From: Thermoplasmatales archaeon
GTDB lineage: Archaea; Thermoplasmatota; Thermoplasmata; Thermoplasmatales; Thermoplasmataceae
Direction of reading: 5' to 3'
Assembly: GCA_026127925.1 (NCBI GenBank)
Contig: JAJSLM010000001.1
Location: forward strand, 248,001-312,000
Length of the DNA: 64,000 nucleotides
In this document: positions 1 through 64,000 of the stretch, piece after piece
Numbering within the stretch: the stretch's first letter is position 1
Layout of the letters: every line of letters starts with the position of its first letter
The notes under the pieces: model-generated
Seen by the model: the letters and a program-made list of their open reading frames with translations, nothing else
What the model was told of the DNA's origin: nothing
Database searches by the model: none
Translations under genes and position numbers: made by a program

Positions 1-147
1 ACAAGGAGTGGCAAGATCATGCGAAGAGTCGTTAAAGCAGTATTTCTCAATCAGGTTCCTGGAGACATTAGCACCTTGGAAAATTCGGTTTCTGTGGACG
101 AGATCAAATCGGCTATAGAACTTGTAAAGAGAGAAACATCTCTCTAG
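1..147 (+). CDS. acs: acetyl-CoA synthetase-like AMP-forming ligase, C-terminal fragment
   Basis: Frame 1 is open from the left window edge to a TAG at 145-147 and encodes 48 residues. It begins TRSGKIMRR and continues with GDISTLEN. In AMP-forming acyl-CoA synthetases the TRSGKIMRR motif holds the catalytic lysine of the mobile C-terminal domain, and GD-STL is typical of acetyl-CoA synthetases just downstream. The enzyme activates acetate (or a similar short acid) with ATP and CoA in the cytoplasm. Only the last domain is in the window, so substrate choice cannot be judged; propionyl-CoA synthetase is the main alternative. Confidence 0.8.
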   Translation, partial: TRSGKIMRRVVKAVFLNQVPGDISTLENSVSVDEIKSAIELVKRETSL

Positions 148-248
148 AACAACTTTACTGCAAATTAGGCATAAAGCCCAGAGTCGTAAAATGAGCAGCT
201 ATAGCTTTGATTTTGGTATACGCAGAGAGCAGTGGAATCTGAATCAGG

Positions 249-287
249 TTTAAATACTATTTAAATATCTCCCTCAAGTGTTTATAT
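249..287 (+). promoter_or_regulatory. promoter of tbp (TATA-like boxes, short leader)
   Basis: Two AT-rich boxes reading TTTAAATAC and TTAAATAT (about 249-257 and 261-268) lie upstream of the ATG at 288. The second is about 25 nt from the start codon, the archaeal TATA spacing for a leaderless transcript. No Shine-Dalgarno is visible. Because the gene encodes the TATA-binding protein, autoregulation is possible, but this is inference. Confidence 0.5.
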
Positions 288-842
288 ATGAGTGAACGTG
301 AAAAAATTACCGTCGAAAATATAGTTGCTTCAACCTCTCTGGCTGAACATCTTGATTTGAGTAGAATCGCCCTGGCGCTGGATGGTTCTGAATATGAGCC
401 GGAGCAGTTTCCAGGATTGATTTACAGACTGCACGAACCTAAGACAGCAGTCCTGATATTCAGGAGTGGAAAGGTAAATTGTACGGGTGCGAAAAACCTA
501 GCAAATGTTAAGAAAACAATAGATATCATTATTAGCAAGTTAAAAAAGGCAGGGATCAAGGTTACTGATAAACCTGAGATTGTTGTTCAGAATATAGTCG
601 CGGTTTATGATCTTGAATCCGAACTCAATCTAACAGACATAGCCATGTCATTGGGTTTGGAGAATGTCGAGTATGAGCCTGAGCAATTCCCGGGCTTGGT
701 TTACAGGGTCGAAGAACCTCGTGTTGTTCTTCTCTTGTTCGGTTCCGGAAAGGTAGTATGCACCGGTGCGAAGGAAGAGAGTGAGATCGAGCAGGCTGTA
801 ACAAAAGTGAAGAAAGAGCTGCAAAAAGTCGGTTTGATCTAG
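288..842 (+). CDS. tbp: TATA-box-binding protein
   Basis: The 184-residue product is the usual length for archaeal TBP and consists of two homologous halves forming the saddle. Each half repeats the same blocks: IVAS/IVAV, EYEPEQFPGL followed by IYR or VYR, and SGKVxCTGAK (about residues 36-70 and 127-163). TBP binds the TATA box and recruits TFB and RNA polymerase. The start is preceded by TATA-like boxes and no Shine-Dalgarno. The acidic C-terminal tail seen in some archaeal TBPs is short here. The gene lies alone between the acs fragment and the convergent truD. Confidence 0.97.
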   Translation: MSEREKITVENIVASTSLAEHLDLSRIALALDGSEYEPEQFPGLIYRLHEPKTAVLIFRSGKVNCTGAKNLANVKKTIDIIISKLKKAGIKVTDKPEIVVQNIVAVYDLESELNLTDIAMSLGLENVEYEPEQFPGLVYRVEEPRVVLLLFGSGKVVCTGAKEESEIEQAVTKVKKELQKVGLI

Positions 843-900
843 ACCGAATGCATCTAAAGACACTTTACATTCGGAAATTAAAAATCGTAATTGAAAATTC

Positions 901-2151
901 CTAAAATTTTATAAATTCTCTAAGAAACGACGTAGCGTAAATACCTCTTCCGAGGGTGAATTTAAAGCTTCCATCATTGTTTATTATAAAATTAACAGGT
1001 TTTGCGCTTATTATCCTTCTTTCTCCCTTGGAAGAAAGTTCAGGATGGTTCAGGATCTTGAACTGTTCCAGTTCAATTCTTTCATTCTCCAGAACACGTG
1101 CTTCTATCTCACCCTCATCCCCTTTTGGTATGACAGATTCATAGCCCGGAACGATTATCGTAGGCCTAATCTTGTCCGTAATAGACAATTGTTGAAGCTT
1201 ATCCATGTTGTAACCGTTCTCCTTGATTTCTGAATCCTTTGCAGAATTAAACAGCTCATCTATCTTATACATAATATCTCCAGAAACAACTTTATCTAGT
1301 CTGCCAAACTTTAACAACCTTTCAGAAAGTACATTATTGAAAATGTAGCTCTGGTATGCGTGGACGAACATAATTGCAAGATTTCGAGGGAGGACAGAAA
1401 AAGCGTCCCTTATCTCTCCATGTGCGCAAAGATAACCTAAAAGTGAGCGTTCAAAGGAGAGATGTTTAGGAAATGAGTTCAAGGCAAGGCATGGATCGTT
1501 TGTTTCTCCGAATTGAACGCGATAATCCTCGGTGTCGATCTCTCTATCGTAAATGTAAGTTCTAACTGCCCTCTCAATGTCCCCTTCCAGTATCAGCCTT
1601 CCTATTTTGTGTGTGTTTGTCCTAATTTCTCCAAATCTCTGCAAGCCGAAAAAATTAGGGAAACCTCCGTTTTGTAACACTTCATCGTATATCCTGAGAA
1701 TTTTTTCCCGATCGTTCTCGTCGTAATGAATGTTTATAGTGAAGGTGTTTCCTCTAAGATCACCCAGCTTAAGCATTCTGTTGCATTTAAAAATCTCCAG
1801 CACGTTGCAGTCCCTGAGCTCAACGCTGGATTGATCGATAGTCCCGTTTACTGTGAAATACTGTGTAGTTATCGCCCTTTTGTCCTTGGTTCCTGCGTAT
1901 GTTATCCTTTTCTTGCTTATTTGCAGACGTCTTGCAAGAAAAGAAATGAACCTGTTTGTATCCCAGTTTTTCAACTGGATCTTGAGTGCAGTGTATTTCC
2001 CGTTAGGATCTTCATTCATGTTATCAGGTACCTCTTCAACAATGAAATCTTCCGGATCGAGTTTTATTGAACCGCCTACCTTCTCGTTTGGTGAGGAAGA
2101 GAAACCAGAGATCCCAACGGCTCTCTCTTTTGGTTCGTTATCTTTAGTCAT
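901..2151 (-). CDS. truD: tRNA pseudouridine synthase D
   Basis: The 416-residue protein belongs to the TruD family, which converts a uridine in tRNA (U13 in bacteria and archaea) to pseudouridine. The signature block KRITYAGTKDKRAITTQ is at about residues 81-97, with catalytic Asp90 in GTKDKR. Family blocks follow: GNTFTI near 135 and NFFGLQRFG near 168. Length fits archaeal TruD, which carries the inserted TRUD domain. It is convergent with tbp, about 58 nt between stops, and divergent from guaB. The ATG at 2151 is taken as the start. Confidence 0.95.
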   Translation of the reverse strand: MTKDNEPKERAVGISGFSSSPNEKVGGSIKLDPEDFIVEEVPDNMNEDPNGKYTALKIQLKNWDTNRFISFLARRLQISKKRITYAGTKDKRAITTQYFTVNGTIDQSSVELRDCNVLEIFKCNRMLKLGDLRGNTFTINIHYDENDREKILRIYDEVLQNGGFPNFFGLQRFGEIRTNTHKIGRLILEGDIERAVRTYIYDREIDTEDYRVQFGETNDPCLALNSFPKHLSFERSLLGYLCAHGEIRDAFSVLPRNLAIMFVHAYQSYIFNNVLSERLLKFGRLDKVVSGDIMYKIDELFNSAKDSEIKENGYNMDKLQQLSITDKIRPTIIVPGYESVIPKGDEGEIEARVLENERIELEQFKILNHPELSSKGERRIISAKPVNFIINNDGSFKFTLGRGIYATSFLREFIKF

Positions 2152-2309
2152 TGTTTGTGTCCTACTTGAAATAATGAGGAAGTACTAAACACTGACCGAT
2201 CTCCCCAGAGGTTCGCGTCACAGAATTTTGGATCCTACACGGACACCTGTAAAGAATTCAGTCTTGACGCAAATAAAAACATTCATTATTTAGTTTGCTT
2301 TATCCCAGC

Positions 2310-3767
2310 ATGTTCAAAGATAAATTTAGTAAGATTCGGGAAGGCTTGACGTATGATGATGTTTTGTTGGTGCCGTCAAGAACAAGTGTAGAACCAAAAG
2401 AAGTGAAAGTTTTTTCAAAGTTTTCTAAAAACATCAACCTTAAAATTCCAATCGCTAGTTCACCTATGGATACTGTTACAGAAGAGAATATGGCAGTAGC
2501 GATGGCACGTAGCGGCGCGATCGGTATACTCCACAGAAATGTAACTGCGAACCAGCAGGCAGGTTTTGTTAGAGCAGTAAAACGGGAGGAATCGATCATA
2601 ATAAGAAACGTTATGACAATAGCACCAGAAACACCAATATCGGAAGCAAAATCAATCATGGAATCCAAGAAAATTGGGGGTCTTCCAGTTGTGTTGGGTG
2701 AAAAGCTCGTTGGTATCGTTACAAAGAGAGATCTCGAGTTTGCCTCTAGAGACAAAAAGATAGTCGAAGACATAATGGTAAAGAAAGTAATTTCCGCAAA
2801 AGAGGAAATAAAAATAGACGAAGCACTTGAGATCCTTTACAAGAACAAGATAGAAAAGCTACCACTTCTCGACGAACAGGGACGGGTTGTTGGGCTTATA
2901 ACAGCAAAGGATATAACAAAGAGGCAGAAATTTCCTGATGCAAGCAGGGACAAAGAGGGGAGGCTTCTTGTTGGTGCAGCTGTCGGCCCCTTTGACATCG
3001 ATAGAGCAATAATGCTTGAGAAGGAGGGGGTAGACGTTATCGTTGTTGACACAGCACACGCGCATAATGAGAACGTTCTTCGTTCTCTGAAAAAAATGCG
3101 TAAAGAGATAACTGTTGACATTGTTGCAGGTAATATTGCTACTAGCGAAGCTGCAGAAGACCTGATTTCCATCGGTGTCGACGGTCTGAGAGTCGGGATC
3201 GGTCCGGGTTCGATTTGCACCACCAGAATAGTTGCCGGTATTGGTGTTCCTCAGGTTACTGCTGTATCTGATGTTGCAGAGATAGCACAATCTCACGGAA
3301 TTCCAGTAATAGCAGATGGCGGAGTTCGCTTTTCAGGTGACATAGTGAAGGCCATTGCCGCAGGTGCGAATAGTGTAATGCTCGGATCGCTGCTTGCAGG
3401 AACTGAAGAAAGTCCTGGAACAGAGATAATATTGAGCGGGCGCAAATATAAGACATACAGGGGAATGGGATCAATAGGTGCAATCCAGGCAGGGATTTCT
3501 GACAGATACGGAAAACTTGGTGCAAACAAATTCGTTTCAGAAGGTGTTGAAGGTGCAGTTCCATACCGGGGGAAGGTCGAAGAGGTTCTTTTCCAACTCA
3601 TAGGTGGCTTGAAATCTGGAATGGGTTACGTCGGTGCCCCGGATATTGAAAGTCTCAGGATGAACTCAAGATTCGTAAAAATAACTTCCAATGGTCTCAA
3701 AGAAAGTCACCCACATGATATACGTATCATCAGCGAACCCCCAAATTACCAGATTTATCAGGTATAA
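2310..3767 (+). CDS. guaB: inosine-5'-monophosphate dehydrogenase
   Basis: IMPDH oxidises IMP to XMP with NAD+, the first step of GMP synthesis. The product has the canonical TIM barrel interrupted by two CBS domains (about residues 85-210), followed by the active-site loop [11 protein letters not shown] with catalytic Cys303 and the flap near YRGMGS. I start at the ATG at 2310 ([20 protein letters not shown], 485 residues), which matches the family N-terminus. An in-frame TTG at 2295 adds only five residues and is less likely. The gene is divergent from truD across about 160 nt that hold both promoters. Confidence 0.97.
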
Positions 3768-3834
3768 CCTTATGAATCCAAGATACCTATTTTGTACCAA
3801 TTAGGTTAAATACCTAATTTTACTCTTTAACATT

Positions 3835-4707
3835 ATGAGAACTAAATCAATAGCATTCACAGTTCTAGTGTCTCTTGTTGTGGTAGCACTCCTGGCTTCA
3901 TCTGCCGGGGCTTCGACAATTACAGCTACTATAAATCCAAAGGATAACTCAGCAACTGTGCAAGCAAAAATGATGGCCACACAAGAAATAAGCGGAAATA
4001 GCAGTAAATTTAAATTACTTGCTGAAGCAATGGGAAGCCATAATGAAAGTTTTACTTTCAGTTCAAATGTGAGCGTTAACTCTCAAGTCTACGCAGCATT
4101 CAATAGAAGCGTATCCGCGAATGCAAGTTCGGCTTACCTTCAGAACATATCATTCCAGTATTACGAGAATCAATCAGTGATAACCAGTGGAAATGAAACG
4201 CACATATTCATTAATACGACAATGGTGTTTTCAATGAACGTCACCGGCTTTATTCATGGAAGAACCGCGAATATGTCGTGGAGAGCATTCAACGTGACGA
4301 ATAACGTATCTTACAACGGGTATTTGCTCAACAAAATTGAATTCCACGGTATGCTAACTGGCCGCAATATGCTAAATTTCCATGCCTTTGCCAAACCACT
4401 GAACACTTGGGACAGGTCTTATAACAGCGCTAAAAACATCACTACGTTTACATACAACGCAAACACAACGATAGATTATCATGGAACATTCACCAACCCC
4501 ATGTTTGGTACAGTCTATTATAACGCAACAATGGACCCGGCATATACCGTAGTGACTCCAGGATATTCAACGGCATCAGGAAATAGCCTTACGGTGGGAA
4601 GCGCACCGCCTGCGTCTTCCAATGATGTATACTATTACATAGCAGCAGCAGTTGTGATAGTTGCAGTAGGTGGTTTCCTGTTCATGAATATGAGGAAGAG
4701 GCGTTAA
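3835..4707 (+). CDS. secreted, membrane-anchored surface protein, unknown function
   Basis: I do not recognise a family. The 290-residue protein begins with a signal peptide (MRTKS, then a hydrophobic core ending ASSAGA near residue 26). A Ser/Thr/Asn-rich extracellular part follows with many N-x-S/T sequons (for example NSS, NES, NVS, NTT), suggesting heavy N-glycosylation. It ends in one transmembrane helix (about 264-285) with a basic MRKRR tail inside. This layout is typical of archaeal surface proteins. An AT-rich box lies about 30 nt upstream. Its last 26 nt overlap the convergent uracil-DNA glycosylase gene. Confidence 0.75.
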   Translation: MRTKSIAFTVLVSLVVVALLASSAGASTITATINPKDNSATVQAKMMATQEISGNSSKFKLLAEAMGSHNESFTFSSNVSVNSQVYAAFNRSVSANASSAYLQNISFQYYENQSVITSGNETHIFINTTMVFSMNVTGFIHGRTANMSWRAFNVTNNVSYNGYLLNKIEFHGMLTGRNMLNFHAFAKPLNTWDRSYNSAKNITTFTYNANTTIDYHGTFTNPMFGTVYYNATMDPAYTVVTPGYSTASGNSLTVGSAPPASSNDVYYYIAAAVVIVAVGGFLFMNMRKRR

Positions 4708-5317
4708 TCTTCCTTATTTTATAATTTGACAAAACAGAATCAGAAAGACCATTATCTAAATCTTTTAATATTTCAGCTATTTTTACAAAATTGTCTTTGA
4801 ACTGTTCCATTTTTTTTGGATTCCGTAGTATTGCAGCAGGATGGTACTGAGGAGCGATTAATCTTCCGTCAAGGTATATTAGAGATCCTTCCAATTCAGA
4901 AATCCTTCCTAACTTCGTTCCAAGAATTATATTAAGTGACCGAATCGCAGAGTTACCCATGGGAACAAGAATTAACGGCTTCAGTATCGATATCTCTTCC
5001 TTCAGATAATCGGAACAAGATTTTATCTCAGTGATCTTTGGAGACTTTCCAATCTTTGGTCTGCACCTCACCGAGTTTGTGATGTATATGTCTTTTGACA
5101 GAATACCTGCGTAATTCAATGCTTTATTCAGTAAATTTCCACTTCGTCCTACAAAAGGTTTACCGACTTCGTCTTCCTTGGCTCCCGGCGCCTCGCCAAT
5201 GATGACAAGTTTCGGCTTATCGGTGCCATAACCGCATACCGCTCTTTTTCTGGAAAAATATAGATCACACTTCTTGCATGATGTTATTAGGCTGCAGATA
5301 TCTGTTAACGATTGCAT
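4682..5317 (-). CDS. udg: uracil-DNA glycosylase, family 4 (Fe-S)
   Basis: The 211-residue protein removes uracil, the product of cytosine deamination, from DNA. Family 4 motifs are clear: GEAPGAKEDEVGKPFVGRSG at about 42-61 and HPAAILRNP at about 159-167. Candidate [4Fe-4S] ligands are Cys14 and Cys17 (CKKC) near the N-terminus plus the Cys in SVRCRPK and the Cys in KSCSDYL; Cys8 is extra. Family 4 enzymes of thermophiles have this cluster. The C-terminal tail after the last motif is low in conservation and overlaps the convergent surface-protein gene by 26 nt. Confidence 0.93.
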   Translation of the reverse strand: MQSLTDICSLITSCKKCDLYFSRKRAVCGYGTDKPKLVIIGEAPGAKEDEVGKPFVGRSGNLLNKALNYAGILSKDIYITNSVRCRPKIGKSPKITEIKSCSDYLKEEISILKPLILVPMGNSAIRSLNIILGTKLGRISELEGSLIYLDGRLIAPQYHPAAILRNPKKMEQFKDNFVKIAEILKDLDNGLSDSVLSNYKIRKINASSSYS

Positions 5318-5497
5318 TCTTCGGTTAAATCTGCGAGGCTATATTTAGACTTGTTGTATGGATCAAAATAATAGTTGGGAAACATTTCATTTTTTGCATC
5401 TAATATTTTGGAATCATTGAAACGCAAGATAGTTAAGACTAGAAAAAAAGTCCTTAATGAGAAAAAACCATAAACGATAAACGATTACATTGCAAGA

Positions 5498-6913
5498 ATG
5501 GAGAAATTAGTAGCAGCAAACAGACAGGATGTGCTTGAATTCTTTCACAGTCACGGCATGCTAGTTTCACCAACAGCTCTTGACACCATAATAAAGGAAG
5601 GCTTGGGCAAATTTATTCCAAAGATGCTCTCCCAGGATGTCCTGGATCTTGGATACGTCGACGAGGCAACCATCAGGAAATTGATGATAGGAGATATAAA
5701 AACTGACCGGATGGATTTTGAAGTTGATCTACCCGATATAAGGATAAACAACTCTGTGGAAGATTTCCAGCAACTGTTCGTTAGCAGATACAAGAAAATC
5801 AGCAGGCTTATTAGCGTTTCAAGTTCAATGCGAGGTACTCTTGATATTAGAAGTGCCAAAAAAACCCGCGGTGAGGTAAAGGTAACTGGCATAGTGTACT
5901 CCGTTGATACCACAAAGAACGGCCATAAGAGAATAATAATAGAGGATACAGACGATTCAATCGCAGTTATGCTTCTAAAGAACAAGGGCCTGGATAATGA
6001 GTTGATACTCCAGGACGAGGTTATAGGGGTGATAGGAACAACCAGCAGTGGTTCCGGTGATACAGTTATATTTGCAAACGAGATCGTAAGACCAGACATA
6101 CCGTACCGCGTGATTGAGGATAATGGTAAACCTCCGGTGTATGTGGCCTCAATATCTGATATCCATGTTGGCTCTAAAACATTCAGGAAAGACGATTTCA
6201 AGAGAGCAATGAACTGGATCTCTAGATCTGAAGACGAGGCCAATGAACTGAAATATTTGATACTGAGTGGAGATGTTGTCGATGGGATAGGCGTTTATCC
6301 TGGCCAACAGGATGATCTGGAGATTTTCAATCCTCTTGAACAGTATTCTAAACTCTCTGAATACCTGTCTGAAATTCCTGAAGATGTCACCGTTTTCATT
6401 CTCCCAGGGAATCACGACGTGGTCAGATTGGCGGAGCCGCAACCCAAATTTTCCGGAAAACTTAAGGAAATATTGCCGAAAAACGCTGTTCTTCTGCCTA
6501 ATCCCTGCAATTTAAGGCTTGAAGAAAAGAATGTTCTCGTATATCATGGTATGTCGTTAAATGATATGGTTGAACTAATTCCAGGGGCAAATTTCACCAC
6601 TATCGGGAAGGCTATTGAGGAGATGTTAAAAAGAAGGCATCTGGCTATAAAATACGGAGGCAACACTCCACTTATTCCTTCCGCTAATGATTATCACGTA
6701 ATCGAGCAGGTTCCAGATGTTTTCATAACCGGGCATATACATTCTCATTATGTTGGAAACTACAGGGGTGTCAGGTACGTTAATTCTTCCACCTGGCAGT
6801 CTCAAACTGATTACCAGAGAATGATGAATTTTGCTCCGAACCCATCGATAATGACACTTTTTGATCTTAATTCAAAAACTACTATAATAAAAAATTTTGA
6901 TTCAGGAAACTAA
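5498..6913 (+). CDS. polB: DNA polymerase D (PolII) small subunit, DP1
   Basis: The 471-residue product is the exonuclease subunit of archaeal replicative polymerase D. The N-terminal part carries an OB-fold (about 120-205). The C-terminal half is a calcineurin-like phosphoesterase with metal motifs in order: SDIHVGSK (~222), LSGDVVDGIGVYPGQ (~252), LPGNHDVVR (~303), YHGMS (~350) and TGHIHSH (~412). All expected metal ligands are present, so the 3'-5' proofreading nuclease should be active. The large subunit DP2 is not in this window. The stop overlaps the convergent downstream gene by 4 nt. Confidence 0.96.
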   Translation: MEKLVAANRQDVLEFFHSHGMLVSPTALDTIIKEGLGKFIPKMLSQDVLDLGYVDEATIRKLMIGDIKTDRMDFEVDLPDIRINNSVEDFQQLFVSRYKKISRLISVSSSMRGTLDIRSAKKTRGEVKVTGIVYSVDTTKNGHKRIIIEDTDDSIAVMLLKNKGLDNELILQDEVIGVIGTTSSGSGDTVIFANEIVRPDIPYRVIEDNGKPPVYVASISDIHVGSKTFRKDDFKRAMNWISRSEDEANELKYLILSGDVVDGIGVYPGQQDDLEIFNPLEQYSKLSEYLSEIPEDVTVFILPGNHDVVRLAEPQPKFSGKLKEILPKNAVLLPNPCNLRLEEKNVLVYHGMSLNDMVELIPGANFTTIGKAIEEMLKRRHLAIKYGGNTPLIPSANDYHVIEQVPDVFITGHIHSHYVGNYRGVRYVNSSTWQSQTDYQRMMNFAPNPSIMTLFDLNSKTTIIKNFDSGN

Positions 6914-7251
6914 AAAGTTTTCTTAATAATTTCTTCGATTTCTTTCTTGAAAGTTTTTATTAGTTCATTGATCGCTTCGTCCTTGATAGATGTTGGGGTG
7001 CTAAGTAAACCCAATTCTGCAGTCACCTTAGTCATTCTCGCCATAGAATCATATTCTTTCAACTTACTCTCTAAATAAAGCTCCAGTACGGAAACAATTT
7101 CATTCTTTATTTCCTCGTTATCATTGATCTTTTTCTTAATGTATTCCTTTATCAGATCTTTCACGACATCTCTTATAGCTTCAAAATAGAGGTCTTCGGA
7201 TGGCATAGTTCTCAGGAAGTTTTTAATGTACTTTTCAACCTGTTCGTCCAT
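6910..7251 (-). CDS. small helical protein, unknown
   Basis: I recognise no family. The 113-residue sequence is rich in Lys and Glu, predicted almost wholly helical, and shows no Cys or His clusters, membrane segment or signal peptide. A central stretch (ARMTKVTAELGLLSTPTSIKDEA, cut into two helices by LLSTPTS) looks like the most structured part. It is a monocistronic gene converging on the DP1 gene with a 4-nt overlap. A small DNA-associated or complex-forming protein is conceivable but unsupported. Confidence 0.6.
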   Translation of the reverse strand: MDEQVEKYIKNFLRTMPSEDLYFEAIRDVVKDLIKEYIKKKINDNEEIKNEIVSVLELYLESKLKEYDSMARMTKVTAELGLLSTPTSIKDEAINELIKTFKKEIEEIIKKTF

Positions 7252-7346
7252 GATATGAACATTATGATTACATAATTAAAGTTTGGTCGCCGAAAAGGAT
7301 GGAATAAAGACTTTAATTGTAGGCTGTTATACGTAATCGATTCAAA

Positions 7347-7919
7347 TTGGTATCACCAGTTATAGCTAGAGGCAAGAAGGTATTCCTTTGCATTATAGAC
7401 AAAAACGACATTCCCATAATATACGAAACGATCAATGACAGAGAGGTCAGAAGGTTCCTTAGGGACCCAGATGGAATTAACTATCTGGATGGAGAATTTA
7501 AGTGGTACGAAAATCTTGTGGATCATTCAGAATCTGACAGAGTTTTTGAAATACGATCGGTGCAGAATGATGAATTTATTGGTCTTATAGGCCTTCATAA
7601 GATTGACTGGAAAAACGGCAACGCATATGTTGGTTATATGTCAAGAAAGCAATTCTGGGGTAAGGGCTACATGACTGAGGCCGTTTCTTTGATCGATGAT
7701 TATGCATTTAACGACATGGGAATGAGAAAACTTATTTCGTCCGTGTTTGAACCGAATGTGGCTTCAATTAAAGTTCTTCAGAAGAATGGATTCAAACAAT
7801 CGGGTATATTTAGAGAAGTACGGTTACTGAGAGATTATGGCTACGTCAATGAGATTCACTTTGACCTGTTGAAAAAAGAATGGGAAGTAATGAAGAAAGT
7901 CGAGGCAGAAGAAAAATAG
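7347..7919 (+). CDS. GNAT acetyltransferase, RimJ/RimL type
   Basis: The 190-residue protein has the GNAT fold of N-acetyltransferases: the acetyl-CoA loop is in the segment SRKQFWGKGYMTEAV (about 113-127), preceded by FIGLIGLHKIDWKNGNAYVGY and followed by KLISSVFEPNVASIKVLQKNGF, which is the RimJ/RimL pattern. Targets could be a protein N-terminus or a small amine. The start is TTG at 7347, with the preceding region AT-rich and no Shine-Dalgarno, so leaderless initiation at TTG is likely. It stands alone upstream of rpl41e. Confidence 0.85.
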   Translation: MVSPVIARGKKVFLCIIDKNDIPIIYETINDREVRRFLRDPDGINYLDGEFKWYENLVDHSESDRVFEIRSVQNDEFIGLIGLHKIDWKNGNAYVGYMSRKQFWGKGYMTEAVSLIDDYAFNDMGMRKLISSVFEPNVASIKVLQKNGFKQSGIFREVRLLRDYGYVNEIHFDLLKKEWEVMKKVEAEEK

Positions 7920-8041
7920 TATCATGTATCTGGTTTGCTCAACGGAACTAAATTAATTATTTATAACAAGTCCTGATACTGAAAGACTTAAATGCAATTC
8001 AAATGTTTGTTTGAGTTCATTTGTCCTATTGAGGTGTAATA

Positions 8042-8149
8042 TTGAAGAGAAGTTCAAGAGACTGGAAGAAACGCGGAAAGATGCGCTGGAAATGGCGAAA
8101 GAAAAGAATTAGAAGATTGAAGCGATCAAGAAGAGCGAACAAAGAATAG
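8042..8149 (+). CDS. rpl41e: ribosomal protein L41e
   Basis: A 35-codon ORF begins [17 protein letters not shown] after its start codon and continues as Arg/Lys-rich helix ([14 protein letters not shown]). This is the signature of L41e, the smallest and most basic large-subunit protein, a single helix. The start is TTG at 8042, fixed by a strong Shine-Dalgarno GAGGTG at 8031-8036 with a 5-nt spacer. The stop TAG (8147-8149) lies directly before the first base of tRNA-Trp, so the two must share a transcript or be separated by RNase P cleavage. It is far shorter than most gene finders accept. Confidence 0.93.
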
Positions 8150-8289
8150 GGGAGCATGGGGTAATCAGGCTATCCTACCGGGCTCCAGTCAGGTTATGAT
8201 TAACTATGGGTCACCTGATTAATGATGAGTGACTGGATCTATGAACCGGAAGAGACCCGTAGATCTGGGTTCGAATCCCAGTGCTCCCA
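8150..8289 (+). tRNA. tRNA-Trp (CCA) with a 66-nt intron
   Basis: Acceptor stem GGGAGCA (8150-8156) pairs with TGCTCCC (8282-8288), with A73 at 8289. The T arm is CTGGG-TTCGAAT-CCCAG (8265-8281). The anticodon loop begins CT then CCA (8185-8187), followed by G37. The intron lies at the canonical archaeal 37/38 site (8189-8254): a bulge-helix-bulge can be drawn with CTCC (8183-8186) facing GAAG (8249-8252), one C/A mismatch. After splicing, the anticodon stem CCGGG/CCCGT has a C27-U43 mismatch. CCA is not encoded. Confidence 0.93.
8189..8254 (+). ncRNA. box C/D 2'-O-methylation guide inside the tRNA-Trp intron
   Basis: The intron contains box C ATGATTA (8196-8202), D' CTGA (8215-8218), C' ATGATGA (8222-8228) and a degenerate D, ATGA (8241-8244), closed by GGTT/AACC (8192-8195 with 8244-8247). 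The D' guide pairs over nine positions with tRNA nt 37-45, and its fifth nucleotide upstream of D' faces C39. The D guide CTGGA (8233-8237) pairs with nt 33-37, and its fifth nucleotide faces C34. Positions 34 and 39 are those known to be methylated by the Haloferax tRNA-Trp intron guide. Confidence 0.82.
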
Positions 8290-8299
8290 TTAGGCATTC

Positions 8300-8306
8300 T
8301 TTTTTT
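8300..8306 (+). terminator. oligo-T terminator after tRNA-Trp
   Basis: A run of seven T follows the 3' end of tRNA-Trp by about 10 nt. Archaeal RNA polymerase terminates at such runs without needing a hairpin. It probably ends the rpl41e-tRNA-Trp transcript. Confidence 0.55.
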
Positions 8307-8513
8307 AGTATAAACATAAAGTTTTCGCGCGGATCAGCGGCGTTTGCTTTAGATCAAGAGAATTGCTCTCTTTATATTCGGCATAGTTATAAGTCTCATG
8401 GACACATATTTTTCAGGTTTTCCGAATATCTTCGAAGCATCATGGATGTTGAAAATCTTGAATTTGTTTGAAATAAGGTAATTCATGAATTCTTCTCTTT
8501 TTATGCATATTAA

Positions 8514-8567
8514 TACATTTGTATACTGTTAGACATACTTTCTTATGTATACGAATATACAAATGTA
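8514..8567. repeat. 12-bp inverted repeat in intergenic DNA
   Basis: TACATTTGTATA (8514-8525) is exactly repeated in inverse as TATACAAATGTA (8556-8567). Within the 30-nt spacer a smaller dyad ACATA/TATGT lies near the centre, so the whole element is nearly a nested cruciform. It sits in a gene-poor stretch (8290-8678) between tRNA-Trp and a convergent unknown gene. It could be a bidirectional terminator, a protein-binding site or a mobile-element relic. Confidence 0.6.
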
Positions 8568-8678
8568 AACAACTTAGATGTACTTTACTTCAAGCAGGAC
8601 GTTCATTGCCGTCTATCAAAATACCTTTGAGGGAGCGTCCAGTCAGACAAATGTGCAAAACAGTGAAATAATGTTAGT

Positions 8679-9035
8679 TTAGGTCTTTGGTTGAAATGTT
8701 AATGACACGCTGATGCCAAATGGGATACCCACACTTATGTCGAAATAAACCGCCCCGATCTTCTTGGATATCTCCTCCAGGTCACTCTGTAATCTCTTTA
8801 TCCAGTCCGAAAAAAGCAAAATGAGATCTGGTCTTCTGCTAAGAATTAAACTTGCAAAATTGTTTATTTTCAATGTTTTTAAATAGGCGGAGAATGGATC
8901 AATGTCCTTCTCCAGCTTTATCTTCAAATCGCTGTAAAGCTCCTCTAAGAAATCCGGCAAATCTGCGAAATCTCCAGTCAGATCATTGCCTTGTAGCGTG
9001 CCGTTGTTCCATTTATTGTATAGGTCTTGAATCAT
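8679..9035 (-). CDS. hypothetical protein, 118 residues
   Basis: I recognise no family. The N-terminal two thirds are helical and acidic (for example DLPDFLEELYSDLKIKLEKD), followed by a helix ending LSRRPDLILLFSDWIKRLQSDLEEISKK and a beta-rich C-terminus (AVYFDISVGIPFGISVSLTF). There is no Cys, membrane span or signal peptide. The ATG at 9033-9035 is the only plausible start. It is flanked by long AT-rich spacers on both sides, with the inverted repeat at 8514-8567 just beyond its stop. Confidence 0.55.
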   Translation of the reverse strand: MIQDLYNKWNNGTLQGNDLTGDFADLPDFLEELYSDLKIKLEKDIDPFSAYLKTLKINNFASLILSRRPDLILLFSDWIKRLQSDLEEISKKIGAVYFDISVGIPFGISVSLTFQPKT

Positions 9036-9250
9036 GAATAAGACAATGGGGTGTTATTTATCTAAGTTTGCAATCTTTTAAGGATTTACCTATTATCCGG
9101 CAATTCATCATCGTTAAGCGTAAGCAACTCTAGAACAATTCACAACGGTCAATAAGAATATAATAAAAGTGCTAAATCATTATTGTATTAATATTTAATG
9201 TCAACAAAATTTGCTAATAAAGTATTTTATGTATATCTAAATATCTACTT

Positions 9251-10855
9251 ATGCAACTAAGGGCTGTTTTTATAAGACCAAGCAATAAAACAGGCAGCGC
9301 TTATATGACTAAGTGGGGATTCCTCCCAGCACCGCTAGGTCTTCTTGCACTTGCCGGCGAAATCCTCCGAATCCCGGGAAGCGCCGTAAAGATTATCGAT
9401 ATGGAAGGTGACAATCTAACCATAAATGAGGCAATTGAAAGAACCTTAGAATTTAATCCAGACCTTGTTGGAATAACACTGCACGCTACTGCCGCGCATA
9501 ACAATGCAGGATTTATAGCGCGTGCGATAAAGAATGCCAAACCCGACACGATCCTTGTAGCCGGAGGCCATCATGCGACGTTTCTTCCAAAAGAAATTAT
9601 AGAATCAGGATTTGATATTTCCGTTCTGGGCGAGGGAGACGAGACAATTTTCGATATCGCAAATGCCATTATAAACGGAACAAGCTTTGCGGAGATTGAC
9701 GGTATAGTGTATAGGAGTGACTCAAAAATCATAAAAACGCATCCGAGAAAACTTATAGGTGATCTTGATTCGCTGCCCTATCCTCCTCTTGAGCTTCTTG
9801 ATGGTAGCAAGTATACATTCAAAGTTTTCGGGAGTGATGAAAAGGTAATGTGTCTTGAAACGTCCAGAGGATGTCCTTATGCTTGCGATTTTTGTTCGGT
9901 AACACCCACATGGGGAAACAAATGGCGGAACAAGTCTAATGATCGTATAATAGAGGAAATGAGAAGAGCAAGAACACTCGGCTATAACTGGATTTTCTTC
10001 ACAGACGATATCTTTATAGTATATCCAAACGTGAAACAGAGAAAGGAACTCTTTGAGAGAATCATCGACGAAAGAATAGACATGAAATGGATCGTTCAGA
10101 TGAGGGCAGATGTCACCGCTAAAAATCCAGATCTTATAAAACTTGCTGCGGATGCAGGAATGACCATCTCGTTCCTTGGAGTGGAATCCGGTAGCCCTGA
10201 AATACTGAAGAAAATGCATAAGGGTGAGTTTACCCCACAGTCTGTAGATGCAGTTAATATATTGTCAAGAAACAACATAGTCACTTTGGTTGGGATGATG
10301 GTTGGAGCCCCATATGAGCGACTAAGGGATGTTATCTCTACGATAAAATTCTCCAGGGCACTTGCTCGGGCAGGTGCAGATGCCATACAATTTTCCATAT
10401 ATACTCCACTTCCTGGAACACGCGTATTTGACAGCGCGCTTAGAGAAAACACACTATTTACCCTTGACTGGGATAGGTATGATGTTCTGACCCCCGTTAT
10501 GGAGACAAATCTTGGACCAGTAATGGACCAGATAGCTCAGGCTTACGCTTATTATTCATTTTACCTGTACAAATTCTTCCGCGGAAAAATAAAGCAGATA
10601 AAACTAGAGGGGAGAAAACAGAAGCTGATCAATTCAGGAACCAGTTTCATAATGGAAATGATGCCTTCGTATATTCATGATTTTTTTAGTTTTCCCAGAC
10701 TTTTGCTTGAGACCTATAATCTATATTGGTATGGCAAAAAGCATAAGCAGGAATTTTCCGCCAAGATCAAAGAAGCTCTTGAGACCTCTAACAAGATAAT
10801 ATATGATATGGACGGCACCGCTAAAAATCCATATTATTTGATCAAAGAGAATTGA
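9251..10855 (+). CDS. B12-binding-domain radical SAM enzyme
   Basis: The 534-residue protein has an N-terminal cobalamin-binding-type Rossmann domain (about 20-145, with GFLPAPLGLLALAGEI, LVGITLHATA, VAGGHHATFLP, VLGEGDET) and a radical SAM barrel with the cluster motif CPYACDFC: Cys208, Cys212, Cys215. Later blocks FFTDDIF, SFLGVESGSPEIL and SIYTPLPGTRVF are typical of this BchE/HpnR/Grs-like class. Such enzymes methylate or form C-C bonds at unactivated carbons. A role in tetraether lipid cyclisation (Grs-like) is possible in this lineage but is inference. It is monocistronic, starting at the ATG at 9251 after a long AT-rich region (9040-9250). Confidence 0.88.
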   Translation: MQLRAVFIRPSNKTGSAYMTKWGFLPAPLGLLALAGEILRIPGSAVKIIDMEGDNLTINEAIERTLEFNPDLVGITLHATAAHNNAGFIARAIKNAKPDTILVAGGHHATFLPKEIIESGFDISVLGEGDETIFDIANAIINGTSFAEIDGIVYRSDSKIIKTHPRKLIGDLDSLPYPPLELLDGSKYTFKVFGSDEKVMCLETSRGCPYACDFCSVTPTWGNKWRNKSNDRIIEEMRRARTLGYNWIFFTDDIFIVYPNVKQRKELFERIIDERIDMKWIVQMRADVTAKNPDLIKLAADAGMTISFLGVESGSPEILKKMHKGEFTPQSVDAVNILSRNNIVTLVGMMVGAPYERLRDVISTIKFSRALARAGADAIQFSIYTPLPGTRVFDSALRENTLFTLDWDRYDVLTPVMETNLGPVMDQIAQAYAYYSFYLYKFFRGKIKQIKLEGRKQKLINSGTSFIMEMMPSYIHDFFSFPRLLLETYNLYWYGKKHKQEFSAKIKEALETSNKIIYDMDGTAKNPYYLIKEN

Positions 10856-10877
10856 TTAGTAACTCCTTCCTTGTGAA

Positions 10878-10951
10878 CGGGCTCGCCGGGATTTGAACCC
10901 GAGTCTTCGGCTTCGAAGGCCAACAGGATATCCTGGCTACCCCACGAGCCC
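10878..10951 (-). tRNA. tRNA-Arg (TCG)
   Basis: On the minus strand the acceptor stem GGGCTCG starts at 10951 and pairs with CGAGCCC ending at 10879; the discriminator G is at 10878. The anticodon stem TTGGC/GCCGA encloses the loop CTTCGAA with anticodon TCG, reading CGA arginine codons. The T arm reads CTCGGG-TTCAAAT-CCCGG. There is no intron and CCA is not encoded. Confidence 0.95.
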
Positions 10952-11060
10952 AAGTGGTAATCAATGAACCGGTTAATTATTTTGTCTACTTCTTTTAGAA
11001 TAGGTTTGTTAGATATAATTATCTAAGCCATTGGACCTGAACGGTAGGTCCTAAAATTAC

Positions 11061-11591
11061 TTACGCCTCTTCTATTTTTGAGGCTTTTCTCGAAAACATC
11101 TTCAGAATATATCGAACCTGGTCGAAAAATGATGAAACACTCTTAGTAAGCTTTAGCGCTGCGTACGCCCAAAGGAGGGAGATTGCCAGAACAATAAGAG
11201 AAAATGATAGGTAACTTAGATATGCAGGGGGGGCCAGGTCAAAATAGATAGCAAATGAATCCAAGAAACCTATGGGAAAAGCGACAATGTATTTCCATGA
11301 CTTTTTCAAAACAAACATTACTGCGAGGAAGCCCCAAATAGTATGGTCGATTAATGAAGATATGCGATCCAGTAGATGTGGAAGTAAGCCTGAAATATAC
11401 GTAGAAATAACATTAATCTTCAATGGCAAAGCTGCTGGATTAAACTCTATTGTAAGAGTTACAGATATTATTCCCACTACGCCGAGGAGCACAAAATTTT
11501 CGCACATAGCAAGTTCAGGTCCCATTGCTATGGCGCTCTGTGAATCGAGATATTTTTTGAATATTAACGCAAAAATAAAGGCAAGTCCCAT
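11061..11591 (-). CDS. multi-pass membrane protein, unknown (possibly C-terminal part of a split gene)
   Basis: No family is recognised. The 176-residue protein has about four or five transmembrane segments (near 1-12, 30-48, 78-97, 98-114, 124-150) and a basic C-terminal tail rich in Lys/Arg (FFDQVRYILKMFSRKASK). Its ATG at 11591 directly follows an in-frame TAA. The preceding gene reaches that same frame if one T is removed from its T9 run, so the two would then be end-to-end (TAAATG) and translationally coupled. It is the last gene of the operon starting with the GntR-type regulator. Confidence 0.6.
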   Translation of the reverse strand: MGLAFIFALIFKKYLDSQSAIAMGPELAMCENFVLLGVVGIISVTLTIEFNPAALPLKINVISTYISGLLPHLLDRISSLIDHTIWGFLAVMFVLKKSWKYIVAFPIGFLDSFAIYFDLAPPAYLSYLSFSLIVLAISLLWAYAALKLTKSVSSFFDQVRYILKMFSRKASKIEEA

Positions 11592-11850
11592 TTAAAAAAA
11601 TACCGTTTGAGCTCCGACCGCTATATATGCCCAAATGCTTTGTTTTAAAAAAAAAGGCGCTAAACAATGCATCAGAGACTTCTTTCAAGAAAATGGCAAG
11701 AAAGTATGCAAATGCAGCGATTCCAAACACTAGAACAATACTCCTTCCTTTGCCACGACTTCCCATCATTGCCAATAAGGAAATGATGCCAACTAACAGA
11801 GATATAGCCGGAGAGAGAAAGTAAACAAAAAGAGAAGGCGGCACAGTCAT
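11515..11850 (-). CDS. small membrane protein with probable homopolymer frameshift
   Basis: As sequenced the ORF encodes 111 residues, but only the first ~68 look like protein: two hydrophobic segments (LFVYFLSPAISLLVGIISLL and IVLVFGIAAFAYFLAIFL). After a run of nine T (minus strand; 11647-11655 on plus) the reading becomes polar and Cys/Asn-rich and overlaps the next gene. Dropping one T gives AFFLKQSIWAYIAVGAQTVFF followed by a TAA at 11592-11594, a convincing third membrane helix ending right at the ATG of the downstream gene. The frameshift may be a sequencing error, a mutation or slippage. Confidence 0.55.
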   Translation of the reverse strand: MTVPPSLFVYFLSPAISLLVGIISLLAMMGSRGKGRSIVLVFGIAAFAYFLAIFLKEVSDALFSAFFFKTKHLGIYSGRSSNGIFLNGTCLYFCVNIQKISRFTERHSNGT

Positions 11851-11854
11851 AAGA

Positions 11855-12967
11855 TCATCTCAATAACATTAAGGTGATGATCAAGACAACAAGAGGTAAT
11901 GACATTAAAAGAATGAATACTAGGACCCCCTTTTTGTTTCCAAAGTTGATGGTATATCCAACTCCAAATCTCTTTGGAACGAAAATGCTATGATCGTGTT
12001 TGTTGTCATAGATCGCACCAGCCCTCCATTCCTTGTTGTCGTCTATGTTAGTTTCAAGTGATTTGGTTGCCTCTTCCCCAGTTCTCATGGCCTCCAGCTT
12101 TCTGCTCCCCATCTGACCATATCTTAGAGAAAATATTAATACGACCAGCAAGATCATAACTGGCCAGGCAATAATTATAATTATAAAACCCGGGTTCATA
12201 CTAATAATGCCCCAGGTCAAAAGAGAGATGGACAATATCAGCAACTCAGATAATATACCAATGAATGCAAGCAACTCGATGGTTCTATTCCGGAACATTA
12301 TCTGAGTTCTGTAGGAGTCTTTTGGGGCATAGGATTCAATGTCTATTTTAGATCGTGTCATAAGATAGCCAATAGACAGGAACATAGAAGCTATAACATA
12401 GCCGATTATAGGTAGAATAAGGACACTAAGATAAGTTTTTACAGCAAAACCGTTAGGCTTTCCATGGGCTCCAAAATGTATCGCCATAATATGTGGCAGC
12501 GTATGGTAAATCTCCATCCCAATCAGGGTTCCAATTATTGTGATAAATAGCATTGGAGTGAACATGAGAACTACGTGAACAGGTGATATATAATCGGAAA
12601 TTGTTGCGTATGAAACCTGGTTGACGTTCGCGTACCATTCTTCTTCTTGCTCGATTTTTAGAAGTTTGTAATGTGCCTTAAGATATGCAACAAAATACAC
12701 ACCTATTTCGAGGATAACAATTCCAGTAGCAATTAAAGGGCGATCGAAAAGGATCACAAAAATCACTATTACTGGAGCAGAGTATAATAAAACGTCAACT
12801 GTATAGCCATTTCTGATCTTTGAAATTCTGGAGTCATCAATTTTGGAGGAAGGTATTCTGACGCCAAACTGGATAGTTTTCAACGTCAATTTTGGAATGA
12901 TTAGGCCAAAGATCATAAGGAAAACAAGTAAAGAAAAATTCAACAAAAATTCGTAATTTATATACAT
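11855..12967 (-). CDS. DUF1648/DUF5808 multi-pass membrane protein
   Basis: The 370-residue protein has about nine membrane helices. The segment with HTLPHIMAIHFGAHGKPNGFAVK (near 163-185, HFGAHGKPN) is the DUF1648 pattern of SdpI-like immunity proteins, and YDNKHDHSIFVPKRFGVGYTINFGN near the C-terminus (about 318-342) is the DUF5808 pattern. Such proteins are commonly encoded with a YtrA-type GntR regulator in bacteria, as here. Function is not settled; signal or immunity roles are known only for SdpI/SdpR relatives. The upstream regulator gene ends 12 nt before its start. Confidence 0.75.
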   Translation of the reverse strand: MYINYEFLLNFSLLVFLMIFGLIIPKLTLKTIQFGVRIPSSKIDDSRISKIRNGYTVDVLLYSAPVIVIFVILFDRPLIATGIVILEIGVYFVAYLKAHYKLLKIEQEEEWYANVNQVSYATISDYISPVHVVLMFTPMLFITIIGTLIGMEIYHTLPHIMAIHFGAHGKPNGFAVKTYLSVLILPIIGYVIASMFLSIGYLMTRSKIDIESYAPKDSYRTQIMFRNRTIELLAFIGILSELLILSISLLTWGIISMNPGFIIIIIAWPVMILLVVLIFSLRYGQMGSRKLEAMRTGEEATKSLETNIDDNKEWRAGAIYDNKHDHSIFVPKRFGVGYTINFGNKKGVLVFILLMSLPLVVLIITLMLLR

Positions 12968-12978
12968 TTGTATTCACT

Positions 12979-13359
12979 TTACATATCTTGGTCTAAAATT
13001 CGCTCTATGAGACGAATTATTGATTTCGAAGAAAACCCAGTAGCTTTCGCTTCAGATATCAATAATTTTTCGTCCTTTAGCCATTCTGATATAAATTTAT
13101 CATTATTCTTTTTATCCTGACCAATGATGGTTTGCTTCCTTTCATTCCGGTGAGCAAAGTCTCTTTCTACAAGCATATCATACGCCCTGTTCACAGTGTG
13201 GTAGTTAACGGAGAGATCAATGGCGAGTTTTCTGCTTGAAGGCAATTTTGAACCCTGCTTAAGAGTTCCTTTAGATATCAATTTAACAATCTGCCAATAA
13301 ATCTGAAGATAAATTGGCATTTCAGAGTCGAATTCTATCTTTATTAAAATGTCCTCCAT
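12979..13359 (-). CDS. GntR-family regulator, YtrA subfamily
   Basis: The 126-residue protein begins with a GntR winged helix (about 8-75: EMPIYLQIYWQIVKLISKGTLKQGSKLPSSR, then LAIDLSVNYHTVNRAYDML). The short C-terminal region of two helices, with no ligand domain, is the YtrA type, which usually represses its own membrane-protein operon. It is the first gene of an operon with three membrane proteins (11061-12967). A perfect inverted repeat lies 31 nt upstream of its start, consistent with autoregulation. Confidence 0.88.
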   Translation of the reverse strand: MEDILIKIEFDSEMPIYLQIYWQIVKLISKGTLKQGSKLPSSRKLAIDLSVNYHTVNRAYDMLVERDFAHRNERKQTIIGQDKKNNDKFISEWLKDEKLLISEAKATGFSSKSIIRLIERILDQDM

Positions 13360-13389
13360 ATCAAGACATGTATAACATATATTTAAGGG

Positions 13390-13412
13390 CTGTTATATTG
13401 TCGCTATAACAG
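13390..13412. promoter_or_regulatory. candidate operator of the YtrA-type regulator
   Basis: CTGTTATA (13390-13397) and TATAACAG (13405-13412) form a perfect 8-bp inverted repeat with a 7-nt spacer. A further TATAACAT half site lies at about 13371-13378. The position, 31-53 nt upstream of the GntR gene start, overlaps the likely promoter, so binding of the regulator dimer would block transcription. Confidence 0.6.
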
Positions 13413-13563
13413 AAAAATTCCTTTTTTATGAATCGTTGTTTCTAATTATTTCTACCATTTATAACTTAGCGGCAAGATGGCATTATCGCCTCTAAATACA
13501 ATATTCACTGGATTCTGACTTATGGACTGGAAGATAAAATTTGCAGAGCGATGGCAGCTGCAG

Positions 13564-15159
13564 CTATGTAACTGGGATTGCTGCACCATCACCTCTTGGA
13601 TCGGCACCACCACAGACAACATCATTGCTATCTAATCCAACAATCTGAGCATGCCCAAAAAGGGAGGATAGTGATTCTTTCTTAACTGGTAAGAGCCCAT
13701 GTAGATTCATTGATGAGAGTCGGTCAAAAGCCTCCTCCTCTATGATTATATGCCTAGGCTGCTCATATATCGTGTGCGGAAAAGCCCATCTTGGAGAATC
13801 AAGTGCTGTCTGTGGGCTCATCTTCGATCTAAGCAGGTCTTGAATAAGTTGAAAATGGATCTGTGGCTGGATATCGCCGCCCATCGTCCCAAGAGAAAAC
13901 CTGAATTTTCCTTCATATTCTATCATTGCTGCTGAAAGTGTATGGAAGGTCCTTTTGTTTGGTTCTAAAACATTTTTATGTGCCTTGTCCAGACTGAAAT
14001 AACTGCCTCGGTTTTGCAAAATAAAACCAGTTCCTTCAGGAGAGACTCCTGAACCGAATCCTAGATAGTTGCTTTGAATCATGGATATGGAGTTTCCATC
14101 ACTGTCGGCGATGCAGAAATATGTCGTATCTCCCTGACTGTGTTTATGATTCTCTTCTTCCATTATTTTGTTATTTTCCTTCAAAATTTTCTCCGAGAAC
14201 TTTCTTGTAAGGAAGTACTTTGGGGGCTCGTAGAAGTCCGGATCGGTAATCTCCTTGCGTTGACGGTAGGCGATGATTCCGGCAAGTAGATCCTGTGAAA
14301 AATTGTCCGATCGGTTGTTGGCTCCATTTTCTTCGATTAATTTCAAAACATCCAGCCAGAGCAATAATGTACTTCCCTGACTGTTTGGCGAGGTCTCATA
14401 TATTGTGTGTTCGTGATATTCTGTGCTCATGGGTTTACCTATGGTAACTTTATGAGCCTTGAAATCCTCCTCATCAAGCATCACCTCTGTTCCTTTTAGT
14501 CCTGAAATGATCTTGTCTGCAAGATATCCTCTATAAAAAGTATTGGGACCTTCCTCTGCTATCAGCTTCAGGCTCCCTGCCAGCAAGGGTTGTTTGAACA
14601 CAGATCCAATGGCTGGAAAAACTGAATTTGGGGCAAAGAGTGATGACCAGTTGTATCTACTAAGAGCAGGATACGACTTCTCTACAGACTCTCTATATTT
14701 GAGAGTTATAGGGAACCCATTTTCGGCCAAATCTATTGCTGGAGCTATAAGTTCAGGGAGATCAAATGAACAATATTTATCAAAGATCTCTTTCCACCCA
14801 CTTACGAGTCCGGGCACTGTCAAAGCGGAAAGCGGTCCTCTTTCTGGGATGTGATTAAGCCCCCTTTCCGTGTAATTTGATATGGCAGCATTGTGTGATG
14901 ACCTGCCGCTACCATTTATGTCGATTATAGGCTCACCATCCACTCTCACCAAAGCAAACATATCCCCACCAAGTCCACAAAGGTTATTCTGCGTAACACA
15001 CAGCGCGGCGCTGGTCGCTATTGCAGCATCAAACACGTTGCCTCCTTCTCTTATTATGTTACTTCCTATTATCGAGGCCTGCAAGCTTGAGGATGAAACG
15101 ACCGCATTTTGCGAGTAGGCGTCGGGTCTTGTTTGAGATTTCATGAAATCAGAGACCAC
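13564..15159 (-). CDS. ggt: gamma-glutamyltranspeptidase
   Basis: The 531-residue Ntn-hydrolase cleaves gamma-glutamyl bonds of glutathione-like or gamma-glutamyl peptides. The large-subunit block NLCGLGGDMF and the autocleavage site GDTTYFCIADSDGN are visible; by alignment with E. coli GGT the nucleophile is Thr345, which becomes the N-terminus of the small subunit. SLGTMGGDIQPQIH near 425 matches the small subunit. There is no signal peptide, so it appears cytoplasmic, as in Thermoplasma. GTG at 15159 follows the upstream stop with no gap; ATG at 15144 is an alternative. The acidic C-terminal glycine loop is present (GGADPRGDGAA). Confidence 0.92.
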   Translation of the reverse strand: MVSDFMKSQTRPDAYSQNAVVSSSSLQASIIGSNIIREGGNVFDAAIATSAALCVTQNNLCGLGGDMFALVRVDGEPIIDINGSGRSSHNAAISNYTERGLNHIPERGPLSALTVPGLVSGWKEIFDKYCSFDLPELIAPAIDLAENGFPITLKYRESVEKSYPALSRYNWSSLFAPNSVFPAIGSVFKQPLLAGSLKLIAEEGPNTFYRGYLADKIISGLKGTEVMLDEEDFKAHKVTIGKPMSTEYHEHTIYETSPNSQGSTLLLWLDVLKLIEENGANNRSDNFSQDLLAGIIAYRQRKEITDPDFYEPPKYFLTRKFSEKILKENNKIMEEENHKHSQGDTTYFCIADSDGNSISMIQSNYLGFGSGVSPEGTGFILQNRGSYFSLDKAHKNVLEPNKRTFHTLSAAMIEYEGKFRFSLGTMGGDIQPQIHFQLIQDLLRSKMSPQTALDSPRWAFPHTIYEQPRHIIIEEEAFDRLSSMNLHGLLPVKKESLSSLFGHAQIVGLDSNDVVCGGADPRGDGAAIPVT

Positions 15160-15816
15160 TTATATTTGGAAGGACTGGCCAGGTTCTAGAACCATTACGA
15201 CTGACGAGTTTCCAACAAGTTTCTTGAATTCGTTTGGGTCCTGAGAAATTGCAGGAAACGTACTGTAATGCATGGGAACGGTAATTTTGGCACCTATAAG
15301 TTTTGCAGCAATCGCAGCCTCCTTCGGGCTCATGGTATAATATCCTCCAATAGGTAGAAGTGCGACATCAGGGTGATACAACTCGCCTATATATTTCATA
15401 TCTCCAAACAGTGCAGTGTCCCCTGCATGATATATCGTTTTTGAATCGCCAGATACCAGCACTCCACTCTCATTTCCACTGTGAACGGCAGCAGTTAGGC
15501 CAAATTTTACTTCGCCAAAATCGGTCATGCTGCCCTTATTCAAACCAATAAACTGTTCCTGCGGTATTCCTTCGGTATCGAGCTGCGATAGCCCAAACAT
15601 TCCGACAATTTTTGCCCCAGTTCTCTTCGCAATCTTAAACGTATCTCCAACGTGATCAAAATGATTGTGCGTTACAGCGATATAATCCACCTTTTCAATA
15701 TCTGATTCTTTCATAGCAGATTTTGGATTATCTGTAAGAAAAGGATCAATTAATACCCTCACTTTAGAGAAATCGATCATCCACGCAGCGTGTCCCAACC
15801 ATTTCAACGCAACCAT
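15160..15816 (-). CDS. UPF0173 metal-dependent hydrolase
   Basis: The 218-residue protein is a compact metallo-beta-lactamase fold of the UPF0173/UlaG-like family. Metal motifs are WLGHAAW at 7-13, THNHFDHVGD near 50 (HxHxDH), AAVHSGNESG near 110, YHAGDTALFGD near 128 and PMHYSTFP near 181. Substrates of the family are mostly unknown. It is translationally coupled to ggt: the TAA stop is directly followed by the ggt start, which hints at a shared pathway, possibly gamma-glutamyl compound turnover. Confidence 0.9.
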   Translation of the reverse strand: MVALKWLGHAAWMIDFSKVRVLIDPFLTDNPKSAMKESDIEKVDYIAVTHNHFDHVGDTFKIAKRTGAKIVGMFGLSQLDTEGIPQEQFIGLNKGSMTDFGEVKFGLTAAVHSGNESGVLVSGDSKTIYHAGDTALFGDMKYIGELYHPDVALLPIGGYYTMSPKEAAIAAKLIGAKITVPMHYSTFPAISQDPNEFKKLVGNSSVVMVLEPGQSFQI

Positions 15817-15876
15817 AATAGCACCAATAGAGTTAATGCATTCTGCTTTAAATTTGTTGCTGAAATCTGTGGCCCT

Positions 15877-16041
15877 TCAGCGCAGTATGCCTTTTCGGAA
15901 AAGATATGGTGTGCAGGTAGATGTAATACCTTTGAAGATACACATCTTAGTGTTTTGCGTTACATCCACTTTATAACGAATGGTCCCTAATTGCTTCCAT
16001 TTTTCATTAAAAATAGCATCCTCTGCTTTTTGGTCTTCCAT
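15877..16041 (-). CDS. possible small protein, 54 residues
   Basis: In the 337-nt gap between the UPF0173 gene and the CBS protein, the minus strand has an uninterrupted ORF with a plausible globular composition: MEDQKAEDAIFNEKWKQLG at the start, and a basic C-terminus with two Cys (MCIFKGITSTC). I recognise no family. No Shine-Dalgarno is visible. Support is only the open frame and balanced residue use, so this may equally be chance. The rest of the gap holds a GATGTAA/TTACATC dyad and AT-rich promoter DNA before 16154. Confidence 0.3.
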   Translation of the reverse strand: MEDQKAEDAIFNEKWKQLGTIRYKVDVTQNTKMCIFKGITSTCTPYLFRKGILR

Positions 16042-16153
16042 AGAAGAGCACAATATGATTTACCTTACAGGATTGTGAAAAAAGCGAATTATTAAAATAT
16101 TAGCTGTTGGGAATAGAAAGCAATTAATATATTAGTCATTCATTACGTTCTCT

Positions 16154-17011
16154 ATGCCCAAGAAAGTAAAGGAGATCATGACTAAAGATCCGATAACACA
16201 TAAAGTCCCCAGTAATGTTTCGGATATAATTAAAATCCTGATCAAGGAAAACATAACAGGGCTACCCCTAGTGAATTCTTCTGGCAAATATGCAGGGATG
16301 ATCAGTAGAAGGGACGTGTTCGATCATCCGGATGAGACTCAGACAGCGATAGTTATGAGACGCGCTAAACCTGTTTCTGTTAACGATTCTGTTGAAGTGG
16401 CGGCTAAGGAAATGCTTTTGCAAAACAGGAGGCATCTTGCAGTCGTAGACTCGAGTAAAAAGGTTGTCGGTATATTAACCCCCCAGAACCTTCTTCCTGT
16501 TGTCAAAGAACTACACGGCAGTGAAAAGGTTAAAGACGTATTGAATTCAATTTCTGTTCCACTCTGGGAAAATACCCCGATAAATGTTGCTTCTTTTACC
16601 ATGAGACTGTCACGCGTTTATTCATGTCCAGTCGTGAACGAGCGGGGCGAACTGCTGGGCCTGATAACCGATAGGGATATATTTGATAAAGTAAACATAA
16701 AGTCTAGTGTCATATTGACAGAAACTGGCATGGCTGATGATGAAGATCCATGGTCATGGGACGGAATACGGAATGTGGTTACATATGTCATAGAGAAAAG
16801 CAATATTGAACTTCCCAAAAAGCCAATCAAGAGCATAATGATCAAGAACCCAGAGATAGCCACTACCGTTGACAAGATTTCTTCTGCTGTCGGGAAGATG
16901 GAGAAGGGCAACTACAATCAGCTTCCGGTAGTTGATCATCAAGGGAAGCTTGTTGGCATGCTTTATGATATCCAGATAATGCGAATATTCGAAACGAAGA
17001 AAGTCCAATAG
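16154..17011 (+). CDS. four-CBS-domain protein
   Basis: The 285-residue protein consists of two Bateman modules, that is, four CBS motifs (about 1-60, 61-120, 127-185, 222-283). Typical strands are VKEIMTKDPI, GLPLVNSSGKYAGMISRRDVF, HLAVVDSSKKVVGILTP, SCPVVNERGELLGLITDRDIF and QLPVVDHQGKLVGML. Such stand-alone proteins bind adenosine nucleotides or SAM and sense energy or other states. It is 15 nt upstream of glyS and probably co-transcribed; a regulatory link is not shown. Confidence 0.88.
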   Translation: MPKKVKEIMTKDPITHKVPSNVSDIIKILIKENITGLPLVNSSGKYAGMISRRDVFDHPDETQTAIVMRRAKPVSVNDSVEVAAKEMLLQNRRHLAVVDSSKKVVGILTPQNLLPVVKELHGSEKVKDVLNSISVPLWENTPINVASFTMRLSRVYSCPVVNERGELLGLITDRDIFDKVNIKSSVILTETGMADDEDPWSWDGIRNVVTYVIEKSNIELPKKPIKSIMIKNPEIATTVDKISSAVGKMEKGNYNQLPVVDHQGKLVGMLYDIQIMRIFETKKVQ

Positions 17012-17026
17012 GAGTGTGAGTAAACT

Positions 17027-18478
17027 ATTAGCGTTTACGAGAACATTGTCGAACTTGCAAAAAGGCGTGGGTTTTTCTGGCCATCTTTCTCAATTTATGG
17101 TGGAGAATCCGGTCTATATGATTACGGGCCTCTCGGTGTCCTGTTAAGAGACAATATTGTTAACCTCTGGAAGACGTCATACTTAAGGGAAGATGCCGTC
17201 TTTATTGATACACCGGTCATGGTTCCCCACACTGTTTTCAATGCCTCTGGCCATATAGCCAGATTCTATGATATAGGTTCTGAATGCTCAAATTGCCATA
17301 CGAAGCAAAAGCTGGAATCTATCTTGAAATACAACAATCTCGATTTGCCTGTGGGCGACATAGCTTCTGCACAGAACGTACTGGACACTCACATAGTTAA
17401 ATGTCCTGTATGCGGAGCGCGTATTACGGAAGCAAAAGAATTTTATCAGATGTTCAGACTTCCAAATCAGGGCTCTTCAGGCGATCTCTACCTCCGGCCC
17501 GAAACTGCTCAGGGAATTTTTGTCAATTTCAGGCTTCTCAATAACGCGAACAGAGGTAAGATTCCCATGGTTACCGCCCAGTACGGAAAGGGTTTCAGGA
17601 ACGAGATATCTCCTCGACAATCGCTCATAAGACTGAGAGAATTCAGCCAGGGCGAGGTTGAGGTATTTGTCCATCCGGTGAAGAAGTACTGGAAAGATCT
17701 GGAAAGACAAAAGAAGATAACCGTTCTGACAAAGGATGGAAAAGAGCTGGCAGGTAGTGTATTCGATCTATACTCCTCTGGAATTCTGAGCAGCAATGCA
17801 CTCTCGTACTTTGTAAATAAGACTTATGAACTGCTTGCTAGCGCAGGCATTAGTCCTGGCCAAATACGGTTCCGGCAGCATCACGATGATGAAAGGGCCC
17901 ATTATTCCAGGGACTCTTGGGATGCAGAAGTTCTACTCGACGGGGAATGGATAGAACTCGTGGGCATAGCGGATCGGGATGATCTAAAAAATCATGAAAC
18001 CGCGTCTGGCGAATCTATGCACGTAAAGGTTGGTGAAGAGGAATTTATTCCCTCAATAATAGAACCCTCTTATGGTATCGACAGAATAGTGCTTGCCGTA
18101 ATGATGCATTCATACTATACAAGGGAGAATGGCTATAAGGTTCTGCGGCTGAAACCTGCGATAGCGCCATACCATGCAGCAATCCTTCCTCTGGTGAACA
18201 AGGATGGCATAGATACAATGGCTGAAGAATTTTTCGAGAAATTGAGGATAATAGATCCATATGTCGTCTTCGACAAGTCCGGATCAATTGGCCGGAGATA
18301 TGCAAGACAGGATGAGATCGGTACACCGATAGGCATAACCTTTGACAGAGACACTCTAAACGACGATAACGTAACTATTAGGGATCGCGATACAACAAAA
18401 CAGGTAAGGATAAAAAAAGACGATCTCTTAAAAAAATCTCTGACGGTAGATCTTCCAGGGATTATTCAAGCATCATAA
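17027..18478 (+). CDS. glyS: glycyl-tRNA synthetase, apparent ATT start
   Basis: Class II GlyRS attaches glycine to tRNA-Gly. The signature RPETAQGIF is present near residue 157, as are the zinc-binding pairs CSNC and CPVC (about 87 and 129) and the C-terminal anticodon domain. Conserved N-terminal sequence (SVYENIVELAKRRGFFWPSF, then IYGGESGLYDYGPLG) is encoded upstream of the first ATG at 17219. In that frame the only codons before it are TAA (17021), ACT and ATT (17027), so ATT is the best start. GGAG and GTGA matches to the anti-Shine-Dalgarno lie at 17011-17019. Length is then 483 residues. Confidence 0.92.
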   Translation: MSVYENIVELAKRRGFFWPSFSIYGGESGLYDYGPLGVLLRDNIVNLWKTSYLREDAVFIDTPVMVPHTVFNASGHIARFYDIGSECSNCHTKQKLESILKYNNLDLPVGDIASAQNVLDTHIVKCPVCGARITEAKEFYQMFRLPNQGSSGDLYLRPETAQGIFVNFRLLNNANRGKIPMVTAQYGKGFRNEISPRQSLIRLREFSQGEVEVFVHPVKKYWKDLERQKKITVLTKDGKELAGSVFDLYSSGILSSNALSYFVNKTYELLASAGISPGQIRFRQHHDDERAHYSRDSWDAEVLLDGEWIELVGIADRDDLKNHETASGESMHVKVGEEEFIPSIIEPSYGIDRIVLAVMMHSYYTRENGYKVLRLKPAIAPYHAAILPLVNKDGIDTMAEEFFEKLRIIDPYVVFDKSGSIGRRYARQDEIGTPIGITFDRDTLNDDNVTIRDRDTTKQVRIKKDDLLKKSLTVDLPGIIQAS

Positions 18479-18662
18479 TCTTTATAACGCCTATGGGGCA
18501 GGAGTCTTCCGCCTCCTTATTTTCAGAGTACTCTTCATCGCTTATTGTTTTCTTTTTGTACTGCGCTTTTCCATTGGCGTCCATGTACCAGTTGCTGCAT
18601 AATGCGGTACAGATGGCATCCCCTATACATTTTTCCTTGTTTACAGATACTGAATATTTCAT
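18462..18662 (-). CDS. single-cluster ferredoxin
   Basis: The 66-residue protein resembles the Pyrococcus-type monocluster ferredoxin. Ligands are Cys12, Asp15, Cys18 and Cys55 in CIGDAIC and SCPIG; Asp replaces the usual second Cys, which allows interconversion of [4Fe-4S] and [3Fe-4S]. Cys22 is present but the partner Cys for the disulfide known in Pyrococcus is missing. The start overlaps the end of sufU by 4 nt, placing it as the last gene of the suf operon. Its 3' end overlaps the convergent glyS by 17 nt. Confidence 0.9.
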   Translation of the reverse strand: MKYSVSVNKEKCIGDAICTALCSNWYMDANGKAQYKKKTISDEEYSENKEAEDSCPIGVIKIMMLE

Positions 18663-19018
18663 TTACCTTTTTCTCCTTTTTGATAGTCCTTAATGCATTT
18701 TTTCAAGGCGTTTACAGCCAGAAGGGCACATTTTTCCCTGCTCGGGCCAAGACTGATGCCAAGAGACTTAATATATTTGTCCTCATCAATATTTTTGGCA
18801 TCCTCCAGGGCCATTCCCTTAACCGTATCCGTGAGAATGGAAGCGGATGCCTGGCTAATAGAGCATCCGCGCCCGATGAATTTAGCATCCGCAATCTTTC
18901 CATCTTCAACGCTGATTGTAATCTGTATCGTGTCGCCACAAACTGGATTATACTCGATGATCTTGGAAGTTGCATTCTCAACTACGCCATAGTTGTGAGG
19001 ATTCCGGTAATGATCCAT
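18659..19018 (-). CDS. sufU: Fe-S scaffold protein SufU/IscU
   Basis: The protein is a NifU N-terminal/SufU scaffold with the three Cys in VCGDTI, GRGCSISQASAS and EKCALL. The GxGCSISxASAS block is SufU-like, but the spacing to the last Cys is short, as in IscU. The annotated ATG (19018) starts inside the conserved first helix. The upstream codons encode DIYVEII in frame, exactly what homologues have before MDHYRNP. An ATT at 19034-19036 with GGGAG about 8 nt upstream could be the true start. It acts with SufS. Confidence 0.9.
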   Translation of the reverse strand: MDHYRNPHNYGVVENATSKIIEYNPVCGDTIQITISVEDGKIADAKFIGRGCSISQASASILTDTVKGMALEDAKNIDEDKYIKSLGISLGPSREKCALLAVNALKKCIKDYQKGEKGK

Positions 19019-19040
19019 TATGATCTCAACGTAAATATCT

Positions 19041-20321
19041 TCATCTCCCGTACCTTTTCACCACCTTCACGAGTACTTCGAATAGCCTGTCAACATCTTC
19101 CCTTGTATTGTATATATAATACGAGGCACGTGATGTCGCGACAACGTTGAGGAACTCCGCGAGTGGCATTGCGCAGTGATGCCCTGACCTAACTGCCACA
19201 TTGCCGTCATCCAACATCTCTGAAACATCATGCGGATGAATCGCCTGGCTCATCTGAACACCTTCGTCATGGGCAAGGTTGTTTATATCCAGAGGGGACA
19301 TTTCTCCGATGTTGAAGCAATAGACTCCAGATCGAACTTCCGTATTTCTAGGCCCGTATGAAATTAAGCCGGGTACATTGTGTTCCTCCTCTTTCTTCAA
19401 CGTATATCCTATAAGATCCTTCTCATGTTCTCTTACTTGATCCATTCCAAGGGTCCTGAGGTAATCCACCGCAGAAGAAAGGCCTATGGCACCATCTATG
19501 TTTGGCGTTCCCGCCTCATATTTTTGCGGTACATCTGCATATGTCGAATGGTCCTGATAAACAGCGCTTATCATTTCTCCTCCGCCCATGAAAGGGGGCA
19601 TCCTGTCGAGCAGATCATATTTACCATAAAGGACCCCTATACCAGTTGGGCCAAGCATCTTGTGTCCTGAGAACGCAAGGAAATCTGCATCGATTTCCGT
19701 CACGTCAACCGGCATGTGCGGCACGCTCTGAGCCGCATCAACAACAAAAGTAGATCCATTTTCATGAGCTATCTTCCCAATTTCATTGACATTGTTTATT
19801 GTTCCAAGGACGTTTGAGCTCTGTGCTACGCTTACGATTCTGGTCTTTTTTGATAACTTTCGTTGCAGATCGTTCATATCGAGCGTCATATCTGGATTCA
19901 GCATCACGTACCGTAATTTTACGCCTTTCTCGGAGAGAAACTGCCATGGAACGATATTGGAATGGTGCTCAAGGATGGTGATAAGTATTTCATCGTCTTT
20001 TTTCAATTCTCTTCCAATGGTGTATGACAGGAGGTTAATTGCCTCTGTAGTATTCCGGACAAACACAATTTGTCTCGGATCTTTTGAATGGACGAAAGCA
20101 GAAACATTTTCCCTCGACCTCTCGTACAGATTTGTAGCTTCTTCACTCAGCCTGTAAATCCCCCTGTGTACGTTGCTATTATGGAGTTCATAAAATTCTT
20201 CCATGGCCTTTATAACCGAATACGGTTTCTGGCTCGTGGCAGCATTGTCTAAGTAAGAATATTCCGGGCCAAGTTTTTCAAAAATAGGAAAATCTTTCTT
20301 AATCTGGAGCGGAGATAACAT
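19041..20321 (-). CDS. sufS: cysteine desulfurase SufS
   Basis: This PLP enzyme takes sulfur from cysteine for Fe-S assembly. I start at the ATG at 20321 (MLSPLQIKKDFPIFEKLG, 426 residues); an upstream ATG at 20387 adds 22 residues inside the sufD gene and does not match the family. The PLP lysine lies in FSGHKMLGPTG. The catalytic Cys is in VRSGHHCAMPL, the class II (SufS) form. The start overlaps the end of sufD by 23 nt, and the stop is followed closely by sufU, so translation is coupled. Confidence 0.95.
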   Translation of the reverse strand: MLSPLQIKKDFPIFEKLGPEYSYLDNAATSQKPYSVIKAMEEFYELHNSNVHRGIYRLSEEATNLYERSRENVSAFVHSKDPRQIVFVRNTTEAINLLSYTIGRELKKDDEILITILEHHSNIVPWQFLSEKGVKLRYVMLNPDMTLDMNDLQRKLSKKTRIVSVAQSSNVLGTINNVNEIGKIAHENGSTFVVDAAQSVPHMPVDVTEIDADFLAFSGHKMLGPTGIGVLYGKYDLLDRMPPFMGGGEMISAVYQDHSTYADVPQKYEAGTPNIDGAIGLSSAVDYLRTLGMDQVREHEKDLIGYTLKKEEEHNVPGLISYGPRNTEVRSGVYCFNIGEMSPLDINNLAHDEGVQMSQAIHPHDVSEMLDDGNVAVRSGHHCAMPLAEFLNVVATSRASYYIYNTREDVDRLFEVLVKVVKRYGR

Positions 20322-21546
20322 TGGATCCCAGATCTTCTGCAAGTTTGTAAACTCTTTCCATAAAATTCTTGTCCTCAGCACTATCAAGTATGGATGAGAC
20401 GAAGCCGGTAGTTATTATTCCCTTTGCAATGTTTCTCGGTATCCCGCGAGAAGTGAGATAAAATATCTGTTCATCATCGACATTGCTGATAGATGATCCA
20501 TGTTTTGATCTCGTGTTGCTGTTTTTGATCATCAGGGCTGGCTTGCTGTTTGCATATCCATCCTTTGAAAGCAGAAGAATTCTGGAATCATAGAAACCTG
20601 TTGACTTCATTGAATTTTCTTCGAGATCTATGCTCCCTTTATGGATCGTAGAGCTATTGCCGGTTACAACTCCACGGACATGAATGTCCGAAACTGTTGT
20701 CTCAGCTTCCTGGAAGCTGCTATCCGTTATACTCATCTTCTGCGATCCACTGCTGAAACTCACACCAGCAACCTTGAAAGTGGACATTTCGCCAAACTGT
20801 ACGGATTTATCTGTGAAAATTGTTTTATAAGCCCCCCTGTTTGCGTGGTAAAAAGCAAACTCAGAATACTTGTCCATGAATTCTTTCACGTACGTAATAT
20901 CTGTAACCTCAGGGAATTTTTCCTGGAAATAATGATAGTGCACCTTTGTCCCCTCACCCAGGAAAAAGTATATCGTTTTTCCCTGTATTCCGTCGCCCTG
21001 TCCAACAGAGCTAAAGTTATCTGAATAAGTCACATTCGCATTTTTTCCAGATATTATGACATACTTCTGGGCTATTGATACATCGGATTTAATCACGTTT
21101 TCAACGTTGATCACTATATCCGTATTATCAGGAATGAAAACAAACAGGCCATTACGCCAGGCTGAGTTTATAAGGAATTCATCCCGATCGTCTCCCAATC
21201 TTGGATAAACATACTTTTCCATAAGGTCCTTGTTAGACGAGAGGGCTGATTTTAAATCAGAAACAATGATTCCCCTATCCTGAAGAGACGAGGAAAACGA
21301 AACGTTTTCATTATTTACCAAGATATCATAATTTCCAAGTGGAATACCGTCCTTACTAGTTTCCGGAAATGAACCCAGTATCATCCTTTTAAGTTCGTCC
21401 TCAGAGATCTCAACGTAATCCTTTACGGTGGGACTCTCCTTATATGTTCGAAGAGGAGCTTTAAGGAATTGAAGAAAAGCATCCCGCCTGTAACCATAAG
21501 CTTCATCGTTGAGGAGTGATTTTAAAGTTTCCTGGTATGTTTCCAT
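20299..21546 (-). CDS. sufD: Fe-S assembly protein SufD
   Basis: The 415-residue product is a SufB/SufD beta-helix family member and partners SufB on the SufC ATPases. Homology is clearest in the C-terminal half: IHKGSIDLEENSMKSTGFYDSRILLLSKDG, MIKNSNTRSKHGSSISNVDDEQIFYLTSRG (the His in SKHGSS is the SufD-type conserved His). It lacks the SufB cysteines, so I call it SufD. It sits 6 nt downstream of sufB. Confidence 0.92.
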   Translation of the reverse strand: METYQETLKSLLNDEAYGYRRDAFLQFLKAPLRTYKESPTVKDYVEISEDELKRMILGSFPETSKDGIPLGNYDILVNNENVSFSSSLQDRGIIVSDLKSALSSNKDLMEKYVYPRLGDDRDEFLINSAWRNGLFVFIPDNTDIVINVENVIKSDVSIAQKYVIISGKNANVTYSDNFSSVGQGDGIQGKTIYFFLGEGTKVHYHYFQEKFPEVTDITYVKEFMDKYSEFAFYHANRGAYKTIFTDKSVQFGEMSTFKVAGVSFSSGSQKMSITDSSFQEAETTVSDIHVRGVVTGNSSTIHKGSIDLEENSMKSTGFYDSRILLLSKDGYANSKPALMIKNSNTRSKHGSSISNVDDEQIFYLTSRGIPRNIAKGIITTGFVSSILDSAEDKNFMERVYKLAEDLGSNVISAPD

Positions 21547-21552
21547 ATGTGA

Positions 21553-23001
21553 TCATCCGACTGCGCCTAATTTCGTCATCTCTAGTTTTATGAGTCTGTT
21601 CATCTCAAGTGCAAATTCCATAGGTATTTCCCGCATGACATCGTCAAGGAATCCAAGGACTATCATGGAGCTTGCTTCCTCTTCGCTCAGACCCCTCGAT
21701 CTCAGATATGTTAGTTCATCTGTCCCAATTTTTCCGACTGTAGCTTCATGGCCGAATGACGCGGTAGGTTCGTAGATTTCGTCATGCGGATACGTGAAAC
21801 TTTGTGAATTGTCGTTTATAAGAAGGGCATCGCACTGCACATGGCTTTTGGAATATACTGCCCCTTTGTTCATTCTTAGGAGGCCGCGATATATGGCTTT
21901 TCCATCGTCTATGCTTATACTTTTAGCGACAATTTTTGAGCTCGTATACGGTGCAAGATGTAAAGCTTTGGCGCCTGTGTCTTTAATAGTACCCGGACCC
22001 GCGAGAGAGATGTTGAGATTATGAGCTGAAGCGTGGGGTCCTCTGAGATACGACGACGGGTAGAGCATTGTGATCTTTGATCCAAGAGAGCCACCTACCC
22101 ATTCCATCTGTCCATTTTCATCAACCCAAGCTCTTTTTGTTGGCATGTTATATACACTCTTCGACCAGTTTTGGACGCTTGTGTACTTTGCCTTTGCATT
22201 CTTTTTAACATAGATTTCAACGATTGCACTATGCAGGGAATTCGAATCATAGCGCGGGGCAGTGCAGCCTTCTATATAATGCACTTTCGACCCTTCATCC
22301 GCTACCACTATCGTGTGCTCGAACTGTCCTGTAGCCTCACCATTCATCCGGAAATAAGTCTGAAGTGGCATGTCTATCTGGACGTTAGGAGGAACATATA
22401 GAAATGATCCACCGCTCCATACTGCACCATTCAGGGCGGCAAATTTATTATCTGAAGGTGGAACTGCCTTGCATAGATATTCTTTCACGAGATCTGGATA
22501 CTTTTGAACAGCGGAATCGAGATCCATGAACAGTACACCCTTATCTTCCCAGACCTTCCTGAGGTTATGGTAAACACCCTCACTGTCATACTGTGCAACT
22601 GAACCTGCAAGATATTTCTGTTCCATCTCAGGTATGCCTAGCTTCTCGAACGTGTTCTTTATCTGATCTGGGACCTCATCCCAGTCGTTAGTCGTCTCTT
22701 CTCCAGGCCTCGTATAGTACTTGATGTTATCCCAAGCTATCCCAGAGAGATCAGGGCCCCATGTTGGCACAGGCTTTGAAAGGAATATCTCGAGAGAGCG
22801 AAGCCTGATTCTCCTCATCCAGTCTGGTTCCTTCTTTATTTCGGAAATTTCTTCTACAACCTTTTTGTTGAGTCCTCTTCCGGTTGAATAAACCGAATGT
22901 TCTGGATCATGAAACTCCCAGTCTTCCTGTTTGGTTCTCGAGGTCTTCAAATCCTCTATTAATTTTTCCATTTCAGCGTCTTTTTCATATTCTGCTTCCA
23001 T
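21553..23001 (-). CDS. sufB: Fe-S assembly scaffold SufB
   Basis: SufB (482 residues) is the scaffold part of the SufBCD complex. Family blocks are seen in order: LAGSVAQYDSEGVYHNL, GAVWSGGSFLYVPPNV, HYIEGCTAPRY with a conserved Cys, SSYLRGPHASAHNLNIS, HVQCDALLINDNSQSFTYP with the second conserved Cys, and ELTYLRSRGLSEEEA. These residues support cluster assembly in characterised SufB. It lies between sufC (10-nt gap) and sufD in one operon. Confidence 0.97.
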   Translation of the reverse strand: MEAEYEKDAEMEKLIEDLKTSRTKQEDWEFHDPEHSVYSTGRGLNKKVVEEISEIKKEPDWMRRIRLRSLEIFLSKPVPTWGPDLSGIAWDNIKYYTRPGEETTNDWDEVPDQIKNTFEKLGIPEMEQKYLAGSVAQYDSEGVYHNLRKVWEDKGVLFMDLDSAVQKYPDLVKEYLCKAVPPSDNKFAALNGAVWSGGSFLYVPPNVQIDMPLQTYFRMNGEATGQFEHTIVVADEGSKVHYIEGCTAPRYDSNSLHSAIVEIYVKKNAKAKYTSVQNWSKSVYNMPTKRAWVDENGQMEWVGGSLGSKITMLYPSSYLRGPHASAHNLNISLAGPGTIKDTGAKALHLAPYTSSKIVAKSISIDDGKAIYRGLLRMNKGAVYSKSHVQCDALLINDNSQSFTYPHDEIYEPTASFGHEATVGKIGTDELTYLRSRGLSEEEASSMIVLGFLDDVMREIPMEFALEMNRLIKLEMTKLGAVG

Positions 23002-23011
23002 TTTTTATCAC

Positions 23012-23758
23012 CTATGCCTTTATCCAGTCATAACCTTCAGTTTCTATCTGGATTGATAGTTTTTGATCTCCGTTCATCACGATCTTCCCATTTTTCAGGA
23101 CATGAACAAATCTAGGTTCAATGCTTTTCAGAATCCTCTGGTAGTGTGTTATGATCAAAAACCCAACGTCTTCATTGTATGATTCCTTTATTTCATCCGC
23201 AACCATCTTGAGCGCGTCAACATCAAGTCCGGAATCGATTTCATCGAGTATTACCATTCTAGGCCTGAGTATAGACATTTGCAAAATCTCAAACCGTTTT
23301 CTCTCTCCACCGGAAAATCCATCATTTACCGATCGGGAAAGAAAAGTCTCATCAAGGCCGACCTTGTTAAGATGTTTCTTAATTCGATCCATAAAATCCT
23401 TGATGCTTACCTGATCCTCGGGATGAACCTGCTTATAAGCCGACCTCAAAAATGTTGAAAGTTTTACACCAGGGACTGCAATGGGGTTCTGAAAGGCCAG
23501 AAACATCCCCAATCGCGCTCTTTCTTCCGGTGTTTTGTTCGTTATGTTTACGCCATCAAGCTTGATAGTTCCGCTTTCAACCTTATAATTTGGATGTCCA
23601 GCCAAAACATAACCGAGCGTGCTTTTTCCAGCTCCGTTTGGTCCCATTAAGGCGTGTATCTCTCCTCCTCTAACCGTTAGGTTTACTCCGTTCAGTATCT
23701 GCTTTCCCTCTACAGATACTACAAGATCATTTATTGTGAGTTCTGGTACGCTTGACAT
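23012..23758 (-). CDS. sufC: Fe-S assembly ATPase SufC
   Basis: SufC is the ABC-type ATPase of the SufBCD scaffold. Walker A GPNGAGKST, signature FSGGERKRFEI, Walker B MVILDEIDSGLD and the switch region ITHYQRIL are all present. The first gene of the suf operon. I prefer the ATG at 23758 (MSSVPELTINDLVV) over the ATG at 23791: the longer start overlaps the putative operator dyad and adds residues not expected in SufC. Confidence 0.95.
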   Translation of the reverse strand: MSSVPELTINDLVVSVEGKQILNGVNLTVRGGEIHALMGPNGAGKSTLGYVLAGHPNYKVESGTIKLDGVNITNKTPEERARLGMFLAFQNPIAVPGVKLSTFLRSAYKQVHPEDQVSIKDFMDRIKKHLNKVGLDETFLSRSVNDGFSGGERKRFEILQMSILRPRMVILDEIDSGLDVDALKMVADEIKESYNEDVGFLIITHYQRILKSIEPRFVHVLKNGKIVMNGDQKLSIQIETEGYDWIKA

Positions 23759-23776
23759 ATAATCCGTTATCCAATT

Positions 23777-23792
23777 ATTGTATTTAAACAAT
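23777..23792. promoter_or_regulatory. candidate SufR operator between sufC and sufR
   Basis: ATTGT (23777-23781) and ACAAT (23788-23792) form an inverted repeat with a 6-nt AT spacer. It lies in the 90-nt divergent promoter region between sufC (start 23758) and sufR (start 23849), so one bound dimer could control both directions. The arms are short, so the site is only a candidate. Confidence 0.4.
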
Positions 23793-23848
23793 TTCTTATG
23801 TCTAAATATACTAAATTATAAGTATTACGATTCAATACATGTAAATAT

Positions 23849-24520
23849 ATGGATAAACAAAGTGAAAATTTTAGTGATGATCTCGTTCCTCTTCTTGGCA
23901 TCACAAAAGCAGGTATAATAAGAGAATTGAGTTATTCTGAGTTAAGTGTGGAGGATCTTTCGCATTTATTCAATATGAACAAGAACGCTATAAACGAGCA
24001 TCTGGCTTCTCTGGAACTCAAAGGTTATGTGAGCGCATATTTCAAAGGGAGTGGTCCAGGTCGTCCAAAAAAATATTACAAGCTATCAGAAAAAGGTTTT
24101 AATCTTCTTCCAAAGCGATACATGTTTCTCGCATCCCTGCTTGTAAAGGAGCTCGAAACTGAGTTTGGGCAGGATCGAGTCAACATAATTCTTGGAAACG
24201 TAGCGGACAAAATTGTTTCAGAATCAGGATGGGATCAAATGCCAAAGGATCTCACAAGAGACAAAAAAATAGATAGGTTGCACGATTTCGTTTCTGCTTT
24301 GAACAGGATGGGTTACTATGCTAAATTGGAAATAGACGGTGACGTTGTCCGGATAATAAGGCATAACTGCATATTTTATGAGCTTGCGAAAAACAACAAA
24401 AGCCTCATCTGTGGTGGTCTTGGGAACCAGATAATAAAGGAATCCATCGGAAAGGACTTTAAAATCAAAGAAAAGTTTTCCGAAGGAAGCAACAAATGTG
24501 TTGTCGAGGTTAATATTTAG
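23849..24520 (+). CDS. sufR: SufR-like Fe-S-sensing transcriptional repressor
   Basis: The 223-residue protein has an N-terminal winged helix (about 12-88: LSVEDLSHLFNMNKNAINEHL and a GPGRPKKYYKLSEKGF wing) and a C-terminal domain with three Cys: Cys174 in RHNCIF, Cys188 in SLICGG and Cys217 in SNKCVVEV. This resembles the Cys pattern of bacterial SufR, which binds a [4Fe-4S] cluster and represses suf when Fe-S supply is sufficient. Divergent position from sufCBDSU supports the call. The motif here has HNCIF in place of the usual HNCP. Confidence 0.85.
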   Translation: MDKQSENFSDDLVPLLGITKAGIIRELSYSELSVEDLSHLFNMNKNAINEHLASLELKGYVSAYFKGSGPGRPKKYYKLSEKGFNLLPKRYMFLASLLVKELETEFGQDRVNIILGNVADKIVSESGWDQMPKDLTRDKKIDRLHDFVSALNRMGYYAKLEIDGDVVRIIRHNCIFYELAKNNKSLICGGLGNQIIKESIGKDFKIKEKFSEGSNKCVVEVNI

Positions 24521-24560
24521 CCGTTGAAGCCTAAAATTTTTTGGCAATAATTAACCGATG

Positions 24561-25538
24561 TTAAGGATTCTGTGTCACGGTTTTTTTCATATTATCATCT
24601 TTCCTGATCCTTTCGAGATTAACTATCATATCTCTAACCGTGTCATTTAGTGAAAATCTTGGAGAATAACCCCAGTCCTTGACCGCGTCCAAATAATCAA
24701 GGGAATGAGGCCAGGATTCGGCGATATTCTGCCTGTAATCCGGTTCGTACTCAACCGAGAAATCAGGATAGTATTCTTTGATTAGAGAATATAATTCAGA
24801 CGGAGTAAAACTGAATGCAGAAACGTTGTATTCCATCCTGTACCTTAACGATCTTTCCTCAGCTTCAAAGATCTTTACGAGCGCGTCTATGGCATCTGGA
24901 AAATACATCATAGGTAAAGGAGTGTCAGGCTTGAGATAGCATTTATATTTCTCGTGGTTGACAGCGTGAACAAACATGTCCACTGCGTAATCTGTTGTAC
25001 CGGCCATAGGTGGTGTCTCGTAGCTAATTATGCCGGGGAAACGCATACCCCTTACGCTGATCCCGTACCTACCTGTATAATACTGAGCCAAAAGTTCCGA
25101 CAGAACCTTTGTTATGCCATACATGGTAGTAGGTCGTGTAGAATCCATTGGCTTTACCTTTTCCTTGGCTATATCGTTTCCAAAAACAGCTATTGAACTT
25201 GGTATTATGATCCTATTTACGGAGTATTTGACTGCGGCCTCCAGCACGTTAAGAGTACCGTTGCCGTTTACAAAAAAAGCTTCATATGGGTGTTTTTCTG
25301 CAGATGCTGAAAGAATAGCGCCAAGATGGAATATATCAGTCACAGATTTTTCTTTTATCGCTGTTTCTATGTCTTCTTTTTTTGTAACGTCCAGCCTGAT
25401 CTTTTCAATGTCATAATCTCGATCGGAAAAGGTGATATCTGAAGCTATCACACTTGATTTTCCATATTTTCTAACCAATGCGGGAATCAGATCTGAACCT
25501 ATTTGCCCTGATGATCCAGTAATGAGTATCGTAACCAT
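24561..25538 (-). CDS. L-threonine 3-dehydrogenase (UDP-galactose-epimerase-like)
   Basis: The 325-residue short-chain dehydrogenase has the NAD motif TGSSGQIGSDL at 7-17, and the catalytic YGITK (about 139-143). Features of the epimerase-like ThrDH subgroup seen in Thermoplasma and Flavobacterium are MRFPGIISYETPPMAGTTDYAVDMF and PLPMMYFPDAIDAL. The enzyme oxidises L-threonine to 2-amino-3-oxobutyrate with NAD+, feeding glycine and acetyl-CoA. The next enzyme (KBL) is not nearby. A nucleotide-sugar epimerase is the alternative, but the fit to ThrDH is better. Confidence 0.85.
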   Translation of the reverse strand: MVTILITGSSGQIGSDLIPALVRKYGKSSVIASDITFSDRDYDIEKIRLDVTKKEDIETAIKEKSVTDIFHLGAILSASAEKHPYEAFFVNGNGTLNVLEAAVKYSVNRIIIPSSIAVFGNDIAKEKVKPMDSTRPTTMYGITKVLSELLAQYYTGRYGISVRGMRFPGIISYETPPMAGTTDYAVDMFVHAVNHEKYKCYLKPDTPLPMMYFPDAIDALVKIFEAEERSLRYRMEYNVSAFSFTPSELYSLIKEYYPDFSVEYEPDYRQNIAESWPHSLDYLDAVKDWGYSPRFSLNDTVRDMIVNLERIRKDDNMKKTVTQNP

Positions 25539-25569
25539 ACAAGTCCAATGATTATACTATACGTTTAGA

Positions 25570-26172
25570 TTAATCTTCCACTCTTCTAATTTCTCCATGA
25601 ACTATATTGAATGTGAAATCCTTCTCTAAGGTCCGGAAATCCTCCTGAGCTACGTTGATCATTTCAGTCTTCTGGCGATAAAGCACAGGTTTGAGGTCAT
25701 TGAGAATACTCTCGGCATCACTTATGTTGGCTGAAATTTCATCTAAAAGTATCAAACGGGGATGAGAGAGCACAGAAGTTGCAAGCGATACCTTTAGTTT
25801 TTGTCCGGTGCTTAAATTTCTCAGCTTTCCTTTGAAATCGATGGCCATTATTCTCTTAATTTCATTGATCTCCTCCACTTTTGTTTTTCTCAAAAAGGAA
25901 AGGTGATCTTCGACGTCAAGGTTAGGGAAATATGAAAGGCGATCCAGATATATGACTTTTCTATGCTCAATTGGGATTACCGTTAAGTCGATCCCATTAT
26001 GCAATATCATTCCCGAATCAACAGGGATCGTTCCGGCTAGGCATCTTAGCAGTGTTGTTTTTCCGGATCCATTTACCCCGAAAATATGAATCATTCCCTC
26101 TGCGTTCAATGATGCTTTCAATTCGAATTCTCCAAGGCGTTTTCGAATGTTGATTTCTATCATTTTAGGCAC
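25570..26172 (-). CDS. ABC transporter ATPase, tungstate/molybdate-type, with degenerate loops
   Basis: The 200-residue ATPase energises the neighbouring permease. Walker A is FGVNGSGKTT, the signature is LSTGQKLKVSL and Walker B RLILLDEIS. Oddities: the Q-loop position reads YLDRLSYFPN rather than FQ, and the switch histidine is replaced in the block INVAQED. It lacks the C-terminal regulatory domain of ModC/WtpC. The start overlaps the permease gene by 8 nt. It may be weakly active or diverged in mechanism. Confidence 0.8.
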   Translation of the reverse strand: MPKMIEINIRKRLGEFELKASLNAEGMIHIFGVNGSGKTTLLRCLAGTIPVDSGMILHNGIDLTVIPIEHRKVIYLDRLSYFPNLDVEDHLSFLRKTKVEEINEIKRIMAIDFKGKLRNLSTGQKLKVSLATSVLSHPRLILLDEISANISDAESILNDLKPVLYRQKTEMINVAQEDFRTLEKDFTFNIVHGEIRRVED

Positions 26173-26968
26173 CCGACCTGTTGTTGCCCACGCCCTTGAT
26201 AAACCTGGATATGAGAAGAACGATTATTGAAATCACTATCATAACTGCGGATGCAGTCACTGCCGGACCGAGGCCGTAATATCCGAAGAACTGGTAGATC
26301 AGGACAGAAGCCGGCATGACTCCTGCAAATGGAAACTGGAGGATAACGTATGCAATTATGGCAATCGAGCCAAACTCACTGATGGCCCTGCTCATGGCAG
26401 TTAACGTGGCTGAAAACAGCAAACGTGCACTATTTGGAATTACAACTCTATATAATGTCTTTATTCTTGACAAGCCAAGGCCCATGGCAAGAATTTCTGG
26501 CTCCTGTGGGTTCTGGGAAAAGACTGATTGTGCAGCCCTAATATATACCGGTGCAGAGACAAATGCAAGCGCCGTAATAAGTCCAGGTATGGAATCAAAT
26601 AACCCAAGGCCTATTGAAATAAGGAATCTTCCAAACGGAGTCAATGGGCTTACGACCAGAAGGAAAGCTATTCCGACTATAGGATGAGGGATGGAAGCCG
26701 GTATGTCCGAGATCGTTTCCATTGCTGAATTGGATATACGTGAAAGGTGATATGCAAGCGGAGTGAAGAGCAAAAATACGAATAAGGCGGCTATTGCCGA
26801 GGAAAAAATAGTGAGTGCAATAGACCTAAAAACTATCGAACTGAACCCTATGGAGCTGTGGTAAATTGCGAATCCATAGACGAGAATAAAAGCAATTGGA
26901 ACGATGATGAGCACCGTTACCACGATTGAAAATAATGCCAAACCATCAAGTTTTTTTATGGCTGCCAT
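26165..26968 (-). CDS. tungstate/molybdate-type ABC permease
   Basis: The 267-residue protein has six membrane segments and the ABC permease (BPD_transp) domain. The EAA motif region reads EPEILAMGLGLSRIKTLYRVVIPNSARLL (about 155-183). Strings such as SIPHPIVGIAF and AMSRAISEFGSIAII match ModB/WtpB/TupB permeases. It is co-transcribed with the ATPase (8-nt overlap) and the binding protein 13 nt upstream. Confidence 0.85.
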   Translation of the reverse strand: MAAIKKLDGLALFSIVVTVLIIVPIAFILVYGFAIYHSSIGFSSIVFRSIALTIFSSAIAALFVFLLFTPLAYHLSRISNSAMETISDIPASIPHPIVGIAFLLVVSPLTPFGRFLISIGLGLFDSIPGLITALAFVSAPVYIRAAQSVFSQNPQEPEILAMGLGLSRIKTLYRVVIPNSARLLFSATLTAMSRAISEFGSIAIIAYVILQFPFAGVMPASVLIYQFFGYYGLGPAVTASAVMIVISIIVLLISRFIKGVGNNRSGA

Positions 26969-26981
26969 GTTCCCTCTTCGG

Positions 26982-28001
26982 TTAATCTATTCTTCCTGAA
27001 TAGATTAATTCATGGCTCGAAAGCAGGCTCATTATCTCTGGCGGTGGCGTTGTGTCATTAAAAAGCTCCGAGTGCTGCAATGGTTTTAATTCGAATGTAG
27101 TTAATCCGTTTCGGTGGTTAAGTGAATAGTTTACAAATTCCAAAGACTCTGTTGTAAGGGTATTGTTTGCAAGTGCTGTGATATATAAGAGAACTGGAGA
27201 GCCCTTCTGAAGTCCAGCCGCAGTTGTATAATTGAATTCAGAATAAAAAGACGAAAGATTTGGATCACCAAAATTCATTTTGGTTGGGAGCTCTACCATA
27301 TTAAGACCTGAGTGCACTGCAGCAGATTTATAGATGAACAGGAAACTAATTTCTCCAGTTTCAAGAGCAGGTACAAGTTGGGCAGCACTTGACCTAGTTA
27401 CATTGGCGTGGTGATTGATAACTGCATTTACGAAATAATTCTCGTTTTTCTCGTACATTTTCCCTGCGATCTCTAAGCTTATCCATGCTCTGAGTCCAGC
27501 AGGATCAGTGCTCGGATCCGATATACCAAGGCTGTTTGATTTATTAGTTATAGAGGAAAGGGCGTCTACAAACTCTGAAGAATTATTTGTAATTTCAGCA
27601 TGCTTCAGCAATGAGGCGATTTTGTAGTCTGTGCTATTGTTGTAATAGGCAAGCACCAGCTGATCCGATGCAAAGGCAATAGCCCACCCACTGTAACGTT
27701 CCTTAAGATAGGACTGACTGTATGGGGAAAGGGCAACGGAAATGAAAACATTTGCAGGATCTCCGGAGCCTATTTTTTGTGCATCTGTATAGGAACCGCC
27801 TCCAATTGCCGGCGATACCGGATTACCTGTGGAGTTTCTATAACCATTCAAAAGATAATTCGCCTCGCCTACGTATGCATCTGCTACGTACGAAATCAGA
27901 AGGCTTCTATTCTTATTATAAGAGTAATGAACGCCAATCCCTGTCCCAACTGCCAGTAAAGCTATAATCACGATGATAACAACGATCTTCGAATTTTTCA
28001 T
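26982..28001 (-). CDS. substrate-binding protein for tungstate/molybdate (WtpA-like)
   Basis: The 339-residue protein has an N-terminal membrane anchor (KIVVIIVIIALLAVGTGIGV) and a periplasmic-type oxyanion-binding domain. Matches to WtpA-like proteins: SYVADAYVGEANYLL, GGGSYTDAQKIGSGDPANVFISVA, YSGWAIAFASDQLVLAYYN. I use the ATG at 28001 (MKNSKIVV); a start at 28022 adds seven residues. Divergent Tfx-type regulator supports a molybdate/tungstate link, since Tfx controls a molybdenum enzyme operon in methanogens. Sulfate-type anions cannot be excluded. Confidence 0.8.
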   Translation of the reverse strand: MKNSKIVVIIVIIALLAVGTGIGVHYSYNKNRSLLISYVADAYVGEANYLLNGYRNSTGNPVSPAIGGGSYTDAQKIGSGDPANVFISVALSPYSQSYLKERYSGWAIAFASDQLVLAYYNNSTDYKIASLLKHAEITNNSSEFVDALSSITNKSNSLGISDPSTDPAGLRAWISLEIAGKMYEKNENYFVNAVINHHANVTRSSAAQLVPALETGEISFLFIYKSAAVHSGLNMVELPTKMNFGDPNLSSFYSEFNYTTAAGLQKGSPVLLYITALANNTLTTESLEFVNYSLNHRNGLTTFELKPLQHSELFNDTTPPPEIMSLLSSHELIYSGRID

Positions 28002-28054
28002 ATGGTTGATAAAATAAATCATGTAAATAACATTTGGTTAAATTATGAAAAAGT

Positions 28055-28068
28055 AAACATTAATGTTT
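28055..28068. promoter_or_regulatory. candidate operator between wtp genes and tfx
   Basis: AAACATTAATGTTT is a perfect 14-bp palindrome in the divergent promoter region, 54 nt from the wtpA start and 37 nt from the tfx start. A weaker dyad ATGTAAATAACAT lies at 28021-28033. A Tfx-family protein or another metal regulator could bind here. Confidence 0.5.
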
Positions 28069-28104
28069 TAATAACATATGCTTCTGCTATATGGGAGAAT
28101 AAGT

Positions 28105-28509
28105 ATGCGAGATCATTTTCTTACCAAGCGTCAGATGGAAGTACTCCTTCTGGAAAAAGAGGGGTTATCTCATTTGGAAATTGCAAAGGAACTAGGCAGG
28201 ACAGTCCAGAATATTTACGTGATCGATAAGCGTATACGAGAAAATGTGAAAAAGGCACAAAATACGCTATACTTATATGAGGATGCGGGTGGTGCGATTA
28301 TGCTTCCATTTAAGGTACAAAGTGAATTGATTGATATCTTAAAGGAAATCATACATGAATCAGACAAAAATAGAATAAAATTAAAGGAAAATATCATCGG
28401 GTTACTCACAATCTTGAGACAGGCACTAAAATCAGACATTTCTAAGGGTCGGATAAAGAAAAATATTACCATCATGATTAGTCATGATGGCACAATCAAG
28501 ATACTTTGA
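28105..28509 (+). CDS. tfx: Tfx-family transcriptional regulator
   Basis: The 134-residue protein starts with the Tfx helix-turn-helix: FLTKRQMEVLLLEKEGLSHLEIAKELGRTVQNIYVIDKRIRENVKKAQNTL (split here, about residues 4-54), where the invariant pattern is F-L-T-x-R-Q and a final ENVxKAxNTL. Tfx of Methanothermobacter binds the promoter of the molybdenum formylmethanofuran dehydrogenase operon. Divergent from a molybdate/tungstate-type transporter, so it probably controls that uptake. Start at ATG 28105 with GGGAG at 28093-28097; the ORF extends nine codons further upstream. Confidence 0.85.
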   Translation: MRDHFLTKRQMEVLLLEKEGLSHLEIAKELGRTVQNIYVIDKRIRENVKKAQNTLYLYEDAGGAIMLPFKVQSELIDILKEIIHESDKNRIKLKENIIGLLTILRQALKSDISKGRIKKNITIMISHDGTIKIL

Positions 28510-28510
28510 C

Positions 28511-29725
28511 TCAAGATACTTTTTTCATTCTTCGAATCAATTCTTCGGCAAATTCAGAACACTTAAGGGGTTTTACATTAGAGTATCTCGCAATATCTTG
28601 AGTTACCTTATGGTCCAGGTATGCTGAATTTACCGCATTCCTTATGATCTCCGCCGGTTCTTTCCATTCCATATACTCAAGTGCCATGGCGGCAGAAAGT
28701 ATGATTGATGTTGGATTGGCAACATCCATACCGGTATATTTTGGCGCCGAACCATGTATCGCTTCAAAGATTGCGTATACATCCCCTACATTTCCGCTCG
28801 GTGCCGTTCCGATACCGCCAACCTGTGCCGCAAGGGCATCTGAGAGGTAATCACCATTTATGTTTGTGGTGGCAATAACGTCGTATTCGTCCGTTCGAGT
28901 CAAAACTTGCTGAAACATGTTGTCAGCTATTCTGTCTTTTATAACGATTTTTCCTTGATATGCATCAGGCTTTTCCAGATAATCCTTCTCTGTTACAGTC
29001 TCATTTTTGAATTCAGTTGCTGCCAGCTCGTAGCCCCATTCCCTAAAAGCACCTTCCGTGTACTTCATTATATTTCCTTTGTGCATCAGGGTGACGCTCC
29101 TCCTGTGGTTCTGTATTGCATACTGAATGGCCTTTCTTACGAGTCTCTGCGACTTGAACTTACTTATGGGCTTTATACCAATACCAGAATCATTTGGAAT
29201 ATTCACTGATAATTCTTTCGACAGGAACATCCGAAGTTTCTCAGCTTCGCTTGAATCATATTTCCACTCATATCCAGCGTAAAGATCTTCAGTGTTTTCC
29301 CTGAAAACAACCATATCCATTTTCTCCGGGTATTTCACGGGTGACGGAGATCCAGGTATGAATTTTACAGGCCTGATGTTTGCATAAAGATCAAAATATT
29401 GCCTGAGAGTAACATTAAGGCTTCTCATTCCATGACCCACCGGTGTTGTAAGAGGGCCCTTTACCGAGACAACGCATTTCTTTAGTTTATCTAATGAATC
29501 TTGAGGAAGGGACTTCCCCGTTTCCTTGAAGGATTCTTCACCGGCTGGGACCTTCTCCCATATTATGTTTTTCTCACCGCCATAGGCAACTTCTACTGCT
29601 GCATTTACGGTAAGTATCATAGCCTTTGAAATGTCTCCCCCAATACCATCCCCTTCTATATAACCGATGGTTGGATCTTTCGGTATTTCCAATTTTTTAT
29701 CCCCTGAAATTTTTATGTACGTCAT
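28511..29725 (-). CDS. icd: isocitrate dehydrogenase
   Basis: The 404-residue enzyme converts isocitrate to 2-oxoglutarate in the TCA cycle. Family blocks include GIGGDISKAM near 28, TTPVGHGMRSLNVTLRQYFDLYANIRP near 96-122 (substrate-binding Ser and Arg), and HGSAPKYTGMDVANPTSIIL near 333-352. The last block, with Lys and Tyr, usually marks NADP-dependent archaeal/bacterial IDH. Length fits class I IDH. It converges on tfx with a 1-nt gap. Confidence 0.95.
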   Translation of the reverse strand: MTYIKISGDKKLEIPKDPTIGYIEGDGIGGDISKAMILTVNAAVEVAYGGEKNIIWEKVPAGEESFKETGKSLPQDSLDKLKKCVVSVKGPLTTPVGHGMRSLNVTLRQYFDLYANIRPVKFIPGSPSPVKYPEKMDMVVFRENTEDLYAGYEWKYDSSEAEKLRMFLSKELSVNIPNDSGIGIKPISKFKSQRLVRKAIQYAIQNHRRSVTLMHKGNIMKYTEGAFREWGYELAATEFKNETVTEKDYLEKPDAYQGKIVIKDRIADNMFQQVLTRTDEYDVIATTNINGDYLSDALAAQVGGIGTAPSGNVGDVYAIFEAIHGSAPKYTGMDVANPTSIILSAAMALEYMEWKEPAEIIRNAVNSAYLDHKVTQDIARYSNVKPLKCSEFAEELIRRMKKVS

Positions 29726-30164
29726 AATATCTGTTCAGTATCTTCTCAAAACTCATATAACTTACTAGGATGAGGTATTGTGTTCTGAGTGATTAACTGG
29801 GATTAGTAGAACAAATCTGAACACAAAAATATGTTTAACATCTGGGAAGGCTCTAATTAGCATAAAAACTTTTATTCAGGTTTCTCTGGCCATCGGAGGT
29901 AAATGTATTTGCCCTCCACTTTCTGATAATTGTAGGGGCCAAATATCTTGTTCAAAGGACTTTAAAACCGGAAATTAGGAATATTTACATTTTCGAAAGG
30001 GCGAATAAAAATTATACACCTAAACTTCAGCTTGAATCGGAAGGATCCTGATGCACTTTGGAGTAAATGTTATTTCAAAAAACTGACAACGGGAGGAACC
30101 AAATAGAGTAAGTTTACTTTAATACAAGTATCTTGTTAATATATTTATTCGATATGTTATAGCA
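29726..30164. other. 439-nt intergenic region before the sugar-type ABC operon
   Basis: No credible gene found on either strand. It holds the icd promoter at the left end and an AT-rich TTAATATATTTA box at about 30136-30147 for the gene at 30165. A GGAGG...CCTCC hairpin with AAAT/ATTT inside lies at about 29896-29918. Another stretch (29767-29820) has spaced GGATGA, CTGA, GTGATTA and CTGA elements recalling a box C/D RNA, but the flanks do not pair. Confidence 0.5.
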
Positions 30165-31610
30165 ATGGAAATTATTAAATATGATAATTTCAGTACTCGT
30201 TTCATGGCAGAAGCAAGCCAAAAGGCAATGGAAAATGAAGTAAGGCCGAAACGCCCGTGGGGATGGGTAGTTTTGGTTGTAGTTGTTGCAGTGATTGGTT
30301 TTACGGGGGGATATATTGCACACGCCCCCACCTCAAAAACCTCAACTACAGTCAACCTGCAATTCTACGAAAGTGTAGCAGCCAGCGAAGCTAAGTACAT
30401 TAACAACACATTGATTCCTCAGTTCGAAGCTGAATATCCAGGAATACACGTAACTTTTGTTAACGTAGGAAGTGGAGACGTATCGAAAGATATACTGGCC
30501 CTTGAAAAATCTGGGAAAGTAGGGAGCATAGTTGCCGGGCAGGACAACCTGGAAATAGGGCAGTTAATATATAGCTCATCAGGGAACGTACTCATGAATC
30601 TTACTACAATGGCACCTGCGCTTATGCCGCCGAATTTGATTCCCGCAGCTCAGAACCTTGTACTTTATGAGAAGCATGTTTTTGGTGGGGTTTACTTTTT
30701 CCCATTTAGAGGAAATGTGCCTCTGGTATTTTACAATAAGACTATCTTGGCAAAAGCCGGGATATCTGCACCTCCTGCGAATGACACGCAGCTTTTAAAA
30801 GACGCAATGGCATTACACAATAAAAGTCTTCCAGAAATAATGATACAAGGCGGCTCGACTTTCGGCGTAAGAACAGGCTCAAGTACTGCGACTGAGCTTT
30901 ACCAATTAATGGTCCAGTATGGTGGCAATCCATTGTATATCAATGATTCAGGAGATTTACACGCAATGCAGTTTCTGAAGAACCTGAGTTCCTACTTTGT
31001 TCCTGCATATAAGACTGGTTACTGGGGGTCATACCACGGCTTGGCGGTCGGTAATTACTCCATCCTCGACTATCAATGGCCGTACATATACAACACCCTT
31101 ACAAGCACGCCATACAACATGACAAACTCTACACTGGGATTCTATCCTGGGCCGGCAGGACCCGTTAATGGCAACCATTTGCTTGGCGGGGATGTCCTCT
31201 TTATTCCAAAGGGGGCAGCAAACTTACCAAGTGATGAGGCTTTCATTAGCTTCTTGCTAGGCGAGCAGGCTCAAAAGGAGACCCTTTTGAACCTTTCTTG
31301 GGTAGCTATAAATGCCGGAGCATATCAGAACTTACCAGCTAAATATAGTGCCATAGACGCTGCGTTGGGAGACGCTATTGATCAGGGAGTATTCCTCAGG
31401 AATCCTACGCCATGGATAACTGAATGGCAGACTATATTGGACCAGGATGTCTTTAATCCGCTAATTGCTAACGGGGGGTCGTATAGTTCAATAGCATCTG
31501 ATCTTAGCAATGCCCACACTGCGATGTATAAATATATTCTAGCGAACTACGGATCGGCCAACGCAACGTTATATCAGGACCCGAATAACTACGGACCGAT
31601 ATCCGTATAA
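30165..31610 (+). CDS. ABC transporter substrate-binding protein, sugar type (family 1)
   Basis: The 481-residue protein has a membrane anchor (VVLVVVVAVIGFTGGYIAHA at about 36-55) after a cytoplasmic N-terminus of ~33 residues, then a family 1 binding domain (LQFYESVAASEAKYINNTLIPQFEAEYPG; GVYFFPFRGNVPLVFYNKTIL; GGDVLFIPKGA). The anchor-not-lipobox layout is common in acidophilic archaea. Neighbouring permeases resemble the MalF/MalG pair, so a carbohydrate is the likely substrate. ATG at 30165 follows a TATA-like box at the leaderless distance; ATG at 30204 is an alternative. Confidence 0.85.
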   Translation: MEIIKYDNFSTRFMAEASQKAMENEVRPKRPWGWVVLVVVVAVIGFTGGYIAHAPTSKTSTTVNLQFYESVAASEAKYINNTLIPQFEAEYPGIHVTFVNVGSGDVSKDILALEKSGKVGSIVAGQDNLEIGQLIYSSSGNVLMNLTTMAPALMPPNLIPAAQNLVLYEKHVFGGVYFFPFRGNVPLVFYNKTILAKAGISAPPANDTQLLKDAMALHNKSLPEIMIQGGSTFGVRTGSSTATELYQLMVQYGGNPLYINDSGDLHAMQFLKNLSSYFVPAYKTGYWGSYHGLAVGNYSILDYQWPYIYNTLTSTPYNMTNSTLGFYPGPAGPVNGNHLLGGDVLFIPKGAANLPSDEAFISFLLGEQAQKETLLNLSWVAINAGAYQNLPAKYSAIDAALGDAIDQGVFLRNPTPWITEWQTILDQDVFNPLIANGGSYSSIASDLSNAHTAMYKYILANYGSANATLYQDPNNYGPISV

Positions 31611-31619
31611 TTTTTTTTT
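31611..31619 (+). terminator. T9 tract between binding-protein and permease genes
   Basis: Directly after the TAA of the binding-protein gene comes AATTT... with nine T in a row (about 31611-31619). In archaea such runs cause partial termination. Here it would give more binding-protein than permease mRNA. The next gene has its own GGTGAT Shine-Dalgarno at 31620-31625. Confidence 0.5.
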
Positions 31620-31630
31620 GGTGATTTTTA

Positions 31631-32461
31631 TTGAAATGGAGAGATCAATGGTCTGCTTACTTGCTGATCGCACCAGCTGTGGTCTATGTTTTGTATTTGG
31701 CTTTTTATCCAGCTTTAGAATCTGTTCGCGGAGGGTTTGAAACTCCAATTCATCCGTTTTCTCTGTACAACTATAATTTTGTTTTGAGCACATTCGGGAC
31801 AAGGCCTATACTCAATACTTTCATTGTTACGGCGGCTGCTCTTCTCTTGCAGTTTACAGTGGCATTTGTTGTCGCAAGCTTACTTTCGAAGCCATTCAGG
31901 GGCAGAAGTGCTTTTACCGCAATATTTCTTATTCCCTTTGGGGTAGCAACCATTGTTGCAGCAGTTATATTCCATAATATGTTCGCAGCGTATGGAGGAT
32001 ACGTCAATTCTTTCATAAGTCTTTTCGGCTTTCATGCCATTGATTGGGAAGCAACTTTTCCCAGGGCTCTTTTCGTCCTAATCCTGGCGGACTCCTGGAA
32101 AAACACTCCAATAGTGATGCTTATACTGCTCGCGGGCATGTCTACGATACCTTCTGATCTGTACAGCCAAGCCATGGTGGATGGTGCCGGTCCATTTCAA
32201 AGGTTTTTTAGGATTACCTTACCTAATATGGCCGGGTTTATTGCGATAGCCTTGATGATCAGGGGCATAAGTGAATTCAATATTTTTGCGATGGCACTAC
32301 TGATATTTCCGTACCAGCTTTTAACGACGATGACTTACTCTCTTTTTGATATCGTTAATCCAAGCCCGTCTTATGCAGCAGCAACAATTTTGTTAGGTTT
32401 TGTTTTGATTTTTGCGGTACTTATAATGATATACAGATCAAAATACAGTAAGGTGTCATAA
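31631..32461 (+). CDS. ABC sugar permease, MalF/UgpA type
   Basis: The 276-residue protein has six membrane helices, starting AYLLIAPAVVYVLYLAFYPALESV. The EAA motif reads YSQAMVDGAGPFQRFFRITLPNMAG (about 178-202). The start is TTG at 31631 with GGTGAT 5 nt upstream. It is separated from the next permease by a single nucleotide, so the two are translationally coupled. Confidence 0.88.
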   Translation: MKWRDQWSAYLLIAPAVVYVLYLAFYPALESVRGGFETPIHPFSLYNYNFVLSTFGTRPILNTFIVTAAALLLQFTVAFVVASLLSKPFRGRSAFTAIFLIPFGVATIVAAVIFHNMFAAYGGYVNSFISLFGFHAIDWEATFPRALFVLILADSWKNTPIVMLILLAGMSTIPSDLYSQAMVDGAGPFQRFFRITLPNMAGFIAIALMIRGISEFNIFAMALLIFPYQLLTTMTYSLFDIVNPSPSYAAATILLGFVLIFAVLIMIYRSKYSKVS

Positions 32462-32462
32462 A

Positions 32463-33302
32463 ATGGTTAGCGAATACAAAAATCCGAGGTCTAAGTATTA
32501 TACGTATATAGGGGTAGCCATATTTTCATTTTTAGTCCTCTTGCCGATATATATACTTGCGATCATAGCATTTGGGGATCCGAGTCAGACCGTAGCAGCA
32601 TATTATCCCGCGTTAATTCCATCGAAGTTTACATTGGTGAACTTCATCAGGGCTTTCAGTGGATACGGAAGTGTTTTGATAGCGGCATTCTACAAAAGTC
32701 TTGAGACCGCCTTTATTGTCGCTTCGCTAGCCATTCTTCTCGGGTATCACGCAGCCTACGGCTTAAGCAAACTTTCATTCAAAATCAGCAGTATACTGAT
32801 TGCTTTGCTATTTTTTTCTACTATGATACCTTCACTAACAATTGCGATTCCAATTAGCGTGTCGTTTCTTAAGCTAGGTCTTTATGATTCTGCCTTTGGA
32901 CTTGCACTTGCACAGGAGCTTATCGTCTTGCCATTAACTATTTTTCTAATGATGGGAGCACTTCAATCGGTGCCCAAACAACTTGAATCACAAGCAAGAG
33001 TCGATGGGGCAGGTTTTTTTCAAACACTTTATCAGGTGATTTTTCCTCTTGCAATTCCAGGAGTTATTTCTGCTTTTCTGCTCTCTTGGATGATGTCATG
33101 GGACGAGTTTACCTTTGCAGTAATATTGTCCCCTGTCCATCCGACACTTCCAATTCTCATATACTTCGATAGCACAGCGCGGGGCGATATATTGACTGCC
33201 ACTTCATTCTCACTTCTTGTGACCTTACCTGTTATTGTGCTAACAATTGTGCTCTCAAAGTTCATTAAAGGCAGTTACTTGACGGCTGGTATCACGGGGT
33301 GA
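32463..33302 (+). CDS. ABC sugar permease, MalG/UgpE type
   Basis: The 279-residue protein has six membrane helices and the EAA motif ESQARVDGAGFFQTLYQVIFPLAIPG (about 177-202), followed by SWMMSWDEFTFAVIL, a typical MalG-like end. It follows the first permease by one nucleotide. Its C-terminal end carries GGGGTGA (33295-33301), which serves as ribosome-binding site for the next ORF. Confidence 0.88.
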   Translation: MVSEYKNPRSKYYTYIGVAIFSFLVLLPIYILAIIAFGDPSQTVAAYYPALIPSKFTLVNFIRAFSGYGSVLIAAFYKSLETAFIVASLAILLGYHAAYGLSKLSFKISSILIALLFFSTMIPSLTIAIPISVSFLKLGLYDSAFGLALAQELIVLPLTIFLMMGALQSVPKQLESQARVDGAGFFQTLYQVIFPLAIPGVISAFLLSWMMSWDEFTFAVILSPVHPTLPILIYFDSTARGDILTATSFSLLVTLPVIVLTIVLSKFIKGSYLTAGITG

Positions 33303-33309
33303 ATAAAAA

Positions 33310-33804
33310 GTGAAAAATTTTTTATCTGAGGTCTCTGAATCGCCACAGTCCGCCGTACACAGGAATTTACGGGTTCTAGTGAATGCATCATTGAAAAATA
33401 TTGGGCTCCCTAAAGAAATTTATTTTTTTAACTATGAGTCTAGAAAACCCACCATAATCAGTCAGATCATACTTGTTCTTCGCAGACCTCTTGTTATTTC
33501 CAGAGTATCCAGTGTAATTCATAATAATAAACATGATTCAAAACAGCTGGTGAATGGGTCTTGGTTCCCTATATTTGTTTCTTCAGAATCGGCGTCCAAC
33601 AACAAATTTAATTGCGAAACTACATTATCTAAGAAAGACAAAAGAGATGCTGGACGAAATTCTGATTATGATCTTTTTTCAAATAAACTGCTGAGCGACA
33701 AAAAAAGACATAACATGGAATATCCTCAACTAATAAACTCCTATAGTACAACGATAAATCTTATGCATAGAAATAAAGCAGCAAAAGTTAAACAATGGGT
33801 GTAA
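33310..33804 (+). CDS. unknown protein inside the sugar-ABC operon
   Basis: I recognise no family. A 164-codon ORF fills exactly the space between permease and ATPase genes, starts GTG with GGGGTGA 8 nt upstream, and overlaps the ATPase start by 10 nt. The product is basic and polar, with one hydrophobic stretch (IISQIILVLRRPLVI), and Lys/Asn/Ser-rich C-terminal half. It has no signal peptide. The position argues for a real gene; the composition, partly low-complexity, leaves doubt. It could be a substrate-specific helper or regulator, but nothing shows this. Confidence 0.5.
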   Translation: MKNFLSEVSESPQSAVHRNLRVLVNASLKNIGLPKEIYFFNYESRKPTIISQIILVLRRPLVISRVSSVIHNNKHDSKQLVNGSWFPIFVSSESASNNKFNCETTLSKKDKRDAGRNSDYDLFSNKLLSDKKRHNMEYPQLINSYSTTINLMHRNKAAKVKQWV

Positions 33805-33806
33805 AG

Positions 33807-34784
33807 ATGGGTACTAAACTTGAATTAAGGAACATATCTAAAAGTTATGGGCGAACAAGAGTAATAGATAACATGTCCCTAGAGGTGGAAGAGGGTGAAT
33901 TTTTTGTAGTTCTTGGACCATCTGGGACAGGGAAGTCGACGTTATTAAAAATCATTGTCGGTATAGAGCAACCTGATAGTGGGAAAGTTTTTATTGATGG
34001 CAAAGACGTAACCAGACTGCCTCCAAATAAAAGAAATCTTGCAATGGTTTTTCAAAACTATGCTCTCTATCCTAATTTGAACGTTTACAACAATATTGCT
34101 TTTCCATTGAAGATGCATAGAATACGGTACATCGATCGTAAGGTTAAGGAAGTTGCGGCCAAGCTTAACATTACGGAAATTCTGCAAAAAAGAATTTATC
34201 AGATAAGTGGGGGTCAACAGCAGAGAGTCGCACTTGCTAGAGCAATTGTGAGAAATCCATCGATGTTTCTACTCGATGAACCACTGAGCAATCTTGATGC
34301 GAGGGTAAGGTACACTGCAAGAAGTGAATTGAAGAAGCTTCAACAAGAACTAAATCAAACATTTGTTTTTGTAACGCATGATCAGAAGGAAGCAGAAGCT
34401 CTTGGTGACAGGGTAGGGGTATTGCACAATGGGGTCTTTGAACAAATTTCAGACTATAGAGATCTATACGAAAACCCAAAAACTGCGTGGATCGGAGATT
34501 TCGTTGGTGATTTTCCTATTAATATTATAGAACATAAAGGATTCAGACCGGAGTGGGCCAAGATAGGTTCGGGAAAATTTTCAATGAATGTTAGCTTATC
34601 AGAAAGTGTAAGTGATGTGTATTTTATTCACGGTCTTATGGACGACGGTACTGGGATAATATTAAAGAGCAATAAATTTTTTAAATCGGGTGAAGTTGTT
34701 CATTTTTCTGTGGAAAAATTTGTTGAGTTTAAGAATGCAGAAAGCGCTCCTCAGATTTCTGACTTCACGGGGAAATCTGCATAA
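33807..34784 (+). CDS. ABC transporter ATPase, MalK/UgpC type
   Basis: The ~325-residue ATPase drives the sugar transporter. Walker A GPSGTGKST, Q-loop MVFQNYALYPNL, signature ISGGQQQRVALARAIV, Walker B MFLLDEPLSNLDAR, and switch FVTHDQKEAEALG are intact. The C-terminal ~90 residues form the MOP/TOBE-like regulatory domain (weakly conserved). Start: ATG at 33807 with GGGTG 5 nt upstream; ATG at 33795 would add four residues. Last gene of the operon. Confidence 0.93.
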   Translation: MGTKLELRNISKSYGRTRVIDNMSLEVEEGEFFVVLGPSGTGKSTLLKIIVGIEQPDSGKVFIDGKDVTRLPPNKRNLAMVFQNYALYPNLNVYNNIAFPLKMHRIRYIDRKVKEVAAKLNITEILQKRIYQISGGQQQRVALARAIVRNPSMFLLDEPLSNLDARVRYTARSELKKLQQELNQTFVFVTHDQKEAEALGDRVGVLHNGVFEQISDYRDLYENPKTAWIGDFVGDFPINIIEHKGFRPEWAKIGSGKFSMNVSLSESVSDVYFIHGLMDDGTGIILKSNKFFKSGEVVHFSVEKFVEFKNAESAPQISDFTGKSA

Positions 34785-35359
34785 TTAGCTACAGAGAGTT
34801 AAAAAAAGGATCTATGACATCATACGAAGGATCGATAGCTAGGAAGGCAAACTTGATTTGTACTTCCTGTAGCTCATTGGTCTTGCTATCAGGAAAAATC
34901 AAAACCTGGATTCCATTCTAGACTCACATTATTATCTTATCCGAATCAGAATCTAGCGGTGTTCTCTCTTTGTCACAGCAAATCACCTATAACAGTCATG
35001 TATGGGCGTATCGGCTAATACCTGAATATACGAGGTTCATAGGCATTTTGTTATAGATGGTACTCTCAACTCCCCGAGAGGATATCCTCACTTCAAAGAG
35101 TCGCGGGAAAATCTTACTGGTATCCTGATCATTTCTTTTTTGTTTGGTTGATCAACTGACGTGCTTCACCTATGGTCATATGATGTTCGCATAACCAGTG
35201 ATATATCATTAAGGGCTTCGCGTTGTTGTGTGGCAAATAATATAAGGATCAAAGCGATGATTGATTTGTGTTGTTAGGATTTTTGTTTCCGAGGGCACTA
35301 TTCGATTCTAATTTTGATGCGAAATCAAAAGACTTTCATTTGTATGAGGTGCATTAATA
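34785..35359. other. 575-nt intergenic region, possible gene remnants
   Basis: No confident gene. The minus strand has two short peptide-like frames: FPDSKTNELQEVQIKFAFLA near 34827-34900 and MIYHWLCEHHMTIGEARQLI near 35130-35215, both too short for a call and perhaps relics. An 8-bp inverted repeat CTATAACA (34987-34994) / TGTTATAG (35049-35056) encloses 54 nt. The right end contains the purA promoter and its GAGGTG site. Confidence 0.35.
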
Positions 35360-36661
35360 TTGATAGCTGCGGTTTTAGGTTTACAATTTGGTGACGAAGG
35401 AAAGGGAAAGATAACAGATTTTTTAAGCGATAGATTCGAGGTGGCTGTAAGGTTCAACGGCGGCGGGAATGCAGGGCACACTGTGGTAACCGACGGGCGA
35501 ACATTCAAATTCCATCTTGTCCCATCCGGTTCCTTGAGATGTGAGACCGTTATTCTCGGAAACGGAATGGTGATTGATCCTTTCGCGCTTAAAGATGAGA
35601 TACAGAAACTTAGAGAATCTGGGGGAAATGCTGAAATAAAGATCAGTAAAATGGCGCACGTGGTTACACCAATGCATAAAGAGCTTGATAAGAAAGAAGA
35701 GGAGATTAGGTCGAAACTGAGCATAGGGACGACAGCTCAGGGAATCGGTCCCACGTATGAGGATAAATATGCCAGAACAGGAATAAGAACGGTAGATCTT
35801 CTGAGTAAAACTATACTTGACGAGAAGGTCGAGACAATATACAGGATGAAGGAAAGCCTCCTGAAAGACACGAAATTCTCGCAACAGGCAGAAAGGGAAG
35901 CACTTTCAGCAAACCTTTTGGAGGTTGGCAAGTACGTGAAGCAATTCCTTGATTACACTGAGAATATAATTTATGAAAAATACTCTAAGGGAAAAAACAT
36001 ACTTTTCGAGGGTGCGCAAGGAACTATGCTCGACATAGATTTCGGTATGTACCCATTTGTTACATCATCCAACGCACTATCAGGGGCGCTGTCAACGGGA
36101 TCAGGTTTCTCTTTCAGGAAGGTTGATTTCGTTCTTGGCGTTGTAAAGGCCTATACATCAAAGGTTGGTGCTGGTCCTTTTCCAAGTGAGATTAATGGAA
36201 AAGAGGCGGATCGCCTCCGTGATTTGGGTCACGAATACGGTACCACAACTGGAAGACCCCGTCGGGTTGGTTGGCTCGATCTTCCATTATTGAAATACGC
36301 AGCAAGAATGAATGATGTTGACGCCTTGGCCATAACCAAGATTGACACATTAGGTAAGATGGATAAGGTAAAAGTCTGCACTGGTTACAGGAAAAACGGC
36401 AAGAGTATAGATTATATCCCTAGGAACCTTGAAGAGGTGGAAGGCATCGATCTCGAATTGCAGGAATTTGAATCATGGGGCCAACCCAATTATGGCAAAG
36501 TGGTCGAAAATGGATTTAACGGTTTGCCAGAGAAAATGAAGGAATACATAGAATTTATAGTTGATTACCTGAAGATTCCCGTCGACATAGTCTCTTTAGG
36601 CGAAACACGCAAGATGACAATCGTAAGGGAAGGTTCCGAACTTAAAATCAATGGTAAATGA
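35360..36661 (+). CDS. purA: adenylosuccinate synthetase
   Basis: The 433-residue enzyme joins IMP and aspartate with GTP, the first step from IMP to AMP. The N-terminal loop GLQFGDEGKGKITDFL, GGGNAGHTVV, TTAQGIGPTYEDKYAR, FEGAQGTMLDIDFGMYPFVTSS and TTGRPRRVGWLDL are diagnostic. Start is TTG at 35360 with GAGGTG at 35346-35351; the N-terminus then matches the family exactly. With guaB elsewhere in the window, both IMP branches are present. Confidence 0.97.
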   Translation: MIAAVLGLQFGDEGKGKITDFLSDRFEVAVRFNGGGNAGHTVVTDGRTFKFHLVPSGSLRCETVILGNGMVIDPFALKDEIQKLRESGGNAEIKISKMAHVVTPMHKELDKKEEEIRSKLSIGTTAQGIGPTYEDKYARTGIRTVDLLSKTILDEKVETIYRMKESLLKDTKFSQQAEREALSANLLEVGKYVKQFLDYTENIIYEKYSKGKNILFEGAQGTMLDIDFGMYPFVTSSNALSGALSTGSGFSFRKVDFVLGVVKAYTSKVGAGPFPSEINGKEADRLRDLGHEYGTTTGRPRRVGWLDLPLLKYAARMNDVDALAITKIDTLGKMDKVKVCTGYRKNGKSIDYIPRNLEEVEGIDLELQEFESWGQPNYGKVVENGFNGLPEKMKEYIEFIVDYLKIPVDIVSLGETRKMTIVREGSELKINGK

Positions 36662-36751
36662 GACCGTTTTTACTCTGCCAGGTTTTCAGTAAAACGCCAT
36701 AAACTATGAGGAAAAAAATATCTTTAAGAAAGAAATAAACTAACGATTCTT

Positions 36752-38431
36752 ATGCAAAAAGAGAATGATCTATCCATAGAAAAGCATGATGCAATTAGGG
36801 CTCCTCGCGGTAACGTCTTAAATACTAAGGGATGGGGTCAAGAGGCTGCATTAAGGCTTTTAATGAATAACCTTGATCCGGAAGTTGCTAAAGACCCAGA
36901 GAATTTAATCGTTTATGGAGGTAAGGGAAAAGCTGCAAGAAACTGGGAAGCTTTTCATGAGATCGTTTCAATGCTTAGGGAACTGTACGGTGATGAAACA
37001 TTATTAATACAATCTGGAAAACCTGTTGGTGCTTTCAAAACTTCAACCCAAGCACCACGGGTCCTTATAGTCAATGCACAAATTGTTCCTCACTGGGCTA
37101 CGGATGACATATTTTGGGATCTTGAAAAGAGAGGATTAACTATGTTCGGCCAGATGACTGCCGGGAGCTGGATATACATTGGAACCCAGGGTGTTCTCCA
37201 GGGCACTTATGAAACTCTGCATGCGCTGGCTAAAAAGGAGTTCAGTGCTAAGGATTTAAAAGGAAAATGGATCCTTTCTTCTGGCTTAGGAGAAATGGGA
37301 GGAGCACAACCTCTTGCCATAACTATGAACAATGGAGTAGGGATAATAGTTGAAATAGATAAAACAAAAATCGATCGCAGGCTCAAAGGAAAATATCTTG
37401 ACACATGGACAGACAGTCTGGATGAGGCGCTAAAGCTCAAGGATCAGGCTCTTCAGAAAGGGAAACCTCTTTCCATAGGTCTACTGGGAAACGCTGCTAC
37501 TGTGTATACTGAGATACTTAGTAGAGGAATTGTTCCTGATGTCATCACGGATCAGACTGCCGCACATGACCTGAACTTGGGTTACATACCAGAAGGATAT
37601 ACAGTCGATTCGGCATCAGAGTTTAGGAATCGTGATAAGACAGCTTATATTAAGGCAGTCTACAATTCGATAGTGAAGGAAGTCACTGCCGTTCTCGGAC
37701 TTAAGAGTAAAGGTTCCATAGTCTTCGATTATGGAAATGACATAAGGACTAGAGCCAAAGAAGCGGGGCTAGATCGGGCATTTGAGATTCAGGGATATGT
37801 TCCTGCTTATATCCGCGATATCTTTTCTGTTGGTTCAGGCCCTTTCCGGTGGGTAGCCCTCTCCGGAGATCCAGATGATATCTACAAAATTGACCAGGCT
37901 ATAATAGACACGTTTCCAGAAGAAGAGCATCTAGTAGAGTGGATTAAGCTCGCAAGGGAACGTGTTAAATTTCAAGGACTTCCGGCAAGGATTTGCTACG
38001 CTGGATACCCACTCAGAGAAAAGATAGGATTGCTTATAAACGATCTGGTAAAAAGAAAGATCCTAAGCGCACCTATTGCTCTAGGCCGGGATCATCACGA
38101 CACAGGGTCCGTCGCATCTCCATATAGAGAGACGGAAGCCATGAAGGATGGAAGCGATGCTATCGCAGATTGGCCAATCTTGAATGCGCTGTTGAATGCT
38201 GTCTCCGGAGCTACATGGGTCTCCGTTCATCATGGTGGCGGTACCGGCATAGGCAATTCTATACATGCGGGATTTGTAATAGTAGCGGACGGAACTGATG
38301 ACGCCAGAGAGAGGATTTCACGCGTCCTGAATGGTGACAGCGGTATAGGCGTGATCAGACATGCGGATGCAGGATACGAAAGTTCTAAATCTTTAATAAA
38401 ATCCGGAGTACGTTTCAAAACGCCACTATAA
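36752..38431 (+). CDS. hutU: urocanate hydratase
   Basis: The 559-residue urocanase adds water to urocanate in histidine breakdown using tightly bound NAD+. Family blocks include [77 protein letters not shown] and the C-terminal [22 protein letters not shown]. No other hut gene is adjacent. An AT-rich region lies 25-40 nt before the ATG at 36752. Confidence 0.97.
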
Positions 38432-38558
38432 TTTTTTGTCTGCCGGTGGTGTTTCTATCTTATTTATAATTCCTTCTTACCCATCTTCTTTTTAAAATCT
38501 GTACAACGTATGACAGACAAAGTTTATATTCTTGTCTGACATTATTTATTTCCTATCA

Positions 38559-39185
38559 ATGGGAAGAGAAAATATGAAGATCATGCCAAAAGGGTCTCAA
38601 ATAACAAATATTTTGATTATAGAATTGTCTACGATGATTGTTGCCATAGCACTCGCTTTCAATGCAGAATATCTCAACGGGCTTGGTATGATCAAGGTTA
38701 TTATGTTTATAATGACCAATATAATTGTGATATGGTTCTGGTGGCAATATGTAATGGATCGTCTACGATTCCCTCCAAAAGACACGTTCTTTCCAATATT
38801 AGACGTTATTGTGCTGGTCATGATATCCATGATTCCTTTCGTCATAGAACGCGAAACAATTACTTTTGCTCTCGGTTTCTTCATCGTTTTCCTTGTCGCA
38901 TGGACCTTCCTGATGAGAATGATAAGAGAAGACTATAGGGCGCAGTATTTTGGTTCGGTGTATTCGGATTTCAATTTTGAAGCCATCCAGAGATACTCTG
39001 TAGTTGGTCTTTTCATGGCCAGCTATTACACGGGGATGATTTCATCTGAGCTTGCAATGCTGGTGCTCATGGTGTGTACAATTGCCATGATAACCTGGAA
39101 TCTCTCACCGTTGATCGTAAAATCATACTCGAAAATCAGAGATCCCAGTAAACAGTTCATGGCTCTCTTTAGGTTCAACAGATGA
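38559..39185 (+). CDS. multi-pass membrane protein, unknown
   Basis: I recognise no family. The protein (208 residues from ATG 38559) has six hydrophobic segments, an FWWQYVMDRLRFPPKDTFFP loop between helices 2 and 3, and a basic end (FRFNR). The ORF opens at TTG 38532, but a TTTATATT box at about 38522-38529 sits 30 nt before ATG 38559, so leaderless start there is preferred. No partner genes suggest a function. Confidence 0.65.
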   Translation: MGRENMKIMPKGSQITNILIIELSTMIVAIALAFNAEYLNGLGMIKVIMFIMTNIIVIWFWWQYVMDRLRFPPKDTFFPILDVIVLVMISMIPFVIERETITFALGFFIVFLVAWTFLMRMIREDYRAQYFGSVYSDFNFEAIQRYSVVGLFMASYYTGMISSELAMLVLMVCTIAMITWNLSPLIVKSYSKIRDPSKQFMALFRFNR

Positions 39186-39213
39186 ATTTTATGTTCAAAT
39201 AAAAAATTATTAG

Positions 39214-39298
39214 TGCGGAGGGCCGGATTCGAACCGGCGAACCCCTACGGGAATGGACCCTAAATCCATCGCCTTTAACCTAGCTCGACAACCTCCGC
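39214..39298 (-). tRNA. tRNA-Leu (TAG)
   Basis: The 85-nt class II tRNA has acceptor GCGGAGG (from 39298) pairing with CCTCCGC (to 39215) and discriminator A (39214). The anticodon loop TTTAGGG in stem ATGGA/TCCAT gives anticodon TAG, reading CTA leucine codons. The long variable arm TCCCGTAGGGGTT folds on itself. T arm: GCCGG-TTCGAAT-CCGGC. No intron. Confidence 0.95.
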
Positions 39299-39425
39299 AA
39301 TAGTATCCTGCATTAACGGAAGGTATATTAAAAGTATTCAAAATTCGCAAAAGGACGAATCGACTTCATCTTTATTTTACATTCTTGAGGCAATTAAGCC
39401 GGCATTAGTGGTGAAAATTCTCAAT

Positions 39426-39453
39426 CGAAGTACCTCCTTCGTCCGATTTTTTT
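39426..39453 (+). terminator. terminator-like hairpin plus T7
   Basis: CGAAG (39426-39430) pairs with CTTCG (39437-39441) around a 6-nt loop, and T7 follows at 39447-39453. A GGACGAA/TTCGTCC pairing from further upstream (about 39353) overlaps the right arm, so alternative folds exist. It lies between tRNA-Leu and the small gene at 39508. Confidence 0.35.
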
Positions 39454-39507
39454 CCGTCTCTGTAACAAAATAGATAGCCTCAGAATATATCCTTTACCTG
39501 CAAATAT

Positions 39508-39756
39508 ATGGTAAAAGGCAAGTTTGAAGTGGGAGAGAATGAAAAACACATAATAGCTGTTAACGCGAATCCCTTTCTTAAGTATATTCGAATAGAAGTC
39601 GATGGCAAAATGGTGATTGATGCATCAAACTTTGTACCGTCGAGAGAGTTTCATCTAGATGTTGGGGAATTAGAGAAGCATCAGGTGGAAATCCATATTA
39701 GGGCATTTTCACCGGTAAAACTATTAGTTGACGGAAAAGAAACTCAAGAAATCTGA
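39508..39756 (+). CDS. small beta-rich protein, unknown
   Basis: The 82-residue protein has alternating strands with repeated short hairpins, including KYIRIEVDGKMVIDA and VKLLVDGKETQEI. It lacks Cys, membrane or signal segments. I recognise no family; it looks like a conserved single-domain cytoplasmic protein. The ATG at 39508 is preceded by an AT-rich box (AATATATCC) about 20-25 nt upstream, and no Shine-Dalgarno, so it is leaderless and monocistronic. Confidence 0.65.
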   Translation: MVKGKFEVGENEKHIIAVNANPFLKYIRIEVDGKMVIDASNFVPSREFHLDVGELEKHQVEIHIRAFSPVKLLVDGKETQEI

Positions 39757-40084
39757 AAATAAAAATTATGTGTCCAAGATATGTGAGATACACTCATTTT
39801 TAGAAAATAAAAGAAAAAAATATCTGGCCTTAAATTTTAATGGTAGAAGAGAACTGAATTAAGCCATGAAGCGCATCTTTCATTGAACCATTATTGACGG
39901 TGGATAACATACATACGGTGCAGCATGTGATTCATTTAACTTTAAATACACATATAGGGAGTTCACTAAAGAATAAGGTAAATGGGAAATGAACATACAA
40001 TGGTTCATATGCGTGCGGGAGGGCATCAAAGGCGCCTAACATATTAGTTGATGTTTTTCTATACCATAGATTATTAATGGAATT
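39757..40084. other. 328-nt AT-rich intergenic region
   Basis: No gene, RNA structure or clear repeat seen on either strand. It contains the likely promoter of the cupredoxin gene at its right end (an ATAGATTATTAATGG stretch about 10-20 nt before the start). Short plus- and minus-strand frames have no protein-like character. Confidence 0.4.
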
Positions 40085-40681
40085 ATGGAATTTAGCGACA
40101 GGACAGTTTTCGCGATAATCGCTTGTATGGTGATCGTATTTGGTGTAGGTGTTAGCCTTATAGAGATGCATCCTAATGTGTTAGCCGGTCCAAAAGGGCC
40201 TGTTAATATCGAACTCGAAGTCACAGATCGGTACTATAATTCTACTTTGGGATATCAACCGTCTTATTTTGTTGTTGTCAACGGCAAACTTACCTCGTCT
40301 GCCACGATAAACATCCCAGACTATACGGTCATAAATCTGACAATCGTTGACAAAGGAAAAGGTTATAATCCAATCATGTCACAATTTTTGAACGTTACAG
40401 GAACAATAAATGGAAAAATGATACTTCGTAACCTTACTGGAAATGCCACAGTTGTGGCATCCCATGTCAATGCGCTGGGTCATAGCTTCACAATAATGAA
40501 AGGTTCTTCGGTTGTTGTTAATTTACCAGTAGTACCTATGCACATTACCAATGCCAAATTCATACTTCCTTCCGGCGTCTTTACATGGCAATGTGAAGCT
40601 GAATGTGGTGGTCACGGAAATCCCATGGGGCCTCCAATGGGGGTAACTAGCTGGATGGATGGAACAATAATATCTGAATGA
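40085..40681 (+). CDS. membrane-anchored cupredoxin, CuA/COX2-like
   Basis: The 198-residue protein has an N-terminal membrane helix (TVFAIIACMVIVFGVGVSLI, 7-26) and an extracytoplasmic cupredoxin domain. Copper motifs: His133 in GHSFTI (as in the HSF motif of cytochrome oxidase subunit II), and Cys170, Cys174, His177 and Met181 in CEAECGGHGNPM. A CuA site normally has C-x3-C-x3-H-x2-M; here it is C-x3-C-x2-H-x3-M. It may carry electrons in respiration, like sulfocyanin or a stand-alone subunit II. No oxidase subunit I is in the window. Confidence 0.8.
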   Translation: MEFSDRTVFAIIACMVIVFGVGVSLIEMHPNVLAGPKGPVNIELEVTDRYYNSTLGYQPSYFVVVNGKLTSSATINIPDYTVINLTIVDKGKGYNPIMSQFLNVTGTINGKMILRNLTGNATVVASHVNALGHSFTIMKGSSVVVNLPVVPMHITNAKFILPSGVFTWQCEAECGGHGNPMGPPMGVTSWMDGTIISE

Positions 40682-40812
40682 ACGATACATACAATTTCTC
40701 TCTATATTCTCTGTTCAATCGAGGAATCTTTCGAATTTTCCCGATACTGTTATCATCTGACAAGTTAATGTGACTTCCGTAACATTCACAAATATCTAGG
40801 TGTTTCACAATA

Positions 40813-41421
40813 ATGGATCTGTCGTCTGCATTCACAGATATTATTAATGAAAAGAAAATACTAGTACTTCACTTGAATCATAAACTGGAAACATTTAGTA
40901 AGGTTTTTAGTAAATTTGAAGTAATAACCGCTCTAGATTTTCTGAAACATGCTTGCGATAAGTTTCAAATTCCCGAATTGTTCCTTAACACTGATGAAAC
41001 AGCTATCAAAGATGACAAGTTGTATAATTATTATAAATTAAAAGAAAATCGGCGCAAAGAAAGAATAGCGCCACCCTCAAAACTTGATAAGAAGTTTGAG
41101 GACCAATTTGCAAATTATATTCTAAATGTAAGTCCAATGAGGATTGAATCCCCTGATGTATTTATGAACGAAGAAGCTACAAAGTCTATCAGAGCAAGTG
41201 GCAAGAAGATTCTCTTCATCACTGGGTTTTTCACAGAAGTTGATGTTTTACGTAGCTCTGCCTCGGCATTGGATCATGGTTATATCCCGTTTGTAATTTC
41301 AGATGCTACGTCTACATATTCAGAGAGGGTGTACTATGAGGCATTGGATATTATCTCGCAATATAACGAAGTAATAGACTCTAGGGATCTGATGAAACTA
41401 TGGCCAGAGGTGGTTGATTGA
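40813..41421 (+). CDS. isochorismatase-fold protein lacking catalytic residues
   Basis: The C-terminal half, from ILFITGFFTEVDVLRSSASALDHGY on, matches the core of isochorismatase-like hydrolases, with DAT and YYEALDII after it. The catalytic Cys of the TGxxTxxCV motif is Asp here (TGFFTEVDV), and the N-terminal Asp motif is missing (ILVLHLNHK). So it is probably not a hydrolase. It overlaps the downstream kinase gene by 4 nt (TTGA), so it is likely co-translated and may be an assembly or regulatory partner. Confidence 0.65.
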   Translation: MDLSSAFTDIINEKKILVLHLNHKLETFSKVFSKFEVITALDFLKHACDKFQIPELFLNTDETAIKDDKLYNYYKLKENRRKERIAPPSKLDKKFEDQFANYILNVSPMRIESPDVFMNEEATKSIRASGKKILFITGFFTEVDVLRSSASALDHGYIPFVISDATSTYSERVYYEALDIISQYNEVIDSRDLMKLWPEVVD

Positions 41422-42023
41422 AAAATTCGAAACATGTGATATTTATAGGTGGCATACCGGGCGTGGGCAAAACCAGTATTTCCGGTTATCTCGCGAAGGC
41501 GCTTAACATTGATATAGTACTTTCTGGCGATTACCTAAGGGAGTTCATGAGACCATTTTTCCCAGACGATAGTGTAATTCAGAACAGCGTTTATGATGCT
41601 TGGAAGCAATTCGGAACTGATAGCAGGGAAAACATAGAGAAAGGATTCATAGAGCAGGCGAAGCTCATAAACAAGGGCTTTAATTCGATCTTCAAACGCG
41701 CAATAAGCAACGGCGAGAGTGTTATTCTTGAATCTCTTTATTTTCTCCCGTCACTCATAGACCCTGACATAAAAGACAAGCTTATCATGCTGTACCTTTA
41801 TGTCGAAAACGTGGAAGAAAATGCGAAGAAGCTACTTGAAAGGACAAAGTACACCCACTCAGAATCTCCAGGAAATCGCCTCGCTGATCAGTTGCCAAGA
41901 TACAGGATTCTTATGGACACGTCAATGAAGGAATGCAAGGCCTTCAATGTTCCTGTTTTTGATACTACAGATTATTATGCATCAAGGATGAAAATTTCGC
42001 AGTATATACGTGGCAAAGAGTGA
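41418..42023 (+). CDS. P-loop kinase, candidate mevalonate-3-phosphate 5-kinase
   Basis: The 201-residue kinase resembles the 2-phosphoglycerate-kinase group. Walker A is GGIPGVGKTS (11-20, Lys18), followed by SGDYLREFMRPFF, SVYDAWKQFG and ESLYFLPSLIDP. Start is TTG overlapping the upstream stop. Since the next gene looks like bisphosphomevalonate decarboxylase, the kinase may supply its substrate, as the 5-kinase step of the Thermoplasma mevalonate pathway. This is inference from context; 2-phosphoglycerate kinase is the alternative. Confidence 0.7.
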   Translation: MKNSKHVIFIGGIPGVGKTSISGYLAKALNIDIVLSGDYLREFMRPFFPDDSVIQNSVYDAWKQFGTDSRENIEKGFIEQAKLINKGFNSIFKRAISNGESVILESLYFLPSLIDPDIKDKLIMLYLYVENVEENAKKLLERTKYTHSESPGNRLADQLPRYRILMDTSMKECKAFNVPVFDTTDYYASRMKISQYIRGKE

Positions 42024-42138
42024 ACCACGCGATTAACGATTTAAATGACAACATTAATTAAACAAATGAGCATTAATAAATTATAAATCTAATATAAATT
42101 CGAATGGGATCATAACCCCCCTTAGGTGGAAATAAGAC

Positions 42139-43227
42139 ATGTCTGATGAATCGTCATTTAAAAGGATCGAATCCGAACTTGTCGAAAATGGTATAATCAA
42201 AGGATTTCATAGCCATGAACCGTTCATCGAGGACAGACAAAAGTCTTACGGTATCGGTTACCCCATTACTGGTATTGAAAAGTTTCTTGGTTACTTTGAC
42301 AAATCAATAAACATTGCAAACTTTCCATCCATTTCCTTGCTGACAGATTTTAGCGTTGCCCTTTCAGAATGTGTATTCTTTAAAGAGACTGGCAAAGACC
42401 GTGTAATACTCGATGGTGAGGAGAAACCCGTGTATACAGAGAGAGCAAGACGGGCGCTTGAATTTTTCAAAAACGTTTACGATATAAAAGGATCCTTTCA
42501 GTTCAGAATAGATCGTAAGAGAAAGTACAGATCCGCTAAGGGTCTTGGTGAATCCGCAGCTATTGCTGCTGCAACTGCGAGATCGTTAGTTTCTAATGTC
42601 TTCGGTGATGATGCACTAAAAGAGACGTCAATGATCTCTAGGTTGGCCAGATTGGTTTCTGGTTCTGGAACACGTTCTGTTTCTGGAGGCATTTCAATTT
42701 GGATGTCATATCCATATATTCGGGAAGAAACAAGCTATGGGTCGAGGCTCCCGATTGATGTTGGCAAAATACATTTTGGTTGTTACCCATTTCCATCAGT
42801 GATTCAGACCGCGAATGCGCATGAAACGGCAATCTTGTCATCGTTTTACTCAGGATGGATGGCGATGAAGGCCGGTGAGATAGAAGACATTATTCGCAGT
42901 GGATATGCTATCGATAATCTCCTTCATATTGCTCAACAGGAAATGTACAGAATGCATTCTGTTCTGCTTTCCCAGGGTGTGTTCATCCATTCACCACAAT
43001 CGTTGAAAATTTTGCTAAGCTTCATGGAATTTCAGAAAAAGAATGAAGGCATATACATAACTGCTGACACTGGCCCAAGCCTTGTCCTCATGAGCTTGGA
43101 TAAGGGACTGATCCAGGAGTTTATAGAGAAGCAGAAAGCAGAATTTATATGGGGAGAAAGCCCTGGTGATCCTGGCTCTTCTTCAGAACAACTAAGAGCA
43201 TTCGATAAGTTCAATACCCATGCATGA
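42139..43227 (+). CDS. mevalonate-type decarboxylase, candidate bisphosphomevalonate decarboxylase
   Basis: The 362-residue GHMP-fold protein is related to diphosphomevalonate decarboxylase. The lysine-arginine-aspartate triad is present: Lys48 (GIEKFLGYF, matching KYWGK), Arg179 (SGSGTRSVSGG) and Asp310 (ITADTGPS). Mevalonate 3-kinase of Thermoplasma lacks this Lys and Asp, so a decarboxylase is favoured. In Thermoplasma, mevalonate 3,5-bisphosphate is decarboxylated to isopentenyl phosphate for ether-lipid synthesis. Mevalonate 3-kinase and isopentenyl phosphate kinase are not in this window. Confidence 0.82.
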   Translation: MSDESSFKRIESELVENGIIKGFHSHEPFIEDRQKSYGIGYPITGIEKFLGYFDKSINIANFPSISLLTDFSVALSECVFFKETGKDRVILDGEEKPVYTERARRALEFFKNVYDIKGSFQFRIDRKRKYRSAKGLGESAAIAAATARSLVSNVFGDDALKETSMISRLARLVSGSGTRSVSGGISIWMSYPYIREETSYGSRLPIDVGKIHFGCYPFPSVIQTANAHETAILSSFYSGWMAMKAGEIEDIIRSGYAIDNLLHIAQQEMYRMHSVLLSQGVFIHSPQSLKILLSFMEFQKKNEGIYITADTGPSLVLMSLDKGLIQEFIEKQKAEFIWGESPGDPGSSSEQLRAFDKFNTHA

Positions 43228-43239
43228 ATATTTTAAAGT

Positions 43240-43965
43240 GTGGATAAAGCACAATTTTTCAAGATGACCGTGTATAAGGATATTCCCGAACTTCCTCTTT
43301 CCACATTACGTTATGTTTCTCAAAAGTTCGGTCTAGCAGATGTTACGGATTTTGATCCCAAGGGCGACATGTCAGGAGAGGGTATATCATGGAATATTAT
43401 CTCCCAGGCTGTTTTAGTAAGAGACGATTACTCGTGCAGAATATGCGGCGCGAACTCTTTGAGTCCGGTTGATTCTTCGAGGAACTACGACAAAGTACAT
43501 TTCTCAGTTGAGGTTCACCACATAATCCCGAGAAAAGACGGAGGAAAAAATACGTTCAGAAACCTGATAACTCTGTGTGAAAGCTGCCACCATAAAACCT
43601 TCTCAAATCAGTACTCGGGAATACCTGGCGAGAATTCAACCAGTCTCGACATGTTTTATGGAAATGTCTGGATGGTCGTTCCATCTGGGTTGGAAAATAA
43701 TGTTAGAAAAATTGAACGTGGCGTAATACGGGATTATGGTATCGTATTAGATCTAGAAGATGGCATTAAGCGTGTAACACGTATAATGGGTGAAAAGATC
43801 AATGTCTTTGTCGTGAAGATCTCAATAAACGACTTTCTTGATATAGCTGAACTGGCCAGAATGACATTATCCGCGGTCGATTACATCTCGTTGTTTGTTA
43901 AACTGAGCAACGGAAGAGAAATCGTTGCAAGATGCTTAAAGTCAGATGATAGCATTCTTGTCTAG
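43240..43965 (+). CDS. HNH endonuclease family protein
   Basis: The 241-residue protein has an HNH core at about 66-125: zinc pair CRIC, the motif VEVHHIIPRKDGGKNTFRNLITL and a second pair CESC. The ~120 residues after it are not recognised. GTG at 43240 opens the ORF; ATG at 43264 is 27-30 nt after a TATTTTAAA box, so it may be the leaderless start. Neither methylase nor toxin genes are adjacent. Its stop overlaps the convergent oxidoreductase gene by 4 nt. Confidence 0.8.
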   Translation: MDKAQFFKMTVYKDIPELPLSTLRYVSQKFGLADVTDFDPKGDMSGEGISWNIISQAVLVRDDYSCRICGANSLSPVDSSRNYDKVHFSVEVHHIIPRKDGGKNTFRNLITLCESCHHKTFSNQYSGIPGENSTSLDMFYGNVWMVVPSGLENNVRKIERGVIRDYGIVLDLEDGIKRVTRIMGEKINVFVVKISINDFLDIAELARMTLSAVDYISLFVKLSNGREIVARCLKSDDSILV

Positions 43966-45233
43966 AGAACTAAATTTTCATGTTGCACAGATCTGTTTCG
44001 TATTCCCAGTGAAGATGTTTTGATTACTGCACCGTTGTATAATTCAGTTTCATCCTTGTTAGAGAAGAGAGCTTCAACAACCCGCCCTATACTGTCGGCT
44101 TTCATGATTCCGCTTCCACTTGTGCCTGTGGCAACTATAATATTTAGTTCCCTGAATATGTAAGGTGTCATGTCTATAGTATTATAGGAATAATATCCCG
44201 CCCATTTCCCTGTAATTTTTGCATCTCCAAGCGAAGGAAAATATGAACCAAGGATCTGAGCTATGTTATATGTGTAGAAATCGTCTTCAGCTTGTGGATC
44301 GTCTTCAAGAGAGAAACTCCTGTTGTAGTCGTCGGCACATCCTATCCACAGCGAATGGTACTTTGGAGCGGGCCTTATGTAGACTCCATGAGCGGGTAGT
44401 ATCGTGAAAGGAAACACGTTTTCCAGGTTCTCCTTCCATGAGCTTAAAATTTTTTCTACAGGGCTTCCGCTAAGCTGAAATATCTGTCTCTTTTTTGGCC
44501 TGACGTGAGAATCTATACCTGTAGGTTCAAGAAGCTCTGTTGTCCAGACATCAGATGCCAGAATGAGGTTGTCGAATCTAATCTGGTCAGCTTCTGTTTC
44601 TATAGACTTAAGTGTAAATTCCTGCCAGATAAACGGTTCCCCAGGAAAGTCAAGTTTATCTCTCGCGTCAAGTCTCAATGGCTTTACTTTGGAATCAAAT
44701 TTGAACTTAACACCCTCATTTACCGCAAGATTGTAGTAGTGTTCAGCAACAAGTTCCGGCTCAATAATACCACAATTTTCGCCTACTAATGCGATATCAA
44801 TATCGTCAAGATTAAGCAGGGACTTAACCTCGGATGGTAGTTTTGTGCGTAAAAATTCATACTTTTCTAGATCCTTTAAGTGAAGTTCCCTTACAGGTGT
44901 CTTTTCAGACAGATCTTTTAGGTATTTTATGTTTGAATTATCCTGGTTAAGAAGAAACATATATCCAACAAATTTCATTCCAATGTCGATCCCTTTGTTT
45001 TGAGTATCTGAGTAGAACTTTATTGACGAATTGGAAAGTTTAAAGTTTATGTCAGATGTAAAAAGGTCTCTAAATCCAGCAGCGCTTTTTCCTGTATTTC
45101 CTTGTCCGAATGTGTGTGCTCCGTCAACAACCAGTACGTCCTTTTCTGGATGATTTTTCTTTATGTAGTACGCTGAAGATAGTCCTACTATTCCTGCGCC
45201 AACTATAACGACATCGGCACTGAGATATGACAC
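43962..45233 (-). CDS. FAD-dependent oxidoreductase, DAO family
   Basis: The 423-residue protein begins with the FAD-binding Rossmann motif VVIVGAGIVGLSSAYYI (8-24) and continues as a D-amino-acid/sarcosine-oxidase-like enzyme (DAO family): GNTGKSAAGFRDLF near 45, DNLILASDVWT near 227 and GTSGSGIMKADSIGRVV near the C-terminus. It probably oxidises a secondary amine or amino acid; the substrate cannot be inferred. It is transcribed alone, with the cysteine synthase gene 69 nt upstream in the same direction. Confidence 0.85.
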   Translation of the reverse strand: MSYLSADVVIVGAGIVGLSSAYYIKKNHPEKDVLVVDGAHTFGQGNTGKSAAGFRDLFTSDINFKLSNSSIKFYSDTQNKGIDIGMKFVGYMFLLNQDNSNIKYLKDLSEKTPVRELHLKDLEKYEFLRTKLPSEVKSLLNLDDIDIALVGENCGIIEPELVAEHYYNLAVNEGVKFKFDSKVKPLRLDARDKLDFPGEPFIWQEFTLKSIETEADQIRFDNLILASDVWTTELLEPTGIDSHVRPKKRQIFQLSGSPVEKILSSWKENLENVFPFTILPAHGVYIRPAPKYHSLWIGCADDYNRSFSLEDDPQAEDDFYTYNIAQILGSYFPSLGDAKITGKWAGYYSYNTIDMTPYIFRELNIIVATGTSGSGIMKADSIGRVVEALFSNKDETELYNGAVIKTSSLGIRNRSVQHENLVL

Positions 45234-45302
45234 TTGTGGTAAACTTCAGTTAAAATAAAAACATAACGCCTCCAGAATTTTACCAGTTAAAGCGGAAGTG
45301 CG

Positions 45303-46256
45303 TTAACTGATGTTCACGGAACTAGTGCTCAAATCAGGAAAACTATCTGTTGACAGATATTTCATTCCACTGTCGGGCGCTATTGCAACTACTTTCTTTC
45401 CAGGTTTCATACCCTTTGCTTCTTCCAGTGCAACGTGAAGTGCACACCCGGAGCTGGGGCCAAGAAAAATGCCTTCTATTCTTGCCGCATTTCTCAGGGT
45501 CTTTAACATTCTTTGCTTCATTTCCTCGTCTATTTCTATGAATTCGTCGAAAGCATCCATCCTGATAAGTTTCGATGGGTTTTCGTCTTTTGGATTCCTA
45601 ATCCCGTCAATCTTCACTCCAACTGCAGGGGCTACCCCGATAATCTTTACTCTGCTATCGACTTCTTTCATCCTCAAAGAAATTCCCATGCTTGTGCCAC
45701 CGGTTCCTACTGGAATTACAACGGCCTGTGGTACTCCGCCTAGTTGCTTAAGTATCTCTACAGCGGTACCTGAATAATGCGCGTAAACATTCGCGGGATT
45801 ACTGAATTGATCAAGATCTAGATATCTCCCAGGATTTTCCAACACGAGTTTCCTCTTTAGTTCTATGGCACCTGCAGTTCCCAGCCTTCCGGGCGTGAGT
45901 ATTAATTTTGCTCCATAGGCGCTTATTATTTTCCTTCTTTCTGCACTGGCTGATTCAGGCATTATTATAGTACATTTATAATTCTTCGCAGCAGAAAGCA
46001 TAGCAATGGCTATTCCCGTATTTCCAGAAGTAGCTTCGAGTATTTCGGTTTCTGGACTTAGTATACCTGCAGACTCTGCATATTCGATTATGTACTTTGC
46101 CGCCCTATCCTTGATAGAACCACCCAAATTGAAGTACTCAAGCTTAACAAAAACATCCGCTCCACCCACGTTTGGCATTCTTCGCATCTTTAGTAATGGG
46201 GTATTGCCTATCAGTTCTAAGGGATCTGTAGAGAAACCGTTGATTGTCATAGTCAT
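45303..46256 (-). CDS. cysteine synthase / PLP-dependent beta-replacing enzyme
   Basis: The 317-residue protein is a fold type II PLP enzyme of the cysteine synthase group. The PLP lysine lies in NLGGSIKDRAA, the substrate loop is EATSGNTGIA, and the phosphate-binding loop VGTGGTSMG. GPSSGCALH is at the C-terminus. It makes cysteine from O-acetylserine, O-phosphoserine or a related donor and sulfide. No serine acetyltransferase is adjacent. Cystathionine beta-synthase catalytic core is an alternative; no CBS domain is present. Confidence 0.9.
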   Translation of the reverse strand: MTMTINGFSTDPLELIGNTPLLKMRRMPNVGGADVFVKLEYFNLGGSIKDRAAKYIIEYAESAGILSPETEILEATSGNTGIAIAMLSAAKNYKCTIIMPESASAERRKIISAYGAKLILTPGRLGTAGAIELKRKLVLENPGRYLDLDQFSNPANVYAHYSGTAVEILKQLGGVPQAVVIPVGTGGTSMGISLRMKEVDSRVKIIGVAPAVGVKIDGIRNPKDENPSKLIRMDAFDEFIEIDEEMKQRMLKTLRNAARIEGIFLGPSSGCALHVALEEAKGMKPGKKVVAIAPDSGMKYLSTDSFPDLSTSSVNIS

Positions 46257-46379
46257 AGATATTTATCGGGTAAATAAGGCTATGAGTTCGATTCCGTAAG
46301 ATCAATGCGCAAAATTAGGTAAAGTGTCATGTACGCCGATAGAACATTATTATTGAGGAGAGTTATATGTATATTCGTT

Positions 46380-47555
46380 ATGAAAAAGAATATCAATGAG
46401 GGATTAAGCAAAGAGATATCCGAGCTAAAAAGCAGAGAAGGTTATCTCTATGCTGGTTTACCTAAGTTCAGAGCATTATTTGGGCGTGATTCTATTATTT
46501 CATCCTGGGAATTACTTGACTATGATCCTGGAATAGCAATTAAGACACTGAATGCACTCGCCTCTTTACAGGGCAAGAAAGTTGTTGCGGAGACTGGAGA
46601 GTATCCTGGAAAAATCCTTCACGAATATTACGATGATCCACTGGTATATGAGGAAAGAAAGAAAGTTATCCCGTGGCTGAAAAGAGGCCCGAGTTTCTTC
46701 TCCGTGGACAGCACTCCACTCTTTATTATTCTATTTTCTGAAGCTAGGCAGCGAAAGAAGATGAGGTTTTCCAAACAGTTAACTACATCGGTCGATAACG
46801 CATTATCTTTTTTATTAAATTATGGATTCGGAAATTATTTTCTAGGATACGAAAAGGCCGTAATTGGAGGAGGATTGCAGTCACAATCATGGAGGGACGG
46901 AATAGGGGATATCATGGATCGCCTTAAATCACCCGTTAGCCCAGTTGGTGTGCAAGGATACGCCTACTATGCTCTTGTTAAAATGAAAGAAATTATGCGT
47001 GAAGGCATTTACAGATCTAGTTTAGACTTAACTGAAACTATTGAGAATACGGAAAGGCGTATACGAGATCTTAGGGAAAACCTAGATAACTATTTCTGGA
47101 TAGATGAAACATCTTATTACGCACTTGCCTGTGATGGAGACGGGGTCGCGGAGACCGCAGTTACAAGTGATCCTGCACATCTGTTGTTCAGTGGCATGCT
47201 TAGCCGAAAGCGAGAAAAAGACATAATTCAACGAATATTCGAAGATGACATGATTACAGAATTTGGGGTGCGTTCTTTGTCGAGTAAAGACCCAAGATTT
47301 GACGCCAAAGCGTATCAGAGAGGGGCAATATGGCCTCAAGACAACTGGATTATTGCTATGGGATTGAAAAGAAGAGGTTACCTAAAAGAATACAGGGAAA
47401 TAAGAGAGCGCATCATTGCAGCGTACATAAAAATGGGCAAAATGCCAGAATACTTCAGTGTTACTCGGGACGGCACATTAATTTATGATAATCTCAGAAT
47501 CGCCCCTTGTTATCCCCAGGCATGGTCAACAGGTGCAATGATAAGTTTTCTATAA
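46380..47555 (+). CDS. amylo-alpha-1,6-glucosidase-like (alpha/alpha)6 glycosidase
   Basis: The protein (391 residues from ATG 46380) resembles the C-terminal domain of glycogen-debranching enzymes: GLPKFRALFGRDSIISSWEL, GEYPGKILHEYYDDP, GLQSQSWRDGIGDI, RGAIWPQDNWIIAMGL and CYPQAWSTGA. It probably removes alpha-1,6 branches or acts on other glucosides in the cytoplasm. GAGGAG (46355-46360) precedes a different-frame ATG at 46367 that opens an 11-codon ORF (MYIRYEKEYQ) overlapping the real start. The ORF itself is open back to 46329. Confidence 0.8.
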   Translation: MKKNINEGLSKEISELKSREGYLYAGLPKFRALFGRDSIISSWELLDYDPGIAIKTLNALASLQGKKVVAETGEYPGKILHEYYDDPLVYEERKKVIPWLKRGPSFFSVDSTPLFIILFSEARQRKKMRFSKQLTTSVDNALSFLLNYGFGNYFLGYEKAVIGGGLQSQSWRDGIGDIMDRLKSPVSPVGVQGYAYYALVKMKEIMREGIYRSSLDLTETIENTERRIRDLRENLDNYFWIDETSYYALACDGDGVAETAVTSDPAHLLFSGMLSRKREKDIIQRIFEDDMITEFGVRSLSSKDPRFDAKAYQRGAIWPQDNWIIAMGLKRRGYLKEYREIRERIIAAYIKMGKMPEYFSVTRDGTLIYDNLRIAPCYPQAWSTGAMISFL

Positions 47556-47662
47556 ACGTTAAATTGGAACAGGAATTTTATGATATGAGAAATATCGTAA
47601 AATAAATATCCCATGCATTAATAAGTTTTTTGTCCTATTTAAGTAAATGAGGTGATTGTCAC

Positions 47663-48067
47663 ATGGACGATAACATAGATATGATAAGGCAGAAGATGAT
47701 GAAGGAAATAATGGAAAAACAAAATAATAAGCAAACAGTTCAAAATAATGGTAAACCAAAGGTCCTAACGGATCAGACTTTTGCAAGCGAAATTTCCAAA
47801 AACGATGTGGTAGTAGTAGACTTCTGGGCTGAATGGTGCCAACCGTGCAGGTTCGTTTCACCAATTGTCGAGGAACTCGCTAGAGACTATTCTGGTAAAG
47901 CAGCTTTTGGAAAACTGAATGTGGACGAGAATCCACTGGTGTCTAATCAGTTCATGATTAGAAGTATACCGACTATAATGTTTTTCAAGAAAGGCAGACT
48001 GGTGGATTCACAGATAGGTGCAGTTCCTAGAGGCGTTCTGGAAGCAAAATTGAGGAAATACCTGTAA
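47663..48067 (+). CDS. trxA: thioredoxin
   Basis: The 134-residue protein has a thioredoxin domain (about 35-134) with active site WAEWCQPCRFVSP and the cis-proline SIPTIMFFKKG. An N-terminal helical extension of ~33 residues (Met/Lys/Gln-rich) precedes it. GAGGTGAT at 47648-47655 sets the ATG. The thioredoxin reductase gene starts 14 nt after the stop, giving a complete thiol-disulfide pair. Confidence 0.95.
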   Translation: MDDNIDMIRQKMMKEIMEKQNNKQTVQNNGKPKVLTDQTFASEISKNDVVVVDFWAEWCQPCRFVSPIVEELARDYSGKAAFGKLNVDENPLVSNQFMIRSIPTIMFFKKGRLVDSQIGAVPRGVLEAKLRKYL

Positions 48068-48081
48068 AGAACTGATATTCC

Positions 48082-49077
48082 ATGGATAGCTATGACGTAA
48101 TAGTTATTGGTGCGGCCTCCGCGGGTCTTTCTGCAGCACTTTATCTGTCTAGGCAAAATCTGAAGACTCTTGTAATATCAAAAGATATAGGTGGGCAGGC
48201 TCTGCTAACAAATGAGATTGAAAATTATCCTGGTTTCGATTACATTTCTGGTTTCGACCTAATGAATAAGTTCCATCAACAGGCATCGAAATACGGCACC
48301 GAGTTCGTATATGATGAGGTCGTTTCTGTGTCCCGCGAGAGTGATGGTGTTTTCTTGGTTTCGACGAATGAATCGAAATTCAGATCTACGGCTTTGGTTC
48401 TTGCATTCGGCAAGACCCCAAGGAATTTGAATGTTCCCGGCGAAGATCGCCTTGCAGGGCATGGGGTTTCTTACTGTGCAGTCTGTGATGGCCCACTTTA
48501 TAAAGGAAAGGAAATCGCTGTTGTAGGTATCGGGGATCATGTATTGCAAGAAGCAGTTTATCTTTCATCCGCAGCGTCAAAGTTGCATATCATATACACC
48601 GGATCGCGAGTGGACAAGGACGACGAGAACTATAAGCAATTAATTTCCAGCGAAAAGAACAAATTCTACTTGAATTCGATCGTTAAAGAAATAAATGGTG
48701 ACAAATTAGTAAAAAGTGTTAAAGTTTTGAATCGCAGTAGCAGTCCCCCCTCTGAGTTTGAGCTGAAGATAGATGGATTATTTGTCGAAATGGGCTACAT
48801 AGCCAAAAGTGACTTTGTAAAAGATCTTGTGAAATTAAATTCCAGTAAGGAAATCATTACGGATAAGTTAGGAAACACAAGCTCAGAAGGCATTTTTGCC
48901 TGCGGAGACATCACCGATATACCCTATAAACAAGCAGTGATTTCGGCAGGTCAGGGAGCGACTGCTGCGCTTTCAGCTTTTAATTACATCCAGAAAAAGA
49001 AAGGCCTAAGAGTTATGAATACGGACTGGAAAACGGTAAAAACTGATAAGGTCGGTGTATCTCTTACACTGTCATAA
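48082..49077 (+). CDS. trxB: thioredoxin reductase, without the NADPH signature
   Basis: The 331-residue flavoprotein has the FAD motif VIGAASAGLSAALYL (8-22) and the redox pair CAVC (Cys132, Cys135), then FACGDITDIPYKQAV at the end. The second nucleotide-binding motif reads VVGIGDHVLQEAVYL, and the HRRxxxR NADPH-phosphate motif is missing (IYTGSRVDKD instead). The Thermoplasma acidophilum enzyme is known not to use NADPH, and this one looks alike. It is co-transcribed with thioredoxin. Confidence 0.92.
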   Translation: MDSYDVIVIGAASAGLSAALYLSRQNLKTLVISKDIGGQALLTNEIENYPGFDYISGFDLMNKFHQQASKYGTEFVYDEVVSVSRESDGVFLVSTNESKFRSTALVLAFGKTPRNLNVPGEDRLAGHGVSYCAVCDGPLYKGKEIAVVGIGDHVLQEAVYLSSAASKLHIIYTGSRVDKDDENYKQLISSEKNKFYLNSIVKEINGDKLVKSVKVLNRSSSPPSEFELKIDGLFVEMGYIAKSDFVKDLVKLNSSKEIITDKLGNTSSEGIFACGDITDIPYKQAVISAGQGATAALSAFNYIQKKKGLRVMNTDWKTVKTDKVGVSLTLS

Positions 49078-49193
49078 TTAAATGTTCACAGGGCTGGTTG
49101 ATGAGCACATTGGCATCAGTCCAAGGATGAAATCTAATGATTTTAAGAGAATCGTAACCTTAATGTGTTCGAATTACATAAAATATAGAGAAC

Positions 49194-50165
49194 ATGGAGC
49201 ACCTTGAACTAGGAAATCGTGAATTCCTCGAGACACGTGAGTATAATTCCAAGATAAGCTTCATAGGTGCGACGCATAAATTTGATTCGAGGTTGTCAGC
49301 GAGCATTAAAAGCATAAACGAAATAGCAAAAGAACTTGGCAATGACTACGAGATTATTCTGGCTAATATTTCAGGGTCACCTGTGGCGAAAGAGATAAGG
49401 AGGGAGTATTCATATTCTATTCCAGATTTACAAATTGTGGAAGGGCGGAAGGGAAATTTTGGTAGTGGAAAGAAAATCGCATACAAAAATTCCGAGGGAA
49501 AATATATTGTCCCGTTCTGCACGAATATATCTTATCCGATTGAGTATGCGGACTTAATCCATGGTTTTCTGAAAATGAGAATCAAGCGGCTATTTTATTC
49601 TGAACTTTCCTTGTTGAATCGTGAGTTTATTGATCAGGTCGGTGGATGGAGAGACCTGACTAACGGTGAAGACATTGACCTCTTTTCTAGGCTGACGGTT
49701 AACTATGGCGTTTTCGCCTTTCCTACGTCCTTGATGAAACTTAGTGACATGGAAAAAAATGAAGTTTTGAGCATTCGGTTCCATGATGGAGATTATTCGT
49801 GGTCAAATTATCATCTCGGCCTGCTTAGAGACTTAATAATCTCGTGTAATTATTCAATTTCAGATATCAAGGAGTTAAGGAAACTTGAACGAATATTATC
49901 AAGGGATTATACGCGAGGTAGCTTGATTGCTTATATTATGTCTAAATTTGCGGCAACCAAACCAACGCGTTATTCTAAGAATAATTTTCTCATTTTGTTC
50001 GAAGGTATACTTGAATCCATGGTTCTCAGGGAATATCTTAAAATTTCAGAACTTCCCGTTGAGGCTACACTTGAACTTGATCAGGTTCATCTTGCCTATT
50101 TAAAGAGTAAGAGTAAGCTCTTTAATGATCTAAAATCGTCGGCATCAAAACTGTTTGTAGCATAG
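49194..50165 (+). CDS. glycosyltransferase, family 2-like
   Basis: The 323-residue protein has a GT-A fold: ISFIGATHKFDSRLSASIKSI at the N-terminus, YEIILANISGSPVAKEI, IVEGRKGNFGSGKKIAYKNSEGKYIVPF (donor region), and GGWRDLTNGEDIDLFSRL with a C-terminal acidic motif. No signal peptide or membrane helix. With the flippase and GmhB-like phosphatase nearby it may build cell-surface or protein-linked glycans. Donor and acceptor are unknown. Confidence 0.75.
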   Translation: MEHLELGNREFLETREYNSKISFIGATHKFDSRLSASIKSINEIAKELGNDYEIILANISGSPVAKEIRREYSYSIPDLQIVEGRKGNFGSGKKIAYKNSEGKYIVPFCTNISYPIEYADLIHGFLKMRIKRLFYSELSLLNREFIDQVGGWRDLTNGEDIDLFSRLTVNYGVFAFPTSLMKLSDMEKNEVLSIRFHDGDYSWSNYHLGLLRDLIISCNYSISDIKELRKLERILSRDYTRGSLIAYIMSKFAATKPTRYSKNNFLILFEGILESMVLREYLKISELPVEATLELDQVHLAYLKSKSKLFNDLKSSASKLFVA

Positions 50166-50275
50166 GTCACTGTCCTTTTTCAACGTTTCAATGCTCGTCT
50201 ATCGACCATTCAGTGAGTATATTGAGTTATCCTGGTGAAGACAAGTGTTATAAAAATGGTTGTGATTTGCGGGTA

Positions 50276-52615
50276 ATGGCCGTAAACGGTAAAAAGAGTA
50301 TTCTGGTTATATTACAATTAATCCTTATCATAATTATATCGTTTTCCGGTATTTCTCCAGTAAGTCACCATGTTACTGTGACGGCAGACGAATTTCACAG
50401 CAGCGCAAGAAACAGAGAATCTCTGAGTTATAAAGTTTACAATTCAACGTACTTGACCGGTAATATTCTAATACCTAGCGGTAAAGAAATGGTATTTGAA
50501 AACACCACAGTAATAGCCGAAAATTTGACCTTAAAAACGATTGATATTGGTGTCAGAGGAACTCTGGTATTGGATAACTCAACTCTGGAAGTTTCAACAA
50601 AATATTCTTCCGCGGTCAGACAGGTGCTTATTCACGGTTTACCCAATTCCGCTATTATAATGAGAGATAGTAAAATTATTTCTCCTGGTGGATTTTATCT
50701 GAATCATTCCACTTTAACAGTCATCAATTCCAGTATATTTCCAGCAAACCTCAGTAAAAGCGATCCTTTCGAAAGAACTATGCGACTCGTAAGTAATTCT
50801 TCATCGATTAACTTGATAAACAGCAGCATTGGCGGATTGTTGAATTGCTCGAGTAACAGATATTTTCCAGTTGCTATCTGGAACTCAGAGATTTTGAACT
50901 TCTCCCAGAATTCAACAATTCCAATTAATGAAACAAATGTAATTTATCGTGATTCCTACGTCGTTTCGGCAAAGGTTTCATTTAATTATTCAGGCGTAAG
51001 GGGCGAAGACAACGACTCGCTGATAGTAAATTCAGGAAACAAAACTGTGGAAAAAATAGGTCTTCCGTGGAAAAATGGCGAGGACGTACAGAGGAATCAG
51101 TCGACTTTCTTCTTCTCTCTCCCTCATTTATCCACGTGGTTTCAAAATAAAACAAATTTTCAAATCAAACTACTGAACAATTTCTATAGCCCAGTGGAGA
51201 TCAGAAATCTCTCGCTTACCCTAATTTCCAATGATACGGTTAGTCTGTATCCCGTGTCCATGTTTAATTATGTCCTCACAAATTCTACTTTATTCTCCGT
51301 CTATTCTTTGTTGGGCATAAACGATAAGCCCCTGTTCACAGTAAAGAACATAATAAATCCAGAGAAAAATAGAATAATTGCTAACAGAAGCAGCGTATAC
51401 ATCGTGAGTTCCCTTATCTCCGGAGAGACATACTATTCCAGTTCACCATTTTGCAATGTACACTCCAATATCTATTTATCAAGGATCGTGTTGGTAAATG
51501 GCGCATATCATGGACTTTCAATAATGAATTTCGATCCGATGATTAAAGAGGAATCTAATCACCTCAAAAATGTCACCGATAAAGTCAATTCAAAGATTGA
51601 TTCCATTATGAATACATTCAATGTGCTGAATGATAACCAGGCGAGTCTTCTTTATGGATATGGGAACGGGACTCCGAACTTTATCTATACTGGAAATTAC
51701 GAGATAGGATTTATGAATTCAAGCACTTCGCTATTCCTTCCACCTTTCCCAAGCTTCAATGATAGTGTGCTAGATGTAGAATTAACTGCAGATGTTCCTG
51801 AAATATCATTTCACTTGCGTCAAAGCAGTTTTGTCTCTGGAACGAATTCGATGCTAAATTTTTCTGCGTTCTTTTCCTCCAAGGGCTTAAATACAGTATC
51901 CGTGAATGCTACGCTGATCCAAGGAAACAGATCGGCATATTCCACTCAGATTATAATCACAGACCCTGTTTCAAAAAATTATTCCGAGGTGTTTCACATG
52001 CCTTCGTATGTCCGCCCTGGAAGTTATACATTAAGGCTGAATTGGGGTTCCGATGAGGCCTACGTTACGAATTCTAGCGCGATGGATTGTGAATCAATAT
52101 ACGTCTTTCCTGACTTATCAATCCACATTTCTGGTAATTTCTCTATAACGGGCAATAATATGGTCTTGAATCTGCACATAATTAGAATCGGATCATTTGA
52201 AATTGGCAAAACAACATTGAGAATACTTGAGTTCGAAGGTAACAGCGTAGTGGGGACTTCGTATGATATTATTAAGCCGAATAACGGAACTTACTATTTC
52301 TCACTCGGGAAAGAAAATCTTGCAATAACAAAATTAAATGTTACACTCTTCACTGGCGTAAGGTTGTTGGGGCAGAGCAAAAATAGCACATCAATATCAA
52401 TAAATGTAGAACTAACACCAAAGAGTAATCATGGAACACCATTCTTTTTGAATACGCAGTTTTTTGCATCCATTGTACTTGCATCTGTTGCCGCTTTGGG
52501 AGTTTACGTGTCATGGAAGATTCACCACACTTACTATGTTTGCAAGACATGTGGAAAGCTTTACAGGGGTTTTGGAAGAAACTGCGAGAGCTGTAAGCTC
52601 AAGAAGCATCCTTAG
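50276..52615 (+). CDS. large surface protein with cytoplasmic zinc ribbon, unknown function
   Basis: I recognise no family. From ATG 50276 the protein has 779 residues: a membrane segment or signal (ILVILQLILIIIISFSGI), about 690 extracellular residues rich in beta strands, Ser, Asn and many N-x-S/T sequons, a C-terminal membrane helix (FFASIVLASVAALGVYVSW), and then a cytoplasmic CKTC...CESC zinc ribbon. Early parts (LTGNILIPSGKEMVFENTTVI) recall a beta-helix fold. The ORF is open to 50213 (GTG). It is followed 5 nt later by another coding frame. Confidence 0.7.
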   Translation: MAVNGKKSILVILQLILIIIISFSGISPVSHHVTVTADEFHSSARNRESLSYKVYNSTYLTGNILIPSGKEMVFENTTVIAENLTLKTIDIGVRGTLVLDNSTLEVSTKYSSAVRQVLIHGLPNSAIIMRDSKIISPGGFYLNHSTLTVINSSIFPANLSKSDPFERTMRLVSNSSSINLINSSIGGLLNCSSNRYFPVAIWNSEILNFSQNSTIPINETNVIYRDSYVVSAKVSFNYSGVRGEDNDSLIVNSGNKTVEKIGLPWKNGEDVQRNQSTFFFSLPHLSTWFQNKTNFQIKLLNNFYSPVEIRNLSLTLISNDTVSLYPVSMFNYVLTNSTLFSVYSLLGINDKPLFTVKNIINPEKNRIIANRSSVYIVSSLISGETYYSSSPFCNVHSNIYLSRIVLVNGAYHGLSIMNFDPMIKEESNHLKNVTDKVNSKIDSIMNTFNVLNDNQASLLYGYGNGTPNFIYTGNYEIGFMNSSTSLFLPPFPSFNDSVLDVELTADVPEISFHLRQSSFVSGTNSMLNFSAFFSSKGLNTVSVNATLIQGNRSAYSTQIIITDPVSKNYSEVFHMPSYVRPGSYTLRLNWGSDEAYVTNSSAMDCESIYVFPDLSIHISGNFSITGNNMVLNLHIIRIGSFEIGKTTLRILEFEGNSVVGTSYDIIKPNNGTYYFSLGKENLAITKLNVTLFTGVRLLGQSKNSTSISINVELTPKSNHGTPFFLNTQFFASIVLASVAALGVYVSWKIHHTYYVCKTCGKLYRGFGRNCESCKLKKHP

Positions 52616-52758
52616 AGAAGATGAATGTCTATGAAATTGGGAAACCTCTATCGGATCACAAGCGGGATCCTCTATTTCAAATTGAGGACATTAAAGGAAA
52701 AACAGAGCAAATCTCAAACCGGGCGAAATCGTTTTACGCGATCATTCCATTACAAGAC

Positions 52759-53046
52759 ATGATAGTTGCAGATGTAACTTTTTATCCAATAGGAAAGGGA
52801 ATTTCAGTTGGCCCAGTTATCAAGCGTGCGATAGAGACACTCAGATCAAACGGTCTCAAATGTTACCCGAATAGCATGGCAACTGTTGTGGAAGCTAACT
52901 CTGTTAAGGAACTTTTCAATGCATTGGAAAATACGGAATCGTTCATAGTATCACTGGGGTTTCAGCGCGTTGAGACAATAATAAAAATAGATCATAGAGT
53001 TGATCTTGAGAATTCAGTTAGCCGAAAAATAGATGCCATATCCTGA
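52759..53046 (+). CDS. thiamine-binding UPF0045 (MTH1187/YqgV) protein
   Basis: MIVADVTFYPIGKGISVGPVIKRAIETL is the classic start of this small ferredoxin-fold family, about 100 residues, that binds thiamine or its precursors in bacteria. I start at ATG 52759 (95 residues). The frame is open for 46 more codons back to ATG 52621, 5 nt after the previous stop; this extension is not part of the family, but it could be translated. It overlaps the next ORF slightly. Role here unproven. Confidence 0.75.
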   Translation: MIVADVTFYPIGKGISVGPVIKRAIETLRSNGLKCYPNSMATVVEANSVKELFNALENTESFIVSLGFQRVETIIKIDHRVDLENSVSRKIDAIS

Positions 53047-53056
53047 GGAAAACTAC

Positions 53057-53539
53057 ATGCAAAAGTCCGAAAAGAGACCAGCATTGCTGATAGATCGCGA
53101 CGGAACAATTAATAGAGACTGTCCCTACTGCCATGACCCAAAAGATCTTCATATCTATAAAAAGGCTGTAGAATTGATAAAGTATTATTCAAAAAAGGGC
53201 TACCTTGTCATAGTTGTAACCAATCAATCTGGGATAAACAGAGGTTATTTTTCCGAACGTGAAGTGGAGGTATTTAACGCTGAGTTGAAGAAAAAGGTTG
53301 AAGCAATGGGAGGTAAAATAGATGATTTCTTTTTTTGTCCTCATAGGCCCGACGAGAATTGTGACTGCAGAAAGCCACGCACGGGGATGCTGAAGAAGAT
53401 CATTTCAAAGTACGATATCGATTTGACGCGATCGATTGTTGTCGGCGATCGTGACGATATTGATGGGGAGTTTGCGCGAAATGCAGGCCTTAGTTTCAAG
53501 ATCATTTTCAACAAGGACGACGAGAGCAGTAACCACTAA
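53057..53539 (+). CDS. GmhB-like histidinol/heptose-bisphosphate phosphatase (HAD)
   Basis: The ~160-residue HAD phosphatase shows motif 1 IDRDGTIN, motif 2 VVTNQSGINRG, the zinc cluster CPHRPDENCDC and the motif RKPRTGM, and motif 4 VVGDRDDID. This is the pattern of D,D-heptose 1,7-bisphosphate phosphatase and histidinol-phosphate phosphatases. ATG 53057 has GAGG at 53045-53048. In this archaeon the substrate may be a sugar bisphosphate in glycan synthesis; other heptose genes are not nearby. Confidence 0.85.
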   Translation: MQKSEKRPALLIDRDGTINRDCPYCHDPKDLHIYKKAVELIKYYSKKGYLVIVVTNQSGINRGYFSEREVEVFNAELKKKVEAMGGKIDDFFFCPHRPDENCDCRKPRTGMLKKIISKYDIDLTRSIVVGDRDDIDGEFARNAGLSFKIIFNKDDESSNH

Positions 53540-53590
53540 TTTTTTCCGACTAGTGTAAAGAAATATATCGATTATTACTATACTCCAGAA

Positions 53591-55243
53591 ATGCAGTACA
53601 AGTGGGTGGCGCTGTCAAACACAACGATAGGCGTATTCATGTCTGCGGTGAATACAACCATTATTCTGATATCCATTCCCGCGATTTTTAAAGGGATACA
53701 TCTTGATGTTTTTGCTCCAGGTTCTTTCGTATATCTTCTCTGGCTCTTGATGGGTTTCAATATAATAACTGCCACCCTCTTAGTTACTTTTGGAAGGCTT
53801 TCCGATATATTTGGACGCGTAAAGCTCTTTGTTCTGGGGTTTGCTATCTTCACTTTCGGATCTGTGTTACTTTTCATAACTCCCTCAACAGGTACTGCCG
53901 GAGCGCTTGAGCTTGTTATTTTTCGGTTAGTCCAGGGTGTTGGGGCCGCATTTCTGTTTGCAAACAGCTCGGCCATTATAACCGATTCTTTTCCGATGAA
54001 TGAAAGGGGGAAGGCACTTGGAATAAACCAGGTCTCACTGATGTCCGGGGCATTCATAGGGCTCATTCTTGGAGGTATATTGTCTGTCTACGATTGGAGG
54101 TATGTGTTCCTTGTAAGCATTCCAATTGGTCTTCTTGGAACATTCTGGAGCCTGTTAAAACTAAAGGAAACATCACCTCGCTTATCAAAGCAGAAGATTG
54201 ACTATGTTGGAACCGTACTCTTCGCCGGAGGGCTGACGCTGGCTCTCATAGGTCTCACGTACGGTATCATGCCATACAACGGTAATCCTACTGGATGGAC
54301 CAGCCCGTTTGTTATTGGTTCCATGTTATCTGGCGCTGTGTTGCTGGTAATTTTCCCATTCGCGGAAAAGAGAATCAAGCAGCCAATGTTTGACGTCTCC
54401 CTATTCCACAACAAAGATTTTTCCACGGGCAATATGGCTAATCTCCTTAATTCAGTAGGCAGGGGCGGAGTTATGATCGTTCTAATAATACTATTACAGG
54501 GTATATGGCTTCCCTTGATCCGTGGAATTCCATACTCACAAACTCCACTTTGGGCCGGCATTTATATGGTACCGCTCACAGCAGGCACATTAATAATGGG
54601 TCCGCTTGCCGGGGTATGGTCCGATAGGCATGGCCCAAAATTACTCGCAACACTAGGGATGCTTCTTGTAGCCGGGGCTTTCCTCGGGCTTTCATTTTTG
54701 CCCTTTAACTTTGCATACGTATATTTTGCGATCGCACTCTTTGTCATGGGAATAGGTAACGGTATGTTTGCGGCACCTAACACAGCTTTGATAATGAATT
54801 CGGTCCCGGTGCAATCCAGGGGGGCTGCATCCGGCATGCTTTCCACATTGAGAAATGCTGGTATGACTGCAAGCACGGGCATATTTTTTGCAATAATACT
54901 CAGCTCGCTTCAGACCTCTCTGCCTTTACAGTTTTTCAAAAGTCTTAAAAGCGTTGGTGCGCCAACATCTGTAATTAATGCTTTTATGAGGACACCTCCA
55001 ACGATATCTGTATTTTCGGCCTTTCTCGGTGAGAACCCCGTTAATGAGATACTTTTATCTGCAGGCTTCAACCCTCCTAGCAGTGTTGGACATGTCTATT
55101 CGATAATTTCGGCGATACACTGGTTTCCAAGTGTTTTGGCACCAGCATTCATAAGTTCTATTGATATTGCTTTCTACATTGGAGTAGCGGTATCGATTGC
55201 GGCTGCTGTATTTTCATATATGACAAAGACCAGGAGAAAATAA
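53591..55243 (+). CDS. MFS drug/solute exporter, 14-TMS DHA2 type
   Basis: The 550-residue protein has about 14 membrane helices. The motif GRLSDIFGRVKLF (MFS motif A) is near residue 75, and RLVQGVGAAFLFANSSAI with motif C-like LMSGAFIGLILGGIL follow; the second motif A-like WSDRHGPKLLATLG is present. It probably extrudes hydrophobic compounds or organic acids using the proton gradient. It is monocistronic, with an AT-rich promoter (53560-53590). Confidence 0.9.
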   Translation: MQYKWVALSNTTIGVFMSAVNTTIILISIPAIFKGIHLDVFAPGSFVYLLWLLMGFNIITATLLVTFGRLSDIFGRVKLFVLGFAIFTFGSVLLFITPSTGTAGALELVIFRLVQGVGAAFLFANSSAIITDSFPMNERGKALGINQVSLMSGAFIGLILGGILSVYDWRYVFLVSIPIGLLGTFWSLLKLKETSPRLSKQKIDYVGTVLFAGGLTLALIGLTYGIMPYNGNPTGWTSPFVIGSMLSGAVLLVIFPFAEKRIKQPMFDVSLFHNKDFSTGNMANLLNSVGRGGVMIVLIILLQGIWLPLIRGIPYSQTPLWAGIYMVPLTAGTLIMGPLAGVWSDRHGPKLLATLGMLLVAGAFLGLSFLPFNFAYVYFAIALFVMGIGNGMFAAPNTALIMNSVPVQSRGAASGMLSTLRNAGMTASTGIFFAIILSSLQTSLPLQFFKSLKSVGAPTSVINAFMRTPPTISVFSAFLGENPVNEILLSAGFNPPSSVGHVYSIISAIHWFPSVLAPAFISSIDIAFYIGVAVSIAAAVFSYMTKTRRK

Positions 55244-55314
55244 AAATTATTTATATTTATTTTAATTTTCGATAGTTGTACAAAGGTTATTGTATTTGTT
55301 AGAATACCGTTTTA

Positions 55315-56844
55315 TTGTTATCTACTCGTTCACCTATAGTCGTAATACAGCACGTAATAGGAGCGATCTTAGGGCTTCTTGGCTTATTATTTATATTGCG
55401 AGTTGGTAGTTTTAGTGCTGGATGGGGCTTTGTCGCTTTCGGTATAGGATATACCGGGATCCTTTCATTGTTTTCCGATCTTGGATATTCCACCGCCCAC
55501 ACGATCAAATTATCTAATGGTGAAGATGTAGGGGCTTGTAATGCAACCTATCTGCGAATTAAGTTGATTCTTGGCGCCGTCTTTGTTTTACTTGTCGTTG
55601 GTTCATTGCTTTTCTGGGTACATGTGCTTCATAGAGGTTTCGATAACCCAATAGAATTCTGGATCGTTGTATCGCTCATTCCATACTATTTTTTCAAGAG
55701 TCTCATAGGATTCCCTACTGCATACTACAGGGCAAAAATAAAATCTGGGAGAATGGCTATACCTGGTATTATAGAGTCTGCGTTCAGAAACTCAGTGTTT
55801 ATCTTCCTTGCTATCGCTATTCGCTATGGCGTTACCAGCACCGCAGGATACGCTCCCGCCCTCTACATATCAATTACATACAGTATTTCGTATGCCCTTT
55901 ATTTTGGTATATTGATGATGCTGGGTCGACCTTGGACTATAGGAAAGCCGTCACGGGAACTAGCTAAATCATACACAATGCTCGCTATACCACTAATGTT
56001 CGTGTCTTCTGTTGCAGTGATTAACGGGAACATAGATAAAGTAATGATCAATTTTTTCTGGGAAAACATAGCCACTGGCGCATTTTACACGAGCCAGATG
56101 ATTGCCAATGTTGTAATAACACTTTCAACTTCACTGACAATGTTCTTTCTTCCTTTACTCAGCATATCCAGAAGGAGTAAAAAGATCGAAGACTATAAGA
56201 ATTCTATATTTGAGTATGAACGGTTGACATCTCTATTTGTCCTTCCAATCGTTGTATACTTTGCGTTGTTGTCCGGATACATTTTAAACCTTTTCACACA
56301 GACTTACTTCTCATATTTTCTTATGCTCTCATTGCTTTCAATTGTCGCTTACATAAGCGCCATTAATGCTCCTTACAGGTCAGTTCTGGAATCCAGGCAA
56401 AAAACCGGTATCATTGCAAGGATAGATATTTCAGTGATAATTGTTAACATAATACTTATCCTCATCCTGGTTCCGCCGAATATCTTCGGAATAACAAGGA
56501 TATCCCAAGGGGCCTCCGGAGCCGCAATTGCCATACTAAGTTCCAGTATACTGTCCGCCGCACTTTACAGGCTGAACGTTTTTAAGATAGAACACATATC
56601 ATTTAACTGGAGGATAATAAAGCACATTGGCCCTGTAATATCCGAGGTGGCTGCCATATTACTAGTCGAGCACTTTATTTCTCCAAGAAGTGTGTTTGTG
56701 TTGTTAGGTACCGCGGTACTTTCTGTCGTGGTATATTTTTCCGTAGCTGTTTTGATAAGGGAAACAACAATCTCAGATATTTCGAGAATAATCGCGGAGT
56801 TCAGCCCAAGGAGCCTTAAGAAGAGATATAGAGAAGAAAAGTAA
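55315..56844 (+). CDS. polysaccharide flippase, MOP/Wzx-like
   Basis: The 509-residue protein has about 14 membrane helices with the MATE/Wzx topology: IVVIQHVIGAILGLLGLLFIL at the N-terminus, GYTGILSLFSDLGYSTAHTIKL, LNGAY-like TSAGNIDKVMINFFWE near the middle, and STLSFLPLLS. Such flippases move lipid-linked oligosaccharides across the membrane. Start is TTG at 55315 with an AT-rich region before it. Together with the nearby glycosyltransferase it points to N-glycan or other surface glycan export. Confidence 0.82.
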   Translation: MLSTRSPIVVIQHVIGAILGLLGLLFILRVGSFSAGWGFVAFGIGYTGILSLFSDLGYSTAHTIKLSNGEDVGACNATYLRIKLILGAVFVLLVVGSLLFWVHVLHRGFDNPIEFWIVVSLIPYYFFKSLIGFPTAYYRAKIKSGRMAIPGIIESAFRNSVFIFLAIAIRYGVTSTAGYAPALYISITYSISYALYFGILMMLGRPWTIGKPSRELAKSYTMLAIPLMFVSSVAVINGNIDKVMINFFWENIATGAFYTSQMIANVVITLSTSLTMFFLPLLSISRRSKKIEDYKNSIFEYERLTSLFVLPIVVYFALLSGYILNLFTQTYFSYFLMLSLLSIVAYISAINAPYRSVLESRQKTGIIARIDISVIIVNIILILILVPPNIFGITRISQGASGAAIAILSSSILSAALYRLNVFKIEHISFNWRIIKHIGPVISEVAAILLVEHFISPRSVFVLLGTAVLSVVVYFSVAVLIRETTISDISRIIAEFSPRSLKKRYREEK

Positions 56845-56904
56845 TAATGCTCTTAAGAAAGAAAACACTTGATTACAGAAATTCAATAAAAGGTTTCCAG
56901 CACT

Positions 56905-57573
56905 CTAGTACATTTTATTCAGGACATAGTCTTTAACATATTTTATTGTTTTATCCATGTGATCTATAGTCAACTGCTTTGCAAGATCCGGTTTCCCCTG
57001 CCTTATAGCATCAAATATTTTCTTGTGTTCTTTAGTTTCATCAAATCTGCGGTCGTAACTGCTGAAGAAGGTTGTTCTTATCACTTTAAGTTTAAGCCTT
57101 ATTTCAGTGGTGTATTGAACTATATATCTGTTTCCGGATGCCCTTGCGATTATTGAATGGAATTTCCCATTCAGATCTGCCAGTTTAATTGGCTCCGGAT
57201 TGGACTCTTTTGAAGCCTCAATTATAGCATTTAGAGCCGCATCGAGATCGCTAACAACCTGTTCGTTAACGTTCTTTGCTGCATAATATGCGGCCTCTGA
57301 TTCTAGTATCCTTCTGAGCTGATAGAGTTCTAGGACCTCCTGTTCATCAAGATATATGACATTATAGTACCTGCCATTTCTAAAAACAAGGTTTTCTACT
57401 TCTAACTGAAGAAGTGCCTCCCTTATAGGCGTTTTACTCATGTTCAAGTTCCTAGATAGCGTATCCGGACTGATGGATTGTCCGGCCCTGAATCTGCCGT
57501 TTGTTATTCCATCAAAAATGTATCTATACGCAGTCTCGGTAAGTGTTTGACTTCCATCTTCCTGTTCTTTCAT
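56905..57573 (-). CDS. GntR-family regulator with FCD domain
   Basis: The 222-residue protein has a GntR winged helix (11-75: YRYIFDGITNGRFRAGQSISPDTLSRNLNMSKTPIREALLQLEVENLV) and an all-helical FCD ligand domain (82-215) with metal-binding residues in a DLNGKFHSII and KEHKKIFDAI region. FCD regulators sense organic acids or sugar acids and repress metabolic operons. No obvious target is adjacent: the flippase gene converges and an unknown membrane protein is divergent. Confidence 0.9.
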   Translation of the reverse strand: MKEQEDGSQTLTETAYRYIFDGITNGRFRAGQSISPDTLSRNLNMSKTPIREALLQLEVENLVFRNGRYYNVIYLDEQEVLELYQLRRILESEAAYYAAKNVNEQVVSDLDAALNAIIEASKESNPEPIKLADLNGKFHSIIARASGNRYIVQYTTEIRLKLKVIRTTFFSSYDRRFDETKEHKKIFDAIRQGKPDLAKQLTIDHMDKTIKYVKDYVLNKMY

Positions 57574-57746
57574 TCTCTTAACCTGATTACATTCAAATAG
57601 AAATATTTATAGTTAATTAATTAAGAAGTTCTCAATCGATCCCTTATGTTTAAACAAATTTTGAAAACATTATCTTTATTCTATACAATTTACATATAAT
57701 CTGCAGAGTGCCAAGATGTGTGGATTGCTAAAATAAACCGTTTAAT

Positions 57747-57755
57747 TTATATAAT
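57747..57755 (+). promoter_or_regulatory. TATA box for the membrane protein at 57776
   Basis: TTATATAA-type box centred about 25 nt upstream of the ATG at 57776, with no Shine-Dalgarno between, the archaeal leaderless pattern. Divergent GntR/FCD regulator begins about 200 nt away. Confidence 0.55.
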
Positions 57756-57775
57756 ACTTATGATATACACATCTA

Positions 57776-58579
57776 ATGAGTGACGAAGAAGTAAAGAAAA
57801 GTTATGCAGACCTTACTTTAGTTATTGTGGGTGGGGGATTCATATTGCTTGGTGGACTTTTTTTCATTTTCTTAAAATATGTGCCGTCTTCCCTTGCAAA
57901 TATTGTAAAACCTTTTAACTACTTTTCTGTGAATTATAGGTTGTTAGGGATTATAGGCGCGATCGTTGGCGTAATAATCATAATTCTAGGAGTTCTCTTA
58001 GCCGATGATAAAAGACATAAGGTTCCTTTTGGGATAACCATTATAGTATTGGCCCTTGCGAGCATAATGACATCTGCTTTCGGAATCGTTGTAGGGGGTG
58101 TCCTAGCTTTGGTCGGTGGTATGGTTGTTGTTTCTTCATCTTCAGCACACATAGAAGAAGCGAAGGTACCGTCACTAGTCTCAGAAGCGAAAGAAGAGGT
58201 TAAGCCAGCTCCTGCACCCAAACCTGTGGACTATTCTGCTTCAACTGAATCAAGTCCTCTGGTCAAGCCAAAAGTTGGGGAGGAGTTAGTTCCTATCATA
58301 GTAGAGCCGCACAATGCTGATCGCCTGAGAGTTCTCGAAAGAACGCTTATAGATATTGAAAAGTGCCCTGATGGCGGTGAATGGGTGCCTCCATATAGGA
58401 GGAAAGATGGGAAATTAGTTAGAGGGCACTGCAGGAAAATCAAGGGATATGAAGACATTTCTAAGAGTTCAGTAAACAAGGAGTACAAGAAACTTCTTAA
58501 GGAACAGGAAGCGGGTCCAAAAGTAATCGGATACGAGAAGAAACCATCTACCGAGTCAGAAAACCAGGCCACTAAATGA
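57776..58579 (+). CDS. membrane protein with Cys/Trp-containing C-terminal module, unknown
   Basis: No family is recognised. The 267-residue protein has four membrane helices in the first 125 residues, a proline- and acid-rich linker (about 125-170, EVKPAPAPKP), and a conserved-looking cytoplasmic module: EKCPDGGEWVPPYRRKDGKLVRGHCRKIKGYED (about 199-231) with two Cys and many basic residues. The module resembles small metal-binding or nucleic-acid-binding tails. The stop overlaps the convergent gene by 8 nt. Confidence 0.6.
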   Translation: MSDEEVKKSYADLTLVIVGGGFILLGGLFFIFLKYVPSSLANIVKPFNYFSVNYRLLGIIGAIVGVIIIILGVLLADDKRHKVPFGITIIVLALASIMTSAFGIVVGGVLALVGGMVVVSSSSAHIEEAKVPSLVSEAKEEVKPAPAPKPVDYSASTESSPLVKPKVGEELVPIIVEPHNADRLRVLERTLIDIEKCPDGGEWVPPYRRKDGKLVRGHCRKIKGYEDISKSSVNKEYKKLLKEQEAGPKVIGYEKKPSTESENQATK

Positions 58580-59051
58580 AATGGATAAGATCCTGAGGGA
58601 AATCTTTAACATCTACATATTTCTCGCTTGAAAGCGCAACTCCAACATTGTAGCACAATTCAAAGTCGTACGGGATGGGGCCATTCGAAATAAAATATTT
58701 TCCGCCATTGTGTGTGAAGTTATACGCAATATCCCTTCTTGACGCAGGAAGCACGATATCGCCTGATATGTTTAATAGCTTGTCAATAGTATCTTCGCTG
58801 GATTGTGGATCAATGACAACTTTCGATGCGCCCGATATCATCGAATCTATCACATCATCAACCCTGTATGAAAGATTAAAAACCACAATTTCCAAAAACT
58901 TTGAGATCGAATCATACAACTTCAGATCGGGTTTTCCGCTGATTATCGCATCATAATCAATTAACATAGCATCCTCCCATGGAATCGTAGCAAGCGTCTC
59001 GTTGGGAGGAATCCCATAAATTTCATGGCGTTTAATTTTCAGGCAGTTCAC
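58572..59051 (-). CDS. HisA/HisF-like TIM-barrel fragment, unknown
   Basis: The 159-residue protein has the alternating beta-alpha pattern of HisA/HisF-type barrels: LIDYDAIISGKPDLKLYDSI, LEIVVFNLSYRVDDVIDSMISGASKVVIDP, ISGDIVLPASR, GKYFISNGPIPYDFEL. It is shorter than HisA (about 240) and lacks its catalytic Asp/GG pattern. It could be a half-barrel relative of unknown role. It is isolated, overlapping the membrane protein gene in convergent orientation. Confidence 0.5.
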   Translation of the reverse strand: MNCLKIKRHEIYGIPPNETLATIPWEDAMLIDYDAIISGKPDLKLYDSISKFLEIVVFNLSYRVDDVIDSMISGASKVVIDPQSSEDTIDKLLNISGDIVLPASRRDIAYNFTHNGGKYFISNGPIPYDFELCYNVGVALSSEKYVDVKDFPQDLIHFI

Positions 59052-59260
59052 AGATAAGGTACGTCTAATTTATAGATAAATATTATTAATTGCCCAATAC
59101 CCCGTGATAGTATATAACAATACAATCCCATTTTGCCTTTATTCTCACATGCCGGAAAAATCGAAAGGCGTATTATATTTTACCAGCCAATAATTTATCC
59201 TATTTCCATTAATGGTTCTATATTAGAAAAATTATTTAACAAAGATGGCATGAATATTTC

Positions 59261-60079
59261 ATGATCCAGTCATCTAAAGTTCACCATTTTAAAGTTGAAA
59301 AAATTTTGGTTCCCATGGCAAAAGGAAGTACGTCGACAGTTGTTTTGAACCTTGCTTTTTCACTCTCAAAGGCTTTTGGCAGTGAAATAACTGCTCTTAC
59401 TGTCAAAGAAGAGATCAGGGAAATAACATGGAGCGAAAAGATATCAGTAGTCGTGAGCGCTTACAAGGATGGGCTCGAAAATGATGTTAAGGTTGTACCA
59501 AAGGTTCGCACTTCAAAGGCAGTTAAATTTGGTATTGTAGAAGAAGCAAAATCTCGGGGATACGACCTGCTTCTAATAGCGACATTCAAAAGATCCATGT
59601 TTTCAGCTTCTATTTTTGGGAACATTGGTGATTATGTTTTGAAGCACTCTGAGGTTCCAGTTGGTCTGATAAACACAAACAAGGAAGCATCAAAGTATAG
59701 GGCAATTCTCGTCCCTCTTTCAGAACAACTCGTAGAAAAAGATTCCATAATCTTTGCGCTTAATGTTAAGAAAGCCCTTGGTTGCAAGTTAATTTTAGCG
59801 GACCTCAGAGATTATGATGAGAAACCTTCTCAGAAATTCGCATCATTGATCGACAACATAGGAGAACTTATATCAAAATTTGGGGAAGGAATCAGTATTG
59901 TGAGATCTCACAGGAGCCCTAATCTTTCGGAAGAGCTTTTGAACATAACGAAAGAAAACAGTGTCGATGCAATTGCTATCGGAATTAAAGAAACCGGAAA
60001 CCACAGAATACGATACAGTTCACTCTTGAAGAGTTTGATCAAGGGAACCGATCAGGACATCATAGCATACAAGAAGTGA
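59261..60079 (+). CDS. tandem universal stress protein (UspA family)
   Basis: The 272-residue protein has two USP domains (about 9-140 and 150-272): VEKILVPMAKGSTSTVVLNLAFSLSKAFGSEITALTV, GYDLLLIATFKRSMFSASIFGNIGDYVLKHSEVPVGLIN, then YRAILVPLSEQLVEKDSIIFALNVKKALGCKLILADL and a domain-2 ending AIAIGIKE...SLLKSLIKG. The first shows a GNIGDYV loop where ATP-binding USPs have G-x2-G-x9-G-S/T. It converges on the kdp operon, so a functional link to potassium stress is possible but unproven. Confidence 0.85.
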   Translation: MIQSSKVHHFKVEKILVPMAKGSTSTVVLNLAFSLSKAFGSEITALTVKEEIREITWSEKISVVVSAYKDGLENDVKVVPKVRTSKAVKFGIVEEAKSRGYDLLLIATFKRSMFSASIFGNIGDYVLKHSEVPVGLINTNKEASKYRAILVPLSEQLVEKDSIIFALNVKKALGCKLILADLRDYDEKPSQKFASLIDNIGELISKFGEGISIVRSHRSPNLSEELLNITKENSVDAIAIGIKETGNHRIRYSSLLKSLIKGTDQDIIAYKK

Positions 60080-60167
60080 AGCATGATTTCGCAGGTGGCT
60101 TGTAGAAATTCGACTTAGATTTCTTCAATTCTATCATAAGATTCCATTCATTAATGGGAAAGTGTTT

Positions 60168-60812
60168 CTAATCTAGGTAGTTTGAAGGAAGCGCTTTAAG
60201 GTTCATCAGGTAGTCGATTATGGCAAAATTAAGAAACACAGTGTTTACATAATATGAACCAAAGAATGGAAAATTCTGTTTCTTGTCCTCGTTAATTTTG
60301 TTCATCAAGAGGCTAGTTATGTTTTTCACCCCGATATTCAGGCTTTTATTTTCAAGAAGATTATGTATGGATACAGATATTCTGTTCACCTGGTCAATTG
60401 CTCCCTGTAGCGGTATGTCGGGATCCAGACCTGATCCGGAAAAGGATACCATCTCTTCCGGTATCTGAGACGAGTTAATGCCCGGATTTTCGTGCTCAAA
60501 TTCCTTTATATATTTCTCCGTGAGGTTCAGCATCGCACTGCTGTCGAGGGAACAACTTCCACCACCTGTTTGGCTTAAGTTGTATGATATTGCCGATGGT
60601 CTCGGTTGAAAGAAGATCGAGCTGTTAAAGGCTTCGGCTAGAAGATATGAACCATATATTTTCCCGCCTATCTTTATAGGGCTTCCGGTCGATTGGTTTG
60701 GCAAGGCTTTTTCAGTTATTATAGACATTACAGTTGGATAAGCAAAACCCATCACAAAGAGAACAACAAGTGCCAAAACAATAGGTTTTATGAAGGCTTT
60801 AATTTTCACCAT
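60168..60812 (-). CDS. kdpC: potassium-transporting ATPase subunit C
   Basis: KdpC (214 residues) has one membrane helix (VLALVVLFVMGFAYPTVM) and an extracellular domain with QSTGSPIKIGGKIYGSYLLAEAFNSSIFFQPRPSAISYN and SGSGLDPDIPLQGAIDQV, both diagnostic. It stabilises the KdpAB pump. Its start overlaps the end of kdpB by 7 nt; last gene of the operon, convergent with the stress protein. Confidence 0.96.
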   Translation of the reverse strand: MVKIKAFIKPIVLALVVLFVMGFAYPTVMSIITEKALPNQSTGSPIKIGGKIYGSYLLAEAFNSSIFFQPRPSAISYNLSQTGGGSCSLDSSAMLNLTEKYIKEFEHENPGINSSQIPEEMVSFSGSGLDPDIPLQGAIDQVNRISVSIHNLLENKSLNIGVKNITSLLMNKINEDKKQNFPFFGSYYVNTVFLNFAIIDYLMNLKALPSNYLD

Positions 60813-62800
60813 ACCACCCCACCAGCAATTAGAATCATATATATCACTTTGATAGCTATGAACGGCAGAATCACACCGCCAAGACCGTAAATAAGTACGT
60901 TCCTTCTTAAGAGTTCATTCACGGACGATGGTTTATACCTGACCCCCCTCAGAGCAAGAGGGATCAGGGCAATGAGAATTACTGTGTTAAAAATTAAAGC
61001 AGAAGTTATAGCAACAATAGGATTCGTGAGGTCAAGCAGATTCAGGAAATCCAGCGATGAGAAGGCAGCAAAAATTGCAGGGACTATAACAAAATATTTA
61101 GACAGGTCATTCGCAATACTGAACGTTGTTAGGGAACCACGAGTAATGAGAATCTGCTTTCCAAGGAAAATTACATCCATAAGCTTTGTTGGATCATTTT
61201 CTAAATCAACCATGTTTGCTGCCTCTTTCGCAGCCGCTGTTCCGCTGTTCATTGCCATTCCAACGTCAGCTTTAGCCAGTGCAGGTGCATCATTCGTTCC
61301 GTCACCAACCATAGCGACCATCCTTTGCTGTTCTTTTTCTTTAACGACTACGTTGTATTTGTCCATGGGCTTACTGTTTGCTATGTAATCCGTTATTCCT
61401 ATCTGGCTGCATATATACTTTGCAGTAATCTCGTCATCACCTGTGCACATTATAGGTTTAATATTCATGCTTTTTAATCTTTCAAGCCTCTGTCTTATCC
61501 CAGGCTTGAGTATATCTGAGAGCTCTATAACGCCAATGAACTTCTTGTTCCTGGTAACGGTAAGTGCAGTGCTTCCCCTCAGGGATATGTCCTTGCATAT
61601 GCTGTCTATATATTTATCGGACAGATCATATAGGCTCTTAAGCGCGTTGTATGATCCTTTCATTATTTCCTCTTTATTCCCACTTATACCGCTAAACTTT
61701 GTATCAGACGAGAATGGAATGAATTTGAACGATTTCAGATTAGATTCGCTCAGCTTTATCCCTTCTTTCTCTGAAAGTTTAACTATGGACATACCCTCCT
61801 TCGTTCGATCCTGAATCGAAGCCATAGCACAATATTTTACGAATTTCTTGTAGTCTATACCCTGATTTGGATAGAATTTTACTGCGCCTCTCTCTCCAAC
61901 CGTCACAGTTCCGGTTTTGTCAAGGATTATAGTATCTATGTCTCCTGCATTTTCTACTGCTTTTCCACTTTTTGCAATTATATTGTGCGAAGATATCTTG
62001 TTTATTGCTGAAATTCCAATAGCCGGTATAAGGCCACCTATTGTAGTAGGTATTAATGCAACTAAAAGAACTATTAATATTATCAGATCGGGTTTTACTC
62101 CAGCAAAACCTGAAACCGCAAAGAGTGCAACGGTGACAATCAGAAATATAAGTGTAATTCCCGAGAGCAAAACCTGCAGTGAAATTTCATTCGGCGTCTT
62201 TTCCCTTTCTGCTGTCTGGACTATTGAAATCATCTGATCCAAGAAGGTTTCACCTTCATTCGCTGTAACAAGAACTTTAATTCTATCAGTGAGGAGAACA
62301 GTCGATCCAGTCACGCTGTCCCCGAGGATTTTTCTGACCGGCCTGGATTCGCCCGTTACGCTGGATTCATTAACATAACCTGTTCCATCAATTACCTCTC
62401 CATCTGTAGGAATTACGTCATTCGCCTCAACAATTACTACATCGCCTTTCTTCAAATCTGAGGAATTAACTTCAACGATCTTCTTTCCATCAACCTTTTT
62501 AGCTGGAACATTTCTCTTCAACGCTTTCAAGGAATCTGTGATCGCTTTGCTTTTCCCCTCAGAAATTGCAGTGCTTACATTTGAGGCAAAGACTGTAAGG
62601 AATAGCAATACTATGACTGCAATATAGAATTCTCTGTAAGCGAGTGTGACAGGCAGATCGAAATAGCCAGGAACAATTGCAGCAATAACTGAAATTATGA
62701 AGGCAAATTCTGTAACGAGCATTACGGGATTATGCCTGAGGAATCTTGGGTCAAAATCTTTCAATGAATCCAGCATTATTTCTGTAATTTTGATCTTCAT
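60806..62800 (-). CDS. kdpB: potassium-transporting ATPase subunit B
   Basis: KdpB is the P-type ATPase of the high-affinity Kdp pump. Starting at ATG 62800 (664 residues), it shows SVTGESRPV in the A-domain, the phosphorylation motif ILDKTGTVT, and the hinge VGDGTNDAPALAKADVGMAMNSG near the end, with seven or so membrane helices. The kdpA stop overlaps this start (TAATG). A longer ORF from 62839 includes 13 residues that lie within kdpA. Confidence 0.97.
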   Translation of the reverse strand: MKIKITEIMLDSLKDFDPRFLRHNPVMLVTEFAFIISVIAAIVPGYFDLPVTLAYREFYIAVIVLLFLTVFASNVSTAISEGKSKAITDSLKALKRNVPAKKVDGKKIVEVNSSDLKKGDVVIVEANDVIPTDGEVIDGTGYVNESSVTGESRPVRKILGDSVTGSTVLLTDRIKVLVTANEGETFLDQMISIVQTAEREKTPNEISLQVLLSGITLIFLIVTVALFAVSGFAGVKPDLIILIVLLVALIPTTIGGLIPAIGISAINKISSHNIIAKSGKAVENAGDIDTIILDKTGTVTVGERGAVKFYPNQGIDYKKFVKYCAMASIQDRTKEGMSIVKLSEKEGIKLSESNLKSFKFIPFSSDTKFSGISGNKEEIMKGSYNALKSLYDLSDKYIDSICKDISLRGSTALTVTRNKKFIGVIELSDILKPGIRQRLERLKSMNIKPIMCTGDDEITAKYICSQIGITDYIANSKPMDKYNVVVKEKEQQRMVAMVGDGTNDAPALAKADVGMAMNSGTAAAKEAANMVDLENDPTKLMDVIFLGKQILITRGSLTTFSIANDLSKYFVIVPAIFAAFSSLDFLNLLDLTNPIVAITSALIFNTVILIALIPLALRGVRYKPSSVNELLRRNVLIYGLGGVILPFIAIKVIYMILIAGGVVW

Positions 62801-64000
62801 TATACCACTCCTATGAAGAGGCCGAAAGCGCGTCCCCAAGCCTCAAATGGTCCGACAGCAAGTATAGGAAAGAAGGAGAGCACTCCAAGTAGGATCATCG
62901 TGGAGAAAAGCATGAGCCCAAAAGTGAACGATCCAGTATCTATTGATCTACCCAACTGTACCTTTGGAATCTTATATGCGAATGACTGTGCAACAGCAAG
63001 CTGGAAAAACATCAGAAGGTACCTCCCAAGTAACATAATCACTCCTTCAACATAATTCAAATACGGCTGGTTAACTGTGAATCCACCCATTGCAGAGCCA
63101 TTGTTAGAAGCCGCTGAAGCGAATTCATAGAATATCTCCGTTATGATATCTGATCTTGGATTAGTAAACGGTGCAAGGATATGCGGAAGAAAGAAAATTG
63201 TGACGCCAAACGGTATGAGAATCAGGAGAGGATGAGTAACCAGCGATAGTGTGGAGTACTTTATTTCCTTTGATCCGATTTTCAAACTCATTAGTTCAGG
63301 AAGTTTTCCCACCATCAAGGCTGTTATAAAGATGGCGAAAATAACATACATGAATATATTAAGAACCCCCGTGCCAACGCCCCCGAGTGGGTCATTCAAA
63401 ATAAGGTTCCCAAGCACACCTAGGATACCTGCGGGTGTGAAAGTAAGTAGTTGCGTTGCCGCGGCACCTGTAGAAGTGAATACAGCCCCAGTTGAAAAGA
63501 TCGAACTCTGGGAAAGACCTATAGCAGTCTCTTTGCCTATCATGTTTCCGTTATAAATTATTCCCATCATGGATAATTGAGGAATGCCAACATACTCGCC
63601 GAAGAATGTCATGAACGTCGTGAAAAGGAATATTCCCAGCAATACACCGATTAACATATTCACGAATCTTTTGTCGTTAAATATATAACGAAGGGACATC
63701 AACGATCCTAGGGGGATAATCGTGAAACTTACGAATTCAACCAGGTTTGATATCCAATTAGGATTTTCGAACGGTGATGCAGCATTCGCTCCATAAAATC
63801 CTCCACCGTTTGTACCTATATTCTTTATTGCTTCCCATGTGGCTACGGGCCCAAGCGGAACCCTGAAAATAGAGTTGGAAAGAATAGGATGTACAATAAC
63901 GTAGGACTGCATTGTCTGAGGTACTCCAAGTGGAAGCAGAATTATAGTAACAATGAGTGTCAAGGGGAAAATCAGATATATTATGGCAACAAGGAAATCA
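62800..64000 (-). CDS. kdpA: potassium-transporting ATPase subunit A, C-terminal part (cut by window edge)
   Basis: KdpA is the channel-like potassium-binding subunit. The frame is open to the window edge (64000); no start is seen, and the last 400 residues are present of about 560. Selectivity-filter and other blocks include NIGTNGGGFYGANAASPFENPNWISNLVEF, SIFSTGAVFTSTGAA, GGVGTGVLNIFMYVIFAIF, EFASAASNNGSAMGGF. A TTG at 63961-63963 is inside the coding region, not a start. Confidence 0.96.
   Translation of the reverse strand, partial: DFLVAIIYLIFPLTLIVTIILLPLGVPQTMQSYVIVHPILSNSIFRVPLGPVATWEAIKNIGTNGGGFYGANAASPFENPNWISNLVEFVSFTIIPLGSLMSLRYIFNDKRFVNMLIGVLLGIFLFTTFMTFFGEYVGIPQLSMMGIIYNGNMIGKETAIGLSQSSIFSTGAVFTSTGAAATQLLTFTPAGILGVLGNLILNDPLGGVGTGVLNIFMYVIFAIFITALMVGKLPELMSLKIGSKEIKYSTLSLVTHPLLILIPFGVTIFFLPHILAPFTNPRSDIITEIFYEFASAASNNGSAMGGFTVNQPYLNYVEGVIMLLGRYLLMFFQLAVAQSFAYKIPKVQLGRSIDTGSFTFGLMLFSTMILLGVLSFFPILAVGPFEAWGRAFGLFIGVV

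Follow-up and report, generated by a model that had tools for sequence, protein, structure and literature searches.

Introns of tRNA-Trp that guide the modification of their own tRNA have been known since 2001. The intronic guide of Haloferax tRNA-Trp is established as directing Cm34 and Um39, with at least 29 archaea represented (PMC2584109; PMC7994747), and the precursor has been stated to be the substrate for this class of guide (PMC2584109). In Haloferax the intron itself is dispensable (PMC4090602). A review table already contains the entry 'Um39 (or Cm39)' (PMC6313347), and in Pyrococcus furiosus C32, C34 and C39 have been predicted as targets, with C39 not among the methylations detected in the analysed tRNAs (PMC7668247). 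With regard to the guide boxes, position 6 of box C and position 1 of box D form the 4b:4n pair of the k-turn. Both archaea and humans show strong conservation of G:C at this pair, while the 3b:3n pair tends to be U:U (PMC5689011). No modification reports for any member of the Thermoplasmatota were found in the literature.

The window, meaning the whole 64,000-nucleotide stretch of DNA that was analysed, belongs to a genome of 1.73 Mb that is 98% complete (G000). A default ARAGORN scan misses its tRNA-Trp gene, which is recovered at 8150–8289 when introns are allowed, as tRNA-Trp(cca) interrupted by a 66-nt intron, and the spliced form folds as tRNA-Trp. The intron very probably represents a dual box C/D guide of the type already described for tRNA-Trp, acting on its own precursor and carrying a compensated k-turn. 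Its features are as follows.

8150–8188, + strand: 5′ exon of tRNA-Trp(CCA), with C34 (predicted Cm34) at 8185 and G37 at 8188 (ARAGORN, sequence)
8189–8254, + strand: 66-nt intron at position 37/38 (between G37 and A38) holding the putative box C/D guide (ARAGORN; kept in 156 parsed introns)
8192–8194, + strand: 5′ strand of k-turn stem I, GGU, partner of ACC at 8245–8247 (own-partner versus swapped-strand pairing)
8196–8202, + strand: box C, AUGAUUA, with U at position 6 where the consensus has G (covariation with box D)
8203–8214, + strand: guide 1 (D′ guide), 12 nt, N+5 facing C39 (pairing with 37–45)
8215–8218, + strand: box D′, CUGA (sequence, parsed introns)
8222–8228, + strand: box C′, AUGAUGA (G at position 6 throughout the 156 parsed introns)
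8229–8240, + strand: guide 2 (D guide), 12 nt, N+5 facing C34 (eight pairs with U33–G37 and intron nucleotides 1–3 of the precursor)
8241–8244, + strand: box D, AUGA, with A at position 1 where the consensus has C; partner of U6 of box C (covariation with box C)
8245–8247, + strand: 3′ strand of k-turn stem I, ACC (own-partner versus swapped-strand pairing)
8249–8252, + strand: strand of the splice-site (bulge-helix-bulge, BHB) helix, GAAG, opposite C32–C35, with A facing C34 (sequence)
8255–8289, + strand: 3′ exon of tRNA-Trp, with C39 (predicted Cm39) at 8256 (ARAGORN)

The 5′ half of the intron reads UCAGGUU, box C, guide 1 ACUAUGGGUCAC, box D′ and UUA, and the 3′ half box C′, guide 2 GUGACUGGAUCU, box D and ACCGGAAGAG. 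Independently of this box parsing, Rfam gave a sub-threshold match to the C/D-box RNA sR3 at 8192–8246 (E 0.0034). The coordinates, intron length and four boxes given in the initial annotation, a model's reading of the bare sequence, proved exact. It should also be noted that the anticodon stem carries a C27·U43 mismatch (8178 and 8260) where close relatives have G·U or A-U, and that a 35-aa ORF at 8042–8149, resembling ribosomal protein L41e, ends with its TAG abutting the start of the tRNA gene; a similar L41e-like ORF lies approximately 350 bases upstream of tRNA-Trp in the close relative L002.

As in the described class, C34 and nucleotide 39 sit at N+5 of the D and D′ guides, respectively, and intron nucleotides 1–3 join the guide 2 duplex. 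Positions −3 to −11 of guide 1 pair with G37–G45 through eight Watson-Crick pairs and one U·G, and the duplex (−15.9 kcal/mol) is the same for the precursor and the spliced tRNA, since the intron, too, ends in G. Guide 2, in contrast, makes five pairs with the mature tRNA (−7.7 kcal/mol) and eight contiguous Watson-Crick pairs with the precursor (−13.6 kcal/mol), where U33–G37 is extended by the first three intron nucleotides. Given the eight pairs against five and the covariation of intron nucleotide 2 with the guide, the unspliced precursor is the likely substrate for the predicted methylation of C34. This pairing bears out the earlier assignment of the two guides to C34 and C39 by the N+5 rule, together with the nine-position duplex of guide 1; the five-pair core described for C34 holds for the mature tRNA but understates the fit to the precursor. 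On this basis we infer Cm34 and Cm39 in the tRNA-Trp of the window. The initial annotation had also singled out C39, in place of the U of Haloferax, at the second of the same two positions. The two positions do match (PMC2584109), but neither C39 nor Cm39 is peculiar to this genome, since C39 is present in 156 of 156 parsed introns, was predicted as a target in P. furiosus (PMC7668247) and is covered by the review entry (PMC6313347).

Judged on the single sequence, the guides are only moderately unlikely matches: a nine-position run like that of guide 1, with G·U allowed, arises in 2% of shuffled 12-mers, and an eight-pair Watson-Crick run like that of guide 2 in 0.65%, rising to an unremarkable 17% when G·U pairs are allowed. 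Such statistics were too weak alone and were dropped as proof of the guides. It is conservation across relatives that makes the match certain. BLAST matched the tRNA-Trp gene in 80 of 101 relatives, and when a covariance model of the precursor was run on the class, 387 of 400 genomes matched, as did 280 of 284 for the phylum, some of these matches being other tRNAs. From the retrieved loci, 156 non-identical introns of the phylum fit the identical plan of boxes and guides. When the first 108 of these introns were compared with their own tRNAs, guide 1 formed 723 Watson-Crick pairs (maximum 689 in 2,000 reshufflings) and guide 2 formed 853 (maximum 819). Individual compensations were also seen: in five introns from two genera of family f1, tRNA nucleotide 42 changes from G to U with A in the guide; in family f31, nucleotide 41 changes from C to U with A in the guide; and intron nucleotide 2 is C with G in the guide in families f1, f27 and f28, most of the remaining families combining U with a guide A. 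A comparison of related introns had been proposed beforehand as a check, and almost all relatives do keep both the spacing and the complementarity, although exceptions exist.

These data also bear on an alternative that gives importance to the C34 guide alone and takes the C39 guide to be weaker, partly decaying and methylating inefficiently or never. Guide 2 is complementary to U33–G37 in every parsed intron, several introns have no GGG core in guide 1, and the C39 methylation predicted in P. furiosus went undetected (PMC7668247), all of which would suit this alternative. On the other side, guide 1 of the window forms its nine-position duplex in the correct register, the GGGU core is retained in nearly all parsed relatives, and the changes at tRNA positions 41 and 42 are matched by changes in the guide. 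A C34-only role is therefore considered unlikely.

A number of relatives depart from the common plan. The GGG core of guide 1 is gone and guide 2 kept in L185, L193, L230, L237, L262, L265, L275 and L180, and the introns of this type are Methanomethylophilaceae-like and Poseidoniales-like. In family f15 (L150–L157), guide 2 is kept and the GGGUC core of guide 1 mostly so; a hairpin lies between a D′ box CGGA and a C′ box AUGACGA, and the terminal boxes C and D are apparently lost. Two introns of family f14 (L148 and L149) carry a conserved GUUCC-containing guide in place of guide 1; the fit to C39 is gone, and the substitute may be aimed at another RNA. The tRNA-Trp intron of one genome of family f2 (G061; L070 and L146) is only 15 nt long with no boxes, and a pattern search of that genome (86% complete) found no trans guide replacing it. 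A second, diverged tRNA-Trp with an intron lies near the first in another genome (L061, G059:C10:116361-116492); its T stem and acceptor are disrupted and it is probably a decaying duplicate.

The guide 2 complementarity also shows in the computed folding of the precursor. In the four-base BHB helix, C32–C35 would take GGAG, and the window has GAAG with its A opposite C34. GAAG occurs in 13 families and GTGG, likewise mispaired at C34, in 14, with GGAG in a minority. The lowest-energy precursor fold contains the cis guide 2 hairpin and not the splice-site helix; enforcing the BHB gave −36.2 kcal/mol, compared with −44.5 kcal/mol for the best fold retaining the cloverleaf. As the best fold favours the hairpin, the precursor would need to switch between the two structures. 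It could be argued that the complementarity serves pre-tRNA structure only, as a cis hairpin UCCAGUCA:UGACUGGA presenting the splice sites with no guiding involved, and the minimum-free-energy fold of the precursor does include exactly this hairpin. However, by the energies given above the hairpin and the splice-site helix compete, and a purely structural role leaves unexplained the boxes, the constant 12-nt spacing, the occurrence of the N+5 register at two separate sites and guide 1 as a whole, which makes it very improbable beside a guide function.

The terminal boxes deviate from the letter consensus (RUGAUGA for box C and CUGA for box D) by one departure each, AUGAUUA and AUGA. The two departing nucleotides, U6 of box C and A1 of box D, belong to one and the same k-turn pair and complement one another. 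In the 156 introns this pair is U-A in 115, G-C in 14, C-G in 11 and A-U in 5, i.e., Watson-Crick in 145, the 11 mismatches being U·C (7), A·A (2), C·A (1) and G·A (1). An independent-contrast test on an intron tree was tried and dropped, the tree of these short sequences having too few supported branches; families were used as units because this support was too poor to count independent changes. When each state is counted once per family (46 entries from 34 families, the labels of some named loci being set by similarity), 36 of 46 are Watson-Crick, whereas 10,000 shuffles averaged 23.6 and never exceeded 34. With all U-A entries removed, 9 of 19 still pair against a mean of 4.6, a value reached in 227 of 10,000 shuffles.

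The internal motif provides a control that is clean on one side. Position 6 of box C′, which was unconstrained by the parser, is the invariant G listed above, whereas the D′ side is uninformative because the parser demanded C at its first position. The nucleotides of the sheared pairs are likewise kept, with G3A4 of box D in 156 of 156 introns and UGA of box C in 155 of 156 (the parser having demanded UG), and tandem sheared G·A pairs are possible in both motifs of the window (G3A4 of C/D and of C′/D′). Stem I strands form on average 3.9 pairs with their own partner and 2.0 when strands are swapped between families. With C′/D′ boxes of consensus type and k-turn pairing kept, the letter consensus is treated as typical rather than essential, and the comparison gives good support to terminal boxes that are compensated rather than failing. 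It lends no support to the concern in the initial annotation that degenerate boxes might weaken the terminal guide, and the same concern taken to its end, as a k-turn too degenerate to assemble and a dead C34 half, is scarcely credible: both departures do hit a strongly conserved G:C pair (PMC5689011) that is touched by Nop5 (PMC5389607), but they pair with each other and covary across the phylum with U-A as the commonest state, their changes are compensated, and the guide beside box D is conserved where a decaying motif would behave otherwise. The open literature, apart from the original 2001, 2003 and 2008 papers, yielded no description of this covariation, and no claim of priority is made for it.

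Besides the intron, a pattern search of the window genome detected one box C/D sRNA (G000:C1:59558-59606), the terminal boxes of which are of consensus type; the departure thus looks confined to the tRNA-Trp intron. This free sRNA has guides around CAGCCUU and GACGGGC, and similar sRNAs are conserved in G009, G012, G013, G017, G062, G064, G066 and G068. A separate sRNA was found in two Aciduliprofundum-like genomes (L367, G064:C1:1353115-1353163; L368, G068:C1:1400809-1400857) with the guide AAAGAGGGUCAG, the exact sequence that guide 1 has in tRNA-Trp introns from related genomes.

Genes for fibrillarin, L7Ae and a short Nop5 of 291 aa are found in the genome, together with a single splicing endonuclease gene. 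From these proteins and the features of the intron we infer a course of RNP assembly, two methylations and subsequent splicing. L7Ae would bind the terminal k-turn formed by boxes C and D, as well as the internal C′/D′ motif, in the unspliced precursor, and Nop5 and fibrillarin would then join the L7Ae-bound intron. Guide 2, placed on U33–G37 and the first three intron nucleotides, would direct 2′-O-methylation of C34, and guide 1, placed on A38–G45 and the G preceding A38, that of C39, with bulge-helix-bulge splicing coming after methylation. Boxes C and D would form a compensated k-turn in which U:A replaces the usual G:C at 4b:4n. Two Nop5 residues of Sulfolobus solfataricus, Q296 and R339, are reported to contact box D at its C and box C at its last GA (PMC5389607), and the Nop5 of this genome retains residues aligning with both. 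Since contact with the C of box D has been reported, the U:A pair may change the docking of Nop5.

In eukaryotes, boxes C and D are conserved while C′ and D′ drift. On balance, the Thermoplasmatota introns seem to reverse this rule, the terminal k-turn being selected for pairing at 4b:4n rather than for base identity, and box C′ being fixed. If true, a possible reason is that a terminal motif that is easier to open allows the RNP to make way for the splicing endonuclease. The family of introns amounts to a natural mutagenesis series in which one k-turn pair occurs as all four Watson-Crick types beside a consensus internal motif, and it offers ready constructs for asking whether L7Ae and Nop5 recognise base identity or pairing alone, and whether a weaker terminal motif eases the handover from methylation to splicing. 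The locus itself confirms that a well-known arrangement reaches through an undersampled archaeal phylum. The compensated terminal boxes and the longer C34 duplex are well-supported additions to the picture of this known kind of guide.

Compared with the described systems, the window intron shares with the guide of Haloferax volcanii the tRNA, the 37/38 intron position and both targets (PMC2584109; PMC7994747), as well as the inclusion of part of the intron in the guide duplex, for which reason methylation would be expected before splicing in both. It differs in length (66 nt against 103 nt) and in having C rather than U at nucleotide 39, and may differ further in the U:A of its terminal 4b:4n pair. 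With sR50, the tRNA-Trp intron guide of Pyrococcus, it shares a dual intronic guide and a predicted C39 target (PMC7994747; PMC7668247); C39 methylation was undetected in P. furiosus, and no C32 guide is evident in the window intron. The C′/D′ motif of yeast U18 (PMC5389607) also has an AUGA box with a preceding U, in D′ there and in D here, but its C′ box carries a one-base insertion and it directs two adjacent methylations, while the window intron has no insertion; by analogy, C35 might be a second methylation site. Finally, the sheared G·A pairs, and usually U:U at 3b:3n, are retained in common with box C/D k-turns of archaea (PMC5689011). The U:A at 4b:4n of the window, compensated across the phylum, contrasts with the G:C of these archaeal k-turns generally.
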